From a virus: 41,649 nucleotides of DNA. Both the position numbers and the translations under genes were made by a program. The stretch spans positions 1 through 41,649 of the IMG/VR virus record IMGVR_UViG_3300046747_000310; one strand, 5' to 3'. Positions 1-41,649 of this stretch are shown in pieces. Numbering within the stretch: position 1 is the stretch's first letter; each line of letters starts with the position of its first letter. Below the pieces are notes generated by a model. That model had not been told where the DNA came from. It made no database searches and was given only the letters and a program-made list of their open reading frames with translations.

Positions 1-432
1 TGGAGATGGAGATGCTTGGGCTGACTTTTGCTTACTATTGATTACGCGTTTTTGTCTTTTAGATTTCGGGTGGTTAGCGCGGTACTTGCGCTGAGACTCT
101 CGGTTCTGTTCAGAACGGTCGTCTTGACTGCGTAGGTTTCTGAACTTTTCGTGATTGAGTAATCGCCACCCACGATCGACTACTTCCACTCGCCGTCCTT
201 CGAAGGCGTCGCTGCGGCTGTCAGGGTCCGGGGCCATGAACTTCGCGAGCGCTGCAGTGCACTCTTCGTTGGTAACAACGGCCGCTCTAGCTAGGCCGGA
301 TATTGAGGCGCCCACATACCCGTTCTTGTCAGCCAGGGCCATCATCGTCACCCAGACGATTCTGGTTGGGTGATCCTCACCCCAGATCGAGCTGGCAACG
401 ATCGACCCAAACAACTTCGTGTAGCCGTCCAT
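1..432 (-). CDS. Phage replication initiator-like protein (partial, C-terminus off window)
   Basis: The frame opens with an ATG at 432 and stays open to the left edge, so at least 144 residues are visible and the C-terminus is missing. The N-terminal 110 residues match a widespread phage family that starts MDGYTKLF, continues with IVWVTMMALAD and LARAA, and ends with a WRLLNH..KFR block. In other phages this winged-helix-like domain sits at the start of replication initiator or replisome-organiser proteins. A lysine/arginine/glutamine-rich linker follows (about residues 110-144). It is the last visible gene of the left operon, six bases after the XRE gene at 438-770. Leftward replication from the switch would be the usual arrangement. 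The family match is from recall; the replication role is inferred. Confidence 0.72.
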   Translation of the reverse strand, partial: MDGYTKLFGSIVASSIWGEDHPTRIVWVTMMALADKNGYVGASISGLARAAVVTNEECTAALAKFMAPDPDSRSDAFEGRRVEVVDRGWRLLNHEKFRNLRSQDDRSEQNRESQRKYRANHPKSKRQKRVINSKQKSAQASPSP

Positions 433-437
433 GCTTC

Positions 438-770
438 CTACTCCGCCGCCGACTCAGGAACAGCAAACCCGCGCGCCTTGCACCGCGCCAAAGCAGCAGC
501 TCGGTACCGCAGCCTGCTGCGTCGAACCTCTGCCTCAAGCGCCTCACGCGCCGCCGGCACGCGCTCCCATCGCTGTATGAATGCTGCGATCTTGTCGCCG
601 ACCGCGCCTCTAATCAGACCCATCTCGTATCGGTGCAGCGTGTTGGCATCTACTCCAAGCATGTGCGCCATGGAACGTTGAGACAGGCCACGTTCACGAC
701 GCCACTTGCGCCAACCGATCGCCTCCGGCGGAACATGCTCAGCTACGAGCTCCTTGGTCGAGTGCGTCAC
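438..770 (-). CDS. XRE-family helix-turn-helix regulator
   Basis: A 110-residue protein with a clear Cro/CI-type helix-turn-helix at about residues 16-60 (WRKWRRERGLSQRSMAHMLG, then DANTLHRYEMG). The C-terminal half is arginine- and alanine-rich and helical. I chose the GTG at 770 because its GTGA overlaps the stop of the small upstream gene; an in-frame GTG lies three codons upstream at 779. It directly precedes the replication-initiator-like gene. It is the second XRE gene of the left operon and could act as a Cro-like or delayed regulator. Its target cannot be read from the sequence. Confidence 0.78.
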   Translation of the reverse strand: MTHSTKELVAEHVPPEAIGWRKWRRERGLSQRSMAHMLGVDANTLHRYEMGLIRGAVGDKIAAFIQRWERVPAAREALEAEVRRSRLRYRAAALARCKARGFAVPESAAE

Positions 771-859
771 TGACAACACCTAGCCAGCACACCGACCAGC
801 ATGATCACGCACCACGATCCAGCCAGCGCGCGCGTCGTGAAGTAGAGCTCACTTGGCAT
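767..859 (-). CDS. Small membrane peptide (30 aa), translationally coupled
   Basis: A 30-codon frame that starts with ATG overlapping the previous stop (TGATG at 857-861) and ends with a TGA overlapping the GTG start of the XRE gene. Residues 12-28 are hydrophobic (LAGSWCVIMLVGVLA), which fits one membrane helix, followed by a CC pair. The double overlap matches the packing of the whole operon and is the main reason to call it. It is too short for any function to be assigned, and it could be a non-coding coupling leader. Confidence 0.4.
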   Translation of the reverse strand: MPSELYFTTRALAGSWCVIMLVGVLARCCQ

Positions 860-1212
860 CACAGCGCGACCTTGCTGGAAATCTTCAGCTGCGCCTCGGA
901 CGGTGTCAGGAACGCGAGCGCTGCAACCTCATCCGGCAGATCGCCGATCGTGTTCAGCCAGTTCTCACCGCAGTTTAGTTCCCACGCTACTGCGACGTCG
1001 CTTTCGACTGCGTCCCATAGATGTTCAAGCATCATCCAGCAGCGAGCGCAGTGCTTGAACGACTCCGCCGTGCCTTCCCAAACAACGCATGTTCGTGCGT
1101 ATCGGTGTCCGCGTTGGATCGTCTCGTTGCATGCACAGCAAACGTGAGGCTTGCGAGCGCGTGGCCAACGTGTGTCTTGAACGTCGTTTGCACCTTCGGC
1201 TAGGTCACACAT
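859..1212 (-). CDS. Cysteine-rich putative zinc-binding phage protein
   Basis: A 117-residue protein with CCAC near residue 25 and CARC near residue 55. Together they give two Cys-pair clusters about 30 residues apart, a typical zinc-finger spacing. An R-G-H-R-Y-A-R stretch lies between the pairs. Small proteins of this type, with a CxxC ... CxxC core before a helical acidic tail, are common in phage early regions. The ATG at 1212 directly follows the stop of the upstream gene. The function is unknown; zinc or nucleic-acid binding is inferred from the cysteines only. Confidence 0.65.
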   Translation of the reverse strand: MCDLAEGANDVQDTRWPRARKPHVCCACNETIQRGHRYARTCVVWEGTAESFKHCARCWMMLEHLWDAVESDVAVAWELNCGENWLNTIGDLPDEVAALAFLTPSEAQLKISSKVAL

Positions 1213-1554
1213 CTACGCCTCCGCAATTCCAACCTGCGCCACATGAAGCGGCTTACCCATCAACGTCGTCGGGCTGCCGCGGTACATCGCAGTAGCCGTG
1301 ACGACAACAACAGCGTTCACCGTCGCGCGTGCTGCAACGTCACGTACTGACGTCATCGACGCAGGCGCACCACAGATGATCGCCACACCGCACTCGGTTA
1401 GGATCTGGTACTCGGCGTCGTCGTTCAGCCAGTGGAGGATGTTTCCTGCGGTGAGCGCGGCTGCAACGGACGTGCGTAGTGCTGTCCTGCGATCACCAGA
1501 GTGGAAAGCGAACCGGCGTAGGCAGGCGATGATGCGGGCGGAGGGGTCGGTCAT
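1213..1554 (-). CDS. Conserved hypothetical phage protein
   Basis: A 113-residue protein starting at an ATG whose ATGA overlaps the upstream TGA at 1551-1553. The centre has a hydrophobic strand, GVAIICGAP, and a later VNAVVVVTATA strand. This suggests a small alpha/beta fold rather than a membrane protein. No catalytic motif is visible. The operon position and tight start/stop overlaps support it as a real gene. No family recognised. Confidence 0.6.
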   Translation of the reverse strand: MTDPSARIIACLRRFAFHSGDRRTALRTSVAAALTAGNILHWLNDDAEYQILTECGVAIICGAPASMTSVRDVAARATVNAVVVVTATAMYRGSPTTLMGKPLHVAQVGIAEA

Positions 1555-1763
1555 TTGTGAGCCGCCTCAACGCAGGCGCACTCATGCGCAACGATGACCG
1601 GAGCGCCGTGTGCGCAGTGCATCTGTTGGCACTCCGCCTTGTCATGGCAAGCACCCCACCAGATGAACCCCAGAAACACCAACACAACGAAACCGCTTAC
1701 CGGTCCGAACGCAGAGTCAGAAGCCAGCACGGTGGCCAACAACGCGTCATCTTCGTCAATCAC
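1551..1763 (-). CDS. Single-pass membrane protein with Cys-rich tail
   Basis: A 70-residue protein. I placed the start at the GTG at 1763, which overlaps the previous stop as GTGA; the same frame is open further upstream but would overlap the preceding gene. An acidic N-terminus (MIDEDD) precedes one strong hydrophobic helix (FVVLVFLGFIWWGA, about residues 25-38). A tail with five cysteines and several histidines follows. The inner-membrane location is inferred from the helix, and metal binding by the Cys/His tail is possible. Role unknown. Confidence 0.5.
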   Translation of the reverse strand: MIDEDDALLATVLASDSAFGPVSGFVVLVFLGFIWWGACHDKAECQQMHCAHGAPVIVAHECACVEAAHK

Positions 1764-1957
1764 TTCCCACCGCCCTTCACCAACCGCAACCCATGCTGAT
1801 TGAACAGCTTGTAAGACTCCGGGAAGTTCTTGCTGAACCATTCCTTGTGCGAGAGTTCAGACTCGGAACATTCGTCGAGCGTGCGACGAACCTCACAGTC
1901 AAGGCACGTCTTGCGGATCGCGTGGAACCAGCGTCTGCAACGGGGGTGAGGGGTCAT
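1760..1957 (-). CDS. Small hypothetical protein with CxxC motif
   Basis: A 65-residue basic protein starting at the ATG at 1957, whose ATGA overlaps the stop of the DUF7768-like gene. It carries cysteines at RCRRW and TCLDC. A helical segment follows (SHKEWFSKNFPESYKLF). The C-terminus is glycine-rich and overlaps the next start. No family recognised. Confidence 0.5.
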   Translation of the reverse strand: MTPHPRCRRWFHAIRKTCLDCEVRRTLDECSESELSHKEWFSKNFPESYKLFNQHGLRLVKGGGK

Positions 1958-2331
1958 CGAAGGCACCCGCTGTAGCATGACCATTCACCGCCGAGTTGGC
2001 GAACTTCAACAGGAACCTGCAACGATTCTGAATGCTCTACGCCACGTAGCATTCCCCTGGAAATGCCAAGATCAACGTACTCAACAGTGACCAGCCTGCT
2101 GTGCCTGATGGCTAAAACTTCGCGCATTTGAAATCCGGCAACGATGCCCATCTCTCGCGCTTCAGCGTCCGCATCATTCAGCGCATCCGTAAGCATCTTG
2201 TGACTGGCATACGGCGTCTCGCCACGGCGCACGCAATCTAAAATGCACGCGTCCAGGTAGCGACGGTTGCGCGCGATGCCTTCGGGCGTAGGAGCGGCGT
2301 AAGGGCTTTCAATACAGACCACTCGAATCAT
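1954..2331 (-). CDS. DUF7768/DUF4406-like nucleoside deoxyribosyltransferase-fold protein
   Basis: A 125-residue protein that begins with a beta strand and the phage-typical signature VVCIESPYAAP, then EGIARNRRYLDACI and TPYASHKML. It ends with a strand containing a D-x-G-IS-RGM block. This pattern belongs to the DUF4406/DUF7768 group, related in fold to nucleoside 2-deoxyribosyltransferases. I chose the ATG at 2331 because AGGGG lies seven bases upstream; an in-frame TTG at 2337 is less likely. It follows an unusual 62-base gap. A role in nucleotide handling is plausible, but activity cannot be read here. Group assignment is from recalled family features. Confidence 0.65.
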   Translation of the reverse strand: MIRVVCIESPYAAPTPEGIARNRRYLDACILDCVRRGETPYASHKMLTDALNDADAEAREMGIVAGFQMREVLAIRHSRLVTVEYVDLGISRGMLRGVEHSESLQVPVEVRQLGGEWSCYSGCLR

Positions 2332-2346
2332 ACACAACCCCTTTAG

Positions 2347-2364
2347 ATTACAGTTGTATTACAG
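2347..2364. promoter_or_regulatory. Pair of direct repeats (ATTACAG) in the leader of the DUF7768-like gene
   Basis: The heptamer ATTACAG occurs at 2347-2353 and 2358-2364, eleven bases apart, which is close to one helical turn. It lies in the 2332-2400 gap, one of the few real gaps in the left operon, just upstream of the start at 2331. That position would suit a regulator site for an internal promoter. No convincing -35/-10 pair was seen. Confidence 0.3.
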
Positions 2365-2400
2365 ACGTAACGCAGGCCAGCGAGTGTCCACGAGTAGAGC

Positions 2401-2628
2401 TCAGCGCCGCATGCGCGGATCGTTAGGCGGCGGCGGTAGCGTGTCTGTCGACGGTCGACCACGGAGACGGTGTTGAATGCCACCGCGGCGGGTGTCTAGT
2501 TGGCCGCATGCTGGGCAACAACGGGAGTAGGTGCGTTCGTTTTCGCCGTTGGTATTGGCTGGCCCATCCGAAGGTATGGCTTGACTCGCAACGTCGGTCG
2601 GTGCATGTAGCGCAATGTGGCTAGTCAC
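2401..2628 (-). CDS. Small hypothetical protein with CxxC zinc-knuckle
   Basis: A 75-residue protein starting at GTG 2628, overlapping the repressor stop as GTGA. It has one RCCPACGQ motif near residue 37. A basic, proline-rich C-terminal tail follows. It is directly coupled to the repressor-like gene and is therefore expressed with it. Function unknown; the composition is low-complexity outside the Cys motif. Confidence 0.5.
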   Translation of the reverse strand: MTSHIALHAPTDVASQAIPSDGPANTNGENERTYSRCCPACGQLDTRRGGIQHRLRGRPSTDTLPPPPNDPRMRR

Positions 2629-2897
2629 TTAGCACCACTCACGATGAAACCGATTGAAATGCCAAGGACTTCAGCTAGTTGCGAAAGTGTGGTCAGCCGT
2701 GGCGACTGGCAGTCACCTCGCTCTATGCCGCTGATAGCGCGACCGCGGACCCCGATGGCGCTGGCAACATCCTCCTGCGACCAACCTTTGGCGCAGCGCG
2801 CAACCTCAATGCGACCGCCCAGCGTGGCGTTGCTTCGCTTTGGTTTCTTGGGCGCCTTCGGCTTCAGTTTCACTTTCACCACTTTCTTTTCAGCCAT
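2625..2897 (-). CDS. XRE-family repressor-like regulator of the left operon
   Basis: A 90-residue protein. A basic N-terminal arm (residues 1-22, very rich in Lys and Pro) leads into a textbook XRE domain: GGRIEVARCAKGWSQEDVA, then IGVRGRAISGIERG and LSQLAEVLGIS. I chose the ATG at 2897; the frame is open upstream but would run into the switch region, and no strong ribosome site is seen. It has no cleavable C-terminal domain, so it is more like a Cro or P2-C-type repressor than lambda CI. It is transcribed divergently from the XRE gene at 2979. The two proteins most likely compete at the intervening operators. Confidence 0.85.
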   Translation of the reverse strand: MAEKKVVKVKLKPKAPKKPKRSNATLGGRIEVARCAKGWSQEDVASAIGVRGRAISGIERGDCQSPRLTTLSQLAEVLGISIGFIVSGAK

Positions 2898-2922
2898 GTG
2901 ACATCTATGCGCTAGAGCGGCA

Positions 2923-2950
2923 CTAGTTGGCAAGGCCTAGTTTCCAAGGC
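2923..2950. promoter_or_regulatory. Tandem 14-bp operator-like repeats in the divergent switch region
   Basis: CTAGTTGGCAAGGC (2923-2936) is followed with no gap by CTAGTTTCCAAGGC (2937-2950). The copies differ at two positions. They sit in the 81-base region between the two divergent XRE genes, where lysis-lysogeny operators are expected. The CTAGTT core recurs at 3374-3412. Which regulator binds is not visible. Confidence 0.55.
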
Positions 2951-2978
2951 AATTGCGACGAAGTACGCGGAGATTGCT

Positions 2979-3377
2979 GTGCAAATAGGCAAAAGGATTA
3001 GACAACTTCGTAATGCGTCGAACGAAACACAGGAACAACTGGCCCGTACGATTGGTAGGACGTCTGGCCACATCGCCAAGCTTGAATCAGGCGCGCACGC
3101 CGACATCAGCCTTATGACAGCCGTGCGCCTAGCGCAGCACTACGGGCTTTCCCTGGACGAGTTTGTGTTCGGCGCGGAGCCTAGGACGGCTGCCGAAATT
3201 GAAGCTGACCTGGTGGCGGCAGCGAGCGAGCCGCGGTCGCCTGAGCGCGACGCTCGGATCAGCGACCTAGCCGCGGAGCTGAGTGCGTCTACAGACGGCC
3301 TTTCCACCATGGAAGAAGAGCGCCCGCGTACACGCTCTGACGTGGCGCCTTCCAGAAAACCAAGCCCGATCCGCTAG
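2979..3377 (+). CDS. XRE-family regulator heading the right operon
   Basis: A 132-residue protein with an N-terminal helix-turn-helix domain at residues 1-65 (GKRIRQLRNASNETQEQLA, GHIAKLESG and LAQHYGLSLDEFVFG). The rest is an acidic, Ala/Glu-rich tail with low sequence complexity. It starts at GTG 2979, with GGAG seven bases upstream. It is divergent from the XRE gene at 2625-2897 and is the first gene of the rightward operon. It is therefore likely to control its own operon and the opposite promoter. No peptidase domain is present, so RecA-driven autocleavage is unlikely. Confidence 0.85.
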   Translation: MQIGKRIRQLRNASNETQEQLARTIGRTSGHIAKLESGAHADISLMTAVRLAQHYGLSLDEFVFGAEPRTAAEIEADLVAAASEPRSPERDARISDLAAELSASTDGLSTMEEERPRTRSDVAPSRKPSPIR

Positions 3378-3412
3378 TTGCGAGATAGTTCAAACTAGCC
3401 GTAGACAACTAG
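3374..3412. promoter_or_regulatory. Cluster of CTAGTT half-sites upstream of the second right-operon gene
   Basis: CTAGTTG (3374-3380), ATAGTT (3385-3390), AACTAG (3393-3398, inverted) and CAACTAG (3406-3412, inverted) fall within 39 bases. The outer pair forms an inverted repeat. They occupy the 94-base gap after the XRE gene and share the CTAGTT core with the divergent switch repeats. A second regulated promoter or operator for 3472 and downstream genes is the likely reading. Confidence 0.45.
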
Positions 3413-3471
3413 TCGCGCTCGGTCCATGCTCTCTCTTGTCACCGCAACACGCGGTAGCAGGGGAGACGCAG

Positions 3472-3663
3472 ATGGCTACTGACGATAAGGGTTTGGATGC
3501 GGCGTTCACAATCGGCGACGTTTCATCGCTGAGTGATGAGCGCTTGATCAAGCTGTGTGACACGGTTGATCGCGAGCTAGCCAGGCGCATCGCCAGTGCC
3601 GATGCGCTGAAGGCAGCGACCACGAAGAAGCGCGCACCGCGTAAGGCGAAGGTGGCGTCGTGA
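3472..3663 (+). CDS. Small protein with a basic Lys/Ala C-terminus
   Basis: A 63-residue protein. The ATG at 3472 has GGGGAG seven bases upstream; the same frame is open further upstream, but that part overlaps the XRE gene. An acidic helical body (SLSDERLIKLCDTVDRELARR) is followed by a short, strongly basic KKRAPRKAK tail. That tail resembles histone-like DNA-binding tails. It could be a DNA-bound accessory protein, but no family is recognised. Confidence 0.6.
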   Translation: MATDDKGLDAAFTIGDVSSLSDERLIKLCDTVDRELARRIASADALKAATTKKRAPRKAKVAS

Positions 3664-3836
3664 CCGTCATCGTCGTCACAGGGTGGACTGCGTACAATCA
3701 CCCGGTTTCAGTGCGCCGTGTAGCGCCGACTCTGGCTGAGGCATTCGAAGCGGCGGAGCGCAGTGCCGACGCGATGGAGCTTACCAAGTTCAGCAGCGTA
3801 CATTTTCATGTGCGAAGCGAGCGGGGCGTGAAGTGA
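3660..3836 (+). CDS. Small hypothetical protein (58 aa)
   Basis: This frame starts at GTG 3660, overlapping the previous TGA as GTGA, and ends in a TGA at 3834 that overlaps the next GTG. A hydrophobic strand (TVIVVTGW) and an amphipathic helix (LAEAFEAAERSADAM) suggest a small alpha/beta protein. Coding is supported by the two-ended overlap. No family recognised. Confidence 0.5.
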   Translation: MTVIVVTGWTAYNHPVSVRRVAPTLAEAFEAAERSADAMELTKFSSVHFHVRSERGVK

Positions 3837-4138
3837 GTCGCCCGGCCTTCGAGCTCGGCTACGAGCAGCACTGCGATGCGATGGAGCGTCCAGCCGACAA
3901 CGGGCGAACCACGCCAACGATCGAAGAAGCCAAGCAGGCCGGCAAGTCCGCGGCTCAACGCTACCTCAAGCTGGAAGCGCGCGAGTACCCGCACCTGCCT
4001 GCAGATCCGTACGACGCGCTTAGACGCTTCACAACGCTGGAAGGCGTCGACGGGATGGCGCCACATACGACGCTCGCGGACGTGTTCTGCGATGCCTACG
4101 ACGCTGAGATTGATGCACAGGGAGGGTGGGAGAGATGA
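3833..4138 (+). CDS. Hypothetical phage protein
   Basis: A 101-residue protein starting at GTG 3833, overlapping the preceding stop. It is mostly helical and charged, with no cysteine cluster or membrane segment. The segment IEEAKQAGKSAAQRYLKLEA is a likely amphipathic helix. Its ATGA overlap with the lipoprotein gene at 4135 means the two are translated together. Function unknown. Confidence 0.6.
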   Translation: MSRPAFELGYEQHCDAMERPADNGRTTPTIEEAKQAGKSAAQRYLKLEAREYPHLPADPYDALRRFTTLEGVDGMAPHTTLADVFCDAYDAEIDAQGGWER

Positions 4139-4377
4139 GAACACTACTCGGAATATGGCTGACACTGTCCCTGTTTGCGTGCACCGATGAAGCGCAAACA
4201 ATCCATGCGCTCACGAGTTCAGGATTCAACAACATACAGATCACCGGCTACGCGTGGTTTGGATGTAGCGACAGCGACACGTTTCACACCGCGTTCACGG
4301 CAACCAATCCGGTCGGGCAGCGTGTCAGCGGCATCGTGTGCTGCGGCTATCTGAAGAGTTGCACGGTGAGGTTCTGA
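4135..4377 (+). CDS. Small secreted lipoprotein of a conserved phage family
   Basis: An 80-residue protein with a signal peptide and lipobox at its start (LLGIWLTLSLFAC, Cys at residue 16). The mature part resembles a small family often seen in proteobacterial phages: IQITGYAWFGCSDSDTFHT, then F-T-A-x-N-P, and a C-terminal C-C-G..K.C pair. The conserved cysteines suggest a disulfide-bonded periplasmic domain. It is expressed from the early/right operon, unlike the three late lipoproteins here. Surface modification or superinfection interference is possible but not shown. The family match is from recall. Confidence 0.65.
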   Translation: MRTLLGIWLTLSLFACTDEAQTIHALTSSGFNNIQITGYAWFGCSDSDTFHTAFTATNPVGQRVSGIVCCGYLKSCTVRF

Positions 4378-4568
4378 TGACCCAACGCGAAGAAGCAGAG
4401 ACGATGCTGGCTCGTGTGCAACAACTCGCCGCACAGGGCGACATTGCTTTAGCGCGAGTTGAAGCACACGCGTTGCACGAGTTCGCGCTGGCGTTGAAGG
4501 ACAACACGCCGGAGTCGATCGCGATTCTGTCGATCGCGGTGCGGACTAGACGAGTGGAGGGGTTGTAA
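4377..4568 (+). CDS. Small helical hypothetical protein
   Basis: A 63-residue, almost entirely helical protein starting at an ATG that overlaps the lipoprotein stop (TGATG). It has no cysteine or membrane segment. Its TAATG end is coupled to the nuclease gene at 4568. It may be an accessory to the recombination pair that follows. Function unknown. Confidence 0.55.
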   Translation: MTQREEAETMLARVQQLAAQGDIALARVEAHALHEFALALKDNTPESIAILSIAVRTRRVEGL

Positions 4569-5434
4569 TGGTCACCAAGTTCATCGACGACGTTGACCTT
4601 GACGAGTATTACGGTGGAACGCTTACGCCGTACGCAGCCCTGAGCCAATCGGTTGCGCATGAGTTGGTTTCGCGATCGCCTAAGCATGCGTGGGCCAAGC
4701 ATCCGCGTCTAGGTGGCCACGTGTCCGAGCCGAGCGATGAGATGGAGCTAGGTAATGTGCTTGACGAATTGGTGTTGGGCGGTTCGCGCCGCATTCAGTC
4801 AATACCGTTTGACGACTATCGTACCAATGCAGCGAAGGCGGCTCGCGACGCCGCGCGCGCAGACGGCAAGATCCCGGTGAAAGAGTCGAAGCTGATTACG
4901 CTTCAGGCCGTGGCAGAGCGCGCAAAGAAATCGTTCAGCATGGCTGGCGTAGAGCTAACCGGGCTGTCTCAGGTATGCATTTTGTGGGAATCGCGTGCGA
5001 CGAATGGCGCGCTGGTACAGTGCCAAGCGCTACTCGATCACGTGCTTGTTGATGACGGGTTGATTCTGGATCTGAAGACTGCCGACAACGCCAGTCCTGT
5101 CAAGCTTGGAGCCAAATGCTTCGCGCTTGGTTACGAGATTCAGAGTGCGGCGTATCGAGAAGCGTTCGTTGCATGCTTCCCTGAGTTCGTTGGGCGCACT
5201 CGGTTCCGTAACTGTTTTCTAGAAACTAGCTGGCCTCACGTGACAGTTGTCACTGAGATGGATGGCGAGATGTCTGCGCTTGGTGAGGCGCGGTGGCGCC
5301 GTGCTGTAGATACGTGGGAGGAATGTTTGCGCACCGACACGTGGCCTGCGTATACGGCGCCGCGCGAAGTGCTCCGCGTATCACCGCCGAGTTGGGCTAT
5401 GGCTGAAGAGATGATGCTTACGGAGGCTGTGTAA
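4568..5434 (+). CDS. PD-(D/E)XK exonuclease (RecB/Cas4/RecE-like)
   Basis: A 288-residue nuclease. The catalytic region shows D157 in ALLDHV, then LILDLKTA with the D168-x-K170 core, and a Q192-x3-Y196 motif in EIQSAAYREAF. These are features of the RecB/Cas4-type PD-(D/E)XK superfamily. The N-terminal LSQSVAHELVSRSPKHAW and LGNVLDELVLG segments are typical of phage homologues that process DNA ends for recombination. The TAATG start is coupled to the upstream gene. The next gene is a Sak4-like ATPase at the TAATG junction at 5434, a common phage recombination pair. It would make single-stranded ends in the host cytoplasm. Confidence 0.88.
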   Translation: MVTKFIDDVDLDEYYGGTLTPYAALSQSVAHELVSRSPKHAWAKHPRLGGHVSEPSDEMELGNVLDELVLGGSRRIQSIPFDDYRTNAAKAARDAARADGKIPVKESKLITLQAVAERAKKSFSMAGVELTGLSQVCILWESRATNGALVQCQALLDHVLVDDGLILDLKTADNASPVKLGAKCFALGYEIQSAAYREAFVACFPEFVGRTRFRNCFLETSWPHVTVVTEMDGEMSALGEARWRRAVDTWEECLRTDTWPAYTAPREVLRVSPPSWAMAEEMMLTEAV

Positions 5435-6435
5435 TGGGTAGGACATTCGAAGATGTGCCAGCGGTGAGAACCGCTGTTCCATTGCTTGTCGGTCTGATGG
5501 GTCCGAGCGGCGGCGGCAAGACGTTCTCCGCGTTGCGTCTGGCAACTGGATTCCAACGCATCACAGGTGGTGACATCTTTGTGATCGACACGGAGGCGCG
5601 ACGCTCTCTGCATTACGCCGAGCGGTTCAAGTTCCGTCACCTGCCATTCGCCGCACCGTTCAGTCCGCTGGACTACCTGTCAGCGATCGAGCATTGCATG
5701 TCGAAAGGCGCCAAGAACATCGTTGTCGACTCAATGAGTCACGAACACGAAGGCCCCGGTGGCGTACTCGAGATGCACGACTCCGAAGTGCAGCGCATGG
5801 GAGGCAGCGAGCGCAACAACTTCCCAGCGTGGGCAAAGCCCAAGGCAGAACGCCGCCGTATGATCAACTCGATCCTTCAGCAGCCTTGCAACTTCATTTT
5901 TTGCTTCCGCGCAAAGGAGAAGACGAAGCCAGGCAGCGACAAGAAGCTGGTTGACCTTGGCTTCATGCCGATCGCTGGTGAAGAGTTCGTGTACGAGATG
6001 ACGTTGAACGCTTTGCTACTTCCGAATGCTGGCGGAGTTCCAACATGGAAAAGCGACTACACAGGGGAGCGTCAAATGATCAAGCTTCCCGAGCAGTTCA
6101 GGCAGCAGCTAATCGGTAGCGATGGTCCGCTGTCAGAAGACACTGGAGAGATGCTTGCACGGTGGTCATCTGGCGGTTCTGCAAGCGCTGTCACGCGCAC
6201 CCCATCATCACCGCCGCCAGCTAACACACTGCTTTTCAACCGCACGTATGCTGAGTGGGGCGGCAAACCGATCGCTGAAGCGCCTGCCGATGTGGTGTCG
6301 AAATACATTGAAGCGCTTGAGGCGGTGCTGAATGATGACGCCAAGGCCAAGGCGCACGCTGGAACGCGTAAACATCTCGACGCGGTACAGGTTGAGTACG
6401 AGCGCACGCTTGCAGAAGAAGCGATGGGCGCATGA
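5434..6435 (+). CDS. Sak4-like RecA-fold ATPase (single-strand annealing/recombination)
   Basis: A 333-residue ATPase. It has a Walker A motif near residues 20-30 (LVGLMGPSGGGKT), a Walker-B-like NIVVDSMS near 95-102, and a C-terminal helical extension beyond residue 245. The RecA-like core without the full RecA C-terminal domain fits the phage Sak4 group, which pairs with a nearby nuclease. The C-terminal extension (residues 255-333) may bind the nuclease or SSB. The start is TAATG-coupled to the nuclease gene. It would act on single-stranded DNA made by the nuclease. No separate SSB gene was found in this window. Confidence 0.82.
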   Translation: MGRTFEDVPAVRTAVPLLVGLMGPSGGGKTFSALRLATGFQRITGGDIFVIDTEARRSLHYAERFKFRHLPFAAPFSPLDYLSAIEHCMSKGAKNIVVDSMSHEHEGPGGVLEMHDSEVQRMGGSERNNFPAWAKPKAERRRMINSILQQPCNFIFCFRAKEKTKPGSDKKLVDLGFMPIAGEEFVYEMTLNALLLPNAGGVPTWKSDYTGERQMIKLPEQFRQQLIGSDGPLSEDTGEMLARWSSGGSASAVTRTPSSPPPANTLLFNRTYAEWGGKPIAEAPADVVSKYIEALEAVLNDDAKAKAHAGTRKHLDAVQVEYERTLAEEAMGA

Positions 6436-6575
6436 TCAAGTACCTCACGACTGACACGTGGCTACACGCCGACCTCGAGTGGAACGAAATCGCCATGTTG
6501 TTCAGCCTTGAAATCCAGTGGCGATACGCGGAGTTGGAGTCGATCGCGCGTGGTGAAAGGGTTGTGTGGAACTGA
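6432..6575 (+). CDS. Small hypothetical protein (47 aa)
   Basis: A 47-residue frame starting at ATG 6432, which overlaps the ATPase stop as ATGA, and ending one base before the next ATG. It is rich in Trp and Glu, with a likely single amphipathic helix (WNEIAMLFSLEIQWRYAELE). The tight coupling supports coding. It may be an accessory to the recombination pair. No family recognised. Confidence 0.45.
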   Translation: MIKYLTTDTWLHADLEWNEIAMLFSLEIQWRYAELESIARGERVVWN

Positions 6576-6576
6576 C

Positions 6577-6855
6577 ATGCCATACACTGGATACAACAAT
6601 CACCTGCCAACCGTTCCCGAGAAGTCGGATAACGATCGCATCAGCGATATAGCCATGGACTTGTCGAGCAAGCTGGACGCTCGCAACGAGGAGCTGACGG
6701 TGTGCGCCGCAAACCTCGCGGTTCACAAGGCCGCACTCGAGTCGATGCGCGCCGAGTTGTCCGACGCGCGTGCGGAACGAGATCGGTACATTGCGCGCTG
6801 CAAGCTTCTTGAGTCACGGATTGAAAGCGCTAGGTCCACGTTGGAAGGGAAGTAA
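6577..6855 (+). CDS. Coiled-coil hypothetical protein
   Basis: A 92-residue protein starting at ATG 6577. Residues 30-92 form a probable coiled coil with regular heptad-like Leu/Ala positions (LAVHKAALESMRAELSDARA). The design recurs in the larger coiled-coil protein at 7981. No enzyme motif. It may be an adaptor or a decoy, but no family is recognised. Confidence 0.6.
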   Translation: MPYTGYNNHLPTVPEKSDNDRISDIAMDLSSKLDARNEELTVCAANLAVHKAALESMRAELSDARAERDRYIARCKLLESRIESARSTLEGK

Positions 6856-6861
6856 TAAGAA

Positions 6862-7131
6862 GTGAATCACATCCACACAATTGGCATGCCACACGCATCA
6901 ACCGTGTACGTCAACGCGATGATGACGATAGCGGTGTACGGTTGCCCGGCGACAGCGCACGCTAAGACGACGCTTCTAAACGCCATTCAGGCGGTGGGAA
7001 ACGTGAAACTTGCTCATAAACTAGACGAGTCGGAAGCTCCTCCGCGATGGGAGTATGAACGCTCAAGTTTTCATGGCCTGCTTTCTAAGATTGCAGAGTC
7101 TGCAATCTGGGCATACGCGGGGCCAGCTTGA
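6862..7131 (+). CDS. Hypothetical phage protein
   Basis: An 89-residue protein starting at GTG 6862, six bases after the coiled-coil gene; a purine-rich AAGAA lies just upstream. The start is uncertain because an ATG lies nearby in the same frame. A TVYVNAMMTIAVYGC strand suggests a small alpha/beta fold. It is linked to the next gene by TGATG. Function unknown. Confidence 0.5.
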   Translation: MNHIHTIGMPHASTVYVNAMMTIAVYGCPATAHAKTTLLNAIQAVGNVKLAHKLDESEAPPRWEYERSSFHGLLSKIAESAIWAYAGPA

Positions 7132-7898
7132 TGGACAGCTCCTCACCGCCGCCGTATCACCACAACGCAGAACTCCAGTTCGATGCGCAGCTTCCAAAGC
7201 TGCCGCGCATCCCAACCGAGATGCGCCTAGCGCCAGCCCCGATCGGCTCTGACACGTTCTACCGAGACGTAGCGCGCGAGCTTCCACGTTGCCCGTACAC
7301 CGGGGCAAAACGTTGGGCGCGTGGTGTACACACAGTTGTCGAGCGATGGCGCTTGGAAGCTGACCGAGCCGGCGATCGTGCAGGATTAGAAGCAGGCAAG
7401 ACGATTATCCTCAAGGTCACGCGTGACCAGAAGCAGGCGGAAGCGCGGGCCGGTCGTCCACCTAAGCGCGTCTGGCAGGATCACGACATGCCATCCACTA
7501 ACGGATTGTGGCGCATGCTCGGGATGGAGAAGGATTACAGTAGTCGCCTGTACGTCGACGTTGTGTGCAGCGGGCCGTTGTGCAGCGGCCCTACAACTCC
7601 TGCTCGACAGCGAAAGTTCTCTGCTGCTGACTGGATGCGCCGGCAAACTTCGTGCGCGGCGTGCGCGACGTATCGACGCAGGCAGGAGAGATTCGGCAGC
7701 GGTGAACCTACAGCCGAGCAGAAGTATCAGTCGGAGTGGGCCAGGAAGCGGCGCGAACGGCTGAACGCAGAACGCAAGTGTGTTGTGTGCGCTGAACCGT
7801 CGCCAGAAGCGATCAAGTGTGCTGCGTGCAGGTTATCAGCGAATGAGGCTAGTAGGCGCTTGCGCAAGGAAGATACGAAACGGACGGTGGCGCTGTGA
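7131..7898 (+). CDS. Cys-rich putative zinc-binding phage protein
   Basis: A 255-residue protein starting at ATG 7131 (TGATG overlap). The C-terminal third carries paired cysteines: SCAACATYRRRQ, CVVCAEPSPEAIKCAACR. This fits a treble-clef or zinc-ribbon fold. The surrounding sequence is highly basic (RRRQERF, ARKRRERL), as in DNA-binding proteins. The N-terminal 60 residues are proline-rich with no recognised motif. It looks like a HNH-like or zinc-finger DNA-binding protein, but no catalytic His-Asn-His was found. Confidence 0.55.
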   Translation: MDSSSPPPYHHNAELQFDAQLPKLPRIPTEMRLAPAPIGSDTFYRDVARELPRCPYTGAKRWARGVHTVVERWRLEADRAGDRAGLEAGKTIILKVTRDQKQAEARAGRPPKRVWQDHDMPSTNGLWRMLGMEKDYSSRLYVDVVCSGPLCSGPTTPARQRKFSAADWMRRQTSCAACATYRRRQERFGSGEPTAEQKYQSEWARKRRERLNAERKCVVCAEPSPEAIKCAACRLSANEASRRLRKEDTKRTVAL

Positions 7899-7981
7899 GA
7901 GATGCGTTTGTGAACGCGGTGGTGTTGCTACTGGCCGAAGGCGAAAGCCACTACTCCGAGTGGTGCAGAGGTGGAAAGTGA
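7895..7981 (+). CDS. Small coupled ORF (28 aa)
   Basis: A 28-codon frame starting at GTG 7895, overlapping the previous TGA, and ending in TGATG with the next start. An N-terminal hydrophobic helix (AFVNAVVLLLAEG) is followed by a polar end. It resembles other coupled small ORFs in this operon. It may be a real peptide or only a coupling leader. Confidence 0.35.
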   Translation: MRDAFVNAVVLLLAEGESHYSEWCRGGK

Positions 7982-8682
7982 TGGACTACGATAAACACAT
8001 AGCGCATCTAGAAGCAGCCCTGCCGGGATCCAGCCACTTGTCGGACGTGCACCAAGCCCTCACCGCCGCGATCGCCCTAATGAAGGCGGCCGCGCCGCGG
8101 TCGGCGGAACAGGAGCGGGAGCATTGTGAGCGTTTCGCGAATGAATGGCTCCGCGGCGGCGACGGCCCGAATCTGGAAGAGTCGGTTGCAGCTGAGCGCG
8201 CCGCGGCTCGCGCGGAGGGGGACACCGCCGGCTACACGCGAGCGTGCCTAACCCGCGTTGCCGAAGTAGAGATCGAACTCTCCGCCGCCAAGGCCGAGAT
8301 CGAAACGCTACAAAATCAGGCGGCTGTGCTCAAACAAGGTCTGGCCCGTGCTCATCTCGATGTTTCAGAGATGGAGAGGCAGCGCAACGCCTACCACACG
8401 CAGTCCGCGGAGAAACAGCGGACGATTGAACGCCTCGAGAGCGAACGGGAATGGAGCGGCGCGGACAAGTTAGAGGCGAAGCTGTCGGAAGCCAGGGCCG
8501 AGATCGAGCGGTTGCGCGCGGAGTATCGCTCGCTATCCGCAAGTAACAGCAACCTGTCCAAGACATATTTCGCGCTCGAAACTAAGTTTTCGAACCTGCG
8601 CGCGGAAGTGAAGCGCATCCTGGATGTCTTCCCACAAGACTGGTACGCGGCCTTGCTTAAGGCGCACGTGAAGTCAAGGTAA
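7981..8682 (+). CDS. Long coiled-coil protein
   Basis: A 233-residue protein. I placed the start at ATG 7981 (TGATG overlap); an in-frame extension upstream overlaps the Cys-rich gene and looks like a shadow. The middle is one long coiled coil, about residues 60-215 (VEIELSAAKAEIETLQNQAA, KLEAKLSEARAEIERLRAEY). The N-terminal 50 residues form a small helical head. Phages often use such proteins as scaffolds, regulators or decoys. No specific function is visible. Confidence 0.6.
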   Translation: MDYDKHIAHLEAALPGSSHLSDVHQALTAAIALMKAAAPRSAEQEREHCERFANEWLRGGDGPNLEESVAAERAAARAEGDTAGYTRACLTRVAEVEIELSAAKAEIETLQNQAAVLKQGLARAHLDVSEMERQRNAYHTQSAEKQRTIERLESEREWSGADKLEAKLSEARAEIERLRAEYRSLSASNSNLSKTYFALETKFSNLRAEVKRILDVFPQDWYAALLKAHVKSR

Positions 8683-9128
8683 TGCCTTGGCCGAAGGGAA
8701 AGCCGGTGCCGTTCGATGTTGTTGAACGGCAGAAAGCAGGGCGTCGCGCGCATCGTGAAGCGATCGGCGCATTGCCGACTACAGCTCGCGCGTCCCTGTC
8801 GCTGACTACTACCGAGGTTGCATTGCTAGATCGGCTGTTCACCGCGCTGCATGATCAGGATGCCGCCGTCGTTGCAGAATGCGTATCCGGCGCTGCTTTC
8901 GGCGCGGTTCGTCGAGTGTTTGAACGCATCAACTCACGCAATGTTGGTGAACATGGCTTCCTCAAGGTGCGTGAGAACGGACCGAAGATGCCAACGGCAA
9001 AGCGGCAGAAGGTGTACGCGCTCCGGAAGGCAGGCGCTACGTATGACGAAATCACGAAGCGCGAGGGCATCTCACCGATGACAGCTTGGCGCATCGTGCG
9101 TGAGCTTGGCGGAAAGGCTGCGGAATGA
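8682..9128 (+). CDS. Helix-turn-helix putative regulator
   Basis: A 148-residue protein. The C-terminus (about 105-145) is a clear helix-turn-helix of the Hin/resolvase type: YALRKAGATYDEITKREG followed by ISPMTAWRIVREL. The N-terminus begins MPWPKGKPVPF and is basic, as in some DNA-associated proteins. A candidate regulator of later genes, since no other late activator was recognised. TAATG junction with the previous gene; overlapped by the next ATG at 9125. Confidence 0.65.
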   Translation: MPWPKGKPVPFDVVERQKAGRRAHREAIGALPTTARASLSLTTTEVALLDRLFTALHDQDAAVVAECVSGAAFGAVRRVFERINSRNVGEHGFLKVRENGPKMPTAKRQKVYALRKAGATYDEITKREGISPMTAWRIVRELGGKAAE

Positions 9129-9373
9129 CGTCGATGACACCTTACCCAGACTCGTACTGCTTTCGCAGTTATCCAATGTGCAATGTGGCGCTACGTCAAG
9201 GAAACGATAGGCGCGGCAACTGGTCGACGCTTGAGGTTTACGTTTCGACCAAGCCTGGCGAATGGATAGTTGCCAATGAGCCGGACCGATGGAGACAGAA
9301 CGCAGAGCCGATCTGCAGGTGCGAGTTATCCGCCTACGAGTTCGGACGGCTGGTTGGGAAGGGTGTGTTGTGA
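9125..9373 (+). CDS. Small hypothetical protein
   Basis: An 82-residue protein starting at ATG 9125 within the end of the HTH gene (ATGA). It contains four cysteines and several aromatic residues, without a regular Cys-pair pattern. It ends in GTGA with the next gene. No family recognised. Confidence 0.5.
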   Translation: MTSMTPYPDSYCFRSYPMCNVALRQGNDRRGNWSTLEVYVSTKPGEWIVANEPDRWRQNAEPICRCELSAYEFGRLVGKGVL

Positions 9374-9564
9374 AGCCTTGGCAACGCGCCGCGTCGTGTC
9401 CTGGCTGCGGCGACGATTTCGGTACACCAATCGGCATCGACGATGTGTGCCTGTTGCAATGCTGCGCGTGCGGTCTGAGGTGGATGGAGAGGAACATGAT
9501 TCACGTGGCAATCGCCTGGTACGGCTACGGCGCAAACGATGCGCGTGAGGCGTTGGAAAAATAA
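9370..9564 (+). CDS. Small zinc-ribbon protein
   Basis: A 64-residue protein. I chose GTG 9370 because it overlaps the previous stop. CPGCG near the N-terminus and CCACG about 20 residues later form a standard zinc ribbon, followed by LRWMERNMIHVAIAWYGYG. Such small 'restriction-alleviation-like' (Lar-type) zinc ribbons are common in phage early operons. The Lar link is only a resemblance. Confidence 0.6.
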   Translation: MKPWQRAASCPGCGDDFGTPIGIDDVCLLQCCACGLRWMERNMIHVAIAWYGYGANDAREALEK

Positions 9565-9878
9565 TGGACAGTAAGAAACTCGTGAGCACCGATCGTAATC
9601 AGTACTTCAAAACGCCACGTGGCGCGGCGTACTCGTGCTGCATACAGTCACAAGCGACGTACGATCCGGATGACGGCCAGCAACCTGGCTTCTACGGATG
9701 GTGCGGCCTGGCTGAAGACCAGAGCGACTACGTGCTCGGTCCGTACGACTCTGCAAAGGAGTGCCTCAAGGCATACCGTAGGCGCAACCCAGATCACACT
9801 CCGGTGAAGGTTGTTACGCTGTACCGAGACAAGGCGCCGGAGTTCGAGGTGGTTGCGAAGTTGAAGCGGGTGAAGTGA
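9564..9878 (+). CDS. Hypothetical phage protein
   Basis: A 104-residue protein starting at ATG 9564 (TAATG). It is a mixed alpha/beta protein with a CC pair and a YDSAKECLKAYRRRNPD helix. No catalytic or membrane motif. The strand-rich C-terminus (VKVVTLYRD, FEVVAKL) suggests a compact fold. Function unknown. Confidence 0.55.
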   Translation: MDSKKLVSTDRNQYFKTPRGAAYSCCIQSQATYDPDDGQQPGFYGWCGLAEDQSDYVLGPYDSAKECLKAYRRRNPDHTPVKVVTLYRDKAPEFEVVAKLKRVK

Positions 9879-10066
9879 TGAAGCTCTCATCAATCCTCTT
9901 CCTCGCCTTGCTTCCAACCAAGACGACAGACACGTGCACCGCGACGCAAGACGCGTTGGTTGCGTACGTCGCGCGCGTGACGCAGCTACAAGAGGAGCTT
10001 GCTCGCGTGCGGACTGAGTTGCTCGTGTGCCGAAAGAGGCACGGTATGCGGCTGGAGGATTTTTGA
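9878..10066 (+). CDS. Signal-anchored coiled-coil protein (62 aa)
   Basis: The ATG at 9878 gives a short hydrophobic start (MKLSSILFLALLP) that looks like a signal peptide or anchor. A coiled coil follows (VTQLQEELARVRTELLVCRK). The design is like a minute i-spanin or periplasmic helper, but it sits in the early operon, not with lysis genes. TGATG overlap at both ends. Function unknown. Confidence 0.5.
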   Translation: MKLSSILFLALLPTKTTDTCTATQDALVAYVARVTQLQEELARVRTELLVCRKRHGMRLEDF

Positions 10067-10329
10067 TGATCGTCGCCGCCGCAATCGTATACGACGGAGT
10101 GATCTGGACGCTGCCGCGTCCAGCGCGTCACCACCACATCATCAAGGCGCACTTCGATGTGACTGGGCGCGCAGGCAGCGGTCTGCAAGGTTTCGTTGAT
10201 GACGAAGGCGACTTCTGGAGTCGAGAGGCGGCTGGCAAGATGGTCGCTTACGACAAGCAGAAAACGCGCATTCAGCCGGATGGTAGTTGGTTCGTTGGCG
10301 GTCCGTTGTTATCGGAGGATTTGTGGTGA
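10066..10329 (+). CDS. Hypothetical phage protein
   Basis: An 87-residue protein with a strand-rich start (IVAAAIVYDGVIWTLPRPAR) and an HHH cluster near residue 24. Residues GFVDDEGDFWSREAAGKMVA resemble a phage family defined by 'G-F-x-T-x-x-G-x-F-x-R-x-E-A', common in early regions of proteobacterial phages. I recall that family only as unknown. Coupled by TGATG. Confidence 0.6.
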   Translation: MIVAAAIVYDGVIWTLPRPARHHHIIKAHFDVTGRAGSGLQGFVDDEGDFWSREAAGKMVAYDKQKTRIQPDGSWFVGGPLLSEDLW

Positions 10330-10538
10330 TGGAAGCTGTCTACTCAGACTGCACGCTTGCGTGCGAGTTCGCGCCGCAGTGCCGAACGTGCGGACGTATC
10401 AAGAAACCGCGCGGTCGCGACAGCATGGACAACGGCCGATGCGACAGTGATTGTCCTGGTTACAAAGAAGACCCGGCACCGGGTCACCTATGGCCCGGTG
10501 AAATCGCTAGGGCGCGTGCGGAGAATCAAGAGCCGTGA
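10329..10538 (+). CDS. Cys-rich small protein
   Basis: A 69-residue protein starting at ATG 10329 (TGATG). It carries six cysteines in the pattern C-x3-C-x5-C-x2-C ... C-x3-C (TLACEFAPQCRTCG). A metal-binding or disulfide-rich mini-domain is likely. It overlaps the excisionase start as GTGA. Function unknown. Confidence 0.55.
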   Translation: MEAVYSDCTLACEFAPQCRTCGRIKKPRGRDSMDNGRCDSDCPGYKEDPAPGHLWPGEIARARAENQEP

Positions 10539-10939
10539 CCACCGCGCGCCAACTGCTGAAGTGCACGGACGTGATGGCGATCACAGCGCTGTCACGGTCC
10601 GCGGCGTACGCACTTATGGAGCAGCTTGGCGCGCTGAAACTTGGCCGATCGACACGGTTGCAAAAGAAGCGACTTGATGACTACCTACGGCGCCTGGAGG
10701 CTGACCGATGGCAGACGTCTACACTCGAACCATGCGCAGTGGTGTCAAAGTCCACTACGCCGACTGCTACTACTGGATCAACGGCGCAAGGAAGCGCTGC
10801 CAGCGAAGCACCGGTATCGTTGACGATGGAACCGCAAAATCTAAACGGACGGCCGAAATCGTTGCTCGTGATATCGAGTCATCGCTCGCGGCTGGCACAG
10901 GCCGCCGCGCGAAGCCAACGACCCTCGGCAAAGCCATAG
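10535..10939 (+). CDS. AlpA/excisionase-like DNA-binding protein overlapping integrase
   Basis: Residues 1-60 form a winged-helix of the excisionase/AlpA type: LLKCTDVMAITALSRSAAYA, then GALKLGRSTRLQKKRLDDYL. The normal size of this family is about 60-75 residues. Here the frame continues to 134 residues, with the extra 75 residues lying inside the integrase start in another frame. That tail is Ser/Thr/Ala/Pro-rich and looks like out-of-frame sequence. The protein would direct integrase toward excision and bend DNA at the attachment site. GTG 10535 overlaps the previous stop. Confidence 0.7.
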   Translation: MTTARQLLKCTDVMAITALSRSAAYALMEQLGALKLGRSTRLQKKRLDDYLRRLEADRWQTSTLEPCAVVSKSTTPTATTGSTAQGSAASEAPVSLTMEPQNLNGRPKSLLVISSHRSRLAQAAARSQRPSAKP

Positions 10940-11805
10940 ACATGCTGATTGAGAAGCGCGAAAGGTCGGGTCGGTCGGACAAGACGTGCGCTGCGATCGT
11001 GTCGTATGCGACGCCGATGTTTCGATTCTTCGGGTCCAGCACGCTGCTGCAGGATATCTCAGCAGAGCGCGTTGCCAGCTTCGTTGCGTACCGCGAAGCA
11101 CAGAAGCGCGTAGCCGGCACGATTCGAAATAACCTGCTCACCCTTGGCGCGGCGTTCGGAGTGGCCGGCGTTGAGCAGCCAGCCTTTCCAGAAGTCAGCA
11201 AAAAACCAGTGGTCCGCGAACGCTGGCTGAACGAGGATGAGCAGCGGCGGCTGCTGGCCGTGGTTTCACCCGAGCGCCGTTTGCACGTGCTGGCGTACCT
11301 GCGAACTGGCTGCCGAAAGTCGGACCTGTGGAAGATCGAGTCAATCGACTGGGACGCACGAGAGATGCGCGTTCGTGGAACCAAGACGAAGGGGAGTGAT
11401 CGCACCGTGCCGATTGACGGCGAGCTCTACGAGGCGATGTTCGAACGCCGGCACGAACGCGAGATGTTCACCAAGTGGGGACACAAGGATGCAGCCAAGG
11501 CCATCAACAGGTACGGTGTGCGGGCCGGGCTTGGTAAGATCTCGTTCAACACGCTGCGCCACTCATTCGCTACGCAGATGGCCATCGCGGGCGTGCCGAT
11601 TCTGTTCACCGCGAAGCTGATGGGGACGTCGGTCCGGATGCTGGAACACGTCTATACGCACGTGTCCGCTGGAAAGCATATGCATGAGGCGCTGGCGAAG
11701 CTTCCACCGCTCACCCGTGCAACGACAGTGACACAGAATCAGCGTGAGCAGAGGACGCTGCGGACGACTTCAGACCACGAAAACCCGCAGGAATTGCCCA
11801 ATTGA
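10708..11805 (+). CDS. int: Tyrosine-type site-specific integrase
   Basis: A 365-residue tyrosine recombinase. The ATG at 10708 has GGAGG seven bases upstream. An N-terminal arm-type/SAM-like region (about 65-165) precedes the catalytic domain. Catalytic residues: R203 (TGCRKSDL), K228 (TKTKGSDRTVPI), R284 and H285 (NTLRHSFAT) and the nucleophile Y316 (LEHVYTH). The usual HxxR first His is Asn281, and the LGH His is Thr307 (LMGTS), a variant known in several phage integrases. The protein inserts the phage at a host attachment site. No attP core was identified. Confidence 0.92.
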   Translation: MADVYTRTMRSGVKVHYADCYYWINGARKRCQRSTGIVDDGTAKSKRTAEIVARDIESSLAAGTGRRAKPTTLGKAIDMLIEKRERSGRSDKTCAAIVSYATPMFRFFGSSTLLQDISAERVASFVAYREAQKRVAGTIRNNLLTLGAAFGVAGVEQPAFPEVSKKPVVRERWLNEDEQRRLLAVVSPERRLHVLAYLRTGCRKSDLWKIESIDWDAREMRVRGTKTKGSDRTVPIDGELYEAMFERRHEREMFTKWGHKDAAKAINRYGVRAGLGKISFNTLRHSFATQMAIAGVPILFTAKLMGTSVRMLEHVYTHVSAGKHMHEALAKLPPLTRATTVTQNQREQRTLRTTSDHENPQELPN

Positions 11806-11875
11806 CGCTGAACATTGGCGCAAGGTAATTGTTCTTGCACAACAACCTGCTACACGGAAACGCTGGTGATTACGG

Positions 11876-12532
11876 ATGGATGTTGAACATGGAATCGCGT
11901 GTCACAACAGTGCGCCAGATACGACAGTCGCCGCCCTGTTCGTCGACAGGTTGGGTCCGTACGCCAAAATGGCGGGCGTGGATGCGTGGTTCTTGCCGCG
12001 CGACGCTCGCGAGTACGCCGGTCCGCATCCAGTCGTCGCGCACCCGCCGTGCGGCCCGTGGAGCTCGCTCCGGCACCTGTACCGCGGCGCTGAGCACGAC
12101 TGCGGACCGCGCGCCGTGGAGCAGGTGCGTGCGTACGGAGGCGTGCTCGAACAGCCGGCCGGGTCCAGGCTGTGGAAGCATTGCGGGCTGCCGATTCCTT
12201 TCGAGGCCGGCGAGTTCGGGGAGCGCGACTACGACGGTTGGGGATTCTCGATCCAGGTGCAGCAGGTTTCGTGGGGCCATGTCGCCCGCAAGAAGACGTG
12301 GCTCTACCTGGCAGGCGTAGACGTTAACGCGATGGCGCGGACGCGGCTCTACGGCGGAGAGCCAACGCACTGGTGCTCAGGCGGCGGCACGGGGCGCGGC
12401 AAGACTCCACCTGGCATCAAAGTATGCAGCGCGCAGCAACGCCGCAGAACGCCGCCAGCTTTCGCCGAATGGCTGGTGATGCTGGCCCGCAGTGTTCAAC
12501 AGCTGCCCCTCGCCAAGGCCGGTGCGCGATGA
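11876..12532 (+). CDS. PPC-motif protein, cytosine methyltransferase-like family of unknown function
   Basis: A 218-residue protein. The signature is VAHPPCGPWSS at residues 54-64 and GGVLEQPAGS at 88-97, resembling motifs IV (catalytic PPC) and VI of cytosine-5 methyltransferases. It also has QVSWGHVARKKTWLY near 130-145. The AdoMet FxGxG motif I is not visible and the protein is short for a full enzyme. I recall this as a widespread phage/bacterial family with unknown activity. It is the first gene after integrase and begins after a 70-base gap, so it may have its own promoter. DNA modification is possible but not shown. Confidence 0.62.
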   Translation: MDVEHGIACHNSAPDTTVAALFVDRLGPYAKMAGVDAWFLPRDAREYAGPHPVVAHPPCGPWSSLRHLYRGAEHDCGPRAVEQVRAYGGVLEQPAGSRLWKHCGLPIPFEAGEFGERDYDGWGFSIQVQQVSWGHVARKKTWLYLAGVDVNAMARTRLYGGEPTHWCSGGGTGRGKTPPGIKVCSAQQRRRTPPAFAEWLVMLARSVQQLPLAKAGAR

Positions 12533-12732
12533 CCATCGACGAAATGCTGGCGTACAGACGTCCGATGGACGATTGGGAACGGCGCGCGGATGTAATCGGA
12601 CTTGCTTACGTTAGCGTGTTGCTCTTGCCGCGATATGGAGCTCCTCAATGCGACGGGTGGCAGCTGCTGCTTGCCGCAGCGAACGCTTGGGACGATGTGC
12701 ACGGCACCCTGATCGAGATGGAGGCGGAGTGA
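12529..12732 (+). CDS. Small hypothetical protein
   Basis: A 67-residue protein starting at ATG 12529 (ATGA overlap). It is mainly helical and acidic, with an ADVIGLAYVSVLLLPRY hydrophobic stretch and a C-terminal acidic helix. No motif or family recognised. Confidence 0.5.
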   Translation: MTIDEMLAYRRPMDDWERRADVIGLAYVSVLLLPRYGAPQCDGWQLLLAAANAWDDVHGTLIEMEAE

Positions 12733-13019
12733 TGGAAGACGAGCAGTGGCGACCATCTAAGGAGCAGGTAGAACAAGAAATTCAGTCGATCGATCGCGGC
12801 GATTACCGCATGGATAACGACCTGCCAATCTACGATGCGGCAACCATCTTGTCGGCAGAGGTTGTCGCTTGTCACCGCATCATCGCCAGCGTGCGCGCGC
12901 TGCTGAACCCGATACCAGCCAACCGTGAGGATTGGCGCGACGGCTCTATGCCGTCGTGGTCGGCGACTGCGGATGACCAATGGCGAGCCGCGATCAGGAA
13001 AGCGCTTGGTGACGAATGA
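12732..13019 (+). CDS. Hypothetical phage protein
   Basis: A 95-residue protein starting at ATG 12732 (TGATG overlap). Two amphipathic helices (EQVEQEIQSID and EVVACHRIIASVRALLN) flank a short acidic region. It ends in an ATGA overlap with the possible oxygenase gene. No family recognised. Confidence 0.55.
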   Translation: MEDEQWRPSKEQVEQEIQSIDRGDYRMDNDLPIYDAATILSAEVVACHRIIASVRALLNPIPANREDWRDGSMPSWSATADDQWRAAIRKALGDE

Positions 13020-13606
13020 ACATCGAAGATAACGGAACGGTTCGCTTCCCAGACTACGCTGGCAGCGTGGTCAACATGATGCCGATCGTGATGGGCGATG
13101 CGGCGACGATTCCAGCTTGCCTGCACGGCTATCTTCCAATGATCGAACGTGCGGGGTTTGCGTATGGCGCGGTGGTTTACCTGACTGTCCATGAGTCGCT
13201 TGTGGACGCTGGCCAATCGCAGCGGCGTAGCGGTGTGCATACCGACGCCACTTCGCAGCACGGTTGGGGTGGCGGTGGATGGGGTAAGGTTGGCGGCGTG
13301 TGGGTTGCGTCGACAGACGGCGCATGCCGCGCGTGGGATGAAGGCGTGGCGCAATCCGACGTTGACGGTCATGGCGGGTTGCTACGGCCGGTGCGCGGAA
13401 CAGAGCGCAGGTTTGAAGCATGCCGCCTGTACGCGATGAACGACTCGACACCCCACGAAGCGCTGCCGGCTACGACCACGCATCACAGGCAGTTCTTCCG
13501 GCTGGTCGGGCCGGACATCGGCGCTTGGTTCGCGCAGCACTCCACGCCTAGCCCGTTCGGTGTGATGCCACAAGCCAAAGTCATCGCCGAAAGCAAGTTC
13601 ACATGA
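13016..13606 (+). CDS. Possible 2OG-Fe(II) oxygenase-like phage protein
   Basis: A 196-residue protein with the geometry of a double-stranded beta-helix oxygenase: H75-T-D77 (GVHTDA), H147 in DSTPHEALP, and R158 eleven residues after it (HHRQFFRLV). In 2-oxoglutarate enzymes such H-x-D, H and R residues bind iron and the co-substrate. A glycine/tryptophan loop follows the HxD. It lies two genes after the PPC-motif protein. No homologue was confirmed. If active, its substrate is unknown; DNA base oxidation is one option. Confidence 0.45.
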   Translation: MNIEDNGTVRFPDYAGSVVNMMPIVMGDAATIPACLHGYLPMIERAGFAYGAVVYLTVHESLVDAGQSQRRSGVHTDATSQHGWGGGGWGKVGGVWVASTDGACRAWDEGVAQSDVDGHGGLLRPVRGTERRFEACRLYAMNDSTPHEALPATTTHHRQFFRLVGPDIGAWFAQHSTPSPFGVMPQAKVIAESKFT

Positions 13607-13890
13607 GTACGAAGCTACGGATGGACCTCGGCATCAGCGTGGACTGGTTTGCTTACCGATACGAAATGTCACAAGGTGAGCCGGGTCGCACATGCGAGCA
13701 TCCACAGGCGGAGATACTGCGGCTGGCACCTGACGCCTGTGACTTTGAGCCAAGCGCGATCGGCGAGTGCTGGTTCTTCAGCGCGCCAAAGATCGCAGCT
13801 CCACCGGTGTACGTCGTTGAACTGCACGCTGGACGATACGAGACAAGCCAAAAGCGCTGGGAGCGCGAGCACCCAAAGCGCTGGTGCTAG
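13603..13890 (+). CDS. Hypothetical phage protein
   Basis: A 95-residue protein starting at ATG 13603 (ATGA overlap). Six charged or aromatic short strands (VDWFAYRYEM, CWFFSAPK, VYVVELHAGRYE) suggest a small beta-rich fold. It overlaps the DUF2493 gene by a few bases. No family recognised. Confidence 0.5.
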   Translation: MSTKLRMDLGISVDWFAYRYEMSQGEPGRTCEHPQAEILRLAPDACDFEPSAIGECWFFSAPKIAAPPVYVVELHAGRYETSQKRWEREHPKRWC

Positions 13891-14234
13891 TAGTCGTTAT
13901 CACCGGCTCCCGCGACTGGACCGACGCCGAGGCTATCCACGCGGTCATGGCAGGCGCAGACTTCCTGATCGTCGGCGATTGTCCAACCGGTGCCGATGCG
14001 ATCGCACTCGCCTACGCAAAGGCCAATGACATCATGTACGCGGTGCTGGTGGCGGATTGGAAGAAGCACGGCAACAAGGCAGGCCCGATCCGCAATCAAG
14101 CCATGGTAGACCGCGCGCTACTTGAGCGCGATGAAGGCATGGAAGTGCGCTGCTACGCCTTCCCGCTGCCAGGATCGCTCGGTACGGTTGATTGCGCCAA
14201 CCGGATGCGCAAGGCCGGATTCGTTGTGGTCTAG
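13884..14234 (+). CDS. DUF2493/SLOG (YspA-like) nucleotide-binding-fold protein
   Basis: A 116-residue protein. VVVITGSRDWTDAEAI is the classic DUF2493 N-terminus, followed by FLIVGDCPTGADAIALAYA and then DWKKHGNKAGPIRNQAMVD. These motifs define the SLOG superfamily, which binds nucleotides or nucleotide-like ligands. Other members of the fold occur in nucleotide-sensing defence effectors, but this small stand-alone form is common in phages with no known role. It is the last gene of the right operon. Its TAG overlaps the stop of the opposing gene. Confidence 0.85.
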   Translation: MLVVVITGSRDWTDAEAIHAVMAGADFLIVGDCPTGADAIALAYAKANDIMYAVLVADWKKHGNKAGPIRNQAMVDRALLERDEGMEVRCYAFPLPGSLGTVDCANRMRKAGFVVV

Positions 14235-14584
14235 GGTCCGATAACAGTGACGCTCTCAACGATTTCGTACAGGATCGGAGGCATCACGCCGATCGTCGTG
14301 TCAGCAAAGACAACGGTGAACTGTCCAATGTACACGCCAGCCGTATCGACGTCGTCGCCAGACGGTGCGTAGCTGACGACCGACCCGCTGATGGTGCAAT
14401 TTTCGGCGCTCACTACCGTCTCCGGAGCGTCTCCAGTCGAGTTCAACACGAACGTTGCTGTAGCGTCGGTCAGGTCAAGCAGCGAACCGTCAACGTCGTA
14501 CAGCGCGATTGAGAACGCCGTCGCAGTGTCTCCGACCATGCGGAGTTCGGGGCAGCGGATTGCAGCGGATTGCGCGTTTGCCAT
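14231..14584 (-). CDS. BppU-like Ig-fold baseplate/fibre protein
   Basis: A 117-residue, strand-rich protein. The pattern A-F-S-I-A-L-Y-D-V-D-G, then a D-L-T-D-A-T-A-T-F-V-L strand, and later GVYIGQFTVVF resemble the BppU N-terminal domain of phage baseplate or fibre proteins. It is the last gene of the late block. It probably sits in the adhesion apparatus with the preceding fibre genes. The ATG at 14584 directly follows the upstream stop. Its TAG shares the CTAG at 14231-14234 with the opposing gene. Confidence 0.58.
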   Translation of the reverse strand: MANAQSAAIRCPELRMVGDTATAFSIALYDVDGSLLDLTDATATFVLNSTGDAPETVVSAENCTISGSVVSYAPSGDDVDTAGVYIGQFTVVFADTTIGVMPPILYEIVESVTVIGP

Positions 14585-15070
14585 TCAGACCTCGTATGCG
14601 CGGCCGGACGTGCCGACTAGGATGGTGGTGGTGCCAGCGCTTCTCTGCGCCCGCAAAGACAGCACTCCGGCTGCGGTGGTCGTAATCGAACCTGCGACGC
14701 GTGCTGGTAGCGAGTTGCCGATCGCGCGCGCCGCAGCATCGGTGAGCGCCGTGTTGTTCGTGCTTGTGCCGCGATACGCCACTGTTGCCGACGCCGCTGC
14801 GATGTTGGCGCTGTAGGCGATTTGCACCAGCGTCCCGGTGTAGTTGACCCCTAAGCCAACGATGCCAGTGGCGGTAGCCTGCGATAGCTGCAACTCAAAC
14901 TCGAACCGGTACGTAGTGCCGGCCTTCAGCGTCCAGGACATGCCGGTTACGTCAGCCAGCGTAGTGCCTGCGACCGTGAACGTGCTGGATAGGACGGCTG
15001 ACAGGAAGTCCTTTGCCAGCCTGTTCATCGGCACCGTTCCGGCCTTGAGCTGTTTACCGTCGACTAGCAT
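14585..15070 (-). CDS. Putative tail fibre or receptor-binding protein
   Basis: A 161-residue beta-rich protein starting at ATG 15070. Its N-terminal 30 residues (DGKQLKAGTV...NRLA) resemble those of the fibre at 15676-16512 (DGKQIKDASI...AKLA). The remainder is a jelly-roll-like region (YRFEFELQLSQATATGIVGL). The N-terminus would be the attachment module, and the C-terminus the variable tip. It is coupled by TGATG to the endonuclease gene upstream. Confidence 0.6.
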   Translation of the reverse strand: MLVDGKQLKAGTVPMNRLAKDFLSAVLSSTFTVAGTTLADVTGMSWTLKAGTTYRFEFELQLSQATATGIVGLGVNYTGTLVQIAYSANIAAASATVAYRGTSTNNTALTDAAARAIGNSLPARVAGSITTTAAGVLSLRAQRSAGTTTILVGTSGRAYEV

Positions 15071-15669
15071 CAGCCAGTCATCTCTTGATTAGAGCTGTAG
15101 TTTCGCTTGCTCCATAATGAGCAATAGCGATGCATTTCGCTTCGAAGCGGGTGGTCCGCAGACAATCCGTGCCGCTTATTAGTTCCCTCAAAATAACCAA
15201 GGGTAATGTTACAGCCTCGACATAGCGCTCCGCGCGGAGCACCAGAGACGTGATCGTGGTCAGCCGTCGCACCGCTCGATCCGCCGTCTACGCTGAGTGT
15301 TAGGAAGACGTCGCAGATCGCACACCGCCAGCACTGTTCGGCAAGCCTGTCACGAAAATACTCTGCCGTATGGCGTGACTTATCCTTACGGGCCCAGTCG
15401 CGAACCAACGTTAGGTGCCGATCCAGGTTGGCATCGCGCCATGCTCGCGTTTGCTTTAGTCGCTTCTCTTTGTTTGCCGAATAGTGAGCGGCGTTGTACG
15501 CGGAACATTGCTCTTTATTTTGAGCATACCTAGCGCGCGCCTGCGCGTCTTTTTTCACCTTGTTATTGGCGTACCACTGCGCTTGGTATGTGCGCAGTTT
15601 ACAGGTTTTGCATGGAGATTGCTCTGAACAAACTCCGGTGCAAGGTGCTGGTGGGCGTCTACCTGGCAT
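15070..15669 (-). CDS. Endonuclease VII-family (HNH-type) freestanding nuclease
   Basis: A 199-residue nuclease. CAICD is followed by TADHDHVSGAPRGALCRGCN and then LGYFEG, the recombination endonuclease VII signature with two zinc-binding Cys pairs and the catalytic DHDH. A basic helical N-terminus with YQAQWYANNK and YSANKEKRLKQTRAWRDANL repeats (CKTCK at its start) probably binds DNA. It lies between two fibre genes with a related N-terminal module. It may be a homing endonuclease, a resolvase or a packaging helper. The late/fibre location favours homing. Confidence 0.75.
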   Translation of the reverse strand: MPGRRPPAPCTGVCSEQSPCKTCKLRTYQAQWYANNKVKKDAQARARYAQNKEQCSAYNAAHYSANKEKRLKQTRAWRDANLDRHLTLVRDWARKDKSRHTAEYFRDRLAEQCWRCAICDVFLTLSVDGGSSGATADHDHVSGAPRGALCRGCNITLGYFEGTNKRHGLSADHPLRSEMHRYCSLWSKRNYSSNQEMTG

Positions 15670-15675
15670 AATGGA

Positions 15676-16512
15676 TCACAAATTGAACTCAAAATCTACA
15701 ACATCTGTCGCTGCGAGGTTGAATCCGGCAACAGACTGCACCCAATAGAGCGTGTCACCGGCTGCGATGTTGGCGATCGTTTTCGCCGTCGCGCCTGAGT
15801 CAGCGGTGAAGTAGCAGTCCTTAGTCTTCACCCCATCTCCGACCGTCTGCGCCGCGCCGTTGACGCTCACCCGGACGTATCCATCGCCAGCAGGCGTTGC
15901 AGCGACTGTGGTAGCGCAGGCCGGCTGATTGTCGGCACTGGTTACGCTAGCCGTCATCGCTTTGTTGGAAGCCGTATCGAAGGCGGCAGGCGTTCCCGTG
16001 CCGATGTTCACGAAAGTCAGCGCCGTCGTGTCCAGCGTGATGGCATCCGTGGTGCAAGCCCACCGTGAATCGGCGTTTGACGTGCCTTCGTTGACCGCAA
16101 CCACAGCGCCGGACATCTCGGCAGAAGAATCGTTGTCAGCGGCGCGTGACCAAGCTCCAGCAGCGACCACGTAGATGCCATTTGCGGCCGCTGTCGTCTG
16201 ATTCTTGGCCAGCACTCGGTCATTGGCGATGAGCACTACGCCATCGATCGTCTGAGTGCCTGAGAGCGTCAGGTTAGCGGTTGAAGCGGCGCGACAAGCG
16301 GCCTTCCACGGCACGTTTTGCACGTCCTGTAGGCGCGCTGCGTCGGTTGACGCGGTAGGCGCGCCGAGATTGGTGAGCTTCTGGCCGCCAGCGTTGGCGT
16401 TACCGGTCCATGTTACGGATCCATCCGCGCGGAGCAGCGCTGAGATGATCCCGTTAGCCAGTTTCGCAGCCGCGATGGATGCGTCCTTGATCTGCTTGCC
16501 GTCCAACATCAT
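15676..16512 (-). CDS. Tail fibre protein with repeated host-interaction modules
   Basis: A 278-residue protein. I chose the ATG at 16512 for its ATGA overlap; a GTG two codons upstream is the alternative. Residues 1-30 are a DGKQIK...AKLA module shared with the protein at 14585. The middle contains VLIANDRVLAKNQTTAAANG and GVVLIANDRV-type beta structure typical of tail-fibre domains. The C-terminal 95 residues (NKAMTAS..., then IAAGDTLYWVQSVAGFNLA) are paralogous to the C-terminus of the 124-aa protein at 16509. It probably binds the cell surface. Confidence 0.7.
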   Translation of the reverse strand: MMLDGKQIKDASIAAAKLANGIISALLRADGSVTWTGNANAGGQKLTNLGAPTASTDAARLQDVQNVPWKAACRAASTANLTLSGTQTIDGVVLIANDRVLAKNQTTAAANGIYVVAAGAWSRAADNDSSAEMSGAVVAVNEGTSNADSRWACTTDAITLDTTALTFVNIGTGTPAAFDTASNKAMTASVTSADNQPACATTVAATPAGDGYVRVSVNGAAQTVGDGVKTKDCYFTADSGATAKTIANIAAGDTLYWVQSVAGFNLAATDVVDFEFNL

Positions 16513-16883
16513 TGCCACACCTCGTAGAAAATGGAGATGCGGTCAGTTGGTGCCAGGTCATACCCGGCAAGGCTGCGCATCCAATATAGCAGGTCTCCTT
16601 GTTGAATCTCCGCGATCAAGCGAGCTGTTACGCCGCCGTCGCCACTGAAGTATAGAGCAGAGTCCTTCGCGCCGTTGCCAGGGATCACGATCTCGCTGTT
16701 CACTGTGCAGTGCACGAAGCTGTGCCTGGCCGGCGGGTAGGCCAGCGCGATTGGAGTTGCCAGCGCGCCGTCAACAACAGCCGCCAACGCAGTCATGCTC
16801 TTGTTAGCATGACTCTGCGCGCACATCTTCACCGTGGAAGCGTTCTGCTGCAGGATCGTGTTGATGGCTAGACGCAGGTCCAT
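16509..16883 (-). CDS. Small tail-fibre protein, paralog of the neighbouring fibre C-terminus
   Basis: A 124-residue protein. I chose the ATG at 16883, two bases after the previous stop; the frame is open further upstream, but that part overlaps its neighbour. From residue ~30 on it aligns with the C-terminal domain of the 16512 fibre: ANKSMTALAAVVDG against SNKAMTASVTSADN, and LYWMRSLAGYDLAPTD against LYWVQSVAGFNLAATD. It appears to be a stand-alone copy of the tip domain. Confidence 0.65.
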   Translation of the reverse strand: MDLRLAINTILQQNASTVKMCAQSHANKSMTALAAVVDGALATPIALAYPPARHSFVHCTVNSEIVIPGNGAKDSALYFSGDGGVTARLIAEIQQGDLLYWMRSLAGYDLAPTDRISIFYEVWQ

Positions 16884-16885
16884 GG

Positions 16886-17134
16886 CTACAACGTCACCGG
16901 TTCGCCGTCGATCGTGAGGGCTTCGCCGTTCAACGTGACCAGTTCGAACTCTTGGCCGCCACCGCACTTGCGAAACAGCATTGGCACAGGTTGTTGGAAG
17001 CGCATGGGAAGGACGCCGTAGCGAATAATCGGCGGCACGCGACGATATTGGAAACCCATGATGCAGCCGCCGTCGACCACTGGCGCTGGCACAGCATCAT
17101 CGAAAGCGACTCCACCTGCAGGAACGTTGCTCAT
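16886..17134 (-). CDS. Small tail/fibre-associated protein
   Basis: An 82-residue protein. I chose the ATG at 17134 because of the ATGA overlap with the tailspike stop; the frame is open upstream only as a shadow. It is rich in prolines and hydrophobic residues, with short beta strands near the C-terminus (ELVTLNGEALTIDGEPVTL). No family recognised. Position suggests a fibre accessory. Confidence 0.5.
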   Translation of the reverse strand: MSNVPAGGVAFDDAVPAPVVDGGCIMGFQYRRVPPIIRYGVLPMRFQQPVPMLFRKCGGGQEFELVTLNGEALTIDGEPVTL

Positions 17135-19665
17135 GCCGGAACCAGCTTGCTGCAATAAATCGGTTCTGCCGTCTTGTTGACGGTCGGCAGTTTCGACAGC
17201 ACCACCGACGCGCCCGAACGCGATACAACGCGCGTGTTGTTCGCGATCCCCGCCGCCGCGCGAATCAAGTAGCCTGCGCGCACGTCGGCAGCGCTGTCGC
17301 TGGTCGTGATTGTGGTGGAACCCGTTGTCCATGTCGCTGTGAGCGCGGTAGTAGGCGCCCAGTCTTCTAGACACACGCGGATGTAGTCCGGCGTTGTATA
17401 CGTCTTACTCAAGTCACGAGTATCACCCATCGGAAACGCAGTGACCGTGTCGTGCGTGCTCACAGTTACAGCACTGACTCGCAATGACGGCATCGCTAGT
17501 CGATACGGTTCATCTTTTACGGTATCGATCCCGTCCGTTAGGTCTGCGCATGGACTTCCACCTTCACTTTGAAGCGCCGCCGGCCAATAGAGAATGTCTC
17601 CGATAAGAATCTCACCTGTGGTGAGCCCTGTGATCTGCACGGAGCTCCCATCTACGGCCCAGGTCACGACGGGGCTGGCGCAGAACACCAACATCGCGCG
17701 CTCGCCGTTGTATGGCTGACAGGTCATGTCACCGTCTCCGAGGTAGCCAGATCCGGTTCCGGCCGTGCGAACGCGACGCGTGTGAGTTGATACTGGCAAC
17801 GCAGCGTTAGGCGTATACGTATCCGCAGATTCGTTGTATCCGAAGAATGGCTGACCAGATCGCACTCCAATACTAGATTCTCGCACTGTAACAAATGCCT
17901 GAGTGTTGCCTCCTCCTGCCAAACGATTACAAACATAAAAAGGACTGTCAGCGTCTGGTGGGCTTCCTGTTATGCCGTTGACGCCTCCGCCCATGTAGCA
18001 CGATTCAAATACTACCGTGCTTCCTCGGCCAACCTGCTTAGGAAGCATGTTCAGCATAGGGCCTCCTACGGCGAACGTGCATCCGCTAAATCTCATCGGG
18101 GCGCCTGCTCTACCATGCACAATTGGCAAAGCGCTTCCACTGTCTGATAGGTCGAAAGTGCATCCTGTAAAAAGGCAGCCATTATCGCCGTCGAAAATGC
18201 CGAGACAGTTGGAGCTTTCAACGGTGACCTTTTCGGCGCGAAATATATCGTTGTGCGTGTCTATGTTGAACAGCATGTGGCATTCGCTGATCTCGCTCCC
18301 GATGAGCCGCCACGCGGCACCCCGCTGCCCGCCGAAGTAACGGTTGTCCACGCCGATGTGAGTCGTCCCGAACTTGCAATCTACAAGGCTGTTATTGCGC
18401 GCCTGGCTGGACGTGGAGCTGAAGCCAATCGCCCCGCGACCCGCAGAGCACTCCACGAACTTCATGGAGCTCGCGAGCACCTCCTCTGCATTCAGCCCGC
18501 CGTAGATCCAGACGCCACATACGTTTTGTAGGCATGATACGCGCTCGAACGTGCACGAGTTTGACGCGAATCGCCCATACGTCTGCCCTGGGTAACCACC
18601 GCCGGGCGGAGTAGACCCGGTGAACGGGTCGATCGCTATGCCGCATTGTGGGTTGTACCGGCCGATTGAAAAGCCGCTATTCACGTAATCGCTGATATCG
18701 CGGCTGGCGTTTGCAAAACCGACTACGTTGTCACCCTGGACCGTGAAATCAGCAAAGTAGCTGTTGAAGCAACCCTGAATGATCACGCCTGGCAGTTCGT
18801 TATTGGTGGTGTGAATGACACAGCCGGAAGACGTGATCGACCCGGTCTGAGTGCACAGTATCTTGATTGTAGCAAAACCGTTGTAGTTACCAATCACCCA
18901 TGGATCGTCAACGCGATAGATTGCACCACCGCGAAGTATCAATGGCACGTTATGCGTGTGCGCATAAGCCGTGGCCGCTTGTAGGCCAGCTAGCGTCTCG
19001 GTTGGATGCGTGTCATCCGCGTATGCACCGAAGTCTTCCGGCGTAACAAAGAAGGCTTTCAGAAGAAGGCGCGAGTCAAACGCCGGAATATCACGCACGC
19101 CGCCTGTATCGCCCTTTCCAACGAAGCTACTTGCAGCGATCGATGGAGGCACCAAACCCTCAAGCTTGGTGACAACCGTCTTGTAGAAATCGGCGAACGG
19201 CCTAGGTTCTTCGCTCGTGCTCGTACTGAACCACGCGCGACGGTTTACTGCTGCCCCAAAGTTGTCGTTAGCGGTAGCGCCGTCTACAACTTCGGCGTTT
19301 GCCGGCAACGCGATGCCGTGTGATGGGCTTAGGAAGTTGTAGCGGCGCGTGATCGATTCAGTGATTCCAAAGCGAGCCACGGTGAGTTTGATTGCTAGTG
19401 GTCCGTACAACCCAGAGGCCATGGACAGAGTCCACACGCCAGGCGACGTGTTGGTTAGTACTTGTCCAGATGGGTCTGGGGAGTCACGCACCTGAAGCGT
19501 GAACACGCACTCGCTTGCAATCACTCCGCCGGTAAGCACGGCAGACACATGCAACGCGTTGATTAGTCCACCGCCAGCGTCGACGCTAGATAGGTCGCCG
19601 CATTGGTCAGGCTGCAGCGTGATCGATGCGCCTGGTTGCGTGACTTGGAGTGAGGCCAGGGACAT
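17131..19665 (-). CDS. Tailspike with pectate-lyase-like beta-helix
   Basis: An 844-residue protein. The N-terminal 110 residues form a BppU-like beta-sandwich. The segment TPEDFGAYADDTHPTETLAG near residue 230 is the standard start of a pectate-lyase-3/tailspike right-handed beta-helix. The helix then runs through many short V/I/F/C-rich strands (for example IIQGCFNSYFADFTVQGDNV) to about residue 640. A compact C-terminal region follows and would be used for trimerisation. It probably binds and cleaves or recognises a surface polysaccharide of the host. Catalytic residues were not identified. Confidence 0.78.
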   Translation of the reverse strand: MSLASLQVTQPGASITLQPDQCGDLSSVDAGGGLINALHVSAVLTGGVIASECVFTLQVRDSPDPSGQVLTNTSPGVWTLSMASGLYGPLAIKLTVARFGITESITRRYNFLSPSHGIALPANAEVVDGATANDNFGAAVNRRAWFSTSTSEEPRPFADFYKTVVTKLEGLVPPSIAASSFVGKGDTGGVRDIPAFDSRLLLKAFFVTPEDFGAYADDTHPTETLAGLQAATAYAHTHNVPLILRGGAIYRVDDPWVIGNYNGFATIKILCTQTGSITSSGCVIHTTNNELPGVIIQGCFNSYFADFTVQGDNVVGFANASRDISDYVNSGFSIGRYNPQCGIAIDPFTGSTPPGGGYPGQTYGRFASNSCTFERVSCLQNVCGVWIYGGLNAEEVLASSMKFVECSAGRGAIGFSSTSSQARNNSLVDCKFGTTHIGVDNRYFGGQRGAAWRLIGSEISECHMLFNIDTHNDIFRAEKVTVESSNCLGIFDGDNGCLFTGCTFDLSDSGSALPIVHGRAGAPMRFSGCTFAVGGPMLNMLPKQVGRGSTVVFESCYMGGGVNGITGSPPDADSPFYVCNRLAGGGNTQAFVTVRESSIGVRSGQPFFGYNESADTYTPNAALPVSTHTRRVRTAGTGSGYLGDGDMTCQPYNGERAMLVFCASPVVTWAVDGSSVQITGLTTGEILIGDILYWPAALQSEGGSPCADLTDGIDTVKDEPYRLAMPSLRVSAVTVSTHDTVTAFPMGDTRDLSKTYTTPDYIRVCLEDWAPTTALTATWTTGSTTITTSDSAADVRAGYLIRAAAGIANNTRVVSRSGASVVLSKLPTVNKTAEPIYCSKLVPA

Positions 19666-20417
19666 TACGCCGGGAACTCCACAGCGGCCAATGCGCGCAA
19701 CTGGGCCGATTTGATGGCGCCTGGATAAGCCGATGCGAACAGATGCAGCCAGTGCGAGCTGTCGGAACAGGTAAACGCCACAGCGCTTAGCGCGGCTGCG
19801 ATACTCAGCGACGTGGAGCTAGTAGCTATGGTCGCCGCGCTGGCTGTTGAAGTGATAACGCCGTCGACGGCGATATTCAGATTAGTACCGTCCCCCCAAC
19901 ACTCGATCGTGTGAATTGACGTGTCCCCAACTGGACCGGTTACGCCGGCCGTCATGTTGAAGTTTGTAGTGCTGCCAGCTCCTCCAGTGTTGTTGAACAC
20001 GTTGAAGCTGTCGGTAGCGGCAGCTCCCATGCATAGAATGTTCGGAAAGTGTCCGCCGATTCCACCACCGGCGCTGCGCATGCGAACACGAGAAAGCGTA
20101 TACGGTCTTGTACCGGCCGCCGCTAACGTGGTCATAGCCGAGCCTTGCAGCTGCAGCGCCCCGGTAGTTGCGCACTGAATAGCTGGCTTGCTTGCGGCTA
20201 CAGTACCATCCGCGGCGTACGGCGGACGGTTCAGAGCAGTAAGAGGCTGTAGAAGACGACCGCCGATCTGGTCGGTCCACACATCTGCACCACCGCTGAC
20301 CGGTGTGACTCCGATTTGCGAATGCCATATCGCTACACCTAGCGTGTCAAGTATAGAACGATAGGTGTCGGACGCTTTGCGCTCGTAGTACAGCGCGTGC
20401 GCCAGTGGGCTGGCCAT
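19665..20417 (-). CDS. Concanavalin A/LamG-like lectin-domain structural protein
   Basis: A 250-residue beta-rich protein starting at ATG 20417, next to the upstream stop. The sequence contains IHTIECWGDGTNLNIAVDGV and later SLSIAAALSAVAF, typical of concanavalin A-like jelly rolls in tail fibres. The first 30 residues are helical. It probably binds carbohydrate on the host or decorates the tail. No signature residue proves lectin activity. Confidence 0.55.
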   Translation of the reverse strand: MASPLAHALYYERKASDTYRSILDTLGVAIWHSQIGVTPVSGGADVWTDQIGGRLLQPLTALNRPPYAADGTVAASKPAIQCATTGALQLQGSAMTTLAAAGTRPYTLSRVRMRSAGGGIGGHFPNILCMGAAATDSFNVFNNTGGAGSTTNFNMTAGVTGPVGDTSIHTIECWGDGTNLNIAVDGVITSTASAATIATSSTSLSIAAALSAVAFTCSDSSHWLHLFASAYPGAIKSAQLRALAAVEFPA

Positions 20418-20771
20418 TTAGCAACCGCCGAACGAGTACGTTGTGGCTGCGCCAGAACCAAGCACCTGGACTCCGGTAAAGTTTCCAACGGGCAGCAACG
20501 GTGACGTTTGCCCAGGCAGCAGACGGTGAACCCAACGTGTAGTGGTAACGCTTGCAGAGCCGACGTACAAAGTCTGTGTCGCGTGCGTGTTCGTAACATA
20601 GCAACCGAACGTTAGCACCTGCGTCGAGCCCAGCGCCTGTGACGATGTTCCAACCGATCCTTGAACCTGATCGATCAGCGCTGCCGGAAGCGCAACAGCC
20701 GCAGACTGTGAATCAACGATCGTGTGAAGCACGACGCCGGATTTGATTTCCTCAAGAACAACAGCGCTCAC
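20418..20771 (-). CDS. Beta-rich phage structural protein
   Basis: A 117-residue protein starting at GTG 20771 (GTGA overlap). It has a beta-sandwich pattern: VLTFGCYVTNTHATQTLYVG then WVHRLLPGQTSPLLPVGN, with alternating hydrophobic strands. A similar motif (strand, Asn-Thr, aligned Gly, R-L-x-P-G-Q) is common in small phage decoration proteins. It lies between the lysis cassette and the fibre genes. Assignment is tentative. Confidence 0.5.
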   Translation of the reverse strand: MSAVVLEEIKSGVVLHTIVDSQSAAVALPAALIDQVQGSVGTSSQALGSTQVLTFGCYVTNTHATQTLYVGSASVTTTRWVHRLLPGQTSPLLPVGNFTGVQVLGSGAATTYSFGGC

Positions 20772-21028
20772 GACACACCTCCAGCGGCTGGCGGAACGGT
20801 TGCGGCCTTCGCCTTAGCATCGGCCACGTCCTGGTATTCAAGCCCAACACCGCGTGTCCCCATGCCAGCTCCGAACGCTGCGACCGCACCCGGAAGCATC
20901 GACAACAGGTCGCTAACCAGCGCGCCCAGGTTCGCATGCGGCTTGGCAAGGATCGGACCGAACAGCGCCATGGCTGCGACTACAGACCCTACGATCTTGA
21001 GAATGTCATTGAATCTGCGCGCGTTCAT
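20768..21028 (-). CDS. Holin-like membrane protein
   Basis: An 86-residue protein. I chose the ATG at 21028 because of the ATGA overlap; two in-frame starts lie upstream. Two hydrophobic stretches (KIVGSVVAAMALFGPILA and LSMLPGAVAAFGAGMG) suggest two membrane helices with a charged C-terminal tail, as in class II holins. It lies downstream of the lysozyme and the membrane coiled-coil gene, the usual holin position. No family was recognised. Confidence 0.45.
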   Translation of the reverse strand: MNARRFNDILKIVGSVVAAMALFGPILAKPHANLGALVSDLLSMLPGAVAAFGAGMGTRGVGLEYQDVADAKAKAATVPPAAGGVS

Positions 21029-21312
21029 TTTGGTTCCTCTGGCCACTGGTTCACAGATGGCGTTATCTCGTCATCCCAAGACGCGTGGTGCGATTCGATC
21101 GCGAGTTTGTGGCTACCCGATGCAGACGGCGGCCCTGTGACTTTGCGATGCACGTAGGCGATACCGATTGCAGCGCATGCCTCGCCGTACTGTTCGAGCA
21201 GCTCGTAAACCCATAGCGGCAGGTTCGCTTGCTGGCGATGCAGGCCTGTTGCCATGCGCTCAAGCGCGATTTGCAACTCCGGCTCAATGATGCTGCGCGC
21301 ATCATCGGCCAT
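21025..21312 (-). CDS. Lysis-cassette hypothetical protein
   Basis: A 95-residue protein starting at ATG 21312, overlapping the previous gene by 11 bases. It has a helical first half (ELQIALERMATGLHRQQANL) and one hydrophobic stretch (ACAAIGIAYVHR). Unknown function; it may be part of the lysis control. Confidence 0.5.
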   Translation of the reverse strand: MADDARSIIEPELQIALERMATGLHRQQANLPLWVYELLEQYGEACAAIGIAYVHRKVTGPPSASGSHKLAIESHHASWDDEITPSVNQWPEEPK

Positions 21313-21565
21313 GCTTCTTCTCGAGTTGTTCCCGCAGTGCGCCGACTTCCCACTTCAGTTCCAGAATCGACTTCTCGAGATTGTTGAACTTGGTATCGCT
21401 CGACTTGTCGCGCTCGATCGAGCCGATGCGCCGCTCGTGATCTGTTATCTGTGCGCGAGCGATGTTGCTCGCTTCGTCCAGCGAGACGAACCGCGCCGTA
21501 GCAGCGAACAGGATCGTTACCACCGTGATGATCACAGAGATCCATGCGGCCCAATGACTGCTCAT
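21302..21565 (-). CDS. Membrane-anchored coiled-coil protein (i-spanin/XhlA-like topology)
   Basis: An 87-residue protein starting at ATG 21565 (ATGA overlap with the lysozyme). The N-terminal helix (WISVIITVVTILFAATARFV) is a single membrane anchor. The rest is a coiled coil (RIGSIERD..., ILELKWEVGALREQLEKK). This is the layout of an inner-membrane spanin or a XhlA-type holin helper. The lipoprotein at 22351-22839 could be its outer-membrane partner, but the two do not overlap as classical Rz/Rz1 pairs do. Confidence 0.55.
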   Translation of the reverse strand: MSSHWAAWISVIITVVTILFAATARFVSLDEASNIARAQITDHERRIGSIERDKSSDTKFNNLEKSILELKWEVGALREQLEKKHGR

Positions 21566-22200
21566 GCATCACTGTGATCCTGTTGATGTGCCGCGATGAA
21601 CAGCTTGCCTACCGCGACGTTGCGCTCGGCGCTAACAGGCGGTCGGCGTCGAGATTCGCTGGCGCACGTAATGAAATCGCGGCGCCCAAACGCTTCCTTT
21701 AGGTTCACCCATGACGTGGCCATTGAACCACTGCCAACGTTCCAGATGATATCGAACATGGCGAGTTGAGCCGGCTCAGGTGCATCGTCAAACGTCGGAA
21801 CTAGGCGGCGCAGTGAGTCAACGAAACTCACACCGCGTCGATCAAACTCAGATCGGATCGCAGCGGATGGCAGCAAACAGTGAGTGAACTGCTTGTACCA
21901 GCTGGCGACGTGTCCGGCCGGCTTGTTCTGCAGAGCGATGAAGTCTGCTGTTACTTCAGTGCTAGGGATGAACGGCAGCTTGATCGCTTCACGCGGAGAG
22001 CTCAGCAGGCATCCAACACCAACGGTAACGAACCCCTTAGAATCGAGGTACATGTGATTGATGATGCCTTCGAACGGCGCGGTAAACGCGTAGGCCTTGT
22101 CAAGGAACGACATGGCCACTCGCTTAGGCGCGTTCGGATGTGGATGCATCACAGCAACCGGCGTCTTCTCATCTCCGCTGAACGGGTTATCGGTGGCCAT
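21562..22200 (-). CDS. T4-type lysozyme endolysin (GH24)
   Basis: A 212-residue enzyme starting at the ATG at 22200. The catalytic triad is E44 in APFEGII, D53 in YLDSKG, and T59 in FVTVGVG. The E-9-D-6-T spacing equals that of T4 lysozyme. No signal peptide is seen, so export through a holin is required. The C-terminal half (IPSTEVTADF..., ISRR-rich) follows the GH24 helical lobe. It cuts the peptidoglycan at the end of infection. The neighbouring membrane proteins match a lysis cassette. Confidence 0.9.
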   Translation of the reverse strand: MATDNPFSGDEKTPVAVMHPHPNAPKRVAMSFLDKAYAFTAPFEGIINHMYLDSKGFVTVGVGCLLSSPREAIKLPFIPSTEVTADFIALQNKPAGHVASWYKQFTHCLLPSAAIRSEFDRRGVSFVDSLRRLVPTFDDAPEPAQLAMFDIIWNVGSGSMATSWVNLKEAFGRRDFITCASESRRRPPVSAERNVAVGKLFIAAHQQDHSDA

Positions 22201-22354
22201 TCTGCCTATCCCGTCGACGATCTGCGATGTCTTGCTTTGCTTTCTCGGATTCGAGCTGCCCGAGCGGCGCCTCAAGCAGCTCGTTCGGATTACCGCGCAC
22301 AGCGTCCATCAGCTTCTTGACTCCCCAATCCAGCAGGTCTGTCAACACGCTCAT
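22187..22354 (-). CDS. Small lysis-cassette protein (55 aa)
   Basis: A 55-residue frame starting at ATG 22354 (ATGA overlap with the lipoprotein stop) and ending inside the lysozyme start. It begins with a hydrophobic helix (MSVLTDLLDWGVKKLMDAVRG), followed by a very charged helical end (LESEKAKQDIADRRRDRQNG). The layout resembles an accessory or anti-holin, but no family is recognised. Confidence 0.5.
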   Translation of the reverse strand: MSVLTDLLDWGVKKLMDAVRGNPNELLEAPLGQLESEKAKQDIADRRRDRQNGHR

Positions 22355-22839
22355 GGTTTAGCCTCCGGACAACGCGCGCCGTCAGCGATGCGCATGAGGT
22401 CTTCGCCAATCGACTTGGCAGCCGCTGTCAGCACCGCTGCAGCGCCAGGGATTAGAGCGGCTGCACGTCCCAACCCTCCGATCGCTTCCACGCCACACGC
22501 TGCCATCTCGCGAGCCATCGCCTCGCCGCCAACCACCCCTGATTGCCACTGAGCAACGCCAAGTTGGATGAGCTGCTCAGCCTGCTTGGCCTGCGTCAGG
22601 AACTCCACAGCAGCATCGATAGGCTCGGTAGCCTTGGCAAATGCCGCGTTGTCGTTCGGGAAAGTGGAGTCAGCAACCGCACCGGCAGCCTTGTAAGCAG
22701 GTGCGACTGCGCTGTCCAGCGTTTCGATGATGCGTTTCGCGCTGTTGTGCACGCTGATGGCCGACTGCAGCGAGTTGCTTGCGGTGGCACATGCAGACGC
22801 GGTGAGCGCGATTACCGCCATGCAAACAACTCGACGCAT
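22351..22839 (-). CDS. Late lipoprotein upstream of the lysis genes (possible o-spanin)
   Basis: A 162-residue lipoprotein. MRRVVCMAVIALTASAC is a signal peptide with lipobox L-T-A-S-A-C (Cys at residue 17). The mature chain is Ala-rich and helical, without the Pro-rich stretch of a short o-spanin. It lies 97 bases downstream of a copy of the 19-bp late element and heads the lysis unit. It shares the MRR start with the lipoproteins at 37368-37937 and 40861-41415. It may be an outer-membrane partner for lysis. Confidence 0.6.
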   Translation of the reverse strand: MRRVVCMAVIALTASACATASNSLQSAISVHNSAKRIIETLDSAVAPAYKAAGAVADSTFPNDNAAFAKATEPIDAAVEFLTQAKQAEQLIQLGVAQWQSGVVGGEAMAREMAACGVEAIGGLGRAAALIPGAAAVLTAAAKSIGEDLMRIADGARCPEAKP

Positions 22840-22936
22840 GCAACACGTCCGAACTGGACGCGGACCTAGCGCGAGCGGAATGCGGCGCCGCCGCGTGCCG
22901 ACCGACTATCAATGCGCCAGTTCCACACACTCAAAC

Positions 22937-22955
22937 AGTGCAAAAAAATGTACCA
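22937..22955 (-). promoter_or_regulatory. Late 19-bp element, copy 1 (lysis/fibre unit)
   Basis: AGTGCAAAAAAATGTACCA, written on the plus strand. It begins five bases after the stop of the 22961-24028 gene and 97 bases before the lipoprotein. The other copies are at 38008 and 40839. The minus-strand reading starts TGGTAC and ends TTGCAC, with an A/T tract between, and no consistent -10 follows. It probably drives or activates the lysis unit. Confidence 0.7.
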
Positions 22956-22960
22956 GGTCG

Positions 22961-24028
22961 CTACTGTGGCTCGTCCCAGATGCAGACGGATAGCACCGTG
23001 AAGTTACCGTTCGTTCCCGTGCCTGTTACGCGGCACTCAACCGTTGCCTCATCACGCGTGCCGCCGCGAATGCCACCGTCTGTTGCCCACTGAGACGGGT
23101 CATCTGTTTCGACGCTCAGGTTTTGCGTAGAAGACCAGCCAGAAGTCGTGAAGTGATGCGTAACCGTGGAGCCATTGGTCATGGTAATACGAACGTCGCC
23201 GGCCGTAGCGTCACCACTCAGTGCCGCCCTGACCTTGCTCTTGCACGTTTTAGTCGTAGCGCCAGGCACAAACAGCGGAGCTTGGATGGATGGCTTTACG
23301 CGATACACAGGCGTGTACGACGTGGTACCGCTGACGCTGATTACGTTTGCGCTCTCTGGCGATGCGCACGTAAACAACCCGCCGCGTCTAAAGACATCGT
23401 GGGCGGCAAACGCCGCCGCTGAGGCCAGTTGCGTGATAGACGATCCGACGCCATCCGTGTCTTCATAAATCGGATTCTTGGGCGCGAACGTGAAATAGTT
23501 TAGCCCAGCATTTTCAATCGTCGCGTTTGGGCACTCGAACAACATGATCTGATGAATGATCAGGTCGACGGTTTGGCTGTCTACAGTCGGGTCATGGTCG
23601 TTCAAAAAGAGGATCGAGAACTCTTCATCTGTGTTCGTAGCCGTAACATCCACGCGCATGTTGAACGTAGTTGGGGTGTTGTCGACGGCAAACGTCTGCT
23701 CCGCTCCGCCATTGACAGACGTTCTGACGTAGAGCGGAACGTTATATCCGAGGTTGCTAACCGATGACGCAGTGAACTGCAGATTCATACTGGAGTGGTA
23801 CGAATCTCGATATATCCACCATGCATGTGTCGGAGGCGAGAACTCACCATGATACGGAACAATCTTTGGACCATCCGAGATGAGCACGTGTCCGCGCCCG
23901 AGCAACCAATTTACGGCTACCGCCGCCGCCTTGTGCGTCGACCCTACGACAGGATACGTGGCACGAATACCGTTCGTGTTCAGGTTCGCACGGTCAGGGC
24001 ACGTTGTTACTATCTGGATGTTTGCCAT
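22961..24028 (-). CDS. Putative tail-tip or fibre protein
   Basis: A 355-residue beta-rich protein starting at ATG 24028 (TAATG). The first third contains short strands around LLGRGHVLISDG. The middle has Y-x-x-N-V-P-L-Y-V-R-T-S and D-x-T-x-T-N-T-D repeats (VDVTATNTDEEFSILFLNDH). Composition and position suggest a tail-tip or adhesion component. No family recognised. Confidence 0.5.
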   Translation of the reverse strand: MANIQIVTTCPDRANLNTNGIRATYPVVGSTHKAAAVAVNWLLGRGHVLISDGPKIVPYHGEFSPPTHAWWIYRDSYHSSMNLQFTASSVSNLGYNVPLYVRTSVNGGAEQTFAVDNTPTTFNMRVDVTATNTDEEFSILFLNDHDPTVDSQTVDLIIHQIMLFECPNATIENAGLNYFTFAPKNPIYEDTDGVGSSITQLASAAAFAAHDVFRRGGLFTCASPESANVISVSGTTSYTPVYRVKPSIQAPLFVPGATTKTCKSKVRAALSGDATAGDVRITMTNGSTVTHHFTTSGWSSTQNLSVETDDPSQWATDGGIRGGTRDEATVECRVTGTGTNGNFTVLSVCIWDEPQ

Positions 24029-24678
24029 TACGCTGGTGGGTACTCCCTAATCTGCAGGCCATCCAGGTAGATGACGTCGGCGATGTCATTCACAATGCAA
24101 CTGAGCTCTATCATTGCCTTAGCGTAGAAGTAGTAGCTCTGGACTAGGTCCGTGCCTGTCTGGAACGTAATCGTCGAAACAACCGCGCCAGTCATCGTCG
24201 ATGTTGTTGGCGACACGATCTGATCGTCGATGATCCATGCTGGAGTGGCTGACGTTGTGGTACCTCCGACAATACCGAACACGTTCGGATCGCTCGTGCC
24301 TCCAGGCGGTGCCGCTAGCGCGTTGCCTATTGCTACCTTTGTGTAGAGCGTATTCGTTGCTGCGTTCGACGTTACGCTTGCTGCGAGGCGTATATCCCAG
24401 CAGGGGAACTTGCTAACGTCCAATGCACATACTGGGAAGTTGTACTCAAAATACAACTTGGCAAGGAAGTCAGTGTCTTCGCGCTGACGTGCTTGCGCGT
24501 TCACGTTGCCGAACGTGCTTACACCGCTACACATGTTCACGATGTACCGCGGTGACGATTCGCAAAGATGCGCGATGTTGTCGACCATCGTCCAGACGCG
24601 CGACGTGTCGCATGGATGATCGGCTTGCAGCCCCGCAAGCTCAATGTCTTCGTAGTACTGCTTTACGCTCGTGGTCAT
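24028..24678 (-). CDS. Tail-associated hypothetical protein
   Basis: A 216-residue protein starting at ATG 24678 (ATGA overlap with the large tail protein). Acidic, with a helical N-terminal half containing four cysteines and a beta-rich C-terminal half (IQ-type strands, VIYLDGLQIREYPP). No enzyme motif. It is likely a baseplate or fibre-connecting protein by position only. Confidence 0.5.
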   Translation of the reverse strand: MTTSVKQYYEDIELAGLQADHPCDTSRVWTMVDNIAHLCESSPRYIVNMCSGVSTFGNVNAQARQREDTDFLAKLYFEYNFPVCALDVSKFPCWDIRLAASVTSNAATNTLYTKVAIGNALAAPPGGTSDPNVFGIVGGTTTSATPAWIIDDQIVSPTTSTMTGAVVSTITFQTGTDLVQSYYFYAKAMIELSCIVNDIADVIYLDGLQIREYPPA

Positions 24679-27515
24679 AGGTAAAGACTGGCATACGTGC
24701 CGTCCTGCTCCTGTCTGCTACCATCAGCGACTATCGTAAACGTCTTCTGCCGAGCCGTTAGGAGGCCCAGTGAGTTGTTCGTGTAGACAAGGTTCCATGT
24801 GATCGTGCTTGGCGTCCAGGTGGCGCCAAGGGCCACGTCGATGGTGTGTCCGGATGGGCTGACCGCTGACACTGTTCCGATAACGATGGTCGGACTAAGC
24901 GCGTTCGTTTGCTCAACCTGGATCAGTTCGCCGACAGCAAACTGACTCACAACGTCCCCGCCACCAGCCGTTGACCATGCGATGTTGAAACCATTTACCG
25001 GGGAGAACGTCAAGCGCCAGTTGTTGCCGCCGAGATTCGACTGCCCTGTAATGCGTCCGCTTGGACTGTAGCCGCCTGAAGTCTCGCGTGGGAAGTACAG
25101 AGTGAGCTTACCCATCGCCTGTTGCTTTGGGTCAAGGTTCCATTCGCGACCGATGACGATGCACTTGCGCGACACCATGCCTCGAGTGCCTTGGCCGTTT
25201 GGAATGTGCGGGTGAGTAATGTCCAGCACTGTCCCAATGATGGCGTTGAAGTAGCGGAATGTGACGCTGACCGTTACCACAGCGTAGTCCATCGACAACA
25301 CGCTGAGATAGTTGCTCATCCACTCGGCGACCTGCGCACCGGTGATAGGCACGCCGTCACCGGTATCGCTGAGCACGGTTAGGTTGGTGCCGTCTTTTCC
25401 GTAAGCTGTCAGCGATGCGGCTGAGGAACGCGGCGCACAGTCTACCTGACCCCTGCCATTGCTCTTGTGCTCAGCGATCGAGTCGATCTGTCTGATGCTG
25501 AAATCGTATTTTGGATCCCAATCATCCTCAAGCGGACGGTACCCAAACCGCGCATTGATGATGTTGACGATTCCATCCGGCTGTGCTTCCCAGGATACCC
25601 ATGATCCGGCCATCTTGCCGGCCGGCATGAGAATGTCCGCCTCAGTAAGCGATGCGTCTGAAGGCGTGTTGTTGGCTACAACAGGCAACTGCCTGAACGT
25701 CGTCTTACCATCCGAGCTAAGGATGGCCATCCAACCAAGAGCCTTCAGTTCCTCCTGAATGATCGTCTTGATCGGCGTCGGCTTGAAAAACACGTAGTTC
25801 CGGTGGCGCCAGAATGCAGCTAGCGGAGTGAACAGGAACGCGAATGCAAGCGCGGACGTGTCGACGTCGTTCGACGTGACGTATGGAGTGTCACCGTCGT
25901 TCGCATTCACGGCTTGCAGCGCCAGCTCAATGATGAACTGTGACAGGTTCGTATTCGTCACAAACACACGCAGCGGGATGAGCTGCGAGTTATTCGATAG
26001 GTATATGTTCTTGTCACTCGACATGATTGTGACAGAGATGAACCTGTCAGTCGTGTCGACAGCCGTTATCTGAATCGGCACCATCTTGTCGTCATTCTTC
26101 ACGACCAAGACGTCGTCAACGGACAGACCGTCAACTGTATTTAGGTAAACGCGATCTGGTGGAAAGAAGCTGCTTACGTCAGGGTAGTTTGCGTACTGCG
26201 GAACTGCAAATGTTCCATCCGTAACGATTGGCCCAGTTCCGACTTCCGTTCTCCTATCAGGCGACCCAACACACCCACGAACCGCTGGAAGCGGATATGT
26301 GTACGGCGGCGTGGAATCTTGCGGAGTGTCGACGTTGACGAACTTCTGCGAAGCATCACCGAAGTATTCAACCAACGTCCATCCAGCGGATAGGCTGGCG
26401 AACCCAGCAAATGACCCTTGCCCTACCGTCCACGAAAGCACGTTTCCGCCAGTGAATCCAGCCGCCTTGGATGACTGCTCGACAATGTCACCCTCAAGCG
26501 CGCTACGCAGAACAACCTCTGACATCGAGTAACCAGACCCTACGGGAGAGGCTACAACCATGATTAGTTTTGGCGGGCCGCCTATTTCGGCGTATGAGAA
26601 TGAGGCAATGTAATCTGTGCCAATATCAACTGATAACGTGGCCAGTTCAACATTCATTGCGTCAACGAAGTCTTGTTGCGTCTCGTAGAAGCCAACCAGC
26701 TGGTACATCTTGGATGCGTAGCTGGCCGCCGTACCCTTCTGCAGGATGAACACGAACGACACAGGGCAGCTTGCGCTGTGATAAATGCCACGCGGCTGAT
26801 AGACAAGGTCTTCTGCGGCGGCTACCGACTGCTCTAACACCTTCATGATGTTGTCGCATTGAATGGTCCAGTCGATACCATTCGTATCTAGCTTCGGCGG
26901 AGTCGCTACAACACCGCGCCACAACAACGTGCCGTCACCGCTGAATGAGTCGCCTTCACCGTAAACGTACAGGAAACAGCGCCGCCCCTGCATTGATGGA
27001 GGGGTGCTGTACACAGGTGCGATCATCGTGGTTATTTCGGCACGTGAAATGTAATGCTTCTGGGCTACTGTGTTCCACTTACCGCGAACGATCGTGTTGC
27101 TGCCCGCAGTGGAAAAGCACTCGGTACCTACGTGGTAGTGGCCAGATGGCAGCGTGATGCCAGTGTCCAGCGTGATGTGCGTGGACGTGTCGCTCAGGCC
27201 TGGAATGCCGGAGTCATCGGCGAGATAGCCGACCGGCACAGCCGTTTTCGTGAACGACTCGATCGTGTCTTCACTGCGTTGTGACGGCTTGATCTTGAAG
27301 GCGATGCCTCCGGCTGTAGACCAGCAGTCACGCATCGACAGTTTCTCTGTGATCTTGATGCCATCGTACTGTAGGCCAGCGCATATACGCCGTCCATCAG
27401 CGTTGCCAGAGTGCGTAATACGCTGATCGGTGACCCATTCGTCAGGCCATCCTTCAACCATCAGGCGCAGCGAGTACTTGCCACGACCGGATGCCAGCAG
27501 CCCAGCCCAGGTCAT
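24675..27515 (-). CDS. Large tail hub/tip attachment protein
   Basis: A 946-residue protein starting at ATG 27515. The size and position after the tape measure and distal tail gene match the central tail-tip hub or tail-associated protein of siphophages. An N-terminal beta domain (about 1-230) is followed by a long mixed region with DDVLVVKNDDKMVPIQITAV and a C-terminal Ig-like stretch near 800-946. No peptidase or lysozyme signature was found. It would cap the tube and hold the fibres. The assignment rests on gene order. Confidence 0.6.
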   Translation of the reverse strand: MTWAGLLASGRGKYSLRLMVEGWPDEWVTDQRITHSGNADGRRICAGLQYDGIKITEKLSMRDCWSTAGGIAFKIKPSQRSEDTIESFTKTAVPVGYLADDSGIPGLSDTSTHITLDTGITLPSGHYHVGTECFSTAGSNTIVRGKWNTVAQKHYISRAEITTMIAPVYSTPPSMQGRRCFLYVYGEGDSFSGDGTLLWRGVVATPPKLDTNGIDWTIQCDNIMKVLEQSVAAAEDLVYQPRGIYHSASCPVSFVFILQKGTAASYASKMYQLVGFYETQQDFVDAMNVELATLSVDIGTDYIASFSYAEIGGPPKLIMVVASPVGSGYSMSEVVLRSALEGDIVEQSSKAAGFTGGNVLSWTVGQGSFAGFASLSAGWTLVEYFGDASQKFVNVDTPQDSTPPYTYPLPAVRGCVGSPDRRTEVGTGPIVTDGTFAVPQYANYPDVSSFFPPDRVYLNTVDGLSVDDVLVVKNDDKMVPIQITAVDTTDRFISVTIMSSDKNIYLSNNSQLIPLRVFVTNTNLSQFIIELALQAVNANDGDTPYVTSNDVDTSALAFAFLFTPLAAFWRHRNYVFFKPTPIKTIIQEELKALGWMAILSSDGKTTFRQLPVVANNTPSDASLTEADILMPAGKMAGSWVSWEAQPDGIVNIINARFGYRPLEDDWDPKYDFSIRQIDSIAEHKSNGRGQVDCAPRSSAASLTAYGKDGTNLTVLSDTGDGVPITGAQVAEWMSNYLSVLSMDYAVVTVSVTFRYFNAIIGTVLDITHPHIPNGQGTRGMVSRKCIVIGREWNLDPKQQAMGKLTLYFPRETSGGYSPSGRITGQSNLGGNNWRLTFSPVNGFNIAWSTAGGGDVVSQFAVGELIQVEQTNALSPTIVIGTVSAVSPSGHTIDVALGATWTPSTITWNLVYTNNSLGLLTARQKTFTIVADGSRQEQDGTYASLYL

Positions 27516-28402
27516 CCACTCACCGCCGAGTAGCCTTGCAGAACTGTCTTGAACGGAATGTGAAACTGAGCGTCGTTACCGTCGCTCGCTCGCTCGCACT
27601 TCCACTGTGAGCCTTCGACGCGGAAGAAGAAGGCCTCATCAATGCCATCGCCGAATCCGTTCATGACGACGAACGGTAGTGACGCTCTGGAGCACTCGAC
27701 CAGTTCTTGGAACGTGAATGGATGCGCTGCCAGCGCTGACCGACGTAGCGTCTTTTCCTTCGTCTCGAACTGCTGCGTCCAGTCGCGATACAGTGGCACC
27801 GCTGATCGGTCTAGCCCGAACGTCGTGCCAGCGTTAGAGACGGCTTGCGATGACACTGATTCAGGTTCGTAGTTAGGCGTGCTCGATGACGTTGCCGTCA
27901 GCGTCGGAACGATGCAGAAATCCGGAGTATTGGTGCTGACGTAGGAAGAAGCTCCGGATAACGTGTTGCCCGAATACCCGAACAGCTCATACGTAGCAGC
28001 TGAACCGAAAGTAACCGTCATCGTAGCCGAGTATCCAAACGTGAACTTGCACTGGATGGCGTTGAATGAGCAGGTTAGGTTGGCAGCCGTACTAGCCCAA
28101 CCAGCAGCAGTGGCAGCGGCTTGCAAAGATGCCTGCGTCTTAGGCCCAAAACCTAGAGTCGAGTACGAACGCGCCATGCCATTGCTGGACCGGCGATCCT
28201 CTGAGAGGAAGTCACCCAGTCCTACGCCGTAATGGTTGTAAACCGTGGTCGTCGAAGTGCCATCGCTGGTTGTGCTGCTGAACGCGCCGATGTTCACGCT
28301 GATCGTGGTCTTGCCAGATGTTGCAACCTGGATAGTGCTGAATCCGTTGTTCGTGTCAGCACAGTCAAAGCTGCCGAGATACGCGAATGCCTGTACGCTC
28401 AC
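27512..28402 (-). CDS. Putative distal tail protein
   Basis: A 296-residue, beta-rich protein starting at GTG 28402 and coupled to the tape measure by GTGA. A Gly/Ser/Thr-rich N-terminus is followed by LGFGPKTQASLQAAATAAG and a C-terminal mixed region with WTQQFETKEKTLRRSALAAH. The order tape measure, this gene, large tip protein is the usual distal-tail position. No Dit family signature is clear. Confidence 0.5.
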   Translation of the reverse strand: MSVQAFAYLGSFDCADTNNGFSTIQVATSGKTTISVNIGAFSSTTSDGTSTTTVYNHYGVGLGDFLSEDRRSSNGMARSYSTLGFGPKTQASLQAAATAAGWASTAANLTCSFNAIQCKFTFGYSATMTVTFGSAATYELFGYSGNTLSGASSYVSTNTPDFCIVPTLTATSSSTPNYEPESVSSQAVSNAGTTFGLDRSAVPLYRDWTQQFETKEKTLRRSALAAHPFTFQELVECSRASLPFVVMNGFGDGIDEAFFFRVEGSQWKCERASDGNDAQFHIPFKTVLQGYSAVSG

Positions 28403-30054
28403 ACTTCAACTCCATACGAGTTGTTGGCGGCCTTGAGTGCTTCACGAACTCGTAACCCATCGTCGGCAGATGGCGAGACGACAGACGGCATGGAGATGTA
28501 GATGATGGTCGGCGAGCTGCTACCAGAACTACCAGACGAGTTGTTTATTGGCGATGAACCAGCCTGTGAGGCGCTTGAAGGCGCCGACGGCGTGGCAGGT
28601 GTAGCTGCCGCGCCAACACCGGCGAAGCCGATGCCTGCGGCAATCTCGGCGCCGCCGGTGGCGATCTTGACGGCGCCTGCAGGGTTGAACGATGCCAGGT
28701 CGATAATGCCGCTGAACACTGCCATCGTGCCTTCAGCGATCATTGACTCGCCGATAGACTTCAGGATCGCAGCTCCGCTAACCTTCTGGCCTTCAGCGAC
28801 AGCGGTGAGCATCTTGGCCGTACCGCCTGCGACGATGCCTGCGGTTTGCTGTATGGCTGAGTTGATGATCTGGCGCTCTTGACGCTCAAGTTGAAAGTGC
28901 TTTTGCTTGGCCTGAAACAGCTGCTCTTCTGCCTGCATCTGTTGGCGGAATGTGTTGTCAGCCTCCTGCTGTTTCAGCTGCTCATTCTTTTGGTCGTTGG
29001 TGGAGATGATCTCCTGAATCTTGAGCTTCTGGTCCGCCATGGCCTGCTCTGCTGCCATGGTCTTCAGATGGTATTGCTCTTCAAGCGCGTTCAGCTTCTC
29101 GAGTTGCTTCTCGCGCTCTTCTTCTAGCTTGAACGAGTCAACGCCTTTTGGCGCTTTCCCAGGAGCAATGTCCTTGCCGATGAGAGGTGACTGCGTTGAC
29201 AGCTGTGCGGCAAGCTCAGCCTTGTCCGCCTCGTTTTTGCTAACCGCTGCAGCAGTGCTACGCAGCGCGTTGAACTTCTCATCTACCTGAGCAAGGCGCG
29301 CCTGCATCCGATCGAAGATCTCATCAGAGCGAACCTTTACTTCATCAAGGTTCTTACCATGGATCTCGGTGACCTTCTTCGTGTAGTAGTCACGGATCGT
29401 CGACTTCTCTGCGAGTTCCTGCGCAAGCAGTTCATCAGAGCTAGCGTTGCCTTGTCCGATAGCAGCGTCCTTTGCTCTGTCGGATCGTCCCTGTTGGAAT
29501 CCAGAAGCCAATTGCGTACGCAAGGCTGCGACATTCTTGGTGTAGTCAGCGATGTCCAACGAGCCACGCGTGATCTTGTACGAAACAGCGTCGATGTCTG
29601 GCACCCAATGCTGAAACGCCAGTGTGATGCCTGCGACAGCGCCTATCGCTCCACCAGCGATGGCGATCTCTGGACCACCGATGACTGTTGATGCGAACAT
29701 GAACACGCTTCTTGAGAGCGTATCGATTACTCCGCGATACTGCCCAAGTCCGCCAAGCTCAGCACCGATACGACCGATGGTAGTACCAGCTTCCTGGATC
29801 GTGCGACCTGACGCCCCGAAGGCGCGTCCACTCTCTTCAACGCTCTTCGTTAGCTTGCCGACAACATCGTTGACCTGGTCCGCTTCAGCGCGGTACTTGG
29901 CCATGTTCGAGATGACGCCGCTGTCTGACTGCGCTTGAGCCAACGCGCTTTGTAGCTTAACAGTGCGATCCATCGCCGCAGCAACGCGATCGAATCCAGC
30001 CGCCGTCTGTTCAGCGCCGTCTTGCGAAATCTTATAGACGATCGCTTCAGGCAC
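28399..30054 (-). CDS. Tape measure protein
   Basis: A 551-residue protein. It is almost wholly helical, with a coiled coil in the middle (KLEEEREKQLEKLNALEEQY, then FRQQMQAEEQLFQAKQKHFQ). A hydrophobic segment lies at about 115-150 (FASTVIGGPEIAIAGGAIGA) and a Gly/Ala-rich stretch near the C-terminus. It lies between the chaperone and distal tail genes. At about 1.5 Å per residue it predicts a tail near 80 nm, a short siphophage tail. Starts at GTG 30054, overlapping the T-like gene. Confidence 0.85.
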   Translation of the reverse strand: MPEAIVYKISQDGAEQTAAGFDRVAAAMDRTVKLQSALAQAQSDSGVISNMAKYRAEADQVNDVVGKLTKSVEESGRAFGASGRTIQEAGTTIGRIGAELGGLGQYRGVIDTLSRSVFMFASTVIGGPEIAIAGGAIGAVAGITLAFQHWVPDIDAVSYKITRGSLDIADYTKNVAALRTQLASGFQQGRSDRAKDAAIGQGNASSDELLAQELAEKSTIRDYYTKKVTEIHGKNLDEVKVRSDEIFDRMQARLAQVDEKFNALRSTAAAVSKNEADKAELAAQLSTQSPLIGKDIAPGKAPKGVDSFKLEEEREKQLEKLNALEEQYHLKTMAAEQAMADQKLKIQEIISTNDQKNEQLKQQEADNTFRQQMQAEEQLFQAKQKHFQLERQERQIINSAIQQTAGIVAGGTAKMLTAVAEGQKVSGAAILKSIGESMIAEGTMAVFSGIIDLASFNPAGAVKIATGGAEIAAGIGFAGVGAAATPATPSAPSSASQAGSSPINNSSGSSGSSSPTIIYISMPSVVSPSADDGLRVREALKAANNSYGVEV

Positions 30055-30310
30055 GGCTGCGCTCCTGTTCCTTGCGCTTCATGTCGAGCTGTTTGCTGTA
30101 CACGCGGTTGTCGATCGCGTTGTACATCGCGATGCCTTCAACCAGCTTATGGCTAGGTTCAGGCTCAACAAACGCAAGCTGACCAGATTCATGGAAGCGC
30201 ATCGCGGTCTGCACGCGCTGGACGAATGGATCAGAGAAAGCGCGCCATGGGCAAGTACCCACGTCGTGTCCCGTCATTTCCTCCATCGTCTTGCGAATCC
30301 CGTGCGTCAT
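30047..30310 (-). CDS. Tail assembly chaperone T-like protein
   Basis: An 87-residue protein. The ATG at 30310 has AGGA about seven bases upstream, so it can be made alone. HDVGTCPWRAFSDPFVQRVQ and GQLAFVEPEP resemble the T domain of tail chaperones. It lies between the G-like gene and the tape measure. Its frame is -1 to the G gene and is open for about 86 codons upstream. A G-T frameshift product, as in lambda, is possible. Confidence 0.6.
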   Translation of the reverse strand: MTHGIRKTMEEMTGHDVGTCPWRAFSDPFVQRVQTAMRFHESGQLAFVEPEPSHKLVEGIAMYNAIDNRVYSKQLDMKRKEQERSRA

Positions 30311-30372
30311 CTGCGGTTCCTCGCGGCCTCGTTCCGGTCCAGCGCCCGAGCATTCGCAGGCGTACGAAAGTC

Positions 30373-30978
30373 TTAGACGGCGGCGGCCTGCTCTGTGGTG
30401 GTCCCTGTCGCGCTTGGCGTCTGTGCCGTAGACACCGAGGGCTCTGCGTTGTTCGTCGCTGATGCAGTGGTCTGGCTCAGCTCCGCAAGGCGGAATCGAC
30501 GACGTTCCAAATGTTCGACCACAAAAGACGGCAGCGGCAAGCAAAGTCGCATCTTTCGGGGCAAAAAAGAGTGCTGGTAGATCACCCGTCCAATCTCTTC
30601 GCGCTGCGAAGGTGGGAACCGTGCGGCTTCCTCATCGGTCATCATCGTGTGCTTGCCACGCTTGACAGCAGGCTCCCATGATGTTACGGCCACACCGTCT
30701 TCACCGACCAGGCTCTCAACCTTACGCACGCCAGCGATGAACGCCTTGTACCAGCGCTCATAGTCGTTCGACGTGCCGGCCATGATGTAGCTCTCCCACA
30801 ATCCATGCGGAACTTCGCTGACGTGGAATATGGTCGGCTTCTCACCAGGCACCCACTTGCCGTCAACGATCTTGAAATCGCGATCGCGGATGTACTCGAC
30901 GACTTCGTCTACCGTGAGCGCCGACGTGTCTAGAGCTTCATCTAGCACGCATATGACTTTGAACTGTTGATCACGCAT
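30373..30978 (-). CDS. Tail assembly chaperone G-like protein
   Basis: A 201-residue protein starting at ATG 30978. A mixed alpha/beta N-terminal half (DQQFKVICVLDEALDTSALT) is followed by a helical middle (EEAARFPPSQREEIGRVIYQ). The last 35 residues are Ala/Thr/Ser-rich. It precedes the tape measure gene by two genes, the usual place of the G chaperone, which coats the tape measure before tube assembly. The T frame overlaps its end by 190 bases. Confidence 0.65.
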   Translation of the reverse strand: MRDQQFKVICVLDEALDTSALTVDEVVEYIRDRDFKIVDGKWVPGEKPTIFHVSEVPHGLWESYIMAGTSNDYERWYKAFIAGVRKVESLVGEDGVAVTSWEPAVKRGKHTMMTDEEAARFPPSQREEIGRVIYQHSFLPRKMRLCLPLPSFVVEHLERRRFRLAELSQTTASATNNAEPSVSTAQTPSATGTTTEQAAAV

Positions 30979-31016
30979 GGCTGTCTGGCCGCCTATCTGT
31001 AAAGACTCGTAATAAC

Positions 31017-32255
31017 TCAGAAAAAGTGAATTCTGAACGGACTTTTCTGTAGGTCCGTGGTGTTCGTGGTAGTGGAGTTGTCCAACTTCCCGTAGAACTT
31101 GATTGTCTGGCCGGCAATGCCTGTCAAGTCAGTGCGCTGGAAGTCATCGAAGATGACGTTAGGACAGCTGATTAGTACCGCGCCTGCAGATGATGTACCG
31201 ATCTGGTAGAAGACGGCGCGCGCCGTCTTGGCATCGCGGAAGTCCATCCACGTCGTACCCTCGTATGGAATCTGAAACTCGCCAGTCACAGGTGGTCCAT
31301 CGTTGCGAACTGGCACCCATTGCTTGATCGTATTGATGCCAGCAGGCGTCTTGTGCGGAACGTTCTTCAGCTGCGGCGCAATCGTGATTGACGGCGCGTC
31401 AACGAGTGTGCCTGCAAGCGTCGACGTGCCTACCGTCGCGATACGAAACTCGGAATCCATGACCACGTTCATGCCGGTTGACGCGTACGACTGATCGGCA
31501 ATAGCCGACGACGTTAGATTCATCGTGGTGTTCGTGCCGTTGGCTAGATCCCAGTCAGCGAACTGAAATGGAAACGTGACTTTTGGGACCGTACCTGGCT
31601 CAAGCGCAAACGTTGGCGGACCTTTGAGAGCTCCACCACGAGCGAGCCAACGATCGCCAAGGCCGAGTCCTTCAACAGCTAGCTGCAAGAACTTGATGAT
31701 GGAGCCATCAGTGTTCGCGAAGTAGTACGTTGCAGCCGCATATACAGGTAGTGATACTGGCGGGTTAGAGCTAAACGCCAGTTTTACTGTAATATTTACG
31801 CCAGATATCGTCTTGATCTCACGCGCTTCATACGACCCGCCTGGACCGGTCGCGCACATGACCGCGCCACCTTCTAGGAAACCTGTGGCGGAAGTAACTA
31901 TGATCGTCGTTACCGATCCGGTATTCGCGATCGTGGTTGAGGCTCCTCCTGTTGATGTTCCGAAAGCGGCCGTCCATAGATTGGCGTTGTATGGAGCGGA
32001 TGCCAGTGCTTGCGACGTCAGATTGATAGTGACGTCAGCCGTTGCAGACTTCGGCAGTGACACCTTGGTTGGGTAACCGTGGATGTGCTGCTGGTTGATC
32101 ATCGGCGACTCTTGCGGAGCGTCGAGCGTCAGTTTGAAGCTGTCCTCACGCATGATCACATCGGAAAAAGAACCGATAGAAATCTCAGTTGCGAATGCCG
32201 CGTTAGGCTCAACAGCCGATCGCACCCTGCGTACTCGTTCAACGACCTGTGCCAT
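31017..32255 (-). CDS. Major tail tube-like protein
   Basis: A 412-residue beta-rich protein starting at ATG 32255. The sequence has TADVTINLTSQALASAPYNA and a long C-terminal half with an Ig-like pattern. It lies between the tail terminator-like gene and the chaperones, the major-tail-protein position. No sheath gene was found near it. The large size could come from a C-terminal Ig-type decoration domain. Family assignment rests on gene order. Confidence 0.6.
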   Translation of the reverse strand: MAQVVERVRRVRSAVEPNAAFATEISIGSFSDVIMREDSFKLTLDAPQESPMINQQHIHGYPTKVSLPKSATADVTINLTSQALASAPYNANLWTAAFGTSTGGASTTIANTGSVTTIIVTSATGFLEGGAVMCATGPGGSYEAREIKTISGVNITVKLAFSSNPPVSLPVYAAATYYFANTDGSIIKFLQLAVEGLGLGDRWLARGGALKGPPTFALEPGTVPKVTFPFQFADWDLANGTNTTMNLTSSAIADQSYASTGMNVVMDSEFRIATVGTSTLAGTLVDAPSITIAPQLKNVPHKTPAGINTIKQWVPVRNDGPPVTGEFQIPYEGTTWMDFRDAKTARAVFYQIGTSSAGAVLISCPNVIFDDFQRTDLTGIAGQTIKFYGKLDNSTTTNTTDLQKSPFRIHFF

Positions 32256-32268
32256 TTAGCGCATGCTC

Positions 32269-32820
32269 CTAAAGTGTGTTCTGGCCGATCTGAACGATCG
32301 CTGCAGCGTTGATGCGGCTGCGGTGAATACCTAGTTCCCAGTTTTCTTCGACCACTTCCCACTCTGGGTGCGGGGAGTTTTCCGATGGGCCTTGAAGAAG
32401 CCCGCTGACGATCGCGGTTGGTACGCCTGTCTCATCGACCAACAGGTTACCGCGATACGCTAACGCTTGCATCGCAAGGTCTGCATTCTCGGCTGCCATG
32501 TCGCGAACACGATCGCGTTCTTCTTCTTGCACTGTGCTGGCCAGGTTTGTAGTGATGTCGATCGTAATTGGAACTAGTGAGTTACGATACGAGCTAAGGT
32601 TGCTCACCGGCGTAGACGCATGCCTAAGCTCTTGTCCGATCTTCACATCAAAACGATGCTTGTAACGAATGTCTAGTGCCTTCGCCTGAGTCGCCTGCTT
32701 CGGCTGTCCTTCAAACGTTCCGTACTTGTAGATACCACGCGGTACCGTACGGACAGCGCCGAGTCGTCCCTCAAGGACACCCTTTACAGCTCCGCGTATT
32801 GCCGATGTGCGGTACGTCAT
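32269..32820 (-). CDS. Tail terminator/completion-like protein
   Basis: A 183-residue protein starting at ATG 32820 (ATGA overlap). Basic N-terminus (RGAVKGVLEGRLGAVRTVPR), then a strand-rich middle with VPITIDITTNLASTVQEEER. It lies between the gpG-like and tail tube genes, where a tail terminator or neck protein is expected. No conserved motif was seen. Confidence 0.5.
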   Translation of the reverse strand: MTYRTSAIRGAVKGVLEGRLGAVRTVPRGIYKYGTFEGQPKQATQAKALDIRYKHRFDVKIGQELRHASTPVSNLSSYRNSLVPITIDITTNLASTVQEEERDRVRDMAAENADLAMQALAYRGNLLVDETGVPTAIVSGLLQGPSENSPHPEWEVVEENWELGIHRSRINAAAIVQIGQNTL

Positions 32821-33407
32821 GGCGCCACAACCTTACCGCTCGCGATGTACTCGCCGATCAGCACGTTGAGCTTCTCTTGCGCCTTCGGCTTCAGCGTTGC
32901 CACGCCACTCGAGTCAACCTCAAACACGGTAGGGTTACGACGCGGAGGCCTACCAGGAACTGATAGCGAGCCCGTCATGTGGAAGATGAGTCTGCCAAGC
33001 GCCGACCACTGCAGCGACGTCTTGTCGGCCAGCGTGGTGCGCGCGCTGTTCATCATCGCTGCCGTATCAATCAACGGTTTGATTCCGTTAGTCGCTGAGA
33101 ACGACTTCTGGATACCAAGCGCTTTCTTGGTGAACGCGCCAGCCTTGCCGTCTTTGCGCGTCTTTCGTGCGTAACCGCCGTGCCGACCGATGCGCCGCTC
33201 GATCGTACTGTCGGCTAGCGGTGGGAACTTCGCGAACACGTCGCCGTACTCGTGCGACTCCTGAAAGTCATCGTTCGTGGTCTTGTCGATCCACGCGCCG
33301 AACACCTTCAGTGGAGCCGACAGATCGCGGCACCGCGCCGCACGCTCACGCATGCGAGCCGCTGCGCCAGCTGCCCCGCTGCCGTCTCCGCCTGCAGGAG
33401 GAGCCAC
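32817..33407 (-). CDS. Mu gpG-like virion morphogenesis protein
   Basis: A 196-residue protein starting at GTG 33407. FAKFPPLADSTIERRIGRHG, then RPPRRNPTVFEVDSSG, match the phage virion morphogenesis (gpG / Phage_tail_S) layout. The Arg-rich core and the short C-terminal EKLNVLIGEYIASG helix are typical. It would join heads to tails. The order gp36-like, gpG-like is the usual Mu order. Confidence 0.72.
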   Translation of the reverse strand: MAPPAGGDGSGAAGAAARMRERAARCRDLSAPLKVFGAWIDKTTNDDFQESHEYGDVFAKFPPLADSTIERRIGRHGGYARKTRKDGKAGAFTKKALGIQKSFSATNGIKPLIDTAAMMNSARTTLADKTSLQWSALGRLIFHMTGSLSVPGRPPRRNPTVFEVDSSGVATLKPKAQEKLNVLIGEYIASGKVVAP

Positions 33408-33408
33408 G

Positions 33409-33855
33409 TTAGTACCCCTTCAGTTGGCAGGAGCTTGTGCGGGACGCCTTGTCGGGATTGGACGTGGTTGACGTGAAGCCCCAACCGCCGACCGCCGCGA
33501 TGGACGAACGCGTCAGCGTTAGCACGCTATCGCCGCTCAGGATGCCAACGAATGCCACCTGCTCAGGGTGCGTTGCGTAAGCCTCCGGAAGCTGCAGAGA
33601 GCTTGAAGGCATGGAGCACAGCATCTTCCGTACCGCGCTGATCGTCGCGAGGATGACCGTCGAATCGCCGATCGTGGTAGGGTCCTGCGTGGTCGGTGGC
33701 GTGTAGCCACTGTTGCGCAGGTAACCCTTGACCAGATCGGTAGCGCGCTCGATCAACATCGTCAGATTGGTTCCTGATGGTGCCAAGATCGAACGCACAA
33801 CGTCCGCCTCCATGTGGGCGTAGACGTCGGCCTCTGTGCAGTAACGGTCAGCCAC
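33409..33855 (-). CDS. Mu gp36-like (DUF1320) head completion protein
   Basis: A 148-residue protein starting at GTG 33855. YCTEADVYAHMEADVVRSIL and IERATDLVKGYLRNSGY fit the DUF1320/gp36 family. Its normal place is just before the gpG-like gene, as here. It probably forms part of the head-tail connector. The C-terminus is Thr/Ser-rich. Confidence 0.72.
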   Translation of the reverse strand: MADRYCTEADVYAHMEADVVRSILAPSGTNLTMLIERATDLVKGYLRNSGYTPPTTQDPTTIGDSTVILATISAVRKMLCSMPSSSLQLPEAYATHPEQVAFVGILSGDSVLTLTRSSIAAVGGWGFTSTTSNPDKASRTSSCQLKGY

Positions 33856-33863
33856 GAACCGAC

Positions 33864-34472
33864 CTACTTCCGCTGTTCGTTTTGACGGTTCTGGTTGTGC
33901 TGCGAGCGCTCAGCCGCGATTGCCTTTGAAACCGCCGCGTCGATCATCGCTTGGATGTCAGCTGGCTGGTTGCCGATTGCCGCGCCGAGTCGCTTGGCCG
34001 CAATCGCCTCGCTCTGAATCGACTCTTCATCGACTTCGGCGAGCAGGTTTTCGGCGACTACTTCGACGCTTCGGAACGGCTGGCAATCACGCTCGTTCAT
34101 GTGCTTGAACTGAGCAGCCGGCGAGCCTAGGAACTTGGCACGAATGCCAGCCTCAATCTCGGAGCGCTGGTAAGCGTCGACTCCTTCAAGGCCTTTGGCG
34201 ACAGCTTTTTCAAGCTTGTCGTTATGGATCTCAGTCGCGCGCGCCATATCATCAGGACGCGGCTCAACCTGAGCCATAATCTTCGGAAGGTCACGCGTTG
34301 GCACTTTGGCGTGGCTGATCCCATTCGGAACGAGCACGCCGTTAGGCAGCATCACGTTGTGACTGTATGCGCAGTCGATCTTGATGATCGAGAAGAGCAA
34401 GCCTTTTTCAGGCTTGCTGAGCGCCTTGCGCTCCGCGGACACTTCAGGCATTGGTAACAGTTCGTAGTCCAT
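33864..34472 (-). CDS. Hypothetical protein between capsid and connector genes
   Basis: A 202-residue protein starting at ATG 34472. An acidic, helix-rich chain with a C-terminal helical region ending in QHNQNRQNEQRK. It lies directly downstream of the capsid gene. The 93-base gap before it contains an inverted repeat. No family recognised; it could be a connector or scaffold-like protein. Confidence 0.55.
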   Translation of the reverse strand: MDYELLPMPEVSAERKALSKPEKGLLFSIIKIDCAYSHNVMLPNGVLVPNGISHAKVPTRDLPKIMAQVEPRPDDMARATEIHNDKLEKAVAKGLEGVDAYQRSEIEAGIRAKFLGSPAAQFKHMNERDCQPFRSVEVVAENLLAEVDEESIQSEAIAAKRLGAAIGNQPADIQAMIDAAVSKAIAAERSQHNQNRQNEQRK

Positions 34473-34500
34473 GAGATTTGTCTGGTCTTTCTGGTTGGTT

Positions 34501-34540
34501 GTCTGGCCGGTTAGTCGTCACGCGGCGCACGCGGCCAGAC
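34501..34540 (-). repeat. Inverted repeat in the leader after the capsid gene
   Basis: GTCTGGCCG (34501-34509) and CGGCCAGAC (34532-34540) form a perfect 9-bp stem with a 22-base loop in the minus-strand transcript. It sits 25 bases after the capsid stop and 29 bases before the next start, with no U-tract. It could act as an mRNA processing or stability element after the highly expressed capsid gene. The same 9-mer recurs at 30983 and 31104. Confidence 0.5.
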
Positions 34541-34565
34541 AGATCGCGCGCGCCGCAGACGTTAG

Positions 34566-35573
34566 TTACGCCGTGCCGGTGCCGCGGTAGCAGCAATGCC
34601 AGTCGTAGGCGTCGTCGCTCCAGTCGCCCTTCATCCCGTAGATGACGTTGTCGCGCCAGAACATGTTGTCCGAGTCGGGCTGGTTGAGAATGGTCGGCTC
34701 CAGGGCCATACCAACCGTCTTGATCATCGGCTTGATGCCGGGGCGGCTGTTGTCGATCAGGTCCCAGAAGTACGAGACCGTGGTGCCGGCAACAGCACCG
34801 ATGCGGCGCGTGTCAACAACGAGAGTCATCTCGCCGTTGAACATGTTCGGGCCAGTCGCCGCAGCAACCGCACTCGACACCGCGTCAAGCTTGCCGTTGG
34901 CATCGATGGTGATGACGCGGACGTCAGCGCCAACCAACGCTTTGGCACGACGCGCGAGCGCGGGTCCAACCATCAGGATGTTGGGTTGGAAGCCAGCCGG
35001 CTCGCCATTCTCGAGAGTCAGCGACGACATCGCCGTCACCGCAGTTTCGAGCGTGCTGGCGTTCAGGTTGGCAGCAGCGCCGATGTTGCTCTGATTGCCA
35101 CCAGCACCGGAGTGCGGGTGTGACGCGCTGAACAGCGCAGCGCCGTCGTAGCACGTCGGGCCAGCGCCAGCCGCCGACAGATACGCTTGGAATGCAGTGC
35201 GGTCGAAAGCAACCTTCTGACCGGCAAGCCAGTCAGTCAGGGTCTTACCAACCGCACCGATGCGATCGCGGTACTGAAGGGTCTTGCGAGGCACCGAAGT
35301 GGTAACCTCGTAGGTCTTCAGTTTGATCTGCTGCTCGTAGGCGCGGAACAGTTGGATGCGGCGCGGACCCACCCACTCGCGCGCTTGCGGGTAGTTGGCG
35401 AGCATTTCCAAGTATGTGAACTCGGTGTTCGCTCCCGTCCGCACGTCGGAGTAGAAGGTGTACGCGCCCGGCAACTGTTGGTTGCCCCCGAACACTCCTT
35501 CGAATCCGATCTCGAAGGCAACGTTCGAAGCTGCCAGGCCAGATTCGATAGAGAGGTTCGTTGAGTTTGCCAT
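34566..35573 (-). CDS. Mu gpT-like major head (capsid) protein
   Basis: A 335-residue protein starting at ATG 35573. FEIGFEGVFGGNQQLPGAYT, TSVPRKTLQYRDRIGAVGKT and ALFSASHPHSGAGGNQSNIG match the Mu-like major head subunit family (gpT). It lies after the protease/scaffold and decoration genes, as in Mu. It forms the icosahedral shell. No HK97-type prosegment was seen, which fits a separate scaffold. Confidence 0.85.
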   Translation of the reverse strand: MANSTNLSIESGLAASNVAFEIGFEGVFGGNQQLPGAYTFYSDVRTGANTEFTYLEMLANYPQAREWVGPRRIQLFRAYEQQIKLKTYEVTTSVPRKTLQYRDRIGAVGKTLTDWLAGQKVAFDRTAFQAYLSAAGAGPTCYDGAALFSASHPHSGAGGNQSNIGAAANLNASTLETAVTAMSSLTLENGEPAGFQPNILMVGPALARRAKALVGADVRVITIDANGKLDAVSSAVAAATGPNMFNGEMTLVVDTRRIGAVAGTTVSYFWDLIDNSRPGIKPMIKTVGMALEPTILNQPDSDNMFWRDNVIYGMKGDWSDDAYDWHCCYRGTGTA

Positions 35574-35605
35574 GTGTGCTCCGTGTAGTCCTTTGCTCTA
35601 ACTGA

Positions 35606-36049
35606 TCAGGTTCCGAGAGCCATCGCTTTGCCGCGAATGAGAACCCAGGCGTGTGTTGAGTCTTCGATCTCGGTAACCATTCCGCAGACCGGCCCGAGCG
35701 TCGCGACGTCGGTAACCGATGCGTCGTCCGTGCAGTAGATGTCAGTGAACAAGTCACCAGCATCGACAGTGCCAGCGCACGTGATCAGGATTTCAGCATC
35801 ACTGATGATGACGCGGCACTTCAGCGTGCCATCGCCGGTCACCGTCTGCATGTCGCCGTTGTTGCCGATGGCAACGCCAGCGAATCGCAGCGTGGTGCTG
35901 TCAGCAGCCGGCGTAAGCTTGCCGGTAGCTGCAACAACGCAGCAAAGCGCGCCAGGGTAAATCACGTCGGACGTGTTCACGATGACGTCAGCGAACTTGT
36001 ACGCGTCAGCATTTCGCAGCACGCGCGGGGTGGGAACAGACAGTGCCAT
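35606..36049 (-). CDS. Capsid decoration/DUF2190-like protein
   Basis: A 147-residue beta-rich protein starting at ATG 36049 (TAATG overlap with the protease). Alternating strands in DVIYPGALCCVVAATGKLTP and CRVIISDAEILITCAGTVDA fit a decoration beta-sandwich. The position between protease and capsid gene supports this. It probably stabilises the shell. The DUF2190 link is a resemblance only. Confidence 0.6.
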   Translation of the reverse strand: MALSVPTPRVLRNADAYKFADVIVNTSDVIYPGALCCVVAATGKLTPAADSTTLRFAGVAIGNNGDMQTVTGDGTLKCRVIISDAEILITCAGTVDAGDLFTDIYCTDDASVTDVATLGPVCGMVTEIEDSTHAWVLIRGKAMALGT

Positions 36050-37368
36050 TAGCGTGCCTCTTTCTTGGCGTCTGCAGCGTCTAGCTCTCGCTTCGCTTCA
36101 GTCGCGGAGATGTTTTTGTTGCGTGCGAGAGAGATGATCTTGGCGGCTTTCTTTTCGCCAACCACATGAGTCAGTGCCACAACCTTGAGCTGGTCCGCCT
36201 CACTCATGCCGTCCATCGTCACAGAATCGAGGCTCTTGTTAGCCGCAGCCGGATCATCTCCAGCAACAGTTCCGCCGATCGGCAGAACCTTCTTGGAGTA
36301 GATGCGCGCCGCGCGCGTCGCATCGGTTGTGAACATGTAGATGGCGTCTTCTTTGTCAGCCGCATCCACGAATCCAGTCGCGATGAGCTGGTCAACCTTG
36401 TCGTTGACAGTCGCTTTTTTGACTGCGGCAACTTCCGCGGCTTTCTCAGCACGCACCGCAGCGAGCTCGGCGGTCAACGCGGTGAACTGTTTGCTGAGCT
36501 GCTTCAGCTCAATGAGGTTGGCGTCCTTGCGACCAGCGCGCGCGCTCATCGGCTTGCCTGCTTCTGCCGCCGTGCCGTCGCCAGTTTCCTCTTGAAGCAG
36601 CGCGACTACCTGATCGAGGTTGTCCATCAGGATGCCGAGCGCTGCGTCAGGACTGACGCCAGCCGCGTCGGCTGCGGAAGTGATGAACGCCGTTGCGTCC
36701 GGGTTTGACGACGGAGCGTCGGCCGGAGGCGTAGGCGCTGCCATCTCAGCGGGAGGAGCCACGGGATCGGCTGCGCATGCAACAGGTTTGTCTTCCATTT
36801 TCTTATCGTCTACCGGTGCGGTGGCAGGTGCTGCTGACATAGCGGCTGCGCTCCTAGTGAGTTGAATTGGGTGAAGCCCGTCGATGAACGGGTCGTTTGT
36901 TAGAGCTACCGACAGCAGTGCCGGGCCAATCTCTTTGCCAGTGACGCGATCCGTGTGCTCTGGGTCGACTACGACAGAGCAACCCCTGTACTCGCCGTCG
37001 CGAATCGACTGAGCGGCACGCGGTGTGAAGGAAACGAATGCCCATAACTCATCGCCACGCATCTCAATCTTGTTGTTATCGACCACTCCAGCGCTTGGCT
37101 TCGGGCCTACAGACATCGGATTGAACGTCTGGTGCTCATAGTCGAAGTTTATGCGCGTCGACAGTTTGGCCGCGTTATTGATGATCGCGGTGAAGACGTC
37201 TGGGCTGAACGCAACAGGACCGTCTTTGTAACCGTTCCATACACCGCACTTGGCGATATTGACCCAGGTAGAGTTCTCTGAGATGAACGGCTGAGCGCGC
37301 AGCTCAATGAAGTTTACGAACGCGGGGCGTCCGTACGCGGTGATCTGGAATGCGTCGCCGTACGCCAT
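36049..37368 (-). CDS. Mu gpI-like head protease with scaffold region
   Basis: A 439-residue protein starting at ATG 37368 (TAATG). The N-terminal half contains INFDYEHQTFNPMSVGPKPS and GDELWAFVSFTPRAAQSIRD, typical of the Mu gpI protease. The middle is Pro/Ala-rich (near 190-220). The C-terminal half is a helical scaffold-like region (EAGKPMSARAGRKDANLIEL). The maturation protease and scaffold are probably one translation product, with the scaffold C-terminus. Catalytic residues were not proved. Confidence 0.8.
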   Translation of the reverse strand: MAYGDAFQITAYGRPAFVNFIELRAQPFISENSTWVNIAKCGVWNGYKDGPVAFSPDVFTAIINNAAKLSTRINFDYEHQTFNPMSVGPKPSAGVVDNNKIEMRGDELWAFVSFTPRAAQSIRDGEYRGCSVVVDPEHTDRVTGKEIGPALLSVALTNDPFIDGLHPIQLTRSAAAMSAAPATAPVDDKKMEDKPVACAADPVAPPAEMAAPTPPADAPSSNPDATAFITSAADAAGVSPDAALGILMDNLDQVVALLQEETGDGTAAEAGKPMSARAGRKDANLIELKQLSKQFTALTAELAAVRAEKAAEVAAVKKATVNDKVDQLIATGFVDAADKEDAIYMFTTDATRAARIYSKKVLPIGGTVAGDDPAAANKSLDSVTMDGMSEADQLKVVALTHVVGEKKAAKIISLARNKNISATEAKRELDAADAKKEAR

Positions 37369-37937
37369 TACGGGCAGGTGATCGTGAAGATGTTGTTATT
37401 CGGCAGCGAGTTCGGATGCAGTACGTCGCCGTTGGCGTAGGCGCCGTTCGGAGCGCATCCGCCTGCCATCGGGTCATAAACATGATGGAAGCGGTGCCCG
37501 TACGGCTGCGCCGGATTGAAGTCGGTATTACCCAAAAACCACGCGTGATTAGGAGACGTCGTGTGGTTGATGTCAGGCCCGTCGGTGAAGTACACCGAAA
37601 CCAAGTACGGGAATGATGGGTTCTGCGGATTGGTGTAGTAGTTGTAACAGTTGCCGGTCGTGTGCTTGCAGAACGTCTGACTGTTGCCGACGATATTACA
37701 CTGATACTGGCACTGCGTAACCGACATCACGTGCAGTCGGACAGCTGACTTGATGATGTCTGGCGTAGACGTCATCACAAACTGCGCGCCGCTATTGGAG
37801 TTGACGACGGTGAATGTTTGCGTGGTGAGCTCTTGAGCCGCTGCGCCAACGCTACCGGCATAACCGCCGCTCTCAACGCTTGGAACGTTGTCATAGCAGG
37901 AAGTGAGCAGGACTAGCGCGCAAAACAGTCGACGCAT
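37368..37937 (-). CDS. Cys-rich late lipoprotein coupled to the head protease
   Basis: A 189-residue lipoprotein: MRRLFCALVLLTSC is a signal peptide with lipobox L-L-T-S-C (Cys 14). The mature chain has about ten cysteines and many Asn/Tyr (NCYNYYTNPQNPSFPYLVSV), suggesting a disulfide-rich fold. It starts 70 bases after copy 2 of the 19-bp late element and ends TAATG-coupled to the head protease. It is a lipoprotein in a place where no Mu-like head gene belongs. A cell-surface or exclusion role is possible. Confidence 0.65.
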   Translation of the reverse strand: MRRLFCALVLLTSCYDNVPSVESGGYAGSVGAAAQELTTQTFTVVNSNSGAQFVMTSTPDIIKSAVRLHVMSVTQCQYQCNIVGNSQTFCKHTTGNCYNYYTNPQNPSFPYLVSVYFTDGPDINHTTSPNHAWFLGNTDFNPAQPYGHRFHHVYDPMAGGCAPNGAYANGDVLHPNSLPNNNIFTITCP

Positions 37938-38007
37938 CTATGCACCCAAAACGCGCTACATACTTCTGCGCGTAGTGCGAGACTGGACTGATTACTAAAC
38001 TTCAAAC

Positions 38008-38026
38008 AGTGCAAAAAAATGTACCA
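38008..38026 (-). promoter_or_regulatory. Late 19-bp element, copy 2 (protease-capsid-tail unit)
   Basis: AGTGCAAAAAAATGTACCA again, four bases after the gpF-like stop and 70 bases before the lipoprotein gene. The flanking TCAAAC at its left is also shared with copy 1, giving a 25-bp identity. It probably drives the protease, capsid and tail genes. Confidence 0.7.
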
Positions 38027-38030
38027 ACTG

Positions 38031-39305
38031 TCAGTCGGTGGCTGGCATCGGTATGATCACACGCTTGCCATCTACGATAGCTGCGATGTGAGTGGCGCCA
38101 GCTTCACGAGCAGCCTGAAGCCTATGCCGACCATCCTCCAGAATGTAGTCTTGTCCGTTGGACTTCGTTTCGGCGGACACGTCGGAGCCAATCTTGATCG
38201 GCTCAAGGTACTTCCCCGTGTCACGCGCAGGCGATAGACCAGCCGCGATCGAGTTCGCTTCATCCGGAGTTGCGCCGTCGTACGCACCGCGGATTGGACC
38301 CATGTCACGCATGCCACCGCGTAGGTAGTCAAGCTGCGAATCGTCTAGGCCAGACACTGCCTCTTTCACTGGCTCTGGTAAACGCTGCGCGGACTGCTTG
38401 GCCAACGCTTCATCGAACTGGTCGTTAGCTGGCAAAGGAAGCTGTCGCGGCGTCGACTTGATGCGCGCAACCGGCGGTCCTTCGAAACCATCGACGGGGG
38501 CGTACTCGGCTGGCAATCGATCGACGATCTCGTACTGTTCAGCATCGGCACGCGATAGGCTTACCTGAGAGCACCTACACTGAAAATGTCTCGGCGGAGC
38601 GACCTCCTTCCACAACTCACCCTTCGCATCGAACACGAGATTGTGCAGAGGTGAGCAGTGATCGCATACGCGTGCGTCGTCAACGCTGCGAAACTGTATG
38701 TACGGCATCGCATCCTGAACATCAGGATCGGACAGCGCGCGGAAGCGACCAGCGCCGTATGCGCTCTGCACGTTCGTGCGGAACACCATGTCTAGATACG
38801 ACGGTTCAGCTTGCGAGATCCCTAGCGACTCAAGCTCACTGTTCACGTCGTCTGCGAACTGCGCCTGTGATGTTCCGCTGGCGATCGCGTCATCCAAACG
38901 CGCCATCACCGTGCTCTGGATCTGCTCCAGCATCAACTTGCGTGCGACGTCGCTACGCTCAGCGTATCCCTTGAGCAGCGTCTCAAAGTCGCGGTCGCTC
39001 ATCAGTCCGCGGTCACGGAAGTACGCCAGCGCTTCGTCCCACGGCATGTCCAGGAACGGTTGCACGGTACCGTCTGCCGCTGCCAGCTTCACCAGTTTCG
39101 CATCATGGCCGTACACCATCAGCTGACCAGCTAGGTCGCTGCGCACGGCAGGATCAAAGATAGCGTCGCCGATCTGATCGTACGCCGCTGGTTTCTTCGC
39201 CCACTGCGCCAGCTTCTTACGAACGCCACCAGGCGACTTGGCGGATCGCAGTATGCCGACGATGTCAGCGCGTACAGAATCCATCGCAGGCGCGATCTCT
39301 CGCAA
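38031..39305 (-). CDS. Mu gpF-like minor head protein with ParB-like C-terminus (frame expressed by -1 shift from portal)
   Basis: The 424-residue region from the first in-frame start codon (TTG 39305). The MuF-like core has FRTNVQSAYGAGRFRALSDP, then a zinc-like CDHC, and PPRHFQCRC. Residues ~350-410 resemble the ParB/sulfiredoxin fold (LEDGRHRLQAAREAGATHIA). No in-frame ATG, GTG or TTG precedes 39305, yet the frame is open upstream to the slippery site at 39467-39473, where a portal-to-gpF shift is likely. The combined product would be about 924 residues. Alternative: independent start at TTG 39305 or ATG 39284, without a good Shine-Dalgarno. Confidence 0.75.
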   Translation of the reverse strand: MREIAPAMDSVRADIVGILRSAKSPGGVRKKLAQWAKKPAAYDQIGDAIFDPAVRSDLAGQLMVYGHDAKLVKLAAADGTVQPFLDMPWDEALAYFRDRGLMSDRDFETLLKGYAERSDVARKLMLEQIQSTVMARLDDAIASGTSQAQFADDVNSELESLGISQAEPSYLDMVFRTNVQSAYGAGRFRALSDPDVQDAMPYIQFRSVDDARVCDHCSPLHNLVFDAKGELWKEVAPPRHFQCRCSQVSLSRADAEQYEIVDRLPAEYAPVDGFEGPPVARIKSTPRQLPLPANDQFDEALAKQSAQRLPEPVKEAVSGLDDSQLDYLRGGMRDMGPIRGAYDGATPDEANSIAAGLSPARDTGKYLEPIKIGSDVSAETKSNGQDYILEDGRHRLQAAREAGATHIAAIVDGKRVIIPMPATD

Positions 39306-39316
39306 CCCGCGTACGA

Positions 39317-40804
39317 TTACCGTCGCCGGTCGACCGATGCGCCGCGAAGCGCTTGCGCGAGCTTCGTTGCCGAGGGCAATGAAGTCGGCGAAATCGTGCT
39401 GGTTGGCGACGACGTGCGGGTCATCGCTACCGCCGTTTGCCGCCCACTCGAGGAGCGGCGTAGAACTTTTGGGTCTGGCGCTGCCTCGATCGTGGCGCTC
39501 ATCGCTGCCGCAGCAGCTTCATCCACCGAACCGTGAGTGCCAACTGCACGTTCAGAAGGCGCGACACCAGACGATGCAACGCCCTGCTCAATAGCATCCT
39601 GCTTGTCTACCTGGACTTCATCGCCGGCCGTCTTAGCTTCCCACGTCGGCACTGGAGGCATGCCGCCGCCGAACTTGTGGACGTTGAGCGTCAACAGCCA
39701 CTTGAAGTAGCTGCGCTCGATCGTGCCTGACAGCGCGATGCCGTCGGTGACCATGCGCGGATCGGCGGTGACGCCTGCGCGAGTGGTGACCGCTGCCTGC
39801 GAACCGCTCTTGCCTGGATCGGTGATGTCCGATGCGCCCATGATGAGCTTGCCAAGCCGAGCCTCGTAGCGGTTGAGCATGAGCTCGAACATGTTGCTTG
39901 AGCTCGTGGTCAGTGTTGAGCTCTGAAACACGATCTCGCCGCCCTGCTCAACTACAGCAACGTGGTCCGACGTTAGGTCTTCAAGGTTCTGTTTGATTTC
40001 GTTGCGAACAGACTCAGGCGTGTTCGCCGCAACCTTCGCGTAGATGAACGGCTTGCCGTGCTGCTCGGTCGCATTGAGCGCCCAGCGATCCGTCCAGCGC
40101 ATGAACAGCCAGGTCCAGATGCCAGGCCGCATGACGCCGGCCACGCTCGGGTAGCCAGCAATCTCCTGGTGCCGGTGCACAACGAACCGACGTGGGTCCA
40201 GGACCTCGCCGTATATATCGTTCGTGCCGTTTCCTTTGCCGGCGCGCATGCCGCGATCGTAGAGACGCGGCAGCCACTTCTCGTCATAGCGAAAGCGGTG
40301 CGTGTGCAGCGGAAGGAAGCGCCGCACGTAGTACGTCGGGTCGCTATCCGGCCCGTCGCGCATCCACTCCATCTCTGCGAAGGACTGGCCAACGAAGATG
40401 GCGTGCAGCAGATGCTTGATGGTCGACTGGAAATCCTCAACGCGAGCCATCTGCGACCGCACGAAGTCAGCGGCCTGCTTGGCCAGCGTGGGGTCGCCAA
40501 ACTTCGATGGGACGACGTTGAAGCTGGCCTGGGCTACGCGGCTAATGCGCGTGACGTAAAGACTCGCGAGCGTCGCGTCAGTCGAGATCGCAAACTCAAC
40601 CAGGTCCGCCCAGTCGTCCAGGTAACCTTGGTCCAACTTCCACAGGATGGCTGTGAGCTGTGGCGCCCACATGTCACCGAAGCGACCGCTAGCCGACGTG
40701 TTGAACCGCTCGTACCGGCTGATTGGCGCGACAATGCCGCGCGGTGCCAAACCAGATCCAGGCCCGTGAATCTGGACGTAGCCGGACGAGTTGAGTGGCG
40801 CCAC
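39317..40804 (-). CDS. Portal protein (DUF935, Mu gp29-like)
   Basis: A 495-residue protein starting at GTG 40804. The DUF935 features include FARIS... near the N-terminus, HLLHAIFVGQSFAEMEWM, RFVVHRHQEIAGYPS, KLIMGASDITDPGKSGSQAA and a terminal IERSYFKWLLTLNVHKFGGG. From the K of DPK (residue 446) on, the frame is R/S/T-rich and ends after 50 codons; the -1 frame instead reads like real protein. This and the structure at 39439-39487 argue for a -1 shift here. It forms the ring through which DNA enters. Copy 3 of the 19-bp element lies 34 bases upstream. Confidence 0.88.
   Translation of the reverse strand: MAPLNSSGYVQIHGPGSGLAPRGIVAPISRYERFNTSASGRFGDMWAPQLTAILWKLDQGYLDDWADLVEFAISTDATLASLYVTRISRVAQASFNVVPSKFGDPTLAKQAADFVRSQMARVEDFQSTIKHLLHAIFVGQSFAEMEWMRDGPDSDPTYYVRRFLPLHTHRFRYDEKWLPRLYDRGMRAGKGNGTNDIYGEVLDPRRFVVHRHQEIAGYPSVAGVMRPGIWTWLFMRWTDRWALNATEQHGKPFIYAKVAANTPESVRNEIKQNLEDLTSDHVAVVEQGGEIVFQSSTLTTSSSNMFELMLNRYEARLGKLIMGASDITDPGKSGSQAAVTTRAGVTADPRMVTDGIALSGTIERSYFKWLLTLNVHKFGGGMPPVPTWEAKTAGDEVQVDKQDAIEQGVASSGVAPSERAVGTHGSVDEAAAAAMSATIEAAPDPKVLRRSSSGRQTAVAMTRTSSPTSTISPTSLPSATKLAQALRGASVDRRR
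39439..39487 (-). promoter_or_regulatory. Probable programmed -1 frameshift site (portal to gpF)
   Basis: On the minus strand: SD-like GAGG (39487-39484), a 10-base gap, the slippery heptamer C CCA AAA (39473-39467) in the portal frame, a 7-base spacer, then a hairpin of GCCGCTC (39459-39453) and GGGCGGC (39445-39439) with a 7-base loop and one G-U pair. This layout is like dnaX. After the shift the frame continues into the gpF-like gene without a stop. Confidence 0.72.
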
Positions 40805-40838
40805 GGTGCCATGGTGCGCCCGAGTAAGCTAAGTTATG

Positions 40839-40857
40839 AGTGCAAAAAAATGTACCA
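40839..40857 (-). promoter_or_regulatory. Late 19-bp element, copy 3 (portal unit)
   Basis: AGTGCAAAAAAATGTACCA, three bases after the lipoprotein stop and 34 bases before the portal GTG. The flanks differ from copies 1 and 2 (TATG instead of AAAC before it), so the 19 bases are the shared core. It would start the portal/gpF transcript. Confidence 0.68.
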
Positions 40858-40860
40858 GTG

Positions 40861-41415
40861 CTACTGCGTTATGCACGTGTGCACGTTGTAGTACTGGCCG
40901 CTGGTATGCGTGACGTCTACCGTTCCGCTGTGGAACGAGCTGTCACTCGCTGGCGAAATGTCCCCGTGCGTGTAGCTGTAGTTGCTGTAGTCGGTGGTCC
41001 AGATTTGAAACCCGTGCAGGTGATTCGTCTCGCCGTGATCCGGGTCGTAGAAGATGGACATCAGGCAGGCAGGGCCGCTCGACGGTATGCAGTAGTTCCA
41101 GTACGCGACCACTTGCGGCGTTCCGACCAGACGCGGGCACCAAGCCTGTGTGTCGCCCCAGTTGACCGAGCAGCTACCCCACGAGCCGCCTTGCCAGGAT
41201 TGCATAGCGCGCGCGCTGATGAGCATGTCGAGCGGTGGATGACTCGCCGATATCAGCGTCGAGTTCCAGCATGTTGTCAGCGGCTCTACGTCTGCAGAAA
41301 CGTCATCTATCTGTTCGACTGGAGATGCGCATCCGTTTGCGAAGTATCCGCAAACTCCCATCACCGTGGCACACAAGATCGCTATCCAGTAACCGCTTTC
41401 GTAGATGCGGCGCAT
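40861..41415 (-). CDS. Cys-rich late lipoprotein upstream of the portal
   Basis: A 184-residue protein. I chose the ATG at 41415 (TGATG overlap); a GTG one codon earlier is in frame. MRRIYESGYWIAILCATVMG begins a signal-like helix, and FANGCASPV is a probable lipobox. The mature chain has several more cysteines and aromatic/Asn/His-rich strands (FYDPDHGETNHLHGFQIW). It lies where terminase genes would precede the portal. Surface function possible but unknown. Confidence 0.6.
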   Translation of the reverse strand: MRRIYESGYWIAILCATVMGVCGYFANGCASPVEQIDDVSADVEPLTTCWNSTLISASHPPLDMLISARAMQSWQGGSWGSCSVNWGDTQAWCPRLVGTPQVVAYWNYCIPSSGPACLMSIFYDPDHGETNHLHGFQIWTTDYSNYSYTHGDISPASDSSFHSGTVDVTHTSGQYYNVHTCITQ

Positions 41416-41649
41416 CACTTGGTTGTCTCCGCCGCGTACTCCGCCACCGCTGCAATCGCGCGCTTGATGTTGCTCAGCGCGGTTTGGAGGTGAGCGCTGG
41501 TGGCGTGGTCTGGGTTGGCCTCGATCTGGTCGTGTGCTGCTGACAACAGGACGTCGACGCTTGCCGTCTGAACGGCTACGCGATCCTGATACGTGTCACT
41601 GTCGTCTTGTTCGCTGCCGACGTGTAACGTCGACTCGCCCTTGTTGGTG
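41415..41649 (-). CDS. Small helical late protein (partial, N-terminus off window)
   Basis: The frame is open from the right edge to a TGA at 41415-41417 and is coupled to the lipoprotein start by TGATG. The visible 77 residues are acidic at first (GSEQDDSDTYQDRVAV), then a helical Ala-rich end (HLQTALSNIKRAIAAVAEYA). It could be a small terminase-associated or head protein, but no family is recognised. Start lies outside the window. Confidence 0.55.
   Translation of the reverse strand, partial: TNKGESTLHVGSEQDDSDTYQDRVAVQTASVDVLLSAAHDQIEANPDHATSAHLQTALSNIKRAIAAVAEYAAETTK

Follow-up and report, generated by a model that had tools for sequence, protein, structure and literature searches.

The locus raises the question of how a phage makes a minor head protein whose reading frame opens inside the portal gene and runs on for some distance before any start codon appears. 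The window analysed here is the whole 41,649-nucleotide stretch of the viral record IMGVR_UViG_3300046747_000310. On its minus strand, a zero-frame ORF at 39317..40804 (GTG start at 40804, stop at 39319-39317, 495 aa) encodes a Mu-type portal (Portal_Mu, PF06074; E 4.3e-47, 161.5 bits against a curated cut-off of 23.9). The Pfam match covers residues 72-420 and places the portal core domain at 39545..40591. A second minus-strand ORF, in the -1 frame relative to the portal, occupies 38031..39518, being open from 39518 after the stop at 39521-39519, and the two genes overlap by approximately 200 nt. This ORF carries the MuF core domain (PF04233) at 38565..38909 (E 2.8e-16, 60.7 bits against a curated cut-off of 29.6) and matches PHROG 220, a minor head protein, with E 1.4e-34. 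Reading the whole -1 frame for ATG, GTG and TTG gave a TTG at 39305 as the earliest start, followed by an ATG at 39284. The original prediction, of a portal followed by MuF in the -1 frame with no start codon before 39305, was therefore correct on both counts, the ORFs and the codon usage agreeing on the two-frame layout.

Structural data were available for one partner. Portals of the window's type have solved structures (8rka and 9khx), while a sequence search for a solved MuF structure found none. For the -1 frame product encoded in the window, a structure predicted from that single sequence was uninformative (mean pLDDT 41.7). The C-terminal part of MuF (38170-38034, minus strand) reads DYILEDGRHRLQAAREAGATHIAAIVDGKRV, which by eye recalls ParB/Srx-type nucleotide-binding folds, with no Pfam confirmation.

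To locate the change of frame, codon usage was modelled on 16 genes elsewhere in the window, without reference to the position of any slippery sequence. The portal frame had the codon usage of a coding sequence only to about 39469, its final ~50 codons being an out-of-frame tail; the -1 frame was preferred from about 39466 onwards, and the switch from portal to -1 frame was placed at 39469-39427 (95%). A slippery heptamer, C_CCA_AAA (CCCAAAA), lies at 39473-39467 in phase with the portal frame, and it is the sole in-phase X_XXY_YYZ motif from the opening of the -1 frame (39521-39519) to the portal stop (39319-39317). Across the 49 codons between the heptamer and that stop, the -1 frame was favoured by 11.3 log units. 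Had the portal frame been the coding one, the expected value would have been -32 ± 11; about 4000 samples drawn from other genes of the window all fell short of 11.3. Both the heptamer and the loss of coding character in the portal frame beyond it had been proposed beforehand, and both held. So did the size of the product of a -1 shift at this site, 446+478 = 924 aa.

The heptamer belongs to a shift-prone class and sits at the end of a zero-frame ORF that overlaps a -1 ORF. In E. coli, C_CC.A_AA.A is among the shift-prone motifs and falls in the efficient V_VV.A_AA.R class (PMC4066793). In-phase heptamers are scarce in the window's genes, with nine in 7,558 codons, two of them of the V_VVA_AAR class. 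The chance of finding one in a 16-codon interval is accordingly 1.9% for any heptamer and 0.4% for the efficient class.

Two candidate stimulators had also been proposed. An SD-like GAGG at 39487-39484 is indeed present 10 nt upstream of the heptamer, within the 10-14 nt taken as the distance for such elements; it comprises four bases only, and an SD-like 4-mer occurs at such a distance in 5% of codon positions. The predicted hairpin, a possible 7-bp stem-loop with a bulge at 39459-39439, begins 7 nt downstream of the heptamer with a free energy of -13.7 kcal/mol. It ranked in the top 0.2% against random in-gene positions, yet was no stronger than dinucleotide shuffles (z = -0.54), so high GC alone could explain it. 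The hairpin was consequently not accepted as an established element.

A two-frame layout of this kind could also arise in a gene that is truly in frame, either through an error of one base in sequencing or assembly or through an indel that inactivated it recently. A single portal-MuF fusion would then be made with no slipping. In-frame portal-MuF genes do exist, in 20 non-redundant loci of the related group described below and in some Microbacterium phages (PMC7302621). Against this, the codon switch coincides with the one in-phase heptamer of the overlap, with the low chance values given above, and a run as short as C3A4 would be atypical as an error site. The remaining structural ORFs of the window are intact, making a noisy contig unlikely. 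We regard an error or indel as rather improbable.

Relatives were sought so that the arrangement could be compared between phages. No close relative turned up in viral contigs by portal, MuF or major capsid, in genome contigs by portal, or among 195 genomes from the phylum to which a Myxococcales match belongs. The best known portal match was only 29% identical (Faecalibacterium phage Mushu). An alignment of nine phage portals was tried as a search query and discarded as too divergent. The distant matches included RcapMu, and Rhizobium phage RR1-B was found to have the same layout; in both, the frame change falls at a run of A's. Scanning with the RcapMu portal produced 80 viral loci, and two more scans added named bacterial genomes and further viral loci. 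A profile-based survey then yielded 228 junctions, of which a non-redundant set was placed on a tree.

One large, mostly alphaproteobacterial group of Mu-like phages and prophages carries an A run at the portal-MuF junction, in 71 non-redundant loci. The run is present in 71/71 by construction of the group, hereafter the A9 clade, and comprises nine A's in 66 loci, eight in three and ten in two. At ordinary portal-MuF loci it was found in 0/60. Fifty-three A9-clade loci, totalling 446,824 bases at 62% GC, contained no other A or T run of at least 8, and lysine is encoded by AAA in only 23% of cases in these loci. The run occurs in the complete chromosomes of Pseudooceanicola spongiae (CP045201) and Agrobacterium vitis (CP056047), and in cultured or deposited phages as A9 (RR1-B, RcWaterboi and EBPR siphovirus 4) or A8 (RcapMu). 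The window lies outside this clade and has no such run.

In the A9 clade, the frame of MuF relative to the portal varies, being -1 in 50 loci, 0 in 20 and +1 in one. Nine changes are required on the tree to account for the in-frame state, and well supported branches force seven of these; the run persists throughout. When the first 12 in-frame loci were inspected, the slipped -1 frame met a stop within 5-11 nt in 11, so that the short form would result from slipping at these loci. Slipping would then yield whichever of the two forms is not the default. Ribosomal stimulators were not apparent at the runs, with an SD-like motif in 1/71 and downstream structure the same as at random positions (p 0.52). 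By the published criterion, transcriptional slippage is indicated when a homopolymer is retained while the frame relation varies among orthologues (PMC3711429). Nine A's or T's form an efficient slippage site in vivo, and T. thermophilus dnaX uses a run of this length (PMC5009743). Because the run is fixed while the frame flips, and neither SD nor structure signals accompany it, we infer from these sequence patterns that the A9-clade device is programmed transcriptional slippage. The A9 of the -1 loci does contain an in-phase A_AAA_AAA on which ribosomes could shift, and ribosomal -1 frameshifting would thus be an alternative in these phages. This is unlikely given the lack of stimulators, the presence of nine A's in 66 of 71 loci although seven would suffice, and the retention of the run whether MuF is in frame 0 or -1. 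The original prediction had invoked a dnaX-like signal. The relatives carry the A9 run, whose features point to transcriptional slippage and not to a dnaX-like ribosomal signal of the E. coli type.

Comparison of the junctions also identified what is joined. Ordinary Mu-type portals have a terminal helical domain (motif ...A...A.L.GR) as part of the portal ORF itself. The same domain comes after the run in the A9 clade and heads the MuF ORF, with E values of about 1e-8 to 1e-15. Structure prediction of an in-frame fusion (18 sequences, mean pLDDT 57) suggests that the A9 run encodes part of an unstructured linker before a three-helix segment. In the window, a region resembling this domain is encoded after the shift, at 39111..39323 on the minus strand. 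The HMM match is weak (12.1 bits), and it scored above 2000/2000 shuffles with a profile of ordinary portals and above 1999/2000 with a wider profile. The portion beyond the shift, first taken to be MuF alone, begins instead with the domain that ordinary Mu-type portals hold in their own ORF. Read in this way, the short product would be the portal core without the helical domain, and the long product would be the portal, this domain and MuF. Four further loci (L134, L142, L164 and Mx4) that appeared odd proved to be ordinary, with the C-terminal domain inside the portal ORF.

The annotated MuF starts (GTG or TTG) of four phages fall inside the portal C-terminal domain, at 4191 in L005, 3973 in L249, 4024 in L250 and 4185 in L004 (RcapMu, RcWaterboi, EBPR siphovirus 4 and RR1-B). 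These starts are probably artificial products of annotation.

In twelve loci (L056, L058-L060, L079, L116, L119, L123, L222, L224, L225 and L227) the A run has been lost and the portal C-terminal domain is permanently N-terminal in a MuF that is started separately at an ATGA or GTGA overlap. Run-less loci such as L056, L058 and L079 fall inside the A9 clade on the tree, and their position there suggests that the short form works as a portal.

The first eight of these loci (L056, L058-60, L079, L116, L119 and L123) are also precedents for a reading of the window in which no frameshift takes place and MuF, as a separate protein, is made by ribosomes that terminate at the portal stop at 39319 and reinitiate at TTG 39305 or ATG 39284. 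The TTG lies 12 nt past that stop, the homology to the C-terminal domain begins near 39323, and most of the domain would be kept. Such a mechanism would leave unexplained the apparent coding character of the 49 codons before 39320, which is seen in the -1 frame and not in the portal frame, and neither start shows an evident SD sequence. Reinitiation therefore appears unlikely.

Taken together, programmed recoding that joins portal and MuF is the explanation that we favour for the window and consider probable: a 924-aa fusion would be made by a -1 slip and would co-assemble with the short form, giving low-copy MuF at the vertex. The majority of ribosomes would stay in the zero frame of the portal and terminate at 39319, producing a portal core that lacks the C-terminal helical domain and ends in an arbitrary tail of ~50 residues. 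Some ribosomes would slip -1 on C_CCA_AAA and produce the 924-aa protein, composed of the portal core, the portal C-terminal domain and MuF. The fusion would then join the short form in the portal ring and so bring MuF to the portal vertex in low copy. The two frames, the lack of a start codon, the position of the codon switch, the heptamer and the same gene join in distant phages can all be read from sequence; that slipping occurs, its efficiency, the assembly of mixed rings and their function are what these features lead us to infer. The frameshift fusion as originally predicted was thus upheld as the best explanation, strengthened by the finding that distant relatives join portal and MuF at the same domain boundary, and was amended in two respects, namely the domain at the head of the post-shift portion and the device used in the relatives. 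The fixed portal-to-fusion ratio then proposed may set the copy number of gpF. The signal in the window is of the ribosomal type, and its best reading appears to be that the ribosome has been recruited convergently to make the same join.

Other features of the window were recorded alongside. An 18-bp repeat, GGTACATTTTTTTGCACT, is present on the minus strand in three exact copies (0.01 expected), at 40856-40839 before the portal, at 38025-38008 right after MuF and at 22954-22937. The copies sit at operon boundaries and are possibly phage late promoters, which would place portal and MuF on one transcript. A sigma-54 promoter was considered for the repeat and dropped, the GG to GC spacing being 11 and not 10. 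The portal-MuF unit is flanked by two short lipoprotein-like ORFs of similar size (41418-40861 and 37937-37368, minus strand) with no family match in Pfam or PHROG. At the tail-chaperone position (30978-30047, minus strand) there is a second -1 overlap, with an in-phase T_TTT_TTG at 30568; the codon switch is poorly localised there (30627-30327), and the second gene may just start near 30310. A tyrosine-type integrase (phrog_1) at 10708-11805 and an exonuclease VIII at 4568-5434, both on the plus strand, indicate a temperate phage that has a Mu-like head and integrates, as opposed to a Mu-like phage that transposes.

MuF-type proteins are presumably low-copy head proteins near the portal, and gp7 of SPP1 reportedly binds the portal protein gp6. 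A recoded portal-MuF pair would explain how MuF comes to be at the vertex in low copy, with stoichiometry set by slipping and placement by covalent fusion, such that a minority of fusion subunits in the portal ring may deliver MuF in a set proportion. More tentatively, and with somewhat more doubt than confidence, a short portal plus a long portal-C-domain-MuF protein could be the ancestral strategy of one branch of Mu-like heads, kept by interchangeable devices (A9 transcriptional slippage, ribosomal slipping on C_CCA_AAA, or a two-gene split), with some ring subunits carrying MuF covalently. Portals are described as homododecamers; if this proposal is true, the rings of these phages would be hetero-oligomers by design.

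Programmed slipping as such is already known, as are in-frame portal-MuF fusions (PMC7302621). No paper describing a recoded portal-MuF pair was found in the literature searched, the 2016 recoding review and the main text of the GeneTack survey included, and earlier notice of it is possible. Recoding of this pair seems to be a genuine means of making two portal forms that has mostly escaped attention. One close counterpart is RcapMu (NC_016165), which has the same layout and an annotated MuF start within the portal C-terminal domain. It differs in having an A8 run in place of the window's C3A4 heptamer, and its frameshift is suspected in a deposited GenBank note, which describes a short portal and states that a 'possible +1 frameshift would allow readthrough'. 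The fusions of Microbacterium phages in clusters EA3/EA5/EA8 and EB (PMC7302621) likewise place portal and MuF in one polypeptide, but are encoded by a single ORF with no recoding reported and one product expected. The phage tail chaperones gpG/gpGT of lambda and other recoded phage structural genes share a dedicated -1 shift by which a minor fusion is produced at a fixed ratio, and differ in serving tail assembly or capsid extension instead of the portal vertex.

Another system that corresponds closely is dnaX, in which tau and gamma are produced by a ribosomal -1 shift in E. coli and by transcriptional slippage at nine T's or A's in Thermus thermophilus (PMC5009743, PMC3711429). The genes differ, being here a phage portal and MuF, and the long form of the A9 clade is usually in the -1 frame and sometimes in frame. 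As in dnaX, a short and a long product would share an N-terminus in a set ratio, and the A9 clade has both the run of nine and a stop shortly after it in the slipped frame. Homologous dnaX genes slip by ribosome or by RNA polymerase according to lineage, and the portal-MuF join is probably made in the same two ways, by the ribosome in the window and by RNA polymerase in the A9 clade. The portal-MuF pair would thereby add a dnaX-like case in which slipping by RNA polymerase and by the ribosome appear to serve one gene pair.
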